The translations under genes and the position numbers were made by a program. Below, one piece after another: positions 1 through 64,000 of a stretch of 64,000 nt of DNA. Source of the stretch: Adineta ricciae (Eukaryota; Rotifera; Eurotatoria; Adinetida; Adinetidae); contig CAJNOJ010000036.1 in the NCBI GenBank assembly GCA_905250025.1, positions 372,001 through 436,000 on the forward strand, written 5' to 3'. Each line of letters begins with the position of its first letter. The stretch's first letter is position 1. The notes beneath the pieces were generated by a model. It had not been told where the DNA came from and ran no database searches. It worked only from the letters and a program-made list of their open reading frames with translations.

Positions 1-2352
<2,352 letters not shown>

Positions 2353-3033
2353 TTATTCAAATTCTTTATCCGCCATAGATAACTGTATGTTGATATCAGT
2401 GAAAATATCTTTAGTTTTTTGTATATAATCTTCATAAATATCCAAAGTACTTTGATCGTGCATGTCTCGAAGCATCTTCAGAGTACATCTTTTTATCAAT
2501 TCTGTATTTGACAAGCATACTAGTGCGTGGATCTCTTCAGCATTGCATGATTTGTTCATGTAACTAATTAAATCATTGAGCTCTGAGGTATAGTTCAAAA
2601 TAACTCGTCGGTACTGTCGAATATTCAGTTTATCATCGTTTGTAATCATTGGTGAAATCAACCGTTGTAACAACGAAGAAGATTTTTCAATACTTTCCAA
2701 TCCCGTTGAATTCACACAGACGTTTAATACTTGATTGTAAGGTTTCCTGCTATGATAATCATTTACAATTGAAGATATCATCACCGATATTGCTCGCATT
2801 CGACTTGTTGCCGTTGCACAGTATTGATCGATAAATTCACATAATACTAACGGTCCTTGTCTTTGAAGTACATCAGGCTTCAGTGACCAGAACATCTCTA
2901 CTAGTCGCGCTAGTTCATTCGCATCGTCGTCCATCGATGAGACTTTCTTCACGGAAACTCCATTGGTCCGAGCGACAAGAAGAAAACATAACAGAATTTT
3001 CCAGACATAGGGTATTCGTTTCAATTTGAGCAT
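2353..3033 (-). CDS. Small secreted protein of unknown function
   Basis: A single-exon frame of 226 residues. The N-terminus has a basic start followed by a hydrophobic stretch (WKILLCFLLVA) and a plausible cleavage near ARTNG, so the protein is predicted to be secreted. The mature part is mostly helix-forming with six cysteines spread along it (CEFIDQYC, then four single ones) and several N-glycosylation sites (NST, NYT, NKS). A TATA-like box sits about 40 bases upstream of the ATG. I do not recognise the family. The alternating helices and paired cysteines could suit a small helical-bundle secreted factor, but that is only an impression from composition. Confidence 0.7.
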   Translation of the reverse strand: MLKLKRIPYVWKILLCFLLVARTNGVSVKKVSSMDDDANELARLVEMFWSLKPDVLQRQGPLVLCEFIDQYCATATSRMRAISVMISSIVNDYHSRKPYNQVLNVCVNSTGLESIEKSSSLLQRLISPMITNDDKLNIRQYRRVILNYTSELNDLISYMNKSCNAEEIHALVCLSNTELIKRCTLKMLRDMHDQSTLDIYEDYIQKTKDIFTDINIQLSMADKEFE

Positions 3034-3071
3034 TGATGATCACTCGGATGGAAAAAAAGCTTAGTGCAATG

Positions 3072-3079
3072 TATTTATA
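3072..3079 (-). promoter_or_regulatory. TATA-like box for the secreted protein gene
   Basis: TATAAATA on the minus strand, about 40 bases upstream of the start codon at 3033. Position and sequence fit a core promoter with a very short 5' UTR. Transcription start is not shown. Confidence 0.45.
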
Positions 3080-4173
3080 ACTTAAAAGCAGAATGCGCAT
3101 CCTTCCAGGAGCATTTTTATCTCACATTACATGCGAAAGAGAGCGCATTTCTCCCCATCAGTAGTAGAAAATAGATCGAATACTGACTTAAATATGAAAC
3201 AATGTAAAGTATTACAGAAAGGAAGCATAAACGACGTAATAACGATCATATTCTTTTCTTGAGAGATTCAATTCAATGATTTTGGACATTTCAATTACAG
3301 TTTCAATTATAAAACAAGGAAAATTTCCATTCTTGATGACGAATTATAACTGAATTTTCATCAGCTAGAAGTTCGCAGATGTTCAAGTATCCGCATATTT
3401 GTTTTACGTCTACCATTCTATTGAACTTGAATGTACCTGATTGAAACAGCGAGATGGGTTCTATTTAGACAAGTAAAATTCAATAAAAACCAAAAAATCG
3501 TTAATTGAAAAACCTTGATGTAAATTATTACTTTACTGTTTCATCTTTACGATAAGAAATCGTGTTTAATTATATAATTTGCTTAGGAAAGTTTTATTTC
3601 ACGCTTATAACGTCGATTGGTCTCTGACAAAGCGTCTTATAATAATTACAGGCGAAGATTGAAAACTTAATTAAATTGATAATCTACCGAATAGATATTT
3701 CCGGATATGACACGTCAGAAGTCTATTTTGAGCTTTATGATTGCTTGCACAGGATGGGTGCGAGTATAAAGAGACGACAAAACAGAAGTTACATGGGCAT
3801 AGTCTCGAGAGAAACATGAATGTCTGATAAATACTTTTTCAGCGATGAACTGTAGACAGACTTTCTTCTTGAGTAAATCTGTAAATACTGATCAGTAGCG
3901 ATCAATCTTTTCTCGATTGATAGATCTGACGTTATCTACAATTCAATCCTTTGAGAAGCTTGGAATAATTCTGTGTTCTCTTTGTATGAAAACAAGATTT
4001 GAGTCGTGTCGGTTCTTTATGCTAAACACATAGAGGATATGCAGTGCGGAAATTTTGTTCTCTTTCTTTCATCTACATTTTGATTTAGTATTATCTCCGT
4101 GCATCGATTGATTTGATCGGCAAAAGAAATCTGCGCTGAATATTCGACGATTAACTAAACAGTTACGTTTGGC
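3080..4173. other. Intergenic, no gene seen
   Basis: AT-rich divergent intergenic region between the minus-strand secreted protein and the plus-strand receptor; it presumably holds both promoters. No coding, repeat or RNA feature was recognised. Confidence 0.5.
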
Positions 4174-5205
4174 ATGAGCAAGAATGAAACCAGTTCAAAT
4201 GACACTGACTACGATTATGATTATCAAGATGAGAGTGAAGTGTTCATTCCTTCAGCTGCAATCCAGTTTTGGACATACTTAATCCTACAGATTCCATCGC
4301 TTTTCTGCACAATATTTCTCCTGTATTATTTAATCTTTGATCGTCGTTTACGTCAACAGATTCATAATCATGTAATCATTGTTTTACTTTTTCTCTCTCT
4401 TTTTATCTTAGCTATTGACAATTCATTCTATCTTGATGGATGGCGATTAGGTCATGGAAATATGAGATTATCAACGCCTAGCTTTTGCTTGCTCTGGTGG
4501 TTCATTGACTATGGCTTCTACGGTGCTGTATCTGTGTTTCTTGTTTGGGCATCATTAGAGAGACATATACTTATCTTTCATCGACGACAACTTCTTGGTA
4601 CACAACGAAAAGTGTTCTACGTTCATTACCTACCATTGATTTTACTTTCTGTCTACCTTCTTGGGTTCTATATCGGTGTACTCGTGTTCCCTCCATGTCA
4701 GAATGTTTTCTATTTCAATTATATAGCATGTGGCTCATCTCCATGTTATCAAGATATTTCATGGTTAAATACATGGGACTATTTTGTCAATGGAATTTTA
4801 TGTAATATTCTAGAAGCCATTTTCAGTGTATCCTTGCTGGGAAGAACAGTTTGGAAAAAATGCTATGCCCAAAGTCGTTTTCAATGGAGGAAATACCGCA
4901 AAATGACCATTCAATTACTCTCAATATCGACACTTTCCTTGTGTATTAATCTTCCTCAATCATTAATTACTCTTATACAGCAAATCCATCCAGATTTACA
5001 TGATTTCGGCAGTAGCGTTGAACCATACTTTTTCTATTTGACTGGCTATGTTATTTTATTATTACCGTTCGTTTCACTTGGATGTCTGCCAGAATTATGG
5101 CCGAGATTACTCTGTTGGAGTCAACGAGGTCGAAGAATGATTGGTCCAATGACAATAACTGCAGGAGGCGGACAGACAGTTTTTGTGCGAACGAAACACC
5201 ATTGA
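4174..5205 (+). CDS. Seven-transmembrane receptor, rhodopsin-like (orphan)
   Basis: Intronless frame of 343 residues with seven hydrophobic segments. The N-terminus is extracellular-type: acidic, Tyr/Asp-rich (DYDYDYQDE) with NET and NDT glycosylation sites. A DRY-like ERHILIFH motif follows TM3, and Trp/Cys residues before TM3 and a CxxxxCY pair in the second outer loop could form the usual disulphide. The tail is short and basic. The ERH plus F-H-R-R pattern resembles the large intronless orphan receptor families expanded in bdelloid rotifers (family recall, not a search). The ligand is unknown. AATAAA at 5244 gives a very short 3' UTR. Confidence 0.85.
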   Translation: MSKNETSSNDTDYDYDYQDESEVFIPSAAIQFWTYLILQIPSLFCTIFLLYYLIFDRRLRQQIHNHVIIVLLFLSLFILAIDNSFYLDGWRLGHGNMRLSTPSFCLLWWFIDYGFYGAVSVFLVWASLERHILIFHRRQLLGTQRKVFYVHYLPLILLSVYLLGFYIGVLVFPPCQNVFYFNYIACGSSPCYQDISWLNTWDYFVNGILCNILEAIFSVSLLGRTVWKKCYAQSRFQWRKYRKMTIQLLSISTLSLCINLPQSLITLIQQIHPDLHDFGSSVEPYFFYLTGYVILLLPFVSLGCLPELWPRLLCWSQRGRRMIGPMTITAGGGQTVFVRTKHH

Positions 5206-7438
5206 TGCGTTCATCCACTTTGCTATTTTGACTGTAGATGTATAATAAAAAGAATCATTTCTGTCACTGTTTAGTACAGATCAAATGTGAAAGGTCCGTC
5301 TTCGAATACACATTTAATCTATCGGAACAACGAATATACGATCGTTTGGTTTTAATGTACTCATTATCAATACAAACATCTGATCATCTAATTTATCCGT
5401 TCACCAAATGAGTAACAGCTGGATCAACGTCATATGTAAATGTTTTCTGATACACTGCGGTGACCAAGGACATCAACTACATCCATCCACCATTCAGCTT
5501 GTCAACTGCCTTTAATTGATTTCTTTGAACGAACACGATCAATCAGAAGTTCTACAAGTACAAAATGTACCTCTCAAATCGATCAGAATCGCGTACGATA
5601 CATTCAGTATCAATGAGCTATTAATTTCCTTTGATTTCCAATGATCCATAATTGACAAGTCAATATACATACATCTACTGGAGATTCTTTCAAGAATTAT
5701 TGCTAATATATACTGTACAAATCGATTTATGAAGGAAATCAGACGTCAATAACTCGATTGATTACCATTGACAAGATCGTGTTGTTGTTTTCTTTCATAA
5801 TATACAAAATAGATTTGTTCTCTACTAGCTGGAATGCATCACAGTGAACAAATGTTTAGCTTCTGTAGGAATTTTAGAAACTTTCCTTCGAAATGATGTA
5901 AACAAATAACATATATAAATATTCGATTGATTTCGCATTTCTCTTTAATGATTTGATTATGGAAACAGAATCAAATCATATATCACAAATGCACTAATCC
6001 ACAACAAACAAGGAGAAAACGAAAAAAAAACATTATTATTTGCTGTATATTAATAAACAAATAGCGAAGTATTCACAACAGTTATGGTATTTTGAGTAGT
6101 CGCTTTTATAGCTTGAAAAGAACGATCACGTGTATGTGGTATAAAAAGATGAATATCAGTATACTACAATATTATTTAAAAAAATCGTCGTTTTTCCTGA
6201 GTATTTTTTTCGAAAGTGCACTTACCAAATATTTACTAATACAAAGTAAAATTGCGTTAATAAATGACCAGAAGGATAAAATCAAAAGGAGAAATGTGGC
6301 AGTCGCTAATGTCCATTGTTTACAACCCATTCGAATTCGATTCGATCGACCGAGGTATGCTCTTTCTTATTTTCTTTATTTGATTTTTTCTATTTATTTT
6401 TGTCTTTCTTAGAAACGAAATCATATCCAATCAAAATGCTCGACATGCACCTCTATCGTACATCGATGTTCATTGGCGGAGAGACTACTTGAAAAAGAAA
6501 TTTTCATTGTATCGAGGGTGAAACGTTCCTACAAGGTGTTTAATAGATAAATAAATGATCATTGACATGTCACATATACGGTTTCTATTTTCAATACGAT
6601 TCCTATTATGAATTTTAAGGTTATAGAGAAAGAAGCACATCGCAAAGTGAAATTTACACGTATGACAGAGAATAATCCGACAACAAATATAAGAATTTTT
6701 CGTCTTACACTCGTCTACGCATATTCACTAGTTTATCATAATACTTCGTATGTTTTATGGTATTCATTTTTCTTTCGAATCAAACTTGGTTTTCTTATTA
6801 ACAACCTATCGAGATAGTAATTCATGCCTTTAAACACTATTACTCATCAGTTCTGATTCATCCCCAAAAACAAGCTTCTCTTTTTCTTCTTTCAGTCGTA
6901 TGATTCGTAAAAATATATATATTTTATCTCAAGAAAGTGTATGTGTGGGTTGAGCATTTGCCTATCAAGTATGCATACATGTATATATATATAAATCAGT
7001 GCATACAAGCGTAGGACATGACAACAATGTCGACGGTTTACTCATTGTATATATTCACCGACATCAACTTTATAAGAGAAAGAAAAAAAACCACACGATG
7101 GTTACTCAGATGTGTCGTCTGTCTGTCCTCTCTTACTTAGTTTTTCTTTTTTATTTCTATTCTTTCTCTCCTGTCGTCGCATTTATACATACAAGGCAAT
7201 GTTGGCCAAGAGAAGAGAGAGAAAAAGAATCTAAGTACGTGTATATGTATGTGTACACATACATCTTCTGTAGTGATGGTGGGAGTTTGCGTTTGCATCG
7301 AATGTGGGAAGAAGAAAGACCCTGAGAGATACGAGAAACGCATCTTTATTCGTTTTGACGATATAGACCGAGTTATAATGATAACATTTTACCTTTCATT
7401 TCTTTTGTATCACATATGTATATTCTTTGAACTTTCAG
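5206..7438. other. Long intergenic region with one doubtful small spliced ORF
   Basis: Contains the receptor poly(A) signal at 5244 and low-complexity AT tracts (TATATATATA around 6915 and 6982). There is a possible small spliced gene at 6264-6492, listed separately. The 6990-7430 part is a mix of TA/TG-rich sequence immediately upstream of the FRRS1-like gene and is probably its promoter or 5' UTR; the overlapping short frames there lack protein-like composition. Confidence 0.5.
6264..6492 (+). CDS. Possible small spliced gene, unknown
   Basis: A well-formed small intron (6355-6412: donor GTATGC, long T/C tract, acceptor TTCTTAG) is the main evidence that this stretch is transcribed. Joining 6264-6354 to 6413-6492 gives a 56-residue frame starting with ATG (Met-Thr-Arg-Arg). 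An alternative frame across the same splice runs longer at the 3' side, to 6521 (ending LKKKFSLYRG), and has equally good composition. I cannot choose the frame or name the product; it could also be a non-coding transcript. Confidence 0.25.
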
Positions 7439-10333
7439 ATGATCATGAATCGTCATTTGTTCTTATTTGTCCTATTATTTGGAACTATTCATAGTCAAGT
7501 CACATTTGAATCATTATGCTCGCACGATGTCGAAGTTGCCGGAATGTCATCTCTTGATGGCAACGACGAATTTGAAATCGATCTGTACGAAGGGCGATTT
7601 CTATCGGATGATACGATTTTACGTAAGAATATTTTTTGTCGTCGAAATAAACTAAATGCTCTGCTTTCCTTCCAGTGGCAATAAGACAAAAACGACAGAA
7701 TTACGGTATCAGCGAATTTGCTCTACGTGCTGTTGATTACGATGGAAACATCGTTGGTCGATTTGACGATCATCAAACGGGGAATTTAGCTTTAAGACAT
7801 CATACATGTCCAAACGGTGCTAGCGTAAGAATGACATTCGTTCTGGGTTTATGTAGCTTTTATTTTGGACATTTCCGATAGGTTATTTATCTCGATCGAG
7901 CAGAAGCTCGTGGATATCGAGAAATCCCATTACAATGGCGAGCAACTGGTATTAGTCCGAATTTAGATGAAATCATTTTCCAGTTAGTTCAGAGCGAAAA
8001 CTAATAATCTTGTATCTGCAATGCTTTTCGTTGTTTCTAGCGCTGACATTGTTTCCAATCGACAACTATATCGAGTGAAATCAGCGCCTTTAAGACGAGT
8101 GAGTATCAGTTTTGCCTGCTAATCTCTGCGATCAATGTACATTTTTCTCATGTTCAGCGTCTGGCATCTGGACTGATCGCGTACAATGCAGATCAATCAA
8201 TTAATATCGATTACTGTGGTGAATCACAGGGATGCTTAATTGTTCCACAACAATGTAATAATGATGCCAAATGTGAATATACACTTTCCTGGCAAGTTAT
8301 CAGTGAAGATAAAGCCACTTTTCGTATTGTCGCGCGAGCACAAGGTTTTGCTGGTGTAGGATTTTCTAAAGATGAAAATCGGGTAAGAATTTATTCAAAT
8401 ATGGCACGTGAGAACGTGTGAGAATTCCTCGTGTGACCTAGAAGCGTCTTTATCAATATTTTAAAAGCATACGATTTCTTATATTCTGCCAGAAGTCTTT
8501 CTGAGATTAAAACAACAATTTGAGTCGAAATCATGATCAGTTGTAGTGCTTACACCAACTCGAGTCGATCTGTTTAACATTTTTCATATCTCATTAAAAT
8601 TCGATATTGTTTCACCAGCTGTCAAACGTTGAGCAACTGTCATCTCTTCCGACTTAACAAATTACTTATCGCCCGATGACATAATACTATCTATTTCTTA
8701 ATGGTAGTCTGCACGTCTATCGAGTGCAGAAACTATATTGCCAGTAGCTTCTTTTCCTATCAACTATTCAAAACACATATGTTACGGTTTAATTCAAGGG
8801 TGGTGATCAAGTTGTACTCTGCACAAAAGATGCTCAAGGACATGTTTACGTACATAACATGTTTGTCGCTGTTCAAACTGCTCAGTACATTTTACGCGGT
8901 CGACCAGCTTACGGTTTACAAGATGTCGATGGCTCTTCAAATGCTACACATATCTTCTGTAAATTCACACGTACTCTGTCGCCCTACACAGAATCATTCG
9001 CTGAAAATGACGGACGAGTTCGTGATGGAGTCGATCGAGACAAATTGGTAGACTTAAAGCAAGCTCATTATTTGTATCCGATCTATTCAAACGAAGATCT
9101 TATGACTGCACAAGGTTTGTATACGATGGAGAAGCGAAATGTGAAAATAAAGACTGAAAAATGCGATTTTAGGAATGCGTGTTCCCTTTCAAGATATTCC
9201 AATTGTTAACAATCATCCTGTAAATTTCGAACGTCGCATCTGGCCAAAATCACATCCACAAGCAGGGTCACTCTTGGCTAAAGTTCATGGTAAATAAATG
9301 AGAGAAGACATATGTTACTTATTGTTCATTTTCCTTCTTTTTAATAGCAATTTTGAATATCATTGCTTGGGTTCTTCTTGCATCAGCCGGTGTGATGGTT
9401 GCTCGTTATTTTGATTCTGTTTGGCCAGACTATGAACGACGCGTTGTTGTTGATGGCAGTGGAACTGTCACAGGAGAAAAACTTCAACGACGAAGACGCG
9501 TTTCTTACTTTACTGTAATTGAACTGACTGAAATCTTTTCGAAGATAATCATGAATTCTCTCTCTCTCTCTCTTATCATCATATAGATTCTTCCACCTCT
9601 AATGTGTATTGTTGCAATTCTGACATGGATAGCATTCTTGTGTATTCTTTTTGAACTTAATTGGAAATGGACTTATGGAACGCATCATATGTGGCATTCA
9701 ATTCTTGGTGTTATTGTTCTTGTTTGTGCATTCTTGGCTGTATGTTCTCTCTAATCGTATATCTCTGCAGAAGACGTTCTTATATCTTTTCGTTTTCTTG
9801 TTATAGCCAATTGTTGGCGTCATGCGACCCACTGCCCGTACAAAACGTTATTGCGTTTGGTATTGGATTCATTGGCTTGTTGTTTCCTTAGCTCATTGCC
9901 TTGCCATTCCTGTCATCTTTCTGGGTATGGATAATCGACGATTAGATTTGTGGACATGGTGCTCATGGTTATTATTTGGCTGGTGTATATTCCATTTTAT
10001 TGTTCAATTGATTTTCGAAATTCATGCTTGTTGCTATGCTAGACAAGAATACGAACGTAAGATCGACTCAATGCGGTTCATCTTTTCAGTCTAATTTCTC
10101 TTCTACTGTAGGCTTTGAAGATGGAGAATATTATTCGGAAAAGAATCCCGATCAACGTATTAGACGTGAACGTGCTCCTGTAAGTATTTCATCGAAATCG
10201 AAAAGTGTCGATTACGTTTTGATTTGAATAGGGTGATTCGTGGAAACCAGCACTTCTTGGCATTTATTTATTTGTCACTTTAATTGTCGTTATTATTCTT
10301 GTTATCGCGGTTATACTCTATCAAGGTTATTAG
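7439..10333 (+). CDS. FRRS1: FRRS1-like reelin/DOMON/cytochrome b561 membrane protein
   Basis: Twelve exons: 7439-7622, 7676-7824, 7882-7982, 8041-8098, 8158-8382, 8799-9114, 9173-9289, 9348-9514, 9587-9739, 9807-10056, 10112-10179 and 10232-10333. They total 1890 bases, or 629 residues. Order of parts: signal peptide, reelin (Reeler) domain, DOMON domain (SWQVISEDKATF, GFAGVGFSKD), then a cytochrome b561 core of about six TM helices with candidate haem histidines (AKVHAILN, THHMWHSILG, YWIHW). This is the layout of ferric-chelate reductase 1 / stromal cell-derived receptor 2, which moves electrons across membranes, classically from ascorbate to ferric iron. The start at 7439 is chosen because the hydrophobic signal follows directly; ATG 7445 is also possible. 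The sixth exon boundary (intron of 416 bp, weak acceptor) is the least certain. Confidence 0.9.
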
Positions 10334-11118
10334 ATCTTTCGTTCACCGAACAATGACATTATCTCCTTACTCACGTGTTTGTTTGTACACTATGCTTGAA
10401 TAATAATAATAAGATGAACGTGCGTTCATTCATTCTGTTTTTTCTTTGGTTTTTAATCAAGATTAGACTAGACGCGAGGAAATGTGTTTCTTTCTCTTTT
10501 TTCTCTTGTAGAAGATTTTTCTTTTTCTTTTCGACAGTATTTTATTAATATTATGGTTTTTGCTTTCTCACTTCTCTATCTTCTTCTGCTTCTTTTCTTG
10601 AATAGTGCGACAGTGAACATTTCAAAAATAAACTTTGCTTTTGTTCATTAACGAACGATTCACATCGATACAACAAACTGCATAAGAACATTTGGGCAGT
10701 TTTCCGCTTGTATGTGATATTGAATCAATAAACCGTTTCAAAACAGAGGAACGTGTCCTTGTTGAACATAAAATCGACTGAAGTGTTATTCCAATCCATC
10801 ACCTTTCTTATTCTACTGATCATTGTAAGTCTTCACCGAAGCCATTCACCAACTAGAATGACCTAAAAGATTTAATGTGTAACATTTTCTTTGTTGACGC
10901 TTCGGTCTTCTTTTAAAAAAACAGCTTCTACATGTGCACAGGAATGTTGAGCAAAGAAAAATATCTTCTCGAAAATGCTCGTTTGCTTCAATGCGATGGA
11001 ATGAATGATTGTTAAAGAAATTTATTCGAGTAGTTGGAAGAAAAGAAAATAATTTGAATATACAAATCAATCAAGTTCTGCATGAGTTCATTTGAGATGT
11101 TGTAAACTGTATCACTTG
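10334..11118. other. Convergent 3' UTR region
   Basis: T/C-rich 3' flank of the FRRS1-like gene with AATAAA signals at 10627 and 10727, then the 3' flank of the oppositely oriented F-box gene. No gene seen. Confidence 0.5.
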
Positions 11119-12957
11119 TCATATCTGGTTTGTTTTCCGTACAAATCGTTGGTAACACGAGCTTTGTTGGACTTCAAATTTATCCGCTATTTCTGTTTGC
11201 AGTAGGTCAGCTATTGATAATTGCAAAGTTAGCAACGGTTCATAACCAACAAATAGTGAGAAGAGCGTTAAGCATTGCAGTTTTGGAAGATTTCGTAAAA
11301 AGTTGTCGATTTTCGTACATAGCTGTTCAACTTTTTGTGAGCCACGTGCATACGTCAACGTGAGTTGTAGATATTCTAAATTTGGAAGGCACTGATGATT
11401 AATTGTGGCTAAATTGACTGATTCAGTCACTTCCAAACGTTGCAGCTGTTTGTTGAATACTTCAGTTAACTCATGATCTATCGGTGGTAAATCAGTGGCT
11501 TTTAATATCAAACGGTTGAAACGTGGAAATTTGTGAAAAAACTTTGCTTTTAAGTGTTCTATTTGGATAAGTTCAAATTGGATAGTTGTGACATGATATA
11601 ATGTGACATCAATAGCGTTTAGTTTCTCGGCAAAGATCAAATGATCACTTTCCGTGCAACTCTCGAGTCTTCTCAAGCCAAAGAATTGAAGTGATTTCAC
11701 TTTCGGTAAATTCAATTTCAGAAATCGAAACAATCTCGTAGTATTCGTCTGATTAACGACGTATATTCCAAGCGAAGTAATATTAGACCACAAACGTGAC
11801 CCGAATGTTAATTTTTCATAATGATTTATTATAATCTTATCAAAGTTTTGGACAGCTGGGAGTTCACTAAATGGGAACGGTAATGAATATAAGCAGATAG
11901 CGTTGTCAACAAGATGACCGTTAATTATCCAATTATGATCCAGCCAAAATTGGCTTCGAAATGTTGATATAACGGTTGGGAGAGAATATTCGTTTTTATA
12001 TGTTTCTACGTAGAGATGAAAGTTTTTTAATTCAATCATTGATTTTAACAATTCGTTTTCGAGTTCGTAACCGTTCAAAAGAAGGTGTTTCTCGTGTTCA
12101 GCGATGTTAACCAAAGCACAATACGAACATCTTAATGATAAAGTAACAAGTGTGGACGAAAAGATCTGAATTATATGCATAAGCACATGTAAGTGAATGC
12201 GATCGAAAACTGTCGCGTTTCTGGGCGAGAGCGTACTGTCGGTATAGAATAAGAATTCTTCCAGTGCAATTTCAGAAAACTCTTCCGAGTTGTTTGGTAA
12301 TGTTGTCTCAGACGGAAATGGAGCCCGTATATGTAAGGAACGTAAATTTGGAGTATACGGGAGAAAACAAAACACATTTTGGAGTACTTCTAAGCGGATT
12401 TTCAATGATCGAATGTGAACATTCCATGTCAAACCAGCAAACCTTCGCCGTTCCAAACTCTCCACTTCATTCACATATTCAAACATTTCCAACTTGTTTC
12501 CATCGTTAAACACTTTCTCAAATAATATTTGCTCACTATCGAGTTCTTCGTACTTGTATGATCGTTTCCGTACCACTGTATCTTCGACATGCAACGAGCG
12601 CAGTCGGGAAAAACAGTCACTTTCTATGATGCGAGTGAGCTGCTTGTTGGAAAAGCCATGAGGCGAGGAGAGAACGAGTGATGTTAGATTAGGAAAATGA
12701 TCTAGTGGGAAAATGAGATGATGATTGACGATGGTTAATGAATGAATATGTGACGCAAGAAGCGACAGGATGCGTTGCCAAGTAGACGAGTTTGTTGTTG
12801 GTAGTTGTAAGGAGGTGCAAGAGTGATGGTTGAGAATAAGTTGACGAAATCGTGAATTTAAGAGAAAGAAAGAATGGAGTATGTCGTTGTGTGACAAATA
12901 GTGAGTGATGATGAGAATGATCTCGTTTGGAAGATGATCGAAGCGCATAGTTGACAT
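11119..12957 (-). CDS. F-box protein with LRR-like C-terminal region
   Basis: Single exon, 612 residues from the ATG at 12957. The first 45 residues form an F-box (FDHLPNEIILIITHYLS, then DILHSFFLLNSRFRQL), which binds SKP1 and brings substrates to an SCF ubiquitin ligase. The rest consists of irregular leucine-rich segments (LHSLTIVNHHL, LRSLHIRAP, LEYLQLTL), the likely substrate-binding part. The upstream in-frame methionine at 13029 adds 24 residues before the F-box; the decayed paralogue downstream matches this gene from MSTM on, which supports the shorter start. Intronless F-box genes in small expanded families are typical of rotifers and nematodes. The substrate is unknown. Confidence 0.85.
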   Translation of the reverse strand: MSTMRFDHLPNEIILIITHYLSHNDILHSFFLLNSRFRQLILNHHSCTSLQLPTTNSSTWQRILSLLASHIHSLTIVNHHLIFPLDHFPNLTSLVLSSPHGFSNKQLTRIIESDCFSRLRSLHVEDTVVRKRSYKYEELDSEQILFEKVFNDGNKLEMFEYVNEVESLERRRFAGLTWNVHIRSLKIRLEVLQNVFCFLPYTPNLRSLHIRAPFPSETTLPNNSEEFSEIALEEFLFYTDSTLSPRNATVFDRIHLHVLMHIIQIFSSTLVTLSLRCSYCALVNIAEHEKHLLLNGYELENELLKSMIELKNFHLYVETYKNEYSLPTVISTFRSQFWLDHNWIINGHLVDNAICLYSLPFPFSELPAVQNFDKIIINHYEKLTFGSRLWSNITSLGIYVVNQTNTTRLFRFLKLNLPKVKSLQFFGLRRLESCTESDHLIFAEKLNAIDVTLYHVTTIQFELIQIEHLKAKFFHKFPRFNRLILKATDLPPIDHELTEVFNKQLQRLEVTESVNLATINHQCLPNLEYLQLTLTYARGSQKVEQLCTKIDNFLRNLPKLQCLTLFSLFVGYEPLLTLQLSIADLLQTEIADKFEVQQSSCYQRFVRKTNQI

Positions 12958-14011
12958 AGTAGTAAATGAAAGATTGTCGGATACAGTAGAACGTACGTAA
13001 ATAAAGTATGTGCTTTTGTAATAGAGCACTTGTTATTGGGCACAACAATCTTGTGTTGACACAATGATAGTAGAGAGTAGAGATGATGTTTTTTATGAAA
13101 GCATCAGCAGAGCTTATCGAACGCAGTGTGACACATTTTGCCAACCTACAATATTCAACATATCGAATATAGTGAATTCCACCATTTGCTCATTAAACTG
13201 GCAATTCAAGAGAATTGAAATGCGAACGGATGTAATTGGGTGGATTTATCTAGACAGTCAAACGTCGATAAAGCATTTTCTATCGAACAAGAAACTTTAT
13301 TGGCAGCGACATTAACATCAGATAACTCAAAAGTTCATTTTTTTTGCGAAATGAAAATATTGACCGCAGGGTTTAATTTCGAATACATTCGCAATTTCAC
13401 TTAGATCTATATATTCAATGACCAGTTGAAATGCGTCATCAGCGGCATAAAAAACACAACGCCTGCAAGGAATAGTATGGAGTGAAAGAAGTTCCAGACT
13501 TAGGAAATTTATAAACAAGTTCATAATAAATTTCGAAAGAGTACTTGATATTTCACTGAAACCACCGTAACTTAGTAACAGATGTAATTCTTTCAAACGA
13601 TCAAAGTAGCCATATTGTAGTTTCGCTAAATTCTGCATTTCATAACGAGTAACAATATCTAACTGTCGAATTTGCTTGCTTAGAAAATCAGCTAATTGGC
13701 ATCCTTTCATTGGCAAAACAAAACTGGCTACCATCAAACGTTTAGTATTTGAGAGAAGATTGCCAAAGCTTCCCACTGACATCTGCTCAAGGCTGACTGT
13801 CTTATCTTTATTCAATACTATGTTGATATTTTCAATTTGGTTTCGAAGCGCAGTTTCAGCATCATGTCATAAATCATACGACTATACGAATCTGATGACT
13901 TTTAATTTCGATATATTGACTTTAATGGAATGAAGAAATGTGGATAAGATTTTAATTATGGACATTGTTTATTCGTGACGCTTTTCGAGAATAGAAACGA
14001 AAATATTTTAA

Positions 14012-14847
14012 CCATTTCAGACCCATAGTATAAAAAAAGCAATACCTGTTTATATAATTTTTTTACCACATAATTAATAAAAATTAGTCTAGTGTCATAT
14101 GACGGTTCAGAGATGTGTATCGTAGATATTCACTCTATATGTTTGTCTTTTTTCTTTTCTTTCTTCATATATGATACTATTCTTCCTTACTTCGGAGGTA
14201 TAACATGTGAATACATGTAATCTGTTTTTGATATTCTCATTTTTTACATAATCCTGCATAGGCCATATATATATATAGATGTACGTGTTTTCTTTTTCGT
14301 ATATATGATCTAAGGTATACATCAGTACACTTCTTTTTTGTTCTATAAGTAAAGAAAACTTCTAATAAACACAACGTCGTATAATCTGTAAGAAAAATAA
14401 AACTATTCATTGGGAAAGTTCTCGAAAGGTTCTAACTGTTCTTCAAAGAGACTATATAAGGTGATCGTTGCGGTTAGTCTACTCTACAAACATTAGTATA
14501 TAATTAAAACAGCACTAGATTTCCATCATTGGGACATTTGCCTGTTACTGAACCTAAAGGAAGATGCGGATATTGTAGTACAAAAGCTCGTCCAATATAT
14601 AGTAATATAAAGTGTAGTTTTTGTGACATTTCTTTGTGTGTAAAACAACACAAACATTGTTTTTTGTTATTTCACGAGAATATTTTATGAGCTTTACACT
14701 TAATAAACATCAGGAATCAAACTTTTATTGATATCACGTACGAAAACATTCAGAGTGTTTATGGGATACTTTCATGTGCCTAAAATAAGCTAATTTACGA
14801 GTTTATTATGATGCAAATCGGCAAAAAATAATTTGGGTCTGAAAGGG
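14012..14847 (+). mobile_element. Short piggyBac-type element with TTAA target sites
   Basis: Ends are inverted copies: left CCATTTCAGACCCA (from 14012) and right, read inward on the minus strand, CCCTTTCAGACCCA (from 14847). Each is flanked by TTAA (14008-14011 and 14848-14851), the invariable target duplication of piggyBac transposons. Inside, 14511-14690 encodes the C-terminal cysteine-rich end of a piggyBac transposase. At 836 bp it has lost almost all of the transposase, so it is a non-autonomous deletion derivative. It lies inside the decayed F-box copy. Confidence 0.85.
14511..14690 (+). pseudogene. PiggyBac transposase C-terminal remnant
   Basis: An open frame ending TGA at 14688-14690 reads RFPSLGHLPVTE, then a cysteine-rich zinc-finger pattern (CGYC, CSFC, LCVKQH, HCFLLFH). 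HLP followed by a CxxC..CxxC..LC..CF..YH-type finger is the usual C-terminal end of piggyBac DDE transposases. The catalytic domain is absent and the upstream sequence is not coding, so this is a leftover. Confidence 0.8.
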
Positions 14848-15092
14848 TTAAGATGATCAATTTGAAAAGTAATGCCCTTTGAAGTCTGCCACTGTTGAAC
14901 ACGAGATTCAATAAGCATCAACTTCCATAAGAGATGTATCAATCGAATGAGCTTTCATCGGGTCAAACTTCATGTACAGTTCATCTAGTTCAAGAGAAGA
15001 AATATCAAAATAATAATACCAATCGCTGAAGAGCGGCGGTGGCGTTTGTTAGATGATCGAAGCACATAGTTGACATAGTAGTAAATGGAAGA

Positions 15093-16829
15093 CAGCTCGA
15101 CATTCGTCTGAAATGTAGAAATATGAATATATTTTGGGAGAAAAATAAAAGTTGTAGAAAAAAAAGCAATAATGAAAATACAAAATTACATATAGGTGTA
15201 TCAATGAAATGGATGTGAGAGTTCTTTTTCAGTTTAAAGAATTTGATTATTTCCTACAAATTCTCACTGAATTTTCAAACCTCCAGTTATATTCTAAATA
15301 ATTCGTTTAACGCGGTGGAGGACTCACATGACGACAATGACTTGTATGGGCTGTTCTGCAAGTGTTTGACAAAGGAATGGAATACAATAAAATGGTAATT
15401 ATTAGGAATAAATAAGACGCACATCGCTTGTTTAGGTATAGTCATATTTACATGTCAATTGCTTACTCAGATAGCGCAGAAACTCCTTCAGAGTCGAATG
15501 CATATGCAGAAGGCGATGTCAACCGGATAAAGATCTTTTGAATAAGGTACACTATGTAGCGACAAACAGGGAAGGTGCACATATAATTTATACGGGATGA
15601 TACTTGTGACAATCTCTCTGACGTGCGCTGTATGCGTTATATGATTATTCTCATCTAGTAGATTTTCCTTATCTGGTATATTGTGATGTACTTTGATATG
15701 ATGTTTTTTTGCGTTCTCTTCTGTATGGATGAGTATATAAACGCGTGTATTGTATCAGAACGATGCGATTTCTAATAGGAAGAATAAAGAAAGACGTGGT
15801 TACATCAGAATATACATCTCTTCCATCAAAAATCGTCACAATACTACTTAGTCAGAGACGATTTTCTGAGTAGTCATTTGCAGAATGATACTGAGAAGAT
15901 AAAATAGTGCATTGATATATTTATAACTAGAAATCATTCGGCGTATAGCAACTACTCGTTTTCCGAGGTTAAATTCAACAGCAGTCGTATTCCACAAAGA
16001 AAAAGCAAAATGGATCGTTCCTGCTTGTTAACCCTGCTCTATTCAAGAGAAGAAGCGCTCTGTTTTTTTTTCGTTCTATAATGTTATACACAGAACGCAA
16101 AATTTATATTCCGAAGAATCCGACGTAGTATTGCTGGTTCCTCATATTTTTGTTCTTCATGTCCTGGAACTTATGGAAGTTTTTCTGTCATTTCTTGCAT
16201 TCTGTGTTTTTTTGCATCAACTCTTCTGCGCATGCATTCGCGACTTAACATTCTTTCAGTCTAAAGAATGTTTATATCTTTTGTATACAAGAATAAATGT
16301 GAAGCAAATATAAAGTAAAATTTACAATTTTCATTCACTTTTCTTATACATCGATGCGCTTCCTCGATATAAAAACTACATTCGACTCACTACTATACTC
16401 TCAATTAGAAGTGTTACTTTATCTTTATTTTATAAAGTAAAGATGAAGTAAAGTAACACCCTTACTCTCAATAATTTTATTTCCAATCAAGACGACGTCA
16501 CGCTTTACTCTTGTTTAATGACTATGTAGTTTCCTTACTTACCTTTTTCTATTCGTTGCGTGTCACTTTTATTTCGAAGCTAGTAAATATTATGTCCGTA
16601 GTTTCATTTATACACAAACAGCAATATTTCGCACAAAATATTTTTAATAAAAGTGAGCCGGTGACTATTTTCCACTTGCCATGTCAAACATGTCATTTTT
16701 TTACATTAATCCTTTGAGAAAGAAGGTGTAGTGATCACTCATTGCATTTATGCCATTGATTTCATATCAAACACATACCTCTTGGAATATTTCTAGACTC
16801 ATTTCTAGACACATAAGCTTTTCGAACGA
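15093..16829. other. Intergenic, no gene seen
   Basis: About 1.7 kb of AT-rich sequence upstream of the RING/RRM gene. Short frames (for example 16131-16313 and 16511-16717) are hydrophobic low-complexity and unconvincing. It holds one hairpin-forming inverted repeat at 16411-16459, listed separately. Confidence 0.5.
16411..16459. repeat. Imperfect inverted repeat (hairpin)
   Basis: The arm GTGTTACTTTATCTTTA is followed after a short AT loop by its near-complement ending GTAAAGTAACAC. A hairpin of about 17 base pairs with a bulge could form. It could be a tiny terminal-inverted-repeat relic or chance in AT-rich DNA. Confidence 0.45.
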
Positions 16830-18135
16830 ATGGCATCCGACGATATCTTTACATCTATGGAATATATCAACGAAGACTCCATTGATTCCAATTTGATATG
16901 TAGTATTTGTCAGAAACCTTTCAAGGAACCTGTATGCACATCATGTGATCATACATACTGTAAACAATGTATTACACGTTGGTTAACATCGAACAAGACT
17001 AAATCGTGTCCTACTTGTATGAAACAACCATTATCAACAAAGGAACTTGTACAAGCTAGTCGTCCGTTACGTAATATGATTGATCAACTTCGAGTTCGAT
17101 GTGTTTTATGTGAACAAGCGGATCTACAACGTGGAAATTTCCTCGATCATATTGATAAGATCTGTCCGAAAACTACAACTGGATGCCAAGCTGCTGATAT
17201 AAAATGTCCTTGGAAAGGAACAAGAGAAGAGTTACCGGCACATCTACCGACGTGCATTTTTGAACCATTACGACCTATACTAGGTTACTTGATTGCTGAA
17301 AATAATCAACTTAAGAAGAAAATCGAACAACAAGCTAATGAAATTAAAAAACTACGGGGCGAAACACCTGAGAAAATCGGTAGTAAGTGTCGTATACAGA
17401 TGAATAACATTCCAATCAGAAACTATCTATACTACTTCGCTTTCTCATAGCCGCAGCAGCAGCAGCAGTAGCAGTTGATGATGACTCTGATGCTGAAAGT
17501 ATAATTTCATCAACGTCAGAGATGTGTACCGACGATACAAATCAAAAGGAAGAAAATGCAATATTTGTTAGAAATCTTCCAGCTAATGTCAAATTCAACG
17601 ATGTGTTTGATTTTTTTTCGAAAATTGGACGTATCAAGGTAAATTTAATGTAGTTTTTTATGTAGGTGATATTAATGTATCTATACTTTCCCAGTACGAT
17701 CCAAAAACTCAAAAAGCCAGTTTATTTATCTTCAAAAATCCAAACAACGCGAATGGGCCATGTGCTGCAAAAGTAACTTATGTTGATAAAGAATCAGCTT
17801 CTGCAGCTATTGGAGAATACGATCGTAAGTCGATTTTGCCGAATATATAAAAAATAATTTCATACCGAATTCTTTGAACTTCATAGAAAAACATATTCCC
17901 CAATGGAATACTAAACTTCTGGTATGCATATCAACTCGAAAGAAAGCTCATTTCAAAGACGCTGGAAAGGGTAAACGCTCTTTTTTCTCTATGCACAGAA
18001 AGTTTATTCTCGTTTTAATCTCATCCGAAAGAACACAATGAAGCCAAAGGAACACATGAAGAACCGTTAACTGAACAAGATAAGACACCGAGAACTAAGT
18101 ATTTACGGTTTGTACTTCGAAGAAAATGTGAATAG
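16830..18135 (+). CDS. RING / TRAF zinc-finger protein fused to a FET-type RRM
   Basis: Five exons: 16830-17382, 17451-17638, 17695-17824, 17887-17970 and 18032-18135, totalling 1059 bases and 352 residues. A C3HC4 RING finger comes first (CSICQKPF, CDHTYCKQC, CPTC), then TRAF-type zinc-finger cysteines (CVLCEQ, DHIDKICP, IKCPWKG, HLPTC), a coiled coil (LIAENNQLKKKIEQQ) and an Ala/Asp-rich linker. Then comes an RRM with RNP2 IFVRNLP and the FUS/EWS/TAF15-like GRIKYDPKTQK..KVTYVDKESASAAI. The last exon is a short charged tail; its acceptor is the least certain splice. The first half is typical of RNF41/TRAF-like E3 ubiquitin ligases and the second of FET RNA-binding proteins. Together they suggest RNA-directed ubiquitination, which is inference. 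Confidence 0.82.
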
Positions 18136-18553
18136 ACTTCTAGTATGATTGTCTTCGTATTATTCAAGGCGACCACATCATTCAAAACAATCACACAAGC
18201 CAACGAACTAATACCCAACGATAATAATCAAACATTTTCTATTATTCAACAGTAGTTTTATTTCATTTTATGTAGAAATGAATAATCAAACGATTGTCAA
18301 TAAAAATACTCGTATTCGCTTTAGTAATAAATTCATATTGAAATAACATTCATTGAATTCTGTCTGACAATTTCATCGAGAAAAAAAACCGTTTCTTCAT
18401 TCGGTTTTGATGAAAATAGTGTCACGTCTTTTCTTTCATTCATTCCAGTGGATGGCATAAAATAGAAAATGAGTGTCAGCTGGTGTTTTTCGACTACGTT
18501 TCTAGTCATAGTTCGATCGAACCATATCAGTACAACGACGGAAAGATTTAACT
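18136..18553. other. Short intergenic region
   Basis: 3' flank of the RING/RRM gene, with an AATAAA near 18299, and the upstream region of the first four-TM gene. Nothing else seen. Confidence 0.5.
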
Positions 18554-19280
18554 ATGAAAGACGAGAGAATTATTGAAAGGATCGGTATAATCGAAGATCC
18601 AAATCAGACTGTCATATCACGATTATTACCTGAACAAATAATGATGCGCCGCATTCGAACTACTCTGCTTATTTTGCTCGGATTTTTATTGGTAAGACAC
18701 CCTAGAGAGGAATTGCTTAGGCGAACTATCTGCAATTCTTGTAGATGTCCGATCTCGTTGGTTTAGTTTTATTTGTTCATTTCCATGTTCACGGTTCAAA
18801 ACCGAGTTCGAAACTTAATATCAAACGTGAATTACTTTGGCGTGTATTTTCAGTCTTCTATTATGCATTTGGATTAATTGCAACAATTCAATACTTTCGA
18901 AAAGGCTTATGCGTGGTAATATAATGTCATAATCTATTAGATTGTTCAGGTTTTGGTTTTTATTTTATCTTTAAGTTTGCCTCGATTGGAAGCTTTATCT
19001 TAATTATATTGAGTGCCACTTTTGCAACGATCTATATTACGGCATTTTATAGAAAACAACGTTTTTTTTCTTATGAAACCGATGCCGATATCTTCTACTC
19101 TGTAATTTACACAATTGCTGCAAAGATATCATTCGTTGTCCTTGTAAATACTCGACTTAACTCATCGAACGTATTGTATTTTGTCATATCTTTCCTTTAT
19201 AGTTCATCATTGTATGTTTATCATTTAAATTGTCCAATCTACTCACCATGAATCGACGCCCGATCATTCGAACAGTATAA
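18554..19280 (+). CDS. Four-TM membrane protein, tandem copy 1
   Basis: Four exons (18554-18691, 18745-18915, 18976-19143, 19203-19280), all introns in phase 0, giving 184 residues. An N-terminal cytosolic segment (MKDERIIERIG) precedes four hydrophobic helices: LLILLGFLLMSDLVGLVLF, VFYYAFGLIATIQYF, FASIGSFILIILSATFAT and IAAKISFVVL continuing into exon 4. It ends in a short basic tail. Copies 2 and 3 directly downstream have the same exon plan. The spacing of helices and the acidic residue in TM1 (SDL/FDL) faintly recall the MENTAL domain of STARD3/STARD3NL, but the resemblance is weak and no function is assigned. Confidence 0.7.
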
Positions 19281-19523
19281 CTCTTCGTTCTTTTGTGCTC
19301 TGCAATCACGGTGAAAGAACAAACAATGATTCTCTTTCGCCTTTCGTTTCCTCTGGCACCAATTTTTTGTTTATGTATAAATCATAGCATTTTTTTTTCT
19401 CGACATACTAATTCTAAAGTATAACATTCCAAAGCGTTTTTCTCCTCGCTCCTAACTTTATTCTTGAAATTTTCATCAGAAAGAAAAGATACTAGTAGTC
19501 ATTTGTTTCAATAACGTATCATC

Positions 19524-20222
19524 ATGATTGATCATTCGCATGCAGCTCTCAAGCCTGAAGTCATTGCCCAAGAAAATGAAGTATATCGACGACAGAAGTT
19601 TCTGTTTGTTCTCATCGATATTCTATTCGTAAGTCATAAAATAAAACTATCATCAATCTCCTGAGTAATCACTCTTTTAGACATTCGATCTCGTTATTCT
19701 CATTGCTTGTATACATTTATATACCGTTGATTCGTGGATGAAAGGAAATGTTCAAATCTACTTCCCGTTATTCTGGATTCTCAGCTCGACTATTTATGAT
19801 ATTTATGGGCTAATCGTGTCATGTCTATGCTATCGAACGTGTTTGCTTGTGGTATTAAATTCACCCGGCTTATTCTATTCCATCCGTTATAATCATTTAC
19901 TTTTAGTACGCCTGGATTGGAATATTCTTCTTTATTTGTAATGTTATTGCACTTGGGATTATGCTATTTTTACCATTGAGTAGGGATACACTCGTTTCGA
20001 ATGGTACGTTGTTTTATACACCTCGCTACATTATTCTCATTATTTTCTGGCTCACTATGTTGACTCTTCGAGTAAATTATATTGAAATTTTACGGACATC
20101 CATCACTTTTTTTATTTTCTTATTAGTTAACCACTGTTCGATTATCGTTCTATTTAACAAAATTGATTTCTCAAATAGAACACGACGTCCTCGAATGTGC
20201 TCATACAGATGTCATCGATTAA
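19524..20222 (+). CDS. Four-TM membrane protein, tandem copy 2
   Basis: Four exons (19524-19628, 19681-19851, 19907-20071, 20127-20222), all phase-0 introns, 178 residues. Exon 2 is exactly 171 bases, as in copy 1. The start is a short hydrophilic segment (HAALKPEVIAQENEVYRR), then FLFVLIDILF/TFDLVILIACIHLY across the first splice, two further helices, and YAWIGIFFFICNVIALGIML. The last exon acceptor at 20126 was picked over a rival at 20178 because it yields LSFYLTKLI, matching LSFKLSNLL in copy 1 and LSKLISKSIE in copy 3. Function unknown. Confidence 0.7.
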
Positions 20223-20713
20223 CGATTTCATTCAATGAAAGATACACCAGTAAACACTACTCATTACGGTACATTTCATTTTACATACGATGTTATAGAA
20301 TACTCCAGAGACGTTCCGTTCGTCTTGTTCTTTCAATTCACATATAAGCAATAAATTTGAGTCTAATTTTTTTTATGAACATCCTGGTCGAACGGAACTC
20401 AGACATAAGATAGTGTGATCGTTTTCCCAGTCACGCAAACTGTGACAAAATTAAGATCCGATACTGTGTAAACGATTTAATGAACTGTATCGCCATGTGT
20501 TTTTCTTTTTGTAAATAGGAAGACGATTCTCCTACTACTAGTAGATCTCTTCTTCTTTTACTTCGATGAACACTCTTTTTTCTGTTATGCCGTTTCCGAG
20601 AAAGAAAACACGCCCAATAGGATGACAGATTACTACGTTAGTGATATAGAAAAGTATTAGTTTGCTTCCTATTCTATCAAATCATTCGGCCTGTCAATAT
20701 ATGAAGACACATA
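20223..20713. other. Spacer between four-TM genes 2 and 3
   Basis: AT-rich spacer of about 490 bases. It presumably carries the 3' end of copy 2 and the promoter of copy 3; no further feature. Confidence 0.5.
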
Positions 20714-21428
20714 ATGGAAAACGAAGGAAATATTCGAGCAGATGTGAACAACGATGACGACATCAGCAATGGTTCGGCGCACTTGCTTTCCAAAAGAATG
20801 AGCATCGGTCGATTACGAAAATATCTTCTTGTTTTACTTTCAATCATGATCGTAAACCTCACAAAATCTCTCCTAAACTTCTCCTTTGCATTTCTTGTCA
20901 ACTTTAGGCTTTCTCTCTCTTCTACTTGCTTTTCGTCAGCTTGCCCTGTATGAAGTATATCAACTCATGGTATTGTGAACATTTCAATCGACGATACGAA
21001 TTCAGCTGGGCATTAGTCTCGCTTATCTACGATACCCTTTGGCTTATAGTCACTTTCCGTTCTCATGTAAAAGGATTATTATTCGTATGTTTCTTTACAG
21101 ATTCAATGGTGAATATTTGTTTTGCGTGAAATTTAGTTCGCATGGCTGAGTACAATCTTATTATGCATATTTGGAGTATTTCTCATCGTTGCTCTTCTGG
21201 CGATCTTTCAAACAATGCTGTATTTTCATATGATCGAAACTCATATTATAGTTGCATCCGTGATTTCAGTTGTTTTGTGCATAATAACGTTAGTTTTACA
21301 GGTAAATATTCGATTGAAATAATGGTTGAAAAAGATTTGGTTTATTTTAGTTAATAATCATTCTATTCTCATTTAAGTTATCGAAATTAATCTCGAAAAG
21401 CATCGAAAAAGTTGATGATTCGTTATGA
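20714..21428 (+). CDS. Four-TM membrane protein, tandem copy 3
   Basis: Four exons (20714-20851, 20908-21084, 21137-21301, 21378-21428), all phase-0 introns, 176 residues. Exon 1 is the same length as in copy 1 (138). The N-terminus is acidic (ENEGNIRADVNNDDD). Helices: YLLVLLSIMI/AFSLFYLLFV, FSWALVSLIYDTLWLIV, FAWLSTILLCIFGVFLIVA and IVASVISVVLCIITLVLQ. A final 17-codon exon reads LSKLISKSIEKVDD and ends. Sequence similarity to copies 1 and 2 is low, but the exon map and the Phe-Ala-Trp opening of exon 3 are shared. Confidence 0.7.
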
Positions 21429-21624
21429 ATCATACTGGCGCTCGAGGATTTTTCTCTGCTTTTATTAAACTCATACTTATTCATCAGAACGTTAACATCA
21501 TGGATTTGTTTTTGGTTGTGTAATACACATCGTGCATTATGTTGTTGTTTTTTCTCGCTTCGTCTTTATATAAATATTTTTGTCCTATGACGATATCTGC
21601 TGCTTATATTTCTTTTTTTACTCT

Positions 21625-23037
21625 ATGGCGTCTTCGACAAACTCTCAGCAAATCGCTGCTGCTTGCACGAATCTAGATGAACTTTCGAAATGTACAATTA
21701 ATTTAGCTGATGAACATGTCGATCCTTGCGAAAATCCATCGGCTGTACCTCAATCATTTACTATTGTACTGGTTCATAGTAACAAGGAATATGATGTTCG
21801 GTAAGTTAACTTATGAAATAAAGTCACGGCAAGATGAAGTTGGTATGTTTTGGTTTCTAGTCTTAATGAAGGTGTTACTGTTGGTGATATCTTTCGTAAA
21901 CTAGTAGGCTTGAATCTATTCCAACTATCAGATATCGATTCATATCAACTGGCGAAAGAGAATGATCATCAAACTTCACTTGATCTTTCTCAAACATTCG
22001 CCAATCTAAAAGACACTTCTCGTTTTCTAATTCAGCAAAAGTTGCCTTCGCCATCACCTTTGGATCATATTTTTGTCAAAACTTTGACTGGAAAAAATCT
22101 CCAGATTAACGTCTGTTTGAAGACAGATAGTGTCGCTTCGGCTAAAGAACGTATAAACATTCAAGAAGGCATCCCAACTGATCAACAACGACTTATCTTT
22201 AACGGTAAACAACTTGAAGATAATTTGCTCTTGTCACAATATGGTATTGTGAATGAAAGTTGTGTACATCTCATACTAAGATTACGTAAACCAGTGATTC
22301 GGTTAAAATCAACAATAAATGATCGGGTTATTCAGCATGTCAATGTTTCAGTTGAACTCGATCCGAATGTATGGATTTTCTCAAGTCTGTATCCGAATCC
22401 ATCATTGACTGATAAGAAATCTCATGTGCAATGGAATGATTTGAATGTATATTATGATGGAAAGATCATTTTTGATCAGAAGAAAAGAGATGCTCACCCA
22501 GTGCATCGATTATACTCGCAGATTGATGATGAAATTGAACATCGAATGTTATTTTGGGAAGCAACGTCGGTCAGTTCAATACCAAGTTTTCTTCAAGAAA
22601 AGAGCATATGCGTTCCACACGATGATTTCAGTCGAATTCTCAATTATCTTCTAAAGAAAATGACCTTATCCACTGAGGATCGAGATGTACGTAGAAATAT
22701 TTCGTCATCAGATAGGTTTTTCTAAACGTTTCTTTTAAAGGATTTAATAACCTATGTGCTTTCTCAATTGGACGAAGTCGACCCTGAGCATGAAAATGAA
22801 AACATCATCTTCCAGTTCATTCCTTCTCAAATCTATTCTCGATCAGCCCAACTGACAATTCGTCCGTTACCTGAACAATTCGTGCGAATATTTCTTGTTT
22901 TCGGTTTTGGAGATGTTAATGATGAAATTTCATCATTCGACGATTTGGAAAAGGAAATTCCCAAAGTTTTCATCAATGAGAATTTATCAAATAGTGGACT
23001 GATCGTTCAAGAATGGGGCACAATGTTTATGTACTAA
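21625..23037 (+). CDS. Ubiquitin-like-domain protein, unknown role
   Basis: Three exons (21625-21800, 21861-22686, 22741-23037), 432 residues. A clear ubiquitin fold lies in the middle: [57 protein letters not shown]. It ends RLRKP without the Gly-Gly needed for conjugation and is followed by about 200 more residues, so it is a built-in ubiquitin-like domain, not a ubiquitin precursor. The parts before (a second, weaker beta-grasp-like stretch, [21 protein letters not shown]) and after ([14 protein letters not shown] and onward) are not recognised. The start at 21625 is preferred over an in-frame upstream ATG at 21580, which would add a hydrophobic low-complexity stretch. Confidence 0.8.
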
Positions 23038-23251
23038 CGATTTATTCGAATGTGACTGGTCAAACACGATACATTTACTCAGATGTGTATCTCAACATAT
23101 TTTACTCTGCCTTCAAATTTTGTCCAAAATAAAATCTTATCTTCTCGAATTTTATCTTTATCAAAAACACAAACTACATCTTTTTTCTATCACGACGTTT
23201 ATCGAGATAGCATTCCTGAATCTTTTCATTTCGAAGATCTCCTATTCAGCA

Positions 23252-26200
23252 ATGTACATTTCAATCTATTGTATATTGTCTTTCTTGATTTCTGCATGTT
23301 CAGGAATATCCGTGAAAGCATCTGATGGTTGCGGTTACGATGTAAACAAGATACTTTGCTCTAAGATATAGATATGTCATCTGTTACTGATTTTGGTAGG
23401 TGTGTAATTTAGGCGATCCGAATAAATTAAATGTGCACATTGTTCCACACACTCATAATGATGTTGGTTGGTTAAAAACTGTTGATCAGTACTTCTATGG
23501 TGGTAAGTAGCCGAGATCATATGCATTGTACAATCAGAGTGAGCTTGTTTTCAGCACGAAATGATATTCAACATGCTGCAGTGCAATATATTCTCGACTC
23601 GGTCATTCCAGCGCTAATCGAAAATCCTGATCGTCGTTTCGTTTATGTTGAAATCGCTTTCTTCTGGCGCTGGTGGATCCAACAAACCGAAGACATGCAA
23701 AATACAGTGAGAAAACTTGTCAATGAAAGTAAAGAAATATCTGATCATCGACGAAAAAACGTTGAAGTTTATTCATTGCAATTCGAAATAGGACATCTAG
23801 AATTTATTTCTGGCGGATGGTCAATGAACGATGAAGGTGTGACGCATTACAATTCCATTATAGATCAACATAGTTTAGGGGCTGAGTTTTTGCGTGATCA
23901 ATTTGGTGAATGTGGTAGACCGAAACTTGGCTGGCAAATTGATCCATTCGGTCATTCGAAAGAAGTAGCTTCATTGTTTGCACAGGTGATTGAATAAACG
24001 AAGATGAGACTCTTGACGGAGAAAAAGAAAAAATGGTTTTCCTTTACAATTAAGATGGGTTTCGACGGATTGTTCTTCGGAAGAATCGACTTTCAAGATT
24101 ATACTCAACGGAACCAATCAAAAACGATGGAAATGATTTGGAAAGGTAGTTACGACCTTGGTGAACCAAGTTGGCTTTTCACTGGTGTCATTCCAAGAGT
24201 ATATACAGCACCACAATCATTTTGTTTTGATTATCGGTGTCATGATGAACCAATTCGAGTAAGTTTCTTTTGGAGAGCCATGCGATACCATCGTGTATCT
24301 ATAGGATGATCCACAATTGCATGACTATAATGTACCAGAGCGTGTACAAGCATTCATTGACGCAGCACACATACAAGTTAGATCGTTTCAGGTGGACTTA
24401 CGTTGAGTAAAGGCTTTTTTTAGGCACGTAGTTATACAACTAATCACATAATGATGACTATGGGAAGTGATTTTCATTATGAAAATTCTAACGAATGGTT
24501 TAAAAACTTAGAAAAACTAATGAAATATGTTAACGCACAGGTAGTATCTCTTATTCTCGAACTAACTTTCTATTGATTTAAATCTGCTTAGCAAGCGAAT
24601 GGAAGTGATGTCAATCTATTCTATTCGACTCCAACATGTTATCTATATGCATTGAATCAAGTTAATAAAACTTGGCCAACGAAAACTGACGATTTTTTCC
24701 CCATTTCATGGAATACACATGGTTTGTGGACTGGCTATTTTACATCACGGCCAGCATTAAAACGATATGAACGATATGCAAATAATATTCTTCAAGTGAC
24801 AAAGCAATTGAATGCATTTTCAAATCTTACACTGCGTCATGCATTTTTTCCTCTAAGTAACATTGATAAACAAACGAATTTGTTCTTGTCTTTACAGATA
24901 ACTTCATGCATAGGTGAAGCGATGGGGATTGTTCAGCATCATGACGCAGTGAGTGGAACTGAAAAACAGCATGTAGCAAATGATTATGCACAACGTTTGG
25001 CACAGGGTATTGATTCTGCAGAAGTAAGAAGAGGAATGTCTAATTCAAGGTACAATAGTTAACATTTATCTTCAGTATGTCGTCGATCAAGCATTGAAAA
25101 AGTTGTTATCAAAGGGAGATCATTCATTGCCGGTTCCAAATCAGTTTTTTTGTCATTTTTTGAACATTAGTGAATGTCTACCAATTGAAGATCAAAATAA
25201 TGTAAGTGAAGTAATTCGTGGGAGTTCACTTAATGATTGGCCATTAAAATAGTTTACAATCACTATCTGGAATCCAACAATTCAACCAATTGAACAAATT
25301 GTTCGTGTACCAGTGACAAAAATGTATACGATTCGAAATGCAACGGGCCAAGGAATTGTAGCCGACGTAAAGCTGATCTACAATATCTTATTTCTTCAAT
25401 TAGTTCACATTGAACTATATAGATGCTGCCAATTGCTCTGTCTGTCAAAACTATACCAGGTCGAATGAGTCGAGCTGACTACGAACTACTGTTTACAGCA
25501 TCCGTACCTGGCCTTGGTTTCAGTACTTATTATTTCGAAACTAAAAGTAATGCATTGTTGCATTTATTCTCTATATGACTTCTTATAAAAAACAGATCAA
25601 TCGGTAAAACAAACTATGAAAGTAATACGAGATCAAGCTTGTATACTTCAAAACAAAGTAACAGAGAAAAATATTTGTATCAAGGATCTGTCTGATTTTT
25701 AACATAGCATCTTCGAATTGAATTTGATGAGAAAGGAAATTTAATCAAGATAAGAAATCTCGATAGAAATTTCGATGTTGCATTCTCCGGTCAAGGTTTA
25801 TATTGGTATACAAGTAAAAAAAGCTTTCATCGTCGTGGAAGACAAAGAATCTTGCTGTATTTTTCATGATTTTCAGGTTTTCCAGGAAATAGTTCAATGC
25901 CAGAATTTCAAGCTTCCGGTGCATATTTTTTCCGTCCATTAACACCGTATCCAATACCAGCGAGCAACACTCGAAACATGTAAGCGTTCAATTCAGTATT
26001 AGGAAGCTTTCTAATGGCTGTTTTCAGAACGTGCACCTATACACATCAAGTTAACAAAGCATCGATTGTCTATAATAATTGGGCTAGCCAAGAGATAAGT
26101 ATCTATGGTGAAGGACATATTGTTGAAGTTGAATGGATTGTTGGACCAATACCGATTGAAGATGATCGTGGGAAAGAAATTATCATGCGTTATGACACAG

Positions 26201-27133
26201 ATATTCCGAGTGATGGACTTTTCTACACCGATGCTAACGGACGACAAGTCTTACAGCGTAAAAGAGATTATCGATCGTCCTATAATTACACTGTCTATGA
26301 AGGTGTTAGCGGTAACTATTATCCAGTTGCCAGTCGTATTTGGGTTAAAGATAGTCAAAGACAACTAACTGTACTTACAGGTGCTGACTTTCTTTTCCGA
26401 CTGATTAGACGATTTTGTTTTGTCTTTTGTACCATTCTAGATCGTTCACAAGGCGGCTCAAGTATGCACGATGGTTCCGTCGAACTGATGATTCATCGAC
26501 GGACGTTATACGATGATTCTCAAGGTGTAGGTGAACCAATCAACGAAACGGCATATGGTCGAGGTCTTGTTGTTCGTGGTAAACATTATTTGATCATCGA
26601 ACCAGTAGAATCGAGCGCATCGTATCATCGTATGGCAAGTCAAAAGCTTTTCATGAGTCCTACGATGACGTTTGCTCTGCCGAATGTATCTTATGAAGTT
26701 TATTCACATAATTATCATCAGACATGGACGAGTTTGAATCAATCGTTACCTGTCAATGTTCATTTATTGACTTTGGATCAATTATCTGCGAAAGTTTTTC
26801 TTCTACGCGTTGAACATTATTTTGAAACGGACGAAGATGCCGTTTACTCGAAATCAGTGGAAATTGATTTACAAAGCGTATTTCATGTCCTGGGAAAAAT
26901 TACTGATTTGACTGAACTAACTTTAGTAGCTAATTTGCCATTGACCAATATGAAACGTTTAACATGGAGAACAGATCGAAATGAATCGTCCTATTGGAAG
27001 TCAACGGGTTTGTAAAAGAATCTCTTCCTCACTCAATTGAAAATTGTTCGTTTTAGATTCGAGATTCTTTCAGACGACAATGGTGACGTTAAATCCCATG
27101 CAGATCAAAACTTTCCAAGTTACGGTGGAATAA
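23252..27133 (+). CDS. MAN2B1: Lysosomal alpha-mannosidase (GH38)
   Basis: Seventeen exons: 23252-23341, 23400-23502, 23555-23728, 23792-23985, 24055-24258, 24305-24376, 24424-24540, 24592-25023, 25076-25201, 25253-25366, 25423-25546, 25596-25657, 25708-25813, 25877-25979, 26028-26380, 26441-27007 and 27057-27133. They sum to 3018 bases, 1005 residues (human MAN2B1 is about 1010). A signal peptide ([16 protein letters not shown]) leads to the lumen. Catalytic signatures are intact: zinc-binding PHTHNDVGW, nucleophile Asp173 in [20 protein letters not shown], and QHHDAVSGT. The C-terminal beta domain ends [12 protein letters not shown]. It removes alpha-linked mannose from glycoprotein glycans in the lysosome. 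The intron at 23729-23791 is easily missed because it stays open in frame; removing it restores the family spacing before LEF. Confidence 0.95.
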
Positions 27134-27555
27134 TCTGTTTGAAGAACTTACACTTTACTTCGAATTCTCTCTTTTCAAATAAAATACGAATATTTGATAA
27201 AGACGTTGTGCACTTTTCTTTTTGATCGAAGTGCAAAGTACACGATGATGTGAACCTAGAATATCGAAAGGTACCCTTATCGATGAAAAGGGATCAGATA
27301 AAGAGAAGAACGACTTTGTGTGTGTATTTAATTATTTTTATGACGAAATAAATGTCATTCATTCACATGACTCCGAAAGCTTATTGGCTCTTGCAAAATT
27401 ACTCCACCTCGTGATGAAACATATGATATAAAAATACCTTTTTCTCCTTCTATTCGCACATGGTATGAAATTTAACCGTCATCGGTATGTCAATGAATGC
27501 AAATAAACGGCATTGTTACATTTTACATCGAGATACTATTTGTTTAGGTTGAAAA
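27134..27555. other. Mannosidase 3' flank
   Basis: Contains AATAAA at 27347-27352 for the mannosidase transcript and a TTTAG just before the next gene that could be a 5' UTR acceptor. No other feature. Confidence 0.5.
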
Positions 27556-27969
27556 ATGAGAGAATTTGAACGCATTCAACGAATTATGGATCTTGTTACT
27601 CGCCTGTGGGCATACGATCAAACGCTAACACTGGGAGGTCTGTTAGAAAAATGGATTTGGACGGATTGGATGGCATCACGCGGTGATATTTTTCATCCTG
27701 AAGATAGTCAAACTGAACAACGTCTGAAAGAAGCACTCCAACGAGCTGAATCAAAGTCAAATCCTACAGAACTTTCACAATTACAGAAAAATGTTCTCGA
27801 ACAAATTGCAAAACTTTGGCCACTTGTTCCCGATCAACGTTTCGGACAATTCCTTTCAAACTACGCCTTTGGACACTTTATGGACCACCCTCCGAAGAAA
27901 ATGCTTCATCAAAGTGATGAAACGATTCTACAAGCATTGTTAAATGTACATACAAGCGTGCAAACTTAA
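27556..27969 (+). CDS. Small intronless protein with bacterial-like repeated helical motif
   Basis: One exon, 137 residues, no signal peptide or TM segment. Two halves look alike: RIQRIMDLVTRLWAYDQTLTLGGLLEKW and, after a charged linker, a second copy with VLEQIAKLWPLVPDQRFGQFL. The pattern RIxxILxxLxxLWxxxPDxRxGQLL resembles a short bacterial/phage domain family of about 60 residues (DUF1040-like, from memory; no search was run). Absence of introns in a region of multi-exon neighbours fits acquisition from bacteria. The role is unknown. Confidence 0.65.
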   Translation: MREFERIQRIMDLVTRLWAYDQTLTLGGLLEKWIWTDWMASRGDIFHPEDSQTEQRLKEALQRAESKSNPTELSQLQKNVLEQIAKLWPLVPDQRFGQFLSNYAFGHFMDHPPKKMLHQSDETILQALLNVHTSVQT

Positions 27970-28034
27970 GTTCTCTTTCCTCTGAAGAAAGGATACTTTT
28001 CTTTACTGATATCGATTGCTATCAAATACAAAAA

Positions 28035-28829
28035 TCAACATAAATTTTTGCCTAACCAAAGAGTGTCTTCATCACTAGCGAGGATAGAAAAGCCAAGTTT
28101 GGTGTAGAACTTGAATGCTCGTGTATTATTCGGTGCCATTCCTAAACATACGATTTTGTGTTCGTAAAGACACGAAACTGAATTTACCTAAATGAACGCC
28201 TTTTGATCCGCGTTGTTTTAACTCATTTTCAATATGACAGATCATCTTGGTACCGTAACCTTTTCCTAAACGAAGATCAATAGGTTTTCATCATTTGAAT
28301 CATTATAATAACTGACCTTGCGCCTTCGGCAGTAAATCAATATGCAGATGCGATGGATAGCCTTCAAAGAGTTTGAACGATTCAATATTATTCGAATGAA
28401 AACCTTGTATAACTTCCCAATCACGTTTCACTCTATCTTCTTTTGCAAAAGAAAAACAACGATGAAAAATGACCGTCTTCCGTTTACATCCTACAAACCT
28501 AATGGAATACTAACATAGATTTGTTTCATTTTCGGAAGCCATTCATCCACATATCGTTGGTAAAATAGTTCAGAATCAAGTGCTGCTAATACATATCCAG
28601 AAACCTCCTCCTTCGAATCTTTCAAAACAAATGATAGATCGGGAGATAAATGAATGTATGGTGAAACGAATCGATATCCTAAGACTTTCGGATCATTAAA
28701 AAACGAACAAGCATCATTGCCTGAATCTCCTGTATGCAAACATACAGCTACAGCTCCATCTTCGTCTGCGATTGTACATGGTCGAATATTAAACTCGTCC
28801 AACGATGATTGCTGGGCGGATGCTGACAT
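28035..28829 (-). CDS. GNAT-family N-acetyltransferase
   Basis: Four exons on the minus strand: 28829-28499, 28439-28317, 28265-28188 and 28141-28035, totalling 639 bases and 212 residues. The acetyl-CoA loop QGKGYGTKM (Q/RxxGxG/A) is split across exons 2 and 3. It is preceded by the beta strand LHIDLLP and followed by HLGMAPNNTRAFKFYTKLGF, the classic C-terminal half of the GNAT fold. No targeting signal is seen, so it is probably cytosolic. The overall pattern (IRPCTIADEDGAVAVC start, long strand-rich middle, ALDSELFYQRY) recalls bacterial GNATs and the acetyltransferase-like part of O-GlcNAcase-related proteins. The substrate cannot be inferred. Confidence 0.85.
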
Positions 28830-29829
28830 GTAAGATAAAATTATACTGGATGAAAAGAAAAAACATTAGCTTTTTTCTCTTTCGCGCACATCTATGTTGT
28901 GATAGCGTTTATACTATGTAAAAAAAGATAATATACAACCATCTTATCAGTAATGAATGAGTTCTAGTTTAAAATAGACGAGATCATATTTTACTATTTG
29001 TAGGTAAAAAGGCATTGACCAAACGATTGGGCATCGTGATAGATGACACACATATATGCGACTCATTCGTTGTTGTATGATCATTGATTGTCATAGTAAA
29101 TGTGTTATGAGCAAAATCTCGGAATATCTAGTTATTAGCGTCTTTTGACATGTTAAAATATGCCACAAAATAAATTTCTTCACACGGTAGATGACTGTCG
29201 ACGCGTCTTCCTCCTTCCGTCTTCGTACGTCACTCAGACAGATCTACCTGCATGTCGAAGATCAGTAGCTATTAGTCGATAATATGTGGATGTCACTGTA
29301 ATCGCATCTACTTACAGAAATCGTACGGTTAAAGAATTCCTATCTCAAGATTGTTCTATCAAGCTTCCCTGGTCAAATTCAATTGTTTCATCACAGATCT
29401 TTATACATGCTAGCAAGGCATACAAATTGTAATGTTGTTCTCATGCAAAGCTTTCTAGTTCTTTCAAAACTAGACGCAGATGATCGAGTATATCGTATCA
29501 TTTTATTAGGCAACTCTTTATCAGTATAATTTTATGACAATAACATTACAAAATATTGATATAGTTGAGATATAATATGTATTAATTTATCTTTCATAGT
29601 TTTATCCTGAACTAGAAGCGTCCTACGGGAGGGCAAGATTAATATCAATCGCTGCCCGACTACCAGCATCATTAGCACATTCAGTCGATGAGTATTTTCT
29701 CCGATCTATAAAAGGATTGCAAATGCAATTATCCACTAGAAATATGTATGCATTTTTTTACTATTTAGTGTTGATAAGGCTAACTCATCCTACTGGAAAT
29801 ACTGGATTTTTCTGTGAAGTCACATAAAG
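28830..29829. other. Intergenic, no gene seen
   Basis: AT-rich sequence upstream of the GNAT gene. The 29600-29760 part is somewhat less AT-rich and may be a further remnant of the dead PDZ gene, but no frame could be matched. Confidence 0.4.
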
Positions 29830-30447
29830 CAACAATTGATGCAGATCTTTGATGATGCACTTGAGTCTTTATCGACATTTTGATCATTGATTTCAATTAC
29901 TCGATCACCTTCTCGTGAAATCGGTGAGACTAGCTAGCGAATTCGCATAAATTCTACAAATATAAATACTAATACTACTAACTCCATGAGCGATGACGAA
30001 ACCGAACGACTAATTACCCTTCCCCAAATATATCTTACACAGCCGGTGGAGTGTTCTTGCGAAATTTGACAAATTCCGCCGACATGCTTGATGCAAAGTA
30101 ATGATAGGAACACAATTGTATGATAACGGTAGATGTTTAGTCGTTGAAGTTTTCTAGCTGCTTTGTTTCATGATCAACCCGTTAGTTTCACTTTTCGATT
30201 CTTCTATAGCTGCTTCTACTATACTGAGATTCACTTTTCTCGTGTCTCGACTGCCTACAGCTAGAATGATATCGTGTAGTTTAAGACCACCAGCTGCAGC
30301 TGGACTATTTCATTCGATAATCAACACATAGCACGGTGAGTGCGAATTGGTATTAAATCGAAGGTCAAATCCATCAAAATCATCCCACAGACACAAACAA
30401 CAAAGTTGAATCTCGGCATCTTGTTCAATATCATTATTACTAGACAT
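29830..30447 (-). pseudogene. Dead gene with two PDZ domains
   Basis: From an ATG at 30447 the minus strand reads a PDZ-like domain: GFDLRFNTN, an in-frame TGA, then NSPAAAGGLKLHDIILAVGS and GLIMKQ, stopping at 30154. A second PDZ follows at about 30008-29850: FGFVIAHG, YICRIYANSLAS, then a frameshift to REGDRVIEINDQNV. Both carry the binding-groove GF and the GLxxxDxIlxV / GDRVIEIN strand typical of PDZ scaffolds. The stop codon and frameshift show it is no longer functional, unless the breaks are assembly errors. A short open stretch at 30560-30640 (EEAILQQREL) may belong to its 5' part. Confidence 0.65.
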
Positions 30448-30887
30448 TTTCTACATTGTAATACTATCGTGAGTTAAAAAGCACACCTGTGAAAAAAGAC
30501 GTCAACGCAAGTGATTTAAAAACATCTACTGGTCGAGATATACCGACAATAATGCGCTTTACGAATAATTCTCTTTGCTGTAAGATGGCTTCTTCCAATA
30601 CATTTGTTGATAATACTTGCAAGAACAGTCTTCTTCTTTAGACACTCGACGTTTTCTTTCCAACTTCACTGAAAAAGAAGAAAAACCATTGGTCGAATAC
30701 TCTATGACGCTTAAAAAGTCATCATCTGTGCAGAACATTGAGACAACAAAGAATATCGAGTTTTTCTTTCTAAGCATAGGTAATAATAGTAAACTGTTGA
30801 CTGAAGCATGCATTTAAACACTCATTCTTTCCTTACGTACATTTTCATTCGAATGATAAATTTTATTTGCCAAAAAGATTCAGTTAT
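30448..30887. other. Gap between PDZ relic and LRR gene
   Basis: Overlapping short frames on both strands (30559-30813 minus, 30617-30817 plus), neither convincing. The minus-strand reading in another frame near 30560-30640 looks more protein-like and could be 5' remnant of the dead PDZ gene. Confidence 0.4.
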
Positions 30888-32235
30888 TTACAGAATTATT
30901 TGAAAATTTGCATTGTACTGCTGTACTTTCGAAAGTCTCTCTTTATCCTTTTGAGATAGATTACAATTAGTTAAATAGAGTTTCTCCAGCGATGGATGAT
31001 TTCGTATCATCTGTAGAAGATAATCGACACTCTTATTAGTTATACACTTCTGAGAATCTAAAGATAAAACTTGAATTGTTGAATTGTGTTTTTCAATTGC
31101 CTCAGCTAGTATTTGCAGACCGCTATCAGTGATACGATTTCCAGACAGATACAGATGTGTTATCGATTTATTTTTCATCAGCATTTGAGCAAGATGATTT
31201 GCACCTATGTCAGTAATTCCATTATAACCAAGATACAATTCTGACAGAGAACTTCTCTCGTTTGAGAGAGTTTTAGCCAGAGCATGCACACCTTCATCGG
31301 ATATGTTATTGTAAGATAAAGACAATAGTGTTAATCTATTCTTGACGGATAAGATTTCCGCTAATAGTAAAGCACCACTTTGCGTAATGTGATTATGATC
31401 AAGAACAAGTCCTGTGTATAAATCGTCCATATTCCATAATTGGTAAATATTGGCTCTCATATCTTCATCAGACAGTATCCATCCATCTAGATTCAAGATT
31501 GAGCTGTTGTCGCTTCTTCGTGTGATTTCTAAATTTGCATAATCTTCCTCTTCGATCATATCTGAAATTACAAGCAAAGAGTTTTTTTTAATTTTCTTTG
31601 TATTTCTTCAGGCGGTGCTTCTACTTAATCTATCATGAAGACTCTCGTCGACTCCTTCTAGCTGAGAGTATTTCTTGACCGATCCACTGTCAGTAGTTGT
31701 TACGTTATCTATTGAAGAGAAGGAGATTTATGCTCAAAGTTGGAGATTCTTTAGCATTACTTGACTTACCTTCATCCACTGAATCTTCCGCAGAAGTTTG
31801 TGGCTGTTTATCATTTGAACTTGCCGATGAATCTGATTTCTCACGTAACTCATTGAATTGTTCTGTTAACATTTGAGAATGCTGCTTTAATAGCTTATTT
31901 TCAGTTTCCAGTGTCTTGATTTGAAATGAGTTGCTGTTCATTCGAGAAGCTAGTTGAATAACACAATTATTGAAATGAGTAGCACTTTCTTCTAACTTCT
32001 TTATGCTATCGGATTTGTCGTGCTTAGACTTTTCGTCCGAACATTGCAGAATATGCTCATCAAACTTTTGCTGTAATTCCTTGTTCGTCTTCTGTAAATC
32101 TTGGATTTGTACATTTTGCTCAGCTAATTGATGGACTTGTTTTTCAAGTTGACTGACCTTTTCAGTTAGTTTAGAATTTCGTTGAATAAGTTCGCTGAAA
32201 ATATACTCCCATGATTCGAAGATTTTTATGTCCAT
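30888..32235 (-). CDS. Coiled-coil plus leucine-rich-repeat protein
   Basis: Three exons: 32235-31770, 31708-31625 and 31561-30888, summing to 1224 bases and 407 residues. Residues about 15-150 form a long heptad coiled coil (LTEKVSQLEKQVHQL, LQKTNKELQQKF, IKTLETENKLLKQH). A Ser/Asp-rich linker leads to a C-terminal ribonuclease-inhibitor-type LRR array of roughly five 28-residue repeats (LTLLSLSYNNISDEGVHAL, LSELYLGYNGITDIGANHL, ITHLYLSGNRITDSGLQIL), as in NLRC3-like proteins but without a NACHT ATPase. It is likely a cytosolic adaptor or scaffold. The open frame beginning at 31577 is not the start; its first residues are intron. Confidence 0.8.
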
Positions 32236-32622
32236 ACTTCCTTTCTTACGACAAAATGATGCAAACGAATATCTACAAAGGAAAGCGAAAGGATCAGTGA
32301 ATGGTCATCATGGTCTTGTTTAATACGAAAGATATTTGCGCTTCAGATTTTTACCCCTCAGATACCAGATGACAATTTGTTTTCATTTGCTACTAAACAA
32401 GAACTTGCATCAATTTTTTCTTCATCTTTTGTATCTTATCGTTTGTCGTGTCTGCCTGCACATAATGAATCATCATGGAAATTTTTTATCAGTCAGTAAA
32501 AGTCATGTGCTATGGATCTCCCCTTTGTAAACTTCGAAAGTAGATAAAGATATATTAGGAGTTTATAAAGAATCAACTAAACGGTGTACCACTCATTCAT
32601 TTTCTTTTATCATTGTAGCAAT
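32236..32622. other. Divergent promoter region
   Basis: Lies between the minus-strand coiled-coil/LRR gene and the plus-strand RING/TRAF gene. A TTGTAG just before the latter's ATG could be a 5' UTR splice acceptor. Nothing else seen. Confidence 0.45.
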
Positions 32623-33276
32623 ATGTCAACGTCTTTCATACGTGATCGACCATATTTAGCAAAGGAGCGTGCATCTGATATAGCAATGCCCAGACTTGTT
32701 ATATGCCCATTGTGTCACGGCTTTCTATGGCGTCCAATAGCTTGCACCACATGTGAAACACCCTTTTGTAAATCCTGTATAAAGAACTGGAAAGCGGAAA
32801 AGACCGAGCCCATACCTTGTCCAGAGAACTGTCTCGAATTCATCGAACGAAAATGTCCAGCCGGCTACCTGTATGCTTTATCAGAATTAAAATTAACCTG
32901 TCTGAACAAAAATAATGGATGCAACGAAACTTTACCATACAATAGTCTGGAAACTCACGAAGAATCGTGCAGTTACAGACTGAAGACATGTCCTGGGTGT
33001 CGAACAGAAATCATCAAGATGAAATTCGACGAACATTGTGGCCAATGTCCATTGTTTTTACTAACGTGTTCTGAATGTAACACTAGTTATCAACGCCAGT
33101 ATGAAGGTGAACATGATGTCACAGTATGCTTACGTATTCAGTTACGTCAACTTCAAGATAACCATACAAAACATCAGCAAGAAGCAAATGAAAGAATAAC
33201 CTGCCTAGAAGACCAAATACGTAGCCTTTGGCAACTTGTTGAATCGTCGAAGAATGTTCAAGTCGACACACAATAG
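32623..33276 (+). CDS. RING / TRAF-type zinc-finger protein
   Basis: Single coding exon, 217 residues from the ATG at 32623 (an in-frame ATG at 32584 probably lies in the 5' UTR). A variant RING comes first (CPLCHGFLWRPIAC, CETPFCKSC, IPCPENC). Two TRAF-type zinc fingers follow (LTCLNKNNGCNETLPY, ETHEESCSYRLKTCPGC, DEHCGQCPLFLLTCSEC), then a C-terminal coiled coil (LQDNHTKHQQEANERITCLED). There is no MATH domain. Members of this type act as E3 ubiquitin ligases or adaptors for receptor signalling. The spacing after the fourth cysteine is unusual, so ligase activity is uncertain. Similar in layout to the first half of the protein at 16830. Confidence 0.82.
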   Translation: MSTSFIRDRPYLAKERASDIAMPRLVICPLCHGFLWRPIACTTCETPFCKSCIKNWKAEKTEPIPCPENCLEFIERKCPAGYLYALSELKLTCLNKNNGCNETLPYNSLETHEESCSYRLKTCPGCRTEIIKMKFDEHCGQCPLFLLTCSECNTSYQRQYEGEHDVTVCLRIQLRQLQDNHTKHQQEANERITCLEDQIRSLWQLVESSKNVQVDTQ

Positions 33277-33565
33277 ACCCTACCATGTACAGTATTTTTT
33301 GAAAAAAGGATAAAAATTTGTTCATTTTCCAAAAAGAAAACCTCTTAAAATGATTGGAAAAAATGTGTTTTAGACTTTTTTAAACATATAGTCTTACTCG
33401 AAAGACACTTTTTGAAGGTATAAATGAGGATTCCATCGAAAATCGTCCGTCCATCGTGACATAGCGTCGTAAAAATCCTTTCATTGTTGACTCGGTATGC
33501 ACCACAGTGTGTGTCTGCTCATTGTTCTATTTATTTCAATTTGAGATGCTACATTTACTTATTTT

Positions 33566-34537
33566 CTAAATAAAACAAGTAATCTTTTTCACTAGTGTAA
33601 CTAGAGTTTTTCGGAACACAGTGCCCGTGATTGTATATAAATAGAACGGCATGCAACTTGGAATGTAGGTGAGCAGAAGAACAAAATTGAAAAGTAAACT
33701 TTCTAATGCTTTTTGAGTTGATGATTTTGTTTGATAGAATGTATAAGTTAGATAACATTTCTGTACTGCTTGGGGAAAAGTAAATATCGCCAGAAGAAGA
33801 CATTGGGCCACTAACATCAAAGTTAGACTACGTTCGTCTTTCCTATTGCGTCGAGTACTGCTGTTGGTTGTGGTGATTTGAGATGCTTGAATTTGTCGGC
33901 TATCTCGAACGTGAGAAATTGTAAACAAACCAAATATGAGTATTACGATGACTGGTATCACCGTGGTAATAAGCGACTGACTTAAATCATTGAATACGCG
34001 GCAAGTATCGGACTTTGCATAACATTTTTGAGGAGTGCCAACGAGATTAGCATCGAAACAGTAGATAGTTTCAGCCCAAAAAAGTAAAGATAGGATGCTA
34101 ATGATCAACATTGACAGAAAAACATTTCTTCTATTGCTGAGTTGACGTCGACGAAGATTTCGGCTTGAAATCAAGTAACGATCGATGGTAGCAAGACTGA
34201 GAAGCCATGAAGCAATTGTTCGACTTGTAAATAGGACAAATATTCGTAGTTTGCAAAGTACGGATACTGTCTCCGTTTGATCAGATATCATAAACCAACT
34301 CTGAAGCGCACGTGGTGGAACACCCGACACAATTGCAATCAAATTGAATATACTAGCCAGAAGAAAACAGAGCACACACGGTTTGGAACGTATACATCGT
34401 TGCGTAAATACGAAACAATTCAAAACGTTGCCAACAATACCAGAGATAAGAATCACAATTGACATCGACAAAGTTATTTCTCCCGATGTGTACTGCAATG
34501 AAGATATATAAGCGGTAGTTGCGCTAGTACTCGACAT
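33566..34537 (-). CDS. Rhodopsin-like GPCR, peptide-receptor type
   Basis: Intronless, 323 residues, seven hydrophobic segments. Class A hallmarks: TM1 GIVGNVLNCFVF, TM2 with an N-L pattern, a DRY-type motif at the end of TM3 (LATIDRYLISS), and FTFPQAVQKCY in TM6. TM7 has a Pro-containing tail (IPSCMPFYLYTITG) in place of canonical NPxxY. The long basic third inner loop (STRRNRKDERSL) is typical for G-protein coupling. Resembles the orphan FMRFamide-type receptor expansions of rotifers. The TATATATATA tract about 45 bases upstream of the start may be a TATA region. Confidence 0.87.
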   Translation of the reverse strand: MSSTSATTAYISSLQYTSGEITLSMSIVILISGIVGNVLNCFVFTQRCIRSKPCVLCFLLASIFNLIAIVSGVPPRALQSWFMISDQTETVSVLCKLRIFVLFTSRTIASWLLSLATIDRYLISSRNLRRRQLSNRRNVFLSMLIISILSLLFWAETIYCFDANLVGTPQKCYAKSDTCRVFNDLSQSLITTVIPVIVILIFGLFTISHVRDSRQIQASQITTTNSSTRRNRKDERSLTLMLVAQCLLLAIFTFPQAVQKCYLTYTFYQTKSSTQKALESLLFNFVLLLTYIPSCMPFYLYTITGTVFRKTLVTLVKKITCFI

Positions 34538-35502
34538 TTTCAGATTGAGACAGTTTAACTAATATGAGATTGGGAGCAATGCTATATATATACGATAAGT
34601 AATTCATTAAAGATCGTATATTAATGAGGTATTTCAATTGAATTAGAGACATATTCTATCGATATGAATACGAATTTGATGAGCTTTTTACAAATAGAGT
34701 TTATTCTTGGAAAAGAGAAGGTAAAACGGAAGATTACACGCTATAATTATTATTGTTTTCTAGTGCGACATGTAATCAAATTCTTTTATCAATAAACATG
34801 TTTAGTTAAATATAGTATCTGAAAATACATAATAACATCTCTCGGCATCTGTGAGGAGAAACGTGACTGATACACGTTAGTCTGTAAATTTTCATCCGAT
34901 GTAAAGGATAACAGCAGCAGACACGACTACAAGTGCTGCTGCAACGAATATAAAAACATTCCAGTTATCGTATCACCGTCGATAGATTGTTTTTCTCGAG
35001 CTGACATGAAGAAATAATCGTTCTATGTGTAACACCGTTTAAAAAATAAAGTTTCAATGTCAACTATCATCATAGGTGTCTATTCATCTCTATGACTCAA
35101 AGATAACATATCGAGCACGTGTGGCGATTTATGATGGAAGAGATGCGTGCGCTGATGGTAGTGCACCTATATTTATTTTTTCTTCTCAACAATCGCATCG
35201 ATCTGATACAAAACACACGTATATATACTCACAGACCGATAGAAGAGAACGAAAGGTGATATCAGAATACAGATAATGCACTGACGTGATGACAAATGGT
35301 AGGCATACAACGGATGATAAAAAGATCGTCACAGCAAGTGTTTGCGATTTCATGAATCATGAGAAATTTAAGGTAGAAGAATGACAGTCGGTTAGATAAG
35401 TTCAATAACTTACCAGTCATTGAATAAATAGGGAATGTGCGTATATATGTTTTCATTTTGTTAAGAATTTCAGATTTTTCAAACAAGAAGAAAAATCACA
35501 CG
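34538..35502. other. Intergenic with a possible broken TM microprotein
   Basis: Divergent region between the receptor and the Ly6 gene. It holds the frameshifted small membrane-protein candidate at 34892-35007, listed separately. The short plus-strand frame at 35076-35276 is not convincing. Confidence 0.45.
34892..35007 (-). pseudogene. Possible frameshifted tail-anchored microprotein
   Basis: From ATG 35007 the minus strand reads MSAREKQSIDGD and soon stops. In another frame immediately after, it reads NWNVFIFVAAALVVVSAAV followed by ILYIG and a stop at 34892-34894, a good single membrane helix at the very C-terminus. One indel between the two would give a tail-anchored protein of about 38 residues. 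It may be a decayed gene, a sequencing indel, or chance. Confidence 0.3.
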
Positions 35503-36501
35503 ATGTTTTTTATTGGCCGCTTCTGTTCTGTGTTGATACTATTGCTTGCGTTATTGTTGGCGTCAAATACTCAAGCACTTAAATGCTACTCGTGTAATTA
35601 TGAAAGTACAGACTCAATATCTCTGCCACTAACGATGAACGGTCTAGAATCACTGACACCTTCTAACTGTAAGACGAATACATTCACCAAGAATGAGTCC
35701 GCCGTGTGTACGTTTCAAATATGGATTCAATCGAAGAAATATACTCTCAGTCAACCATCATCAACAGTACCAATTTGGGAAAATAAAGCATCTTTAAGTC
35801 TTAGTACAGTAGATACATCGCCATCTACTTTGAAAGACGAGCGAATTGAGTTAAAAATATCCGCATTAAAACATACCGATGTAAGTATTCAATCAACTTT
35901 TATGTATTACTTCTGTTCCACCGATCTATGTAACACATTGGACAATATGAAGAGAGTCATCAATGCAACGACAGTGAATTTTGATTACAGTCGCGTTATT
36001 TCGCAACTTGCTGCTAATGAAAGTGTCACAATAGATAATCCAATACCATATGATAGTTACATAAAAAATGCGGGATCAACATTTGTGGTGCCGTTTTGCA
36101 TGCCATGTCATACATCTAGTAATAGTTCTGAACCGATAACAACATGCATAAAAGCGGAAGCCCGAACCTGTGGAATTTATAAATGTGGAGCGTGTTATTG
36201 GGCCAAACCAATAGAGGAGCACGTATTGGCCGCGTTTGAACATCAAAAAATCTTCTGGATAAACACTCGAAATATTACCTTTAGCTTTTGGTATACTTGT
36301 ACGTTACCATACTGCAATACAGAAAAAAAACAAGACGAAATTAAATCGTTGTATGAACTTAATTTCGATATGAACAAATTTGCTGGAGAGGTTGTTATTT
36401 CTACTACCGAACTGCCTTCTAGCACCGCCAATAATTCATTGTGCAGTAACATCGGAGTAATCGTCATTCTTCTGTTCTGTCTCTTATTTGGTTGTGTCTA
36501 A
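35503..36501 (+). CDS. GPI-type Ly6/uPAR-like surface protein
   Basis: Single exon, 332 residues from the ATG at 35503, chosen because the signal peptide (VLILLLALLLASNTQA) follows directly. The first three-finger (Ly6/uPAR) unit opens LKCYSCNYES and closes CSTDLCN. A second cysteine-rich unit (CMPCHT, CIKAEARTCGIYKCGACYW) closes CTLPYCNTE. Both end in the family CxxxxCN signature. The C-terminus is small residues then a hydrophobic tail (IGVIVILLFCLLFGCV) with nothing after it, as expected for GPI attachment. Many N-glycosylation sites. The ligand is unknown. Confidence 0.8.
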   Translation: MFFIGRFCSVLILLLALLLASNTQALKCYSCNYESTDSISLPLTMNGLESLTPSNCKTNTFTKNESAVCTFQIWIQSKKYTLSQPSSTVPIWENKASLSLSTVDTSPSTLKDERIELKISALKHTDVSIQSTFMYYFCSTDLCNTLDNMKRVINATTVNFDYSRVISQLAANESVTIDNPIPYDSYIKNAGSTFVVPFCMPCHTSSNSSEPITTCIKAEARTCGIYKCGACYWAKPIEEHVLAAFEHQKIFWINTRNITFSFWYTCTLPYCNTEKKQDEIKSLYELNFDMNKFAGEVVISTTELPSSTANNSLCSNIGVIVILLFCLLFGCV

Positions 36502-37149
36502 TAAGTGCTAATCAGTTTTATTTTATCACTAGTGATTAATTTTTGTAATTATTAATCCATTTTTTATGTTTACAAGCGAATTATTTTATAACGAAATTTA
36601 AAAAATTATTAATCGTATTCTGTGTACATTTGCCGTCGATGACTACAAACGTGAGTAGTTTGTTCAAAGTCATGAGTGAGATGTAAAAGTATTCCGTCAG
36701 ACCAAGTTTACCCTACTAATAGTATACCGTACAGTTTATCACTTGAAGGGTGGGTGGGTGTGGGTTGTGTGGAGAAGATCTAATCGATTTTTATATGATA
36801 ACTTTGTAAATGTATCACTCAGTTAAGATTCTTTTGGTTGACTTACTTACTTCCGACAGAGCGAATGAGAACTTCGCCGACTAGCAGCATCTATGTACGT
36901 CTAATAAGTATGTCTCGAACAAGAGAAATAGCGAGTGCTTGATGAAGAATCAGGTAAGTTTAATAAAGTACTAAAATTCAAGGTAGACTTGACCCTGTTT
37001 TGATACTTTTTCTTAAAAATTTATTTTCTTTTGTTTTATTTCTATTGAGCTAGAAAGAATAATCATAGTAAAAGCAAAATTAACCGAACAGCGTGCTTTC
37101 AGTAGCTGTCGATCATGTATGAGAAAATAAACGACTCAAAAGTGGTGTC
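36502..37149. other. Convergent 3' flank
   Basis: 3' ends of the Ly6 gene and of the first zinc-ribbon gene face each other here. A GT-rich tract is seen near 36750. No gene. Confidence 0.5.
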
Positions 37150-38829
37150 TTATGGATTTACAATGAATGTTTTCTGGCAATGCAGATGGGGACACGTAGT
37201 TAAAGAGCCCAGTTTGTAATCCGCATTCTTCCATAAAACGGAACCAAAGCAGCAAGGACAATATACCCGTTGAAATGGTTTCTTGCAGTTATCGTACGGA
37301 CAATTCACAATTGTTCCTTCTTTATAAGTCGCATCTTTCCACGATATCGTTTGAGCGCAGTGAGCACAGCACAATTTTTGAAATGATTTCTTACAATCGT
37401 TTTGAGGACATACAGTGATGGATCCCATTCGATACTTGGCATCTGTCCACCGCATTGACTGATAGCAATGTGGACAGATCAACTGCTGAAATGTTTTCTT
37501 GCAATTTTCATGACCACAGACACTAACTGCACCTTCTTCGTGATCAGCATTTCGCCATATATTCGAACCGGAACAATGAGGGCATTCGATTTGCTGAAAT
37601 TTTTTCTTACACTTTGCATGTGGACAAGTAACAATAGTTCCTTCTCGATAATTGGCATTCTTCCACATAATTGAGTTCATGCAATGTGCGCAACTCAAAT
37701 GTTGGAACATCTTTTTGCAGTTTTCATATGAACACGTAGTAATTAATCCTTGTTTATAATTAGCGTCTTTCCATTTATTCGATCCGAGACAGTGCGGACA
37801 ATTCAGCTGTTGAAAGATTTTCTGACACGTTTTATGCTGACATTTAATTCGTAGTCCCGGTTTGTAGCTGGCATCTTTCCATACATTCGATTGAGAACAA
37901 TGAGGACAGTTTAGTTGTTGAAACGTCTTCTGGCAGTTCTCATACGGGCACGTAATAATTTGACCTTCTTTGTAACTTCGATCTTTCCACACAATTGATC
38001 CGGAGCAGTGAGGGCAGTTTAACTGTTGAAATACTTTCATAAAAGTCTTCTGAGCACAAACAACAGCTTTTCCATCGATATAATCACCATTCTGCCATGT
38101 ATTCGTTTGCGAACAATGCGGACAGCATATTTTTTTCCACCCGACAAACATATAAACATTCAGATCGCTTTTATCAGGAACTATCTCAAGTAATAACCCA
38201 TATGTTAAAATGACTGAACGTTGTGCTGTCTTCCATTCAATTATTTCGTTTGGTACGTATGGACATATGGTCTCTTGTCTTTGCCGCGCGCCTACTGTTT
38301 CGGCTTGAACTGTGATAGAATCCGGTTTTTGTTTGCACTGAAGCGCAACTTTGATTTTATAGTGTTTATTCGTCTTCGTGGATGTAAATGTGTATGTTTC
38401 AGCATAGCAATCAAGAGCAGCGTATTTTATTGTCGGTGTGGTAAAGACAAAGACTTCGTCGGGAATGTGACCACCACGTATGTTGAGCCTTTTCCCATCT
38501 TTTGTTATATCATTAGGCAGAAGAAATTGCCGATGCTCAACAATGGACTTCGCAGACTCGATACTTGTTCCATGATAGCAGTTTGCCCATGTCTTCCATG
38601 CATTATGGTGAGCAGTCCATCTTTCATCAATATATATACCAAAACGAGTCCATCCGCGGGGAATTACATAGGTGAAACCAGCAGCAAAGAATACGCCCTG
38701 GCTGGATGCTGGATAACAATTATCGCAATAGCAACGATCATGAGTAGACTCACGAAATAGAGCGGGCCATTCCTGACTAGTAAGAAACTCTTGACCTATC
38801 CGTATTCTTTCGCATTTAATCATGGTCAT
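37150..38829 (-). CDS. ART/PARP-like (NEURL4 C-terminal-like) domain plus nine zinc ribbons
   Basis: Intronless, 559 residues. Residues 1-230 form one domain: CYCDNCY, YVIPRGWTRFGI, WANCYHGTSIESAKSIVEH, VFVFTTPTIKYAA and NEIIEWKTAQRSVI. This is close in pattern to the C-terminal domain of neuralized-like protein 4, and the His (YHGT), Tyr (IKYAA) and Glu (NEIIEW) are spaced as in a PARP/ART H-Y-E triad. Residues about 233-559 are nine tandem 36-residue zinc ribbons of the form CPHCxxxxxWKDxxYKxGxxxxCPxxxCKKxFQQ, each with two CxxC-type pairs (the first lacks one). No signal or TM segment, so cytosolic or nuclear. Catalysis is possible but unproven. A tandem paralogue follows at 39432. Confidence 0.8.
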   Translation of the reverse strand: MTMIKCERIRIGQEFLTSQEWPALFRESTHDRCYCDNCYPASSQGVFFAAGFTYVIPRGWTRFGIYIDERWTAHHNAWKTWANCYHGTSIESAKSIVEHRQFLLPNDITKDGKRLNIRGGHIPDEVFVFTTPTIKYAALDCYAETYTFTSTKTNKHYKIKVALQCKQKPDSITVQAETVGARQRQETICPYVPNEIIEWKTAQRSVILTYGLLLEIVPDKSDLNVYMFVGWKKICCPHCSQTNTWQNGDYIDGKAVVCAQKTFMKVFQQLNCPHCSGSIVWKDRSYKEGQIITCPYENCQKTFQQLNCPHCSQSNVWKDASYKPGLRIKCQHKTCQKIFQQLNCPHCLGSNKWKDANYKQGLITTCSYENCKKMFQHLSCAHCMNSIMWKNANYREGTIVTCPHAKCKKKFQQIECPHCSGSNIWRNADHEEGAVSVCGHENCKKTFQQLICPHCYQSMRWTDAKYRMGSITVCPQNDCKKSFQKLCCAHCAQTISWKDATYKEGTIVNCPYDNCKKPFQRVYCPCCFGSVLWKNADYKLGSLTTCPHLHCQKTFIVNP

Positions 38830-39431
38830 TGTAACAGTATCAAGCTGTGCGAAATGTCAAACGATATGAAATGAATAGAGGAGAATCACATATTATACCT
38901 ACAGTTTTTGAACTTTTCTAAAGCATTTATTCTTGAGATTTAGGTCAAGAACAAGGTATAATACTCTTCACTTCTTGATAAATAATAGAATTGTTTCAAA
39001 GAATTTAACTATCGAACGGCTCTAAAAAAAACTTCTCTTTCCCTCTTGCATAGCAGAAACACACTATACATCGGTCTGTTTTTGTAAGGAAACTTCCAAC
39101 TGAGCCACTCAACTGTAATTTTGTCTATTTTTAATCATGTTTTTTTTTCATGGGTAAAATACTCCTCATCAATGAGAAAGGAACTCCACTAAATAATTAT
39201 TTTAGAACAATTACTTCAAACTAAATTTTTTTCTTCTTTCCATTCTGAAACAGTCGTATCTAGAGAATGATTTGTTATAACAGACGTTGTGAATTTTATT
39301 GATTAAGATACGAGAAGTTGTTATAAAATAGGGCGTTTGAGTAAGTGTTAAACATGTATCAAAAGTTCGAATTACACTTTGTCCGCTATGTATGTACAGT
39401 ATAAATAATTTAACGAGAGTTAGAAAAGAAC
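38830..39431. other. Spacer between the two zinc-ribbon genes
   Basis: AT-rich, T-rich spacer on the same-strand tandem pair: promoter of one and 3' end of the other. Nothing else. Confidence 0.5.
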
Positions 39432-40939
39432 TTATTGAGGATTTATTGTAAATGTTTTTTTACAGTCTTCATATGGGCACACTGCAGGTGTTCCTAATGT
39501 ATAATTCGTATCTTTCCATACAATCGAACGCGCACAATGTGGACAATTAACTTGTTGAAATGTCTTCTTGCAATTGCTGTATGCGCAAGTATTGATTCGT
39601 CCTTCTTTATAAGTGCCATTATTCCATGTATTTGAGCCATGACAATGTGGACAGTTGACTTGCTGAAACGTTTTCTTACAATTTTCATACGGACATGTAA
39701 ATAGTTTGCCTTGTTTGTAATCAACATCACTCCACAAAATAGTACCGGTACAATGCGGACAATTAATTTGTTGAAATTTCTTCCTACAATTCTTATGTGA
39801 ACAATTATAAACTCTACCTTCTTTGTAGTCGGAATCTTTCCAGATGTTCACACCGGAACAATGTGGACAGTTAAATTGTTTGAATACTGTCTTACAAGCT
39901 TTACACGCCCACGTAATGAAGTTTCCGTCTTTGAAATTACTATCGTCGAGCACGTGCACTTGTGAACAATTAGGACAAGTAATCTCGCGTGTCTTTCCTT
40001 TCCCAGTTGGTTCTTCACTAGGAGGTGGAGGTGGAGCTGGAGCTTGTACTTGAGTCTGTGCTGGAGGTGCCGGTGGATTGGTTTTGCCAACATCGGGAAG
40101 TATTTGTAGTAACAGTCCGTATGGCATCACAGCCGATCGTTGCTTTGTTTTCCATTCAATCTGCTCGTTTGGTACATGTGGGCATATCGTAACTTGTCGT
40201 CGACGCGCGCCCACTGTTTCACCTTGAACGACGAATGAATCTTGTTTTTGTTTACACTGAAGCACGACTTTGATCTTATACCGTTTATTTGTTTTTGCTG
40301 ACGTAAATGTGTATGTCTCAGTATAACAACTAAGAGCAGCATACTTTATTGTAGGTGTCGTAAATAGATAACATTCTTCTGGAATATGTCCAGCACGTAT
40401 TTCTAATGTTTTGCCATCCAATGTGATATCNATGAATCTTGTTTTTGTTTACACTGAAGCACGACTTTGATCTTATACCGTTTATTTGTTTTTGCTGACG
40501 TAAATGTGTATGTCTCAGTATAACAACTAAGAGCAGCATACTTTATTGTAGGTGTCGTAAATAGATAACATTCTTCTGGAATATGTCCAGCACGTATTTC
40601 TAATGTTTTGCCATCCAATGTGATATCCCGAGGTAACAGTAGTTGTCGGTGTTCGACAATCGATTTCGCACGTTCAATACTCGTTCCGTGATAACAATTT
40701 GCCCATGTTTTCCAGACGTCATGGTGTTTCGCAAAGGGCTCATCGGCGCGTATGCCAAAGCGAGTCCATCCTCGCGGAATAATATACAATTGACCGGCGA
40801 CATTATACACGTCTTTATAAGTTGCTAGATAACATTTGTTGCAATAGCATCGATCATAGGAAGGATTACATAACGTGAAAGGCCAATTTTGACTAGCGAG
40901 AAATTCTTTACCGATTTGTAGATTATCGCACTCGCTCAT
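39432..40939 (-). CDS. ART/PARP-like domain plus five zinc ribbons (interrupted by assembly duplication)
   Basis: Tandem paralogue of the gene at 37150. The N-terminal domain is strongly conserved (CYCNKCY, YIIPRGWTRFGI, WANCYHGTSIERAKSIVEH, FTTPTIKYAAL, NEQIEWKTKQRSAV). It is followed by a Pro/Ala-rich linker (NPPAPPAQTQVQAPAP) absent from the paralogue and only five zinc ribbons, the last ending CPYEDCKKTFTINP. The frame is broken at 40431 by a single N joining two identical 196-base copies (40235-40430 and 40432-40627). Removing 197 bases gives 1311 coding bases, or 436 residues with no gap in homology. The break is therefore almost certainly in the assembly, not in the gene. Confidence 0.8.
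40235..40627. repeat. Exact 196-base direct duplication around a single N (assembly join)
   Basis: 40235-40430 and 40432-40627 are identical and separated by one N at 40431. The sequence is coding for the ART-like domain, and the paralogue has it once. This is what a scaffolder leaves when overlapping contigs are abutted without merging. Confidence 0.9.
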
Positions 40940-42157
40940 TATTTATGAATGACACAACCGATACTATATCGACGAGGAATACTTCCTAAGAAACACAATT
41001 TGTAAAAAGCTACAAATGAACCTCTAAAAACAAGTTGGATAAGGTAGATTCGCTACGAAAAAGCATACAGAATGTCAGTTGATCGGTTTTATTTCATGCA
41101 TATAAAATTTAGTAATTTATTGCTGTTTTGGTGGAAGAAATTAAAGCCAGAAAAATAATAAACAAGACTATGTTTATTCGACGCAGTTTTTTTAGCGTGT
41201 AGAAGCATGAAGAAAAAGTGTTTTGGATTGAAAAGCTTCCATGAGACTTACACCTGATCATAGTAGACGAATCAATGAATTATGACTAGTAATCCTAAAC
41301 AAGCGTCATATCATTTCTGTGCGTGTTTCCACTGACTGATGGTGAAAGCAAAGTTTCTCAAGATGATCTCTTAAGTTAATAGAAATGATATTTAGACAAA
41401 CGAAGACGAGCATTCTGTTACTTTGTTATACTGTCATAAAAAGATTATACTCATTCTCGATGTTAAACATACTGTCTGTTCGTGAGACGAAATATCGAAT
41501 GATAATCAGTAGTAATAACATCTATGTGAGCTGTTTATCACCGTAGTGAATAACAGATATGGTAAATTGCAATAATAAAAAAACAAGAAAAGTGCTGTTA
41601 TAGTTAGAGAAAAACAGTAACGATTGAAAATCGATCAACCACGACTACCCGATGCAGCCGTTATAAGAGAAGGATCAAGGACATTCACTCAATATCATTA
41701 AACATAACTATACACGATATTTTAAAGTGCCATCTATTGATGTTAAAAAAAAAGAAAGATATCCTTGTGTACATAGATGAAAAGCAGTTTTATGAAAAAA
41801 ATTTAAAAAAAAGATTATGGATTCGTCAAATCTGACTAAAACGATTCCATGTGAATACTATTGATTTGTTATTTTTTCTATCATTTCTTCGTTCTTATCA
41901 ATCATTACTTGTTTGAGTCACGAAATACACTGTGCATGCAGTGCAAGAAAATAACGACAACGCCGTTATCTATTTTACATACATAAAACAAATTCAAGAG
42001 AAGTAAAGGTGTATCTCTTTCCTTCGCGTTAATTGTGCACAAGCTTCGATCGTTCACTTCAATGATGATCTCAGAAGTATTGATAATTATAAAAGGCACA
42101 TTTAAATAAATATCTCTAGTCTTTTTTGTCTCTGGTAAATAAAAGACGTATAGGAAA
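40940..42157. other. Intergenic, no gene seen
   Basis: AT-rich sequence with A-runs between the zinc-ribbon gene promoter and the 3' end of the first calpain gene. The open frame 41905-42492 crosses into the calpain last exon in the wrong frame and is a shadow. Confidence 0.5.
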
Positions 42158-42791
42158 TTAAGAGATTCTTCGTGGTGAATGAAGATCACCCCTGTTTCTG
42201 TCAATTGTTGGTCTTGGCGAACTCGCTCTGTTAGTATGTTTGTACGAATATGAATAATTGAAAGCACACGCTGAACGTTGTTTATCTGACCATTCAGTAA
42301 GAAACAGTAGTTGACTGTGCCTCGGTGGAATAGAATCATGCATGGTACCAGGTAGCTTGGAACAGCGAGAGTGAAAAATATTTCTTCCTTCGGTAATATC
42401 AATGTCAACATCGAAATTTTTTTCTCTTGATAGATTCTGGACCATAAGAATGAAAGAAGAGGATTTACGTGATGTTGTATAGAAGACAGCATCTGTTGTC
42501 TAAACGATATAATATATTATGAAAAGTAGATGCACGTGCAAATACAATTTTTAATACTCACCTTTGTTCTTTTGTTTATTCCCACTAATGCTCCTATAAG
42601 ACAATCAGTCAGCAATGTTCCTTTTCTTACTTCAGTAGTTAATTCAAGTCAGCAATGTCCAAGGTACCATACTTTAGGAATTCCTAGAGTTCCTAAAAAA
42701 TACAGCAAAAACTAATCAATTCCTTACAGAACTGGGAACTCACTCTCATTTCCTACACAGTTCCCTATCAATTCCATCCTCCATTCCTAAC

Positions 42792-42890
42792 NNNNNNNNN
42801 NNNNNNNNNNNNNNNNNNNNNNNNNNNNNNNNNNNNNNNNNNNNNNNNNNNNNNNNNNNNNNNNNNNNNNNNNNNNNNNNNNNNNNNNNN
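42792..42890. other. Assembly gap (99 N)
   Basis: Run of N inside the hAT-type element between the left inverted repeat and the tandem array. The true length is unknown, since an internal tandem repeat is hard to assemble. Confidence 0.98.
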
Positions 42891-42891
42891 G

Positions 42892-43340
42892 ACAGTTATA
42901 TATCACTTTCTCTATGACTCTCTCAGTTCCTTAAGGTACTGTGTTAGGTACCTACTAGGTACCTTGAGGGAACCTAGCTCAGTTCTGGGAACTGTCAGCA
43001 GAACTGAAACAGTTCCTCGATTTTCAGCTTTTCCAGGAATAATTCATCAGACAGTTATATATCACTTTCTCTATGACTCTCTCAGTTCCTTAAGGTACTG
43101 TGTTAGGTACCTACTAGGTACCTTGAGGGAACCTAGCTCAGTTCTGGGAACTGTCAGCAGAACTGAAACAGTTCCTCGATTTTCAGCTTTTCCAGGAATA
43201 ATTCATCAGACAGTTATATATCACTTTCTCTATGACTCTCTCAGTTCCTTAAGGTACTGTGTTAGGTACCTACTAGGTACCTTGAGGGAACCTAGCTCAG
43301 TTCTGGGAACCGTCAGCAGAACTAAGGCAGAGGCTTCGTG
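42892..43340. repeat. 159-base tandem repeat inside the hAT-type element
   Basis: Near-identical units start at 42892, 43051 and 43210 (ACAGTTATATATCACTTTC), a period of 159. The third unit diverges after about 43310. Each unit contains short palindromes such as GGTACCTACTAGGTACC. The open frame 42964-43347 is only the repeat read through, since 159 is divisible by three. Confidence 0.92.
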
Positions 43341-45665
43341 TATGTGATTTCATTATTGTTGAATAGAGTCTCACTGGTATGTATGTTCATAGAGAGAGCG
43401 AAGTGTGATATGTCTGTATTGAACGTTGTTGTATAGCGGGGTGAGGTCAGTTCCCTGTTAGGGAAATGTCGGTCAGTTCTACTGATTTCCTCAATTCCTT
43501 TTGTAGGTATTGTCGTGGCATCAGTTCCTTGGTTATGAACTTGGGAATGGTAGTAGTGACTGTGAATAGGTATTGAGGTGATGTGTGAGAAATAAAGTAA
43601 TGTGTTAGGAATGGAGGATGGAATTGATAGGGAACTGTGTAGGAAATGAGAGTGAGTTCCCAGTTCTGTAAGGAATTGATTAGTTTTTGCTGTATTTTTT
43701 AGGAACTCTAGGAATTCCTAAAGTACGGTACCTTGGACACCCCTCATTCAAGTGGGACGCTTGAATGAATAACCAGTGTGTAGTCTCTATGCTTGTCTGA
43801 CGATCTCCAAAAACTGATGGAGTATGGTACTAAGACATAATCGCCAGCTGCTAGTGCATCTGACCAATATGTAAATCGTCCACGGGAAGATACGATCCTA
43901 TGGTGATGTGCGCCGATGATAGGAGGCGATCTTGAGTTATCAACATCACATAAAACAAACGACTGTGTATGGAAACTACGTGTTTTTCTCGCATGACGGT
44001 GGTGTATAAGGCTGATTTTGATCATCGATGCTCTACACAGCAAACAAGAAAATGAGTTGTACAATGTCAAATGCATATAGCCGACGTTACTTACTGTGGA
44101 ACGTGAAATCGATAGCTCAACACATCATCGGTAGACGATCGACTAAATCTTCCTGCTTCACGAACATCAAAGTCACTACTTTTGTATGTGGACACTGTGA
44201 TCGATGAGAAATATCGAAGGAATCGACTCCATGAGATCCAGAATGCACCTGTTGATCGTCGTGCAGGATTAATCGTTCGAAGTTGTTTTAGGACAGATTC
44301 AGTTACTTCATCTTCTCTGTATTCTGAACGAGAATGAGGGTCACGAACAAGCACGAATCGAGATGAACTGTCAACCAACGTGTGTGCTGCAAGTATGGAG
44401 AATGCATGGTTACCATGAATATGCACACGAGCATATTCATCTCGACTAATACCAGTTCCACCCGTTGAAGCACCAATCAATAGCCTGCGATAGAGGAATT
44501 TTTCAAGATTTCAAACACTTAAAAACTATGCTTACTCAGATTCATATGCGGACAGCAGCTGCCCCCAAACAGTGTCAAGGTAGACTGGATCAGTAGATGA
44601 TTGCAGATCGATATGCTCACAAGCAGCACCCGTCAGGAGTTGCAGACCTTCAAGCATGGTACCACTTCTCAGACTAGCATATGAGCCAAATACTTTTGCA
44701 CACGCTTTTTCGATCAATGGCACATAAAACTGGCGTCGTTTTGAATGCGAAAAAACAAGATATTTGTGTTTAGTACATGGAAAATAGTCGTCAACGATGA
44801 TTGTTTTCCACAGTCCATTGTGACAAATACGAACCATGTAGACACCCTCTTTGTTGACTTCTTTCGTAAGAAGAATATGCTGTAGAAGTTTGGGTTGTTC
44901 TGAGATGAGTGCGAGAGCAGCCATAAACCAGCAATTTCCAAGTGCACCTTGTTGGATATCACTGGGCTGTGGAGAAGAGAAGATCGTCAGTGGTAATGAT
45001 CGATCTTCATGAGCAATGGGAGCAACATCTCCTATGCGTAACCATTCTGCTACATGGTCAAATGATTTCTCTCCAAGAGATCGATTATTTGGTGTGAATT
45101 GATCGTCGACAAAGTTAGTTTTATGCTAAAATGCAATAATTTGCATCAGTGGTTGCTTGTAAGGAGTCGAAAGAAAAAAATCTATTCATCATTTGCAATA
45201 TATTACCGCTTTGCAATATTCGATTACATGTCGAAACATTTTTTCTGCTTCGTTTTCATGTTTTTTTCGTCGATCGCGAACGAGTAATGATGTACTTGTT
45301 AATAGCGAAGCATTTGCGGAATTAATCAGTTGTACTTTATTTTCGCTCTAAACGAAAATGAAGAAATTCTCGATCATACACGTTAGAAATTCATGACTTA
45401 CGGCTGAGGACTTTGCTTGTCCGCAAGCAGTACATCGTTGACTAATCATCAAATTGTCGAATGTACAACGTGGACAACTCCACTTTGTTATAGATAAAGC
45501 CGCATCTCCAAAAGGATTGACAATGCTCTGATTGTTGTTTTCGCACATTTCACAAATGGGAAAGTTTGCTATGGGATTGTTGAAAGTACATTGGGAACAA
45601 GACCATTGAGATTGATTCAATAAGAATTGCAGATCCAGATCGTCGGTCAATGAGCCAGTTGCCAT

Positions 45666-46488
45666 GATTTCAATTTAATTCTACTTATCTTCAAAAAATG
45701 AAAATAAATATAAACTTTAGTGAGAATATTTTAAGTTTTACCAATGAATATTTCCTACTGAAGCTCCTCTGTGAAAAATGATGAAGTAAACACTTAAAGA
45801 AGAAAAAAGACGACAATCGCTGAAGCCACTGGGAAAGTTTTTTAACAGAAAAGAGAAAAAACCCATAGTTTAGCGGAAAAAATCACGCAGACATGATAAT
45901 TGTTCTCACAATAGTTTTTCGGGGAAAAGGCTGATTACGTCACTTTATTCGTCAACACGGTATTTACTGTGTCGAATAAGAAAAATGCATCACATTCCTG
46001 CTAATCTACTCTGGTTAACTCGCGATGCAATGTGCACATTTTTACATGAAGTCTTTCTTTCACATGATTCGACAGATCTCACCTTAGTTAACTTACAGTT
46101 TCTGCGGTTCAAAGCGACACCACTAGATTGTGCTTTCAAGGTAGACAAGTGCTCTGCTTTTATATTACTTTATTATTCATGTGAAAATGATTTCGTTCTT
46201 CTTGCAAAATAATAACAACGTCATTCTCTTCAAATACATTTCGAACAAGAATATTTGTTTTCTGCTATAGGAGACAAACACAGCAATTCACTCAATGGGT
46301 CTTGCGTCATCGCTGACTAATAGTTGATAAGCAGTGCTGTGTAAAATTTTTGTTGTAAAAAAGTTCGAGATTGAAATCGTCACGTTTGCTTTCAATCATG
46401 AAATCGGTCAGACAAGACGTTATTTATTTCCAAAAATGATCTGACATATTTGCTCTGAAATGATACATTAAAATAGTTTGATGTGAAA
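45666..46488. other. Spacer between calpain copies A and B
   Basis: AT-rich spacer: promoter side of copy A and 3' flank of copy B. The 75-residue plus-strand frame at 45985-46212 has no recognisable feature. Confidence 0.5.
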
Positions 46489-48896
46489 CTAAAATGGTCG
46501 CGGTGAATGAAGATCATGTTGTGCACTGTCAATATCCGGCAGTGATTCACTCGTGCGTGATTCTTGTTTGTATGAACATGAATAACTCAGATAAGTTAAT
46601 CCATTGTGCTTTTCGGTCCATTCGGTTATGAAAATCAATTGTCGATATCGGGGTGGAACGGAATCGTGAGTATGAAAGGGTAGATCAACGTGACGCGAAT
46701 GACGAACATTTGTTGCTACATTGACACCAATGTTCACATTTAAATATTGTGTTGATGAAGAATTTTCTGCTACAAATATTTTCATTGCCACCTTACTAGA
46801 TGTTTTATAGAATGCGACTTCTTTTTCCTGAGAATGACAATGAAGAAAAACAAGAATTATATCCATTTAAAATAATAAGTAGATATTTACTTGTTTTCTC
46901 ACACCCGTTTTTATTAATGCCGCTATAATACAATCAGCAAGAAACGTAGCTCGCTTGTTCTCAATAGTTAAACTAAGTTGAACGTTAGAATGTATAACAA
47001 TGGTATAATCGTTATCTTTCTTTGTCTCCCGCCAGAAACTGATTGAAAATGGTATCAGCACATAATAACCAGCACGTAGTGGCCCTGACCAGTACGTTAG
47101 TCCTCCACGTTTACATACCAATATACATTCGCGTTCACCAATACTATCTGTTGATCCTGCTTCATTGATATCACAAAGGACAAATGACTGCGTGTGAGAA
47201 ATAGGCGATGTCCGATCAAGACGATGGTACAAAAGACTGATGTTAATCATCGATGCTCTACACAATAGATTCCACACCGTTTTTTCACAATGTCAACTAC
47301 GTCCAAGAGATATTACTTACTGTGGAACGTGAAATCGATAGCTCAACACATCATCGGTTGACGACCGACTAAATCTTCCTGCTTCACGAACATCAAAATC
47401 ACTACTTTTGTATGTGGACACTGTGATCGATGAAAAATATCGAAGAAATCGACTCCATGAGATCCAGAATGCACCTGTTGATCGTTGTGCAGGATTAATC
47501 GTTCGAAGTTGTTTCAGGACAGATTCGGTTACTTCATCTTCTCTGTATTCTGAACGAGAATGAGGGTCACGAACAAGCACGAATCGAGATGAACTGTCAA
47601 CCAACGTGTGTGCTGCAAGTATAGAGAATGCGTGGTTACCATGAATATGCACACGAGCATATTCATCTCGACTAATACCAGTTCCACCTGTCGAAACACC
47701 AATCAACAATCTATAACGAAAGTATTTCCTCTCTTTGACAACATTAGATAATCAGGCCTACTTCGATTCGCATGCAGACAAAAGTTTAGCCCAAACAATA
47801 TCACTATCGAGGATGCCATTTGGTGGGTGTAAATCAATGTGATCACATGGTGCCCCCGTCAGAAGTTGCAGACCTTCACGCATATTGCCACTTCTCAGAC
47901 TAGCATATGAACCAAATACTTTTGCACACGCTTTTTCGATCAATGGGACAAATAGCTGACGTCGTTTTGCATGAGAAAATACTAGACGTTTATGTTTCGT
48001 GCATGGGAAACAGTCGTCAACGATGATAGTTTTCCACAGTCCATTGTGACAAATACGAACCATGTAGACACCCTCTTTGTTGACTTCTTTCGTAAGAAGA
48101 ATATGCTGTAGAAGCGATGGCTGCTCTGAGATAAGAGCGAGAGCAGCTATAAGCCAACAATTACCAAGTGCTCCTTGTTGGATATCGCTGGGCTGTGGAG
48201 AAGAGAAGATGGTCAATGGCAGTGCTCGATCCTTACTAGAGACAGGAGCAACATCTGCTATACGCAGCCATTGTGAAATTTCTACAAACGAATCAGTTCC
48301 GATCGAACTCGTTGATGGAATAAAGCTATCATCTACAAAGTTCGTCCTAGCCTAGATACAATGAAGAGACGTATTGCATAAGAAATATTTTGTTCTATAA
48401 AAGTAATGTTGCATAGAAAGGAAGTAGCATTTACCTTTTTGCAATAATCGATAATATGCTGAAATATTTGCTCAGCATCTACTTCATCTCGACGTCGACG
48501 ATCATCAACAGCTAAGGACATAGATGTCGATGATAGCGTAGCGCTTGAATTGATGAGAACGACAGGCGCAGATTTCTAAATTAGAATATACAAATACGTT
48601 AGTTCTTATTCAAAAGTCAGAGAAACTATTACACTCTTTTTAGTATAACCACATGCATTACAATGATCATCACTCGTTTCATTGTTCAATGTGCATTGAG
48701 GGCATTGCCAGATTGACGTTGAACGCTCAATACCGGACAGATGATGTAGCGAATTGTAATTAGCTGCTTGTTCGCACATGTTGCAACGAGGATATGCTGA
48801 TAGTGGATTTTCAAAAGAACACGTCGGACATGGCCAAACATTGGTAATCGGAAGTGAAAAGAAGGCCGCACGCGCATTGTGAAGTCCAGTAGTCAT
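46489..48896 (-). CDS. CAPN15: Calpain-15-like (SOL family) protease, copy B
   Basis: Six exons: 48896-48633, 48575-48435, 48351-47762, 47710-47321, 47257-46891 and 46827-46489, totalling 2091 bases and 696 residues. Two RanBP2-type zinc fingers (WPCPTCSFEN, WQCPQCTLNN), which bind ubiquitin in related proteins, precede a CysPc calpain core: Cys200 in QQGALGNCWLIAAL, His358 in HGNHAFSIL. The third catalytic position is Asp380 (LVRDPHS) instead of Asn, and the Trp of the family NPWG is missing. C-terminal beta-rich domains follow (THTQSFVLCDI, GGLTYWSGPLRAGYYVLIPFS). Cytosolic, with no Ca-binding EF hands, as in calpain-15. Activity is uncertain because of the Asn to Asp change. Confidence 0.9.
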
Positions 48897-50138
48897 TGTC
48901 GTAATCTAAAAATTTGCAATTTATACCTGATTAATCATCAAAATTAACTAAAATTAAAAGAAAAATTCCAATAATGACAACTCGATCACCTGATGATGGG
49001 ATTTGACAGACTATCAACTATTTCCATGCTGTATTTACGTTAACGTCGCCAGTGAAACATCCCACTCATTAATAAAATATATGAATACACGTTGACGAAG
49101 GATATTGAATAGAAATTTACTTTCTTCGTTCTTCTTTAAACGTGATTGTGCTATTAAAAAACGTAAATATATCGACAGATTATGGACTAATGATTCATGA
49201 AATGTCATCACTCTCAATTGATGTCATATTAAGGGAAAGTCGCATGACCATATGTGATGAATATTCCCTTATTGCTACGTAGGTGAACAACATTCTACGA
49301 ATAAATAGTTTTATATACTTTGTAAAATTTAGAATATGAATATGTTTTCATATTATGACGCAGAGTTTGGAAAATAGATTTATTTACACTTGTTTATAAC
49401 ATTGTGACATAAACATAATATTGCTGTCGTCTAATTCTTCAAGGATATTTTCATACTTACGCTAATGTACACATATGCTTGATGAAAATCGCCTATTAGA
49501 CATTCCATTTTTAACTATTATTATTGTTTTTCTATTTTTTCTTAAATATGTGTGACCATGTTGTGATCGCGACATAAATATGTACACTCCGTATGTTGTC
49601 TTTTTTTATTCATTCTATTTCTCACATGTATTCAATTTCACGCTATGTCCTTGATCCAGCAATAACTGTACCAGGCGACTAAATTAGAACAAACTAATTT
49701 GATATTGTCGATGATAGGCGTTTTTTTGTATCCGAGACCATTCGTGTCCTTGACATCGGAGAAGAACATGAACAGAAAAGTCATGTGAATTTAACATCTA
49801 CACTTTCACCTGCAAAGATCGAAATAATGATTCTTGGATTTTGATACCTTGAGTTCAATCAAGGATTTGTTTGCTGGAGAAACTGTGAATACATCGAACT
49901 TACCTTAATAAACTGAATGATCAACAAAAGTATTGCGAAGGAAGAAAAAAGCAGTCCTATTCCAACCTTTCATATGATAATAAATAAAAAAGAGTAAAAA
50001 AGAGATAACAGTTTGTTTCAATATCATTTCGTGAATGACTTTTGTCAAAACAAGATGGTAGTTTAATAGAAGAGATTTATTGTATTTGGAACTTATTTTT
50101 CTTTACCAAATCGGTTCTTTCTATTCAATGATTGTAGC
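48897..50138. other. Divergent intergenic region
   Basis: About 1.2 kb between calpain B and the GH76 gene, AT-rich. A TTGTAG just before the GH76 ATG may be a 5' UTR acceptor. No other feature recognised. Confidence 0.5.
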
Positions 50139-52089
50139 ATGAACAAACTATTTTTCTCTAATTTTGTCTTCTTCCTTATCGTCACGTGTATATACACTAG
50201 CCCACCGACAGAAGATGTTTATGAAGCACTGCGCTCTGTTTGCAAGGGGAAATTTCAAGGTGGCATGTGTCCACATGCAATTGCCTACGATATTGCCACA
50301 CAACTAGCTGACAATTGGCATAATGGCGATGGAGCAACTGGTTTATGGTCAGACGGTGGACCTGCTATATGGTGGCCAAGTGGAGTCGGCCTATGGACAT
50401 TGGCGGAATTTTTCCACGCTATGAGTGGTAGAGGTATTGGATTTATAACATAAATTAGAAAGATCAAAGGAAAAAAGAATGATTACTGCTTGTAGCCACG
50501 GATAAACTCTATCTGGCCACACGATGGGCCGCAATCGAAACAGCGAAAAAACAAAATAATTATATTCATACTAAATTCACGGATGATCAAGCTTGGTGGG
50601 CGAATGGTGCACTGCGTCTTGAGCAATATGTTCGATCGATTGGAGACTCGACAGAAGAGTTACTAAATGCTGCACAAGCTGTGATTAATGATAATATAGC
50701 TCACGAAACGGAACAATGTGGTGGCGGGTAAATAGCTCTGTTTAATCTTATTGATCAGGATTTATTCTTTATTGTAAATTGTAAACTTTCGTTATTAGAA
50801 TCTTTTGGTATTATGGAAAACCACCTCCGTCTGTAACTGATAAAACGACGATCTCGAACGTCCTAACAATCTATACAATGGCAACGATGTATTCCTTCAC
50901 ACATGATCCAAATTTACTTCAAGGAGGTCCACATGGTGGTGCAATTGATATCTATAACTGGTTAGTTTCGACGGATTTACTCAATCCACAAACAGGTTAC
51001 CAACGAGATACTCTCGACACGGCCGACGGAAAATGTCAATTGCGCGGTGGTGTAAGTGATATCAAATTTCTGTCCTTGTCTTCAACATATTTACTATTGT
51101 TGATAGTCTTTAACTTATGAATACGGTGTGCTCGTACAAGCACTCATAGCACTTGCTAATGCAACAGGCAATCAGGAATATATTGCTCATGCAATGACTT
51201 ATATTCGCAATGGTATTCATCAGTTTACACGAAATAATATCGTTTTTGAGAGTTGCGATGATACGAATACATGTTCAGGTGACCAAATTGCTTTCCGGGG
51301 TATTCTATTGAAAATCAAATAGGTGTTTGATTACTTTTTATTCGTATTGTGTCATTATCCTAGGAATATTCTATCTTGGTCTTGCACGTCTGTACGAATA
51401 TACGCGTGACAACACAATTGCTCAAGTTATCGAAGCGTCCTATTTAGCTATGCTCTCGCGCGTTAGTTCATGTTATCTGTTTATGCGATATTTCTACTAT
51501 ATTCACGTGTCTCTGATTCGTATAGAAAGTCGGTAGTCGTTATCCATTGTCTTTAATCAATAATAATAACAATTTTACTGGTAATGATCTAATCGTTGTC
51601 ACTATCGGTGATCTTAATCTTGCATCAGCAATGATCAAAGTATACAAGTATAAGTATGCACCACCTGTAGTACCAAATATCGATGCAGCAGTGAATGGAT
51701 TATTACCATTCAATATCACTCATCAAGGACTAACCGGATGTGTATGCGATGGTATGCTGATGATAGGTCTAACACGATGAAACACTTGATATTGTTTTTG
51801 ATGTAGATTTCGGTTGTCCAACGGGTCATTATATGCAATGCTTTGTCGATTCAGGACACAAGGATTCTACCGGTGGTCAACATTGGAATGAGAAGGCATC
51901 GAAACTTTTTTGTCTATACAAAATTCACAGGTGTCATTGTAGGTATCAGCCATATTAATTGGACCTGGGCATCAAATGATGTTGTTCAAAGCTAAAGGTG
52001 CTGGCCATAGTGACTGGTTAAAAACAAGTCTATGGTATGTTGGTGACGAATGGAATGATAAAGTCGATTCGATCAATATCGATTACTGA
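50139..52089 (+). CDS. Secreted GH76 family alpha-1,6-mannanase-like enzyme
   Basis: Eight exons: 50139-50433, 50496-50727, 50799-51051, 51107-51299, 51364-51461, 51526-51751, 51807-51895 and 51943-52089, totalling 1533 bases and 510 residues. Signal peptide (FVFFLIVTCIYTS), then GH76 hallmarks: TGLWSDGGPAIWWPSGVGLWTLAEF, the catalytic Asp pair D128-D129 in TDDQAWWANGALR, RDTLDTADGKC and NEAMTYI-like helical repeats. GH76 enzymes cleave alpha-1,6-mannan backbones of fungal and yeast walls and are known from bacteria and fungi, where the fungal form (Dcw1/Dfg5) remodels walls. For an animal this suggests acquisition and use in digesting fungi. The intron 51896-51942 must use a GC donor. The C-terminal exon ends HSDWLKTSLWYVGDEW. 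Confidence 0.87.
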
Positions 52090-52647
52090 ATAATCGACTT
52101 GAAGATCGAGACAACTTTTTTGACATAAAATGAATCAGTACATTTAGTAAATAAGATTGGATTTTATTCTCATAGAAAGACTATAGGAACAATGAACAGA
52201 ATAACACAACATATAGCACTAAGAAAGAACATACGAGATGTCACTTTAGCTTGATTTATAAGAATTCATGTGAATAATGGTAGCCGAAAACGCTTGGTAA
52301 ATACAAAAATTCATGTGCTCTGTATGGTGTTAATTCAACAGGACGATCATCCTTGTAGAATGCACAGATACACCAACATGATGAAATAAGTAATATTGTC
52401 GATAAATAAACAATAGTTATGCAAACGTTCATTTGTTATAATTTCATCTGAACACACTACGGCGACGACAACGACGACTTTTCTTTCGTTCTTCGATTAA
52501 ATACGAACAAAGAACAGTGACAATGATCATTTCTCTAACAAATACAAATCGTTTGAATTTTTCTCCTTCACGACTGTGAAGATATCTCGAATAAAAGTTC
52601 GACAAGATTTATTTCCATAACTACAAAGCAAGCTCTCAACAGAAAAA
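52090..52647. other. Convergent 3' flank
   Basis: Between the GH76 stop and the DED gene stop; AATAAA-like signals near 52405 and 52135. The overlapping minus frame 52527-52823 is a shadow of the last DED-gene exon. Confidence 0.5.
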
Positions 52648-54286
52648 CTAGTCCGACCAAGGTCGAATACTACAACTAACATTTCTTGCACTGTTATACA
52701 TGTGCCATTGATTGTTATGATGGTAGAAAACTGTGTCGCTATTGATAATAGCAAATAACTCGGGTCCACGATCTTTTTGTCGAGTCTTTTGATAATAAGA
52801 TGCTGCCATGTCATATGCATCACCTTCTCGATGAAGTTTTCGTTTCAAATCGTACCATGATGATTCAATACCCTGGGCATAAACGATTGTGCGATCGGCA
52901 GTTTTATTGCTGAGAAAAATAAATTCGCAGATTTCTCGCATATTTCGAGCTTCTGCAATGAACAAGAAAATACTTCTGTAAGTAACGATACGATTTTAGA
53001 AACTGTCTAACCTGTTATTATCTTTTCCTTCGAAGAAGTTCGTTTCATCCAATGAAACTGTAACATTACTATTTGGTCGTTGTGTTGTTTTCCCGTAGCA
53101 TAACTAAATGTATAATTTTCAAACGATTCAGTAAGAAAATGTCCATTGGTAGAACCAAATACACTGCTTTTTCTTCCATCTGTGGTGCACAATTGTATTC
53201 CTACGATCGTACCATTGTTTGTATACATATTAATTTTATTAATATTCTCGTTCGATTGTAACATAAACGTGTCAGAGAACAGCCTTTCTTCGGGTATGGC
53301 TAAATGGGATGATTGATTATTCGAATATAGGAATCGTACCGATTTTAAGGAAATATTTGTCCATTCTAATCGAATACCGATACAGCAATCGGTATAAGAT
53401 AATAGAAGATCTCTCGCATCATCGAATGATCTGTTTGTCCAGAAAAGTTTATTTCCATACGGTGAACCTTCCTTCATCGTATAAACGAACTCTAATAATT
53501 GAACACAATTGTAGATGATTTTAGTGATCGATATATACTTGCCGTGTTGACGCAATGAGGATTGTTCTTCGAAATTTGATTTTCTTAGATGTCTTATCGC
53601 ACAAAAAGATAATAATAGGAGAATCATTGATAGGATAAAAATAATGATTAATTTCATATACAGTTGATTTGATTTTGAGTAGAGTATTGATCGAACGATT
53701 GAAAAACGTTTCTTTATTTTCCGTTCATTAACTGTATACGTTTCCTTAGGCAATGCTATCGTTCTAGATTGTATGTTTCCACATAGTAATTCAGCTACTA
53801 GTTCGTCTGAAGACGGTGAACCATTCACAGACATACTATGAGAGTAAGCTAAGGAAAGAAGCGCTAAAAATGAATGTGAAGTTCCGACGTTTTCTGTACC
53901 TATCGAACTTTGTATACCATCGTCCGTACAGCTCGGTGAAACTGGCTCAGCAATTGACGTGTGTATCAAACGGGATCTGTATTCTACGAGTAGATGTTCA
54001 GATTTCCTATTGAAGAGAAAAAAAAAGATATTCGAGACGAACCATTGAGTTGCTCGACGATGTCAAAACATTGAATTTGTTCGAAAATGTTGATTAAATT
54101 ATCGAAATTATCGTCAGCAATAAAACCTCGTTCGAAAAGACAATCAAGTAAACGCAGAGTGCCATCCGGTGTACAATCATCTCGGCATTTTCGTGGAATT
54201 ACTTTTCCAAGTGCAAAATGGAATGCATGACGATTAGCATCAGACAATTGATTCGATATATCAATTAAAATACTGCGGAACTCCAT
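52648..54286 (-). CDS. Death-effector-domain protein with TM helix and jacalin-like ectodomain
   Basis: Three exons: 54286-54043, 53983-53012 and 52952-52648, totalling 1521 bases and 506 residues. Residues 1-80 look like a death effector domain: FRSILIDISNQLS, FALGKVIPRKCRDDC and LRLLDCLFERGFIADDNF. A Ser-rich linker leads to a basic segment (RKIKKRFSIVRSIL) and one TM helix near residues 190-209 (MKLIIIFILSMILLLLSFC). The outer part of about 290 residues has N-glycosylation sites and a strand-rich stretch (GTIVGIQLCTTDGRKSSVFGS, YTFSYATG) resembling a jacalin-type beta-prism. With no signal peptide it would be a type II protein with the DED inside the cell. It looks like a receptor that could start DED (caspase-type) signalling; this is inference from layout. 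Confidence 0.72.
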
Positions 54287-55007
54287 TGCTATTACTGTTT
54301 GTCGTACAAAGAGCAGTAAGTAACAGAAATGAAGTTATGTACGTAGAATGATGTGAAATGTCATTCTAAGTAAAAAATGAGTTGTTTATCTGTATCGTTT
54401 TATTAGATCTTTTATTCTCGTCGAGAGAAACGAAGAACGAAAATACGAAATCAATTGGCATATATTTTTCGAGACAACAATAGAAGAGATAAAAAAGTAT
54501 TTGAAAAATTTTGCCAAGTTCGTGATTGTTAATATCATCGATCTATCATAAAAACTAAAAATAGACAATGATTTTTTTGCGTGATTAACATTCTCTGAGG
54601 ACCAAAAAAGCTGAAAAACTTGGATCCTATTGTTTTCTCCCAGAAAGCACTACAACTACAACCAGAATTTACAACAAATGACTCACTAGGCAGCTCACTT
54701 CGCTATGCATAACTGTACATACACTTCTTCATTGTTCCCTAGCGTTTTGTGTGCTAATGAAAACAGGTTTAAAAACAGATAACCTTCGATAAGGTACTAG
54801 AAAAGTTGCAATGGAAACACATCGTTCAAAGCTGTGCAATATCGATAGTTTTGCAGGTGATGCAGCAAGACATCTATTAAGTTCTATACAATCAACTATA
54901 AGATAATAACATTAAACAAATATAGTATGAGATTTGCATTTATTTGATTGCAAAAGACCGGAGTTAAAAGTTCTTATTAATTTATATTGTATTTATTTGC
55001 TGCATGA
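54287..55007. other. Intergenic, no gene seen
   Basis: Promoter side of the DED gene and 3' flank of the next minus-strand gene. AT-rich, with no coding or repeat signal recognised. Confidence 0.5.
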
Positions 55008-55657
55008 TTACTCCTGCCCTGATGCGGTTGCAATATCTCTGAGAACGTCGATTGTTGCATCTTTGACATCCATTGCTTTTTGTACAAGCACGTGTTTGAA
55101 AACAGCTGCTTGATGAAGAAAATCATTTTGTTCATGATGTATTTCCATTCTTGATGTATCCTCTGTCGAATTCGAAGACAGTTGAGTACGAATATAATCA
55201 CTAGCGGTCTCTAATACGTGTTGTACATTGGCAGCCGTATGCAGAAGAACATCCTTCGTGTCAACACCTAGTTCTTTGACGTGCTCAACAAATTTTACCT
55301 CTATGGACTGATCATCATCTGCTTCGACTGCATCTTCTGCAACAAATAATAGCAGAAATTTCTTTTACTTTTACGAATCTCTTCACTGTATATTTACATA
55401 CCACCAAAGCATGTTACTGTGGTAGTTGTTGTTATCACCTTGTAGATACGATTTGGTTTTCCATTGGCATCTGTCCTATGGTAGATGAATGTATACTAGA
55501 ACTACGTGGCTTACTAATAAGAGGATTCTTACATTGATTCAATGGTTTTGCCATCAGAACCGATCAAATCGGTTTTTGTTGTTGTGGTGACCGACGGAAT
55601 ATTAAAATCGACTCGAATCGCAGTACTTGAAGATCTTATGGGAGTAAGTGTGGTCAT
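55008..55657 (-). CDS. Small acidic helical protein, unknown
   Basis: Three exons: 55657-55533, 55475-55402 and 55336-55008, summing to 528 bases and 175 residues. The N-terminal half is Thr/Ser-rich with repeated strand-like stretches (PSVTTTTKTDLIGSDGKTIES, KVITTTTTVTCFGG). The C-terminal half is helical and charged (VEHVKELGVDTKDVLLH, FLHQAAVFKHVLVQKAMDVKDATIDVL). No signal peptide or TM segment. I do not recognise it. The splice sites and exact reading-frame sum are the support that it is real. The gene lies 280 bases from the ADP-ribosyltransferase start, same strand. Confidence 0.6.
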
Positions 55658-55941
55658 ATCCCCTTCTTAAAATTATATCCTAAGTACTCGGTGAGGAGGA
55701 GTAAATCTATTTACGACATGTTTACCCGACACATTAATCTTTCTCTCATTTTTCTTCCTCTTTGTCGCACGCTCACTCAACGAAGTTGCATTAATCGGTT
55801 TTTTTTCTACAATAAAAGAATTCTGCGCATCCAATACACCAGAGCATCTGCCTGTAACAGATAATTACGAGAAAAAGAACCTTTTATTCACAGTTGAAAG
55901 TTTCAATCAGTTCTGTATACATCGAAGAAAACACATATTGG

Positions 55942-56637
55942 TCAATCTTCGCTATCTTCTATTAACTCCACTTCAATTTCCCATCGACATCCATAATAAT
56001 GCACACATATGATTCGTAACTTTGTTCCCACACACAATAACGCTTCCTTTTCTTCGCTGTAACTACTCCACTTCCAAATGTTCGCGAGATTGTGCTTCGC
56101 CTTTTCACTCGACCTTTCTGTATTCAATATTAAAACTGCATTTCCATCATACACTAGCAATCGATCGATTGTAAATGATAAGAACGAGTTTGTGTAGTAA
56201 TAACTTCCTTTTCGTTCAATATAATATCGAATTTCAGTGTCACTTAGTTGTAAACCACGATAATAGATTGGTTTAATATTTGTTTGCACTAACGCACGAA
56301 TCAACGAGCGAAGTTTATTGACATAAATCCAATCGATATCGTCAAAATGAGCACTGAGTAAATTCAGATTGGTTTTCATATAACAATCATTTGTTCGACT
56401 GTTCGTGTACGATTTGATCACATCTAGCATATCGTTAGTAAGTTCATGTTCGAGAATGGTATCAGGATATACATGTTGAAAGAAACGATGATAAATATTG
56501 TTGGAAAGAAGTTTACAATCGATTGAGTTCGTTTCATGGTTGTAGACGAAATGATCTGTTTCAAAATCTTGTGCAGTCGAAGCGAGTGCTTTTGGTAGAT
56601 AACGATTGTTACGAACATTGATAAGACAACGTGCCAT
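55942..56637 (-). CDS. R-S-ExE type ADP-ribosyltransferase
   Basis: Intronless, 231 residues. The catalytic triad of arginine-type mono-ADP-ribosyltransferases is readable in order: Arg127 in YYRGLQLS, the SxS-like strand in TNSFLSFT (about 151-154), and the ExE motif E196-K-E198 in EEKEALLCVGTKLRI. A helical N-terminal region precedes the fold. No signal peptide, so it probably acts in the cytosol, moving ADP-ribose from NAD to protein arginines. Bdelloid rotifers carry large expansions of this type, usually with TPR or other partners; here the domain stands almost alone. A second, degenerate relative is at 60605. Confidence 0.85.
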   Translation of the reverse strand: MARCLINVRNNRYLPKALASTAQDFETDHFVYNHETNSIDCKLLSNNIYHRFFQHVYPDTILEHELTNDMLDVIKSYTNSRTNDCYMKTNLNLLSAHFDDIDWIYVNKLRSLIRALVQTNIKPIYYRGLQLSDTEIRYYIERKGSYYYTNSFLSFTIDRLLVYDGNAVLILNTERSSEKAKHNLANIWKWSSYSEEKEALLCVGTKLRIICVHYYGCRWEIEVELIEDSED

Positions 56638-57386
56638 GCTGTTTTTTTAAGGTAATCGAAGAGAAGAACACATGTCGCACACTCCAGTTAAGTTATTGCA
56701 CCACACTCGACTAAAAACACATTTGACAAGACAATTCTTGACAATGAAATGACTCATTATGAATCATACAAAGAGTATCTGCTTTGCATGAACCTAAACA
56801 GTCTGATCAATGCTCATTCACACACTTTCGACAAAGACGAAGATAAAATTATGCATTTTTTTGTAATGACAACGAATGAATCGGATGACTATTGAACTCA
56901 AGACACACAACACGCCGCGTGACTTTCCTCCTGAACTATTAGAAACTTTTCTTTTATTAATTATGAATGTTTAAAGAACTTCTTCTGCTAATCGGATTAT
57001 CTTTCGATTTATTAAAGAAGAGTCTATATACATTCTATGGGATAAACAGTCGACTTCGAATAGAAACAGAATAGCGAACGTTGAGAACGGATGATAACCA
57101 AGGAAATGAATGTGATTAGATAGATCTCAATAGGTTTGTAACAGGATATGTCTATTTTGCTCTTTGTGCGCATCGATGCGTCGAAATATTATTTTCATGT
57201 GATAGATCACATTAAAAAACTTATCGTCTTCTTTTTTTCTTTGATGAAATCTCTTTTATTCTCCTCAGAATTGTGTAGAAATCCCCTTTTTACAGTTAGC
57301 ATAGTATCGATATACAGAACATTGTCGCACAAGTTTTCTTTTCTTGCTTTAGTACAAAAACTTTGAATAGTTAATGATTTGTGGAT
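56638..57386. other. Divergent intergenic region
   Basis: Promoters of the ADP-ribosyltransferase gene (minus) and the receptor gene (plus). The short frames at 57148-57366 and 57207-57422 overlap on opposite strands and look non-coding. Confidence 0.5.
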
Positions 57387-58316
57387 ATGAATAATACAAC
57401 AAATACTTCTGTAACTCTGCATATCAATTCAATAATTAATGTGGTTTCTTTATTTATGGACTGTGTTGCTTTATTAACTTGTATGATCTATTTGTGTATT
57501 ATTATTGTTCGTGTTATTCAACTAAAAGTGTACCGTCGTCGACGATATTTCAATATTTCGTTGATTCTTTCAATAAACATCATTAGTGATATATTCGTCA
57601 AAGCTCTCCTTCAAACAACCCACGTTAGTTATCCGACGTTTGCCAGAGATTTCCTAATGGTCGATAAAAGTGCCGACAAAACTATCTATCAAATGCGTGC
57701 ATACATGCTCTGGTCAATAAATGGTGTTGTCTACTGGAGTTATACGCTAGTTGCTTTCTATCGATTCGTTCGAGTTATCTACCCAACGAAAGTATGGTTA
57801 CAACGTTCGTTTATTTATGTCTATGTTTTGATTCCTGGTGAACATTTAGCTGTATTCAGTGCTATGCTAGTCATACCTTTCGTCTTCGAAAGTATTCGTA
57901 TATTCCCCGGTGAGGTCTATTGCACTGTTATACCCTTACCTTGCTATTCGATAGTTTACGCGAGCTTTGTTATGTTTAATATTCCGTTTAATATCGTTTG
58001 TATTTTCTATTATTTAATCACAAGAAGACTACGACAAACAACAGCAGTTCGACGGGAGCAGGATTTGTATCGACGAGATTTTATTGTCATACGTCGTATG
58101 ATAGTAAATATGATTCTTCTTATCATCGCTATCATTCCTTATGGTATCGTTGCTCTAAAAGGCTATATTGAGCATAATTTCTATTCATTGACAGAGCGTA
58201 TTGAATGGTTGTCCTCATCGTTGAGTTCGTGTCTATTTGCATTCACACTTCCATTTATTACGCCGAAATTACGAGAGTTCTTAAAACAAAATCGGATTAT
58301 GCCAGCTAATAATTAA
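57387..58316 (+). CDS. Seven-transmembrane orphan receptor
   Basis: Intronless, 309 residues from the ATG at 57387, which directly begins an N-glycosylation-rich tail (NNTTNTS). Seven hydrophobic segments. The TM3 end reads YRFVRVIYP in place of DRY, the second outer loop has Cys residues (EVYCTVIPLPCYS), and the third inner loop is basic (RRLRQTTAVRREQ). The tail is short (LREFLKQNR). Class A-like but divergent, of the kind expanded in bdelloids; the ligand is unknown. Confidence 0.83.
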   Translation: MNNTTNTSVTLHINSIINVVSLFMDCVALLTCMIYLCIIIVRVIQLKVYRRRRYFNISLILSINIISDIFVKALLQTTHVSYPTFARDFLMVDKSADKTIYQMRAYMLWSINGVVYWSYTLVAFYRFVRVIYPTKVWLQRSFIYVYVLIPGEHLAVFSAMLVIPFVFESIRIFPGEVYCTVIPLPCYSIVYASFVMFNIPFNIVCIFYYLITRRLRQTTAVRREQDLYRRDFIVIRRMIVNMILLIIAIIPYGIVALKGYIEHNFYSLTERIEWLSSSLSSCLFAFTLPFITPKLREFLKQNRIMPANN

Positions 58317-58744
58317 AATTCAATTAAGTTCTTTTCAAGCAATTACTTTGTATCAGGACCAGAAGCATGAGAATAAAGAATGAAATCGTAATACATCATC
58401 ACATTCTTCAACGTTTAATTAAAGCGTTGTTCATTTCCAAATAGCTTTGTGAAATGTTACTGTCTGATAGTTTAAATTCTGTTAAGACATAAGATGTGAG
58501 TTTGCTGATTTATAGAGCAGAATTATGCAAAAGTGTAAACAGAATTTCTAATTCCTATTTAACGAGAGTATTCTCTTTAATGCAGAAATTTTTAAAATAA
58601 CTCAATCCGTGACGCATTTCATCGTTTTTCTATTGATGTTACTATCAAGTATCAGAATGAACAATGATAAAATGTGTATAGGATTTCTCTCTAGTTTATT
58701 TCAGAAAAGGTTTTTTACTCAGCACTAGTAATTACAAAGTTTAT
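58317..58744. other. Convergent 3' flank
   Basis: 3' ends of the receptor and the polytopic protein face each other. AT-rich, nothing else seen. Confidence 0.5.
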
Positions 58745-59902
58745 CTATTCTTTCGAATAGATATGAAAAATAAAATATTCAGGATATGTTTTCAGGAAGA
58801 ACGCGAATGCATAAAGTAACACTCCGAAACCGAACAAACTTCCAACGACTGGCAAAAATCCTCTCCATGGTACAAGTTCCACGTATTTCTCTAGTAACCA
58901 CACTACAAACATAGTTCCTCCAATAGCTTGAACGAATGGTATTTCTAGCATAGGACCGAAGAACATCGCAGCGAATCCACTGAGAAACATGACAATTTGT
59001 AATAACCAAAATATATGTTTCTGTTGTCGCCATGATTTGAATAGTGTCGACGACATTATCAGCATTCCGATGAAGTAAACGAATGTACCCAAAAATAGCA
59101 TTGGTCGACTGAACGGTACGCTTAAAAAACTTGTATCTTGTTTAAGGTGTAAAATACTTCCGAGCATAATTAGCAGAAATGAAGCGAGCGTTGCAGACGG
59201 AACAGCCTTTTCATTTTGAAATCCGATTACTGTGACTAAATGTCCAACAGCAATAGAAAAACCTAAAGCTGATTGTAAAGCCATAATTGCAAGATAGCCT
59301 GCTTCTCGATGCTGTTGATAAACAGCGACGAATGTCCAAACAATGAAACATGTCCAGGAGAGTACCAATCCAAGATTGTATTGATCAGAAACATGTTTAG
59401 TTACTGAATATGATAATACTCCTACAAATGCTAGACAACCCAAGAAAATCAACCATGAATGACTGACGCATAGCATCAGACCAATCGATACGACATAACC
59501 TAAGATCTCCCAGACGACCAGTGGTACTTGAGTTAAGAATGGTCCAAGAAATATACCGATGAATGTAGCTGCTGCAAGCATGACGATAACTCCGGCAAGA
59601 ATAGCAACAACATTTGAAAATGAAACGATTAATTGCCGTTGTTTCCATGTAAGGAATTCTTCTAAAGTTAGCAGCTCTTTTCGACCAACAAGATCTGATG
59701 CATGTCTAATATATAGTCGCTTTTCTTGATCGGCAAGATCGACATTGATAATACCACGTTTTTCCAAATTATTGATAACATCATAATAATGCTTGAGTTC
59801 AGTAATTGACTGAGGTAGTTGATCAGAAGACTTTGCTACTGCAGCATACGTTGAAAAACAAGCAATACTTATCGCGAATAGTACTCGTAGGAAATTTGTC
59901 AT
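58745..59902 (-). CDS. Intronless polytopic membrane protein, unknown
   Basis: Single exon, 385 residues. A signal-like N-terminus (FLRVLFAISIACFSTYAAV) is followed by a hydrophilic helical segment (ITELKHYYDVINNLEKRG, LTLEEFLTWKQRQLI). Then come about nine to ten membrane helices rich in Gly and Phe (SNVVAILAGVIVMLAAATFIG, LGYVVSIGLMLCV, FLPVVGSLFGFGVLLYAF). The layout of a soluble helical lead then many helices recalls bacterial DUF2157-type proteins and lineage-scattered eukaryotic relatives, but I cannot name a family. Intron absence in an intron-rich area leaves transfer or retroposition open. Confidence 0.7.
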   Translation of the reverse strand: MTNFLRVLFAISIACFSTYAAVAKSSDQLPQSITELKHYYDVINNLEKRGIINVDLADQEKRLYIRHASDLVGRKELLTLEEFLTWKQRQLIVSFSNVVAILAGVIVMLAAATFIGIFLGPFLTQVPLVVWEILGYVVSIGLMLCVSHSWLIFLGCLAFVGVLSYSVTKHVSDQYNLGLVLSWTCFIVWTFVAVYQQHREAGYLAIMALQSALGFSIAVGHLVTVIGFQNEKAVPSATLASFLLIMLGSILHLKQDTSFLSVPFSRPMLFLGTFVYFIGMLIMSSTLFKSWRQQKHIFWLLQIVMFLSGFAAMFFGPMLEIPFVQAIGGTMFVVWLLEKYVELVPWRGFLPVVGSLFGFGVLLYAFAFFLKTYPEYFIFHIYSKE

Positions 59903-60604
59903 TATTAAAACAACGTTTGTTAATATGTTCTAATCTGCAATATATTTGAATTAAGGAGTCGCGTGTCTTTACATTGTGCAGGATGAAAAATAATATAGTG
60001 CGAATGCGAGGTGGTGACGTGGTTGTTTTTCTTCCATATGCCAGCCACATGGATCGAGAGAAAAGAATTGCACCACGATTGCGTCGGTACATATTAGTAA
60101 TTCGAGTATTGTCGTTTTACGTTGTTTTTTTTTAGAGAAAATGATCAAGATCGTGTTTGATCAAAAATTCATGTGATACTCTAGATTGTATAGATATTAG
60201 TAAAACTATCGGATTAGTGAGAACATATATCAACAAGTTGATATCTTTCGGATAAAGCGTAGGAGAGTATTACGATTTAATTAGAATTTATTTTCAAGAT
60301 GTTTACTTGTTCATTATTCTGTCTAATCAAGTTTGGCCATCTAAAAACGATAAAAACGTATATGTATCTATATCATCGGGCATGACCTTGCTAATAAGAA
60401 TCTTCGAGAAAAGTTTCCGATTTCCCAGTACGGATCATGATATACTGTAGCCTAGTGAATCCTTCATATATCAATGATATTTCGCTCAAAAACTTGCACA
60501 TAGTTGAATAGTCAAAACCGAGCTCATAATTCATAGTCCAGCTATAGCTCACTCAGTTCTATTATGAATACTGTATGACAAAGACGTTTAGGAAAACTAA
60601 GAGA
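59903..60604. other. Intergenic, no gene seen
   Basis: AT-rich sequence between two minus-strand genes; the 59823-60092 frame is a shadow across the start of the polytopic protein. Confidence 0.5.
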
Positions 60605-61975
60605 TCAAAATAATGTACAACATCGTTTCGGTGTTGATAAAGATGACGATGGTAATGCTAGTTGCGGTGTATTTGATTTGCACAGAACATTATCCATTCG
60701 ATAGGATATGGGTGGTAGAAGATCATTGATTTTCTTTTCATCTTGTAATGTAATTGGTGTTTCCCAGGTGGAATCGAATTCCGATTCTAAATACGTTGTT
60801 TCTTCTTTCCTTTTTGTCGTGTTTTTGTTCAATGCATTCAATGGCTTGATTTGTTGAAATTCTGTTGCGATAAGATCGATTACTTCGTTATACTTCTGTT
60901 CCTCCTTCCATAAACGATGAACATTCGTGTAAATTTTACTTAGCTGATCATATCGATTAATGATAGTATCGAAAAAATAACTATACGCTTTGTTAATTTC
61001 AGTCATAGCAACTAAAATCTGTCCGAACAGAATTTCTGGTTGTTCCCATTGAAATAACGAACTTGTCATAAGTTTGGTTCGAGAAAATTGCTTCGATATT
61101 TTAACACATTCGTGTGTACCAACTAATTGAACAACCCAAAGATCTTTATCATTCGCCGAATTGAAGATCCGAATGATTTTAAATGTTGGTTGATCAGCTA
61201 ATTCGAGCTCGAATAGAACTGATACTTCGTTGAACCGACGTGAACAACATTGCAATGATTGACGACGTGCGTCAAGCGGTCGCGTATGTGCTTGAAGATG
61301 TACAAATGAATTAAATGACATAAGATTATTCGTATTAGATGCCAACGCGTCAATTAACTCTTTCTTGACGACTGTACCGTAGAAAACTTTCTTTTGCACA
61401 CTCGTTCGTTGTTCAAGATCACGAATCGATGAACGTAGTTTATAAAGAGTCAACAATGGATCGAACTCAATCTGTCGGTTAATATTTGCAACATCAACTG
61501 GTTGCTTCAGAGGTACGGTATCGATTTTTGCTGCCGTTTGCTTTAAAAATTCATACCATAAATACGATTCTAAATTGTTGGTGATCAAACGAACCAATTG
61601 TCGTTCAGCGATTGGTTTTATTAGAACATCTTCTAATGCATCTTTTAAGTCTTCAATTGTCGTAAAGAGGCCAATAATACGATCGATTGACTCCTTCATT
61701 AGCGATTCGTATGTTTGCCGAGTGAGATTTTGACAAAATATAAACGATTTCATCGAATGACTGTTTGGATTATTAAGAATATCTTTAATCGTATGAAAAT
61801 CTCCAGTTAAGATCAGCGCTGATACAATGAACTCTGCTTTGGCATTGACGACAATACTTTTGAGAAGATATTTACTATCAGTAAAAAATCGAGGAGTAAA
61901 GTTGTAAAGACATTGCTTTAAATTCGAATTATTCGATTTATCCAAGCAGAAAACTAACGGTTTACCAGTATTCAT
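60605..61975 (-). CDS. Catalytically degenerate ART-like protein with CaaX-type end
   Basis: Intronless, 456 residues. Residues 1-118 resemble the N-terminal domain that bdelloid ART proteins often carry (EFIVSALILTG, MKSFIFCQNLTRQ, GLFTTIEDLKDAL). Residues about 195-300 follow the order of an R-S-E ART fold, but each key position is altered: VFYG (197-200) where YRG is expected, SFVHLQ for SFLSTS, and NDKDLWVVQL for the ExE strand. Helical segments follow (YSYFFDTIINRYDQLSKIY). The last residues RCCTLF end in CTLF, a CaaX-type prenylation signal, so it may be membrane-attached. Likely a pseudo-enzyme; family placement rests on pattern memory. Confidence 0.62.
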   Translation of the reverse strand: MNTGKPLVFCLDKSNNSNLKQCLYNFTPRFFTDSKYLLKSIVVNAKAEFIVSALILTGDFHTIKDILNNPNSHSMKSFIFCQNLTRQTYESLMKESIDRIIGLFTTIEDLKDALEDVLIKPIAERQLVRLITNNLESYLWYEFLKQTAAKIDTVPLKQPVDVANINRQIEFDPLLTLYKLRSSIRDLEQRTSVQKKVFYGTVVKKELIDALASNTNNLMSFNSFVHLQAHTRPLDARRQSLQCCSRRFNEVSVLFELELADQPTFKIIRIFNSANDKDLWVVQLVGTHECVKISKQFSRTKLMTSSLFQWEQPEILFGQILVAMTEINKAYSYFFDTIINRYDQLSKIYTNVHRLWKEEQKYNEVIDLIATEFQQIKPLNALNKNTTKRKEETTYLESEFDSTWETPITLQDEKKINDLLPPISYRMDNVLCKSNTPQLALPSSSLSTPKRCCTLF

Positions 61976-63047
61976 TGTTTTACTCCAAGTTATATGAGAA
62001 ATAGTGCTACTTGTCTACTCAAAATGATAAAGTTTTTCTCATTTTATTATGAACAATCTGCTCAGAAATATTAAACGACAAATAGACTTTTTATGCTAAT
62101 ATTCTGACGTCAACGACGTGATGGAAAGTGTCACAACTTTAGTACACATGATCTATCACATTTATTGAGATATACGTCGGATTTCTAAGATCTATAGCTA
62201 TCAATTACATTTATCAAGGTCAAAAGTAACTCTAGTTCAATGACAATATATTGCATTGGTTTCTGAAGAAAATTAAGTAATGAATAGTTGTCTAAAACAT
62301 TCGAGTGACACTTTCATATGTAAATTTATCTAGAATAATATTTTTCTTTCATATCTCTGTTTTGTGAACAAATGAACGTACTGCACACACTTATTTCTAA
62401 TGAAAACGTTGTTCTCTTTGGTGGAATGAAACACATCGAAGGTTGATTTCTGTTTTTCCGAGCAAACGTAAATTATATTTGTTTTCTTTTCTACGGATTA
62501 ATTAGATCGAATTCTGACTTTTATTTGAAGAACATTTGTATGCAAATGAACTATAACAGAGCAATTGTTGTGTTTCACTTGTTGACAAAGACAAGACAGA
62601 AAGAAAAAGTTTGTGTGACTTCTGTACATATATTGCTGTTTATAATAATATAGAAAATGAATAATGCAATCTATTAATTTCCCAAGAAGGCAAAGTGTTC
62701 CAAATGTGTCATCATCAACGTCAATTCAAGTTATCAAACTATCTCGTCATTTACAACATCCATCACTACAAATTCAAGTTCGATTGTTTCATTGAAATTG
62801 TCGATAAACTTCTTCCATATAGGATACCCGTGGGTCCATAAAAGTCAACATTCAATCGAATAATAGTACTCGAAATAAAGTTCCATCGATAATCACTCGA
62901 AACAAGAATACGGTTTCTCTATCATCCGTCATAGTTTTCACATGAGTTGTCTTTCTACGTAGATCTCTACTAGAATTCTCGATTCTAACAAAGTTAATCT
63001 ATTTTATCAACCAATTGCATTTCAACAAAACAGTCATTTGAATACGA
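61976..63047. other. Divergent intergenic region
   Basis: About 1.1 kb of AT-rich sequence. The 62700-63000 part is less T-rich and just upstream of the last gene's ATG; it could hold 5' UTR. No gene recognised. Confidence 0.45.
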
Positions 63048-64000
63048 ATGGAAGAGAAAACTACCACAGACAACTATCGACAACTAGAATACATTCCACT
63101 ACAGATAACCGAGTAAATTCTCTAAATGCACTAGCTATTGTATTTAGGTGATTTTTTTTGTTCTTCTTTTATTCTTAAAGAGAGTCTCTTTCGACAATCC
63201 GAACATTATCGATCATTGTAGAGATATTGTGGTAAGTCATTGTTTTCGTACTTTAAGTATATTCTTTTCAATGAATTGATTTAGTTAATAGAGCAATCGT
63301 TAAAAGAAGTAGATGATATCGACAAATATGATCCACAATATCGAAATAAAAAACGAGGGTAAGCGTTCTCATTTATTGCTTTTCGATGTGCTCATTAGAA
63401 ACAATACTTCACATCTAGATGGTTTCAACAGTGTTGCATACGCTCTTCATTATGGATAATTTTATCACTGGTAACTCTGATCGTCCTTGGAGGAATTATC
63501 GCAGCAGCTGTAACGGCTTTGCTATCGACAGAAAAACCATCGACAGCTATAAGAATAAGTAAGATTGCATGAATCCTACTAGATCGGTTATCACTTCATC
63601 ATAATCAATCTTTAGCGAGTACAACGACGATCACGAGCTCCACTACTACTGAAACAACAACAATCACAGGTAAAGCGGTTGAAGAGAGGACGATTAATAC
63701 CTAAAAGAAAACATATCGATAGATATCTCATGTTCATCAACATGCAACTCCCAGCAATCATGTATTGATGGAATATGTATCAATGTCGGATATCTTGCCT
63801 GTACGTTGACATGGTCGCGACCTGGTGATGGTGATATCGATGTCGAGACTCCCAACAGGAATATAATTTCCTATAAAAACAAAGGTCCTTCCGCGAGTAC
63901 CGACTACGGTGAATTGGACAGAGACGATCAGGTAAACGAAGGACCAGAGAATGTCTATTGGACAACTAACGGTCCCGTACCACCAACAGGAACTTATCAT
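63048..64000 (+). CDS. Type II membrane protein with DUF2135-like ectodomain (3' end outside window)
   Basis: Six visible exons: 63048-63112, 63183-63231, 63285-63358, 63419-63558, 63616-63669 and 63723 to the window edge. Cytosolic lead (EEKTTTDNYRQLEYIPLQIT), then a TM helix (LWIILSLVTLIVLGGIIAAAV) without signal peptide, so the C-terminus is outside. A Thr-rich mucin-like stalk (STTTITSSTTTETTTIT) follows, then a small Cys cluster (CSSTCNSQQSCIDGIC). Then comes LTWSRPGDGDIDVETPN and GPVPPTGTY, the pattern of bacterial YfaP/DUF2135-type beta domains. The ectodomain continues past the window. Stalked membrane proteins with this domain are a recurring bdelloid type; the function is unknown. 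Confidence 0.75.

What the first reader, a model, noticed from the sequence alone, without database searches (positions are those of the whole stretch)
52648..54286. A type II membrane protein with a death effector domain inside
An N-terminal DED-like domain, one TM helix and a large glycosylated, partly jacalin-like ectodomain occur in one 506-residue frame. DEDs are normally in soluble caspases and adaptors or near receptors via FADD. A receptor with its own DED would link an outer lectin-like sensor directly to cell-death signalling, a candidate new immune receptor type.
Basis: partly seen in the sequence, partly recalled or inferred. Interest (0 to 1): 0.72.

Follow-up and report, generated by a model that had tools for sequence, protein, structure and literature searches.

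The report
Membrane lectin-like receptor with death-effector tail
The gene joins an inside-the-cell death-effector domain to an outside lectin-like domain through one membrane helix, and the same animal genome holds dozens of sister genes that keep the inner domain while the outer one differs, which looks like a home-grown family of danger-sensing receptors.

Summary
The core holds. On the minus strand, 54286-53007 encodes 406 residues: death effector domain (39.1 bits, cut-off 35.9), one membrane helix, jacalin-like ectodomain. Two corrections. And no caspase link was found: none of 61 DED hits lies within 6 kb of any of 95 caspase-domain hits.

The finding is larger than stated. The window's own genome has 61 DED hits. 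I held DNA for 56; by my reading 38 begin genes whose second half is one of six types: jacalin-like, NHL, TPR, DM9, GH18 or Cys-rich. Of 39 models tabulated, 29 have a membrane helix; 8 of 9 others checked hold a skipped hydrophobic segment. Forty-two of 44 first introns listed are phase 1. DED pairs show purifying selection. I read this as a lineage-expanded family of type II receptors that cluster DEDs on ligand binding; ligand, partner and outcome are inferred. Oyster membrane proteins with an intracellular DED are in print, with a different layout.

The parts
54043..54286 (-). Exon 1: start codon and death effector domain (residues 1-81)
   Evidence: Pfam DED residues 3-85, 39.1 bits over cut-off 35.9; ninth of 61 DED hits in the genome by score
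53984..54042 (-). Intron 1, 59 nt, phase 1, directly after the DED
   Evidence: Two models agree; phase 1 in 42 of 44 first introns listed. An alternative 32-nt intron, giving 515 aa with exon 3 included, is possible
53007..53983 (-). Exon 2: linker, membrane helix, ectodomain, stop codon 53009-53007
   Evidence: similar to paralogs in the own genome, best E 8.7e-17
53595..53651 (-). Membrane helix, residues 193-211
   Evidence: Mean hydropathy 3.16; flank charges +3 before and +2 after, so orientation is only weakly marked in this copy
53127..53351 (-). Part of the ectodomain matched by Pfam Jacalin (residues 293-367); sugar-loop motifs changed
   Evidence: 24.0 bits for the exon-2 piece, 21.9 in the 406-aa form, cut-off 22; alignment
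52648..52941 (-).
   Evidence: 19 other hits in the genome at E <= 10, 16 of them at E <= 4e-6; eight relatives translated, three aligned; no Pfam family

Best explanation
It is one member of a lineage-expanded family of single-pass, N-inside (type II) membrane receptors. The constant part is a cytosolic DED, a mostly acidic linker and a signal-anchor helix; the variable part is an ectodomain, here jacalin-like. Shown: the gene order, the shared DED and intron phase, a membrane helix in most models, and different ectodomains in one genome. Inferred: ligand binding by the outer domain clusters the receptors, the inner DEDs nucleate a DED assembly, and that recruits DED proteins of the same cell (candidates seen: small DED-only proteins, DED-helicases) to trigger an immune or death response. 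The window copy lacks the canonical jacalin sugar loops, so it may bind something else or act as a non-binding partner.
For: DED and jacalin in this gene; in 7 paralogs scanned, jacalin over its cut-off in 7 of 7, DED at E <= 1.8e-6 in 7 of 7 and over its cut-off in 2 of 7. 38 of 56 readable DED hits head a gene with an ectodomain class. Helix in 29 of 39 models; skipped hydrophobic segment in 8 of 9 others checked. N flank more basic in 23 of those 29 (sign test P 0.0012). Profile of 21 DEDs of this genome finds caspase-8, cFLIP and FADD DEDs first among solved structures (best 5.4e-8). DED pooled pN/pS 0.19 over 14 of 16 pairs. C2 tandem pair: DEDs 92.5%, jacalin parts 43% identical. The jacalin label needs 5 changes on the DED tree, at least 2 forced by well-supported branches.
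Against: No transcript data. No DED near a caspase or Death domain in this genome. The R-x-D-L motif of canonical DEDs (recalled) reads C-x-D-I here. The window DED alone found no solved structure. Structure models inconclusive. Sequons only mildly enriched after the helix (1.46 against 1.04 per 100 residues). TPR domains, one of the six types, are usually cytosolic (recalled). The window gene has no close copy, so selection was not tested on it. Tree support is weak (9 of 36 inner branches starred).
Confidence: 0.6

Rival explanations
1. The DED-membrane proteins are membrane platforms (adaptors) rather than primary receptors: they receive signals from DED-bearing RIG-I-like helicases in the same genome, as MAVS does by CARD from RIG-I, and the outer domain only places or tethers them.
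For: The genome has DED-helicase genes: tandem DED plus DEAD/ResIII (L001/L002) and single DED plus helicase (L007). DED-bearing RLRs in lophotrochozoans are in print (PMC8998645, passages). No DED near a caspase domain.
Against: Six ectodomain types are not needed for a platform; MAVS has its anchor at the C-terminal end and no ectodomain (recalled).
Confidence: 0.17
2. The DED acts as a brake or decoy: membrane-tethered DEDs with changed contact surfaces sequester DED signalling proteins (cFLIP-like), and the ectodomain senses self.
For: C-x-D-I instead of R-x-D-L in the window DED; changed sugar loops.
Against: Purifying selection on the DEDs and 38 members with different ectodomains fit sensing better; selection alone does not exclude a brake.
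Confidence: 0.1
3. The 506-residue model is right: exon 3 is a real C-terminal extension, added to this one receptor by fusion with the neighbouring small gene.
For: Donor and acceptor are both present and give an open 506-aa frame; the splice model preferred it.
Against: Own stop codon after exon 2, as in 6 of 11 paralog models that end shortly after the jacalin part; relatives of the tail have a Met at or near the matching point in 7 of 8 read.
Confidence: 0.18
4. Gene-model artefact: a DED gene and a separate membrane lectin gene lie side by side.
For: No RNA evidence was available.
Against: The order recurs at 10 of 18 Pfam jacalin hits and at the window, against 0.013 of 18 expected by chance, with phase-1 first introns in 42 of 44 listed.
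Confidence: 0.03

Closest known systems
Crassostrea virginica lineage-specific family (PMC8195603, section 10 read, other passages)
   Same: Membrane protein with an intracellular DED and a large lineage-specific expansion with variable parts
   Different: There an N-terminal Cys-rich ectodomain comes first, then helix, then DED plus TRADD-N and further inner domains; here the DED is N-terminal, Pfam listed no TRADD-N, and the variable part is the ectodomain
TNF-type death receptors (Fas, TNFR1)
   Same: Outer sensor and inner death-fold domain in one single-pass protein
   Different: Type I with TNFR repeats and a death domain (recalled); here probably type II with a DED, so no FADD step would be required
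FADD, caspase-8 and cFLIP DEDs
   Same: Family DED profile matches them best among solved structures
   Different: Those proteins are soluble (recalled); R-x-D-L motif absent in the window copy
Jacalin-related lectins
   Same: Profile match of the ectodomain; some paralogs (C144, C550) and L050 keep GG..FDD-type and G...G/A...D loops
   Different: Window copy has changed both loops; membrane-bound
Rotifer secreted lectin survey (PMC8878817, passages)
   Same: Screens lectins, jacalin included, in rotifers; reports one canonical jacalin protein in D. carnosus and a jacalin-like fold in Brachionus lectins
   Different: The screen asked for secreted proteins without membrane regions, so it would not list this family

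Membership tests
Death effector domain family (Pfam PF01335) | Profile score over the curated cut-off | tested here: met
   39.1 bits against 35.9
Death effector domain family (Pfam PF01335) | Six-helix death fold | tested here: inconclusive
Canonical FADD/caspase-8 type DED | R-x-D-L motif in the last helix (recalled) | tested here: not met
   C-x-D-I in the window copy; R-x-D-L in the stand-alone DED of L003. Not filed under this type
Jacalin-like domain (Pfam PF01419) | Profile score over the curated cut-off 22 | tested here: inconclusive
   24.0 bits for the exon-2 piece, 21.9 for the 406-aa protein; clear only through paralogs
Sugar-binding jacalin-related lectin | Loops GG..FDD and G...G...D of the binding site (recalled) | tested here: not met
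   Both changed in the window copy; in the other seven rows kept in C144, C550 and L050, partly in C2b and C238, first loop lost and last D replaced by E in C29 and L084
TNF-type death receptor | N-terminal TNFR repeats and C-terminal death domain | tested here: not met
   Pfam lists only DED, jacalin and a sub-threshold WBP-1 match at E <= 10
Oyster ecto-TM-DED-TRADD-N receptors | TRADD-N domain beside the DED | tested here: not met
   No TRADD-N match listed at E <= 10
Type II membrane protein | Cytosolic N-terminus, extracellular C-terminus | not testable with these tools
   Only indirect: DED begins at residue 3, N flank more basic in 23 of 29 family models, 5 of 6 sequons of this copy after the helix

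The most novel reading that the evidence does not exclude
A modular receptor system: one constant intracellular DED-plus-anchor cassette, joined through a phase-1 intron to at least six interchangeable ectodomain types (jacalin-like, DM9, GH18-like, NHL, TPR, Cys-rich), forming a main cell-surface pattern-recognition repertoire of this animal and wiring recognition straight to DED assembly without a FADD-like adaptor.
Probability: 0.4. Interest if true: 0.88.

Novelty: new variant of a known kind. Interest (0 to 1): 0.73.

Why it matters
A family with one conserved DED tail and differing outer domains gives a ready list of candidate receptors, several with a guessable ligand class, and a case in which a DED sits in the receptor itself. 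It also shows how lectin surveys limited to secreted proteins can miss such genes.

Tried and rejected
Viral contig scan with the exon-2 protein: 14 stretches matched a pattern, none a relative. Window DED alone against solved structures: no match. Ectodomain plus tail against solved structures: seven matches, all within the exon-3 tail and all to designed or consensus repeat proteins, best E 4.1e-6 summed over repeats but 0.78 for the best match's strongest single stretch; set aside because Pfam found no TPR in the tail. Single-sequence structure models: ectodomain pLDDT 33.5, not used; DED model: VIA-align showed no death-fold row, viral models no match at E <= 0.001; plain PDB fold search never ran. 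DED-caspase or FADD-like gene: none by distance; one search had used only part of the 95 caspase rows and repeats it with all. Long introns or divergent DEDs could hide one.

Paper searches for the architecture, listings only unless a paper is named in the report: 'death effector domain' with rotifer (3 papers), with transmembrane, lectin, invertebrate, expansion (10), bdelloid/immune/death domain (4), 'death effector domain' with jacalin (1, PMC7148315, not opened), RLR/rotifer/death effector (75 with at least two of three terms, 15 listed), Adineta/caspase/apoptosis/immune (20 listed), DED/transmembrane/bdelloid rotifer (0), six terms (31 with at least four, 12 listed), rotifer/jacalin (6). 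I saw no report of this architecture in what was shown; subscription papers and preprints are mostly not held.

Rotifer identity: the test (spliced-leader sequence in the own genome) did not complete: met a busy machine.

Full report
What is there. On the minus strand an ATG at 54286 opens a DED exon, followed by a 59-nt phase-1 intron (54042-53984) and a long exon with a membrane helix and the ectodomain. Pfam gives DED at 38.8-39.1 bits over its cut-off of 35.9; jacalin is borderline in the window copy (24.0 bits for the exon-2 piece, 21.2 and 21.9 for the 506- and 406-aa forms, cut-off 22).

Correction of the extent. The exon-2 frame has its own stop at 53009-53007, shortly after the last jacalin strand. 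Of 11 paralog models with a jacalin part, 6 stop shortly after it (C2b, C238, C550, C29; C216a; L084); C144 and C755 run on, C2a merges with the next gene, C20 and C100a break off early, which I take for faults of the script. Eight of these loci were translated: each shows a short open frame there, 115-197 aa from stop to stop. In seven an in-frame methionine lies at or near the start of the similarity (L052, L053, L054, L056, L057, L059, L060); L058 has an unread base there; in L053, L054 and L056 an in-frame stop lies 3-6 nt before the methionine. That these are stand-alone genes is inference, as introns were not modelled there. In the window the matching methionine is at 52941, with an AG acceptor 11 nt before it, 65 nt after the receptor's stop. 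I therefore take the receptor to be 406 residues (54286-53007) and the tail to be a second gene. An operon resolved by spliced-leader trans-splicing, a mechanism known in rotifers (PMC3795323, passages), would explain the tight spacing, but neither the organism nor a leader was confirmed.

A family, not a freak. The window's own assembly is held (unnamed, 130.5 Mb, 1033 contigs). It has 61 DED hits at E <= 10, 13 over the cut-off; the window copy ranks ninth; none in 14 control genomes. I held DNA for 56; five were not fetched (C430:1290, C537:3097, C198, C14, C49). By models and Pfam the 56 are: 13 with jacalin-like ectodomain (ten with Pfam jacalin, the window, and L084 and C216b by similarity only), 10 with NHL repeats, 3 TPR, 3 DM9 (two; L073 at 25.4 bits just under the cut-off 26.2, with no DED listed for its short model), 2 GH18, 7 Cys-rich without a Pfam ectodomain family (L012, L024, L061 scanned; L010, L013, L019, L020 by eye), 3 hits in two DED-helicase genes, 2 stand-alone DED proteins, 1 internal repeat of a DED, and 12 whose models were too short or broken to place (L018, L025, L062, L065, L067, L069, L070, L074, L076, L078, L079, L080). 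So 38 of 56 carry the DED-plus-second-domain design. The classes were assigned by reading the outputs, not by a blind rule. Many of these DEDs are weaker than the window's: only 2 of 7 pass the DED cut-off, though all 7 have E <= 1.8e-6.

Membrane helix. Of 39 models put in one table (36 of the 38 plus L018, L070 and L074; C216b and L073 were left out), 29 have a 19-residue window of mean hydropathy 1.9 or more after residue 90. In 23 of these 29 the N flank is more basic than the C flank (sign test P 0.0012). Of the ten without, nine were checked and eight hold a hydrophobic stop-free segment between DED and ectodomain that the script had skipped (not L068; L020 was not checked). AT-rich introns can give such segments by chance, so these eight are weaker evidence. 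Sequons: 1.46 per 100 residues after the helix against 1.04 before it, a mild difference.

Conserved design. In 44 loci whose first-intron position I listed, 42 have phase 1, and 35 have it 244-259 nt after the ATG. The list was typed. Left out of it: models without an intron (L012, L062, L065, L080), L078 (no ATG), C216b (268 nt, phase 1), L002 and L025 (256 and 253, phase 1), and L001, L003 and L004 (not phase 1). The genome-wide co-occurrence is far over chance: 10 of 18 Pfam jacalin hits lie within 3 kb downstream of a DED hit on the same strand, 0.013 expected.

Selection and shuffling. Sixteen DED pairs were compared; pooled over the 14 with 0 < dS < 1, pN/pS is 0.19, single pairs 0 to 0.47; left out were L019/L020 (no difference) and L015/L011 (saturated). 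Three ectodomain pairs were compared: on C2 the DEDs are 92.5% and the jacalin parts 43% identical; C216/C29 86% and 66%; C550/C755 both about 97%. On the DED tree (42 rows; 9 of 36 inner branches starred) the jacalin label needs 5 changes, at least 2 forced; the window DED groups with the GH18 receptors (94/88), but it is a long branch and its place is unsure. This fits exchange of ectodomains or conversion of DED exons, and does not prove it.

Relation to known DEDs. A profile of 21 DEDs of this genome finds caspase-8 (5.4e-8), cFLIP (6.1e-5) and FADD (3.7e-4) first among solved structures; AIM2 pyrin follows at 0.044 and Dronc at 0.074. The window DED alone found nothing. The canonical R-x-D-L motif (recalled) is C-x-D-I in the window and R-x-D-L in the stand-alone DED of L003. 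Structure models made without an alignment were inconclusive.

Ectodomain. In an eight-row alignment, C144, C550 and L050 keep both loops that form the jacalin sugar site (recalled: GG..FDD and G...G...D, with G or A in the middle); C2b and C238 keep them in part; C29 and L084 have lost the first and have E for the last D; the window copy has lost the first and has a changed last loop. So loss is not unique to the window copy, and several members may not bind sugars in the usual way.

How it may work. Shown: the architecture. Inferred: outer ligand clusters receptors; inner DEDs assemble; DED partners follow. Candidate partners in the genome are small DED-only proteins (L003, L004; L003 as typed is 123 aa and scores 43.9 bits) and DED-helicases. 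A DED-caspase was looked for and not found: over all 61 DED, 95 caspase-domain and 33 Death-domain rows, the closest DED-caspase pair is 11.6 kb apart on opposite strands and the closest DED-Death pair 159 kb apart (the Death list stops at E 0.1). A jacalin-like domain also occurs in one frame with an ART and a caspase domain (L050, 630 aa: C14 109.8 bits, ART 24.1, jacalin 20.7 under its cut-off of 22), so in this animal the same kind of domain is tied to a caspase by another route; I did not test that protein for a membrane helix.

Known precedents. Kaur and colleagues (author names recalled) describe about 50 oyster proteins with Cys-rich ectodomain, helix, DED and TRADD-N (PMC8195603; section 10 read, other passages). 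DED-bearing RLRs in lophotrochozoans are in print (PMC8998645, passages). A rotifer lectin survey asked for secreted proteins without membrane regions (PMC8878817, passages), so it would not have listed these genes. Placozoan and ctenophore immune surveys were seen by passages only (PMC6321704; PMC11797021); the passages shown do not describe this design. The searches are listed under Tried and rejected.

Verdict. The DED-helix-ectodomain architecture is about 0.95 likely, receptor function about 0.6, death signalling open.

Noticed in passing
L050:76-1965 (own genome C314): One 630-aa frame with ART, caspase (Peptidase_C14) and a sub-threshold jacalin match: a sensor-like domain fused to a caspase.
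   Followed up: partly
L001, L002, L007 (own genome C210): DED-helicase genes resembling RIG-I-like receptors, one with two DEDs in tandem.
   Followed up: partly
L003, L004: Small stand-alone DED proteins; L003 keeps the R-x-D-L motif; my models ran on into a neighbouring transporter-like gene.
   Followed up: partly
L005, L006 (own genome C124): DED-membrane proteins with a GH18 ectodomain whose catalytic motif reads DGIDLNWRD instead of the usual DxxDxDxE (recalled), so possibly a non-enzymatic chitin-binding form.
   Followed up: partly
window 52648-52941 and 16 genome hits at E <= 4e-6: A family of small proteins of about 100-120 aa with no Pfam match in the two scanned.
   Followed up: partly
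own genome C242:106575-107905, plus: Caspase-domain pieces followed within 0.3 kb by a weak Death-domain piece.
   Followed up: no
window 44535-45125 and 47761-48351, minus: Two similar calpain protease frames in tandem, 3226 nt apart.
   Followed up: no
window 42656-43739: Inverted repeat of 136 nt at 99% enclosing three 159-nt tandem copies, possibly a mobile element.
   Followed up: no
window 37256-39842: Ten copies of an 86-nt repeat, mostly 108 nt apart, within two minus-strand frames; one frame gives weak zinc-ribbon-like Pfam matches.
   Followed up: no
window 55945-56646, minus: Frame next to the receptor that looks ART-like by eye; no Pfam match at E <= 0.001.
   Followed up: no
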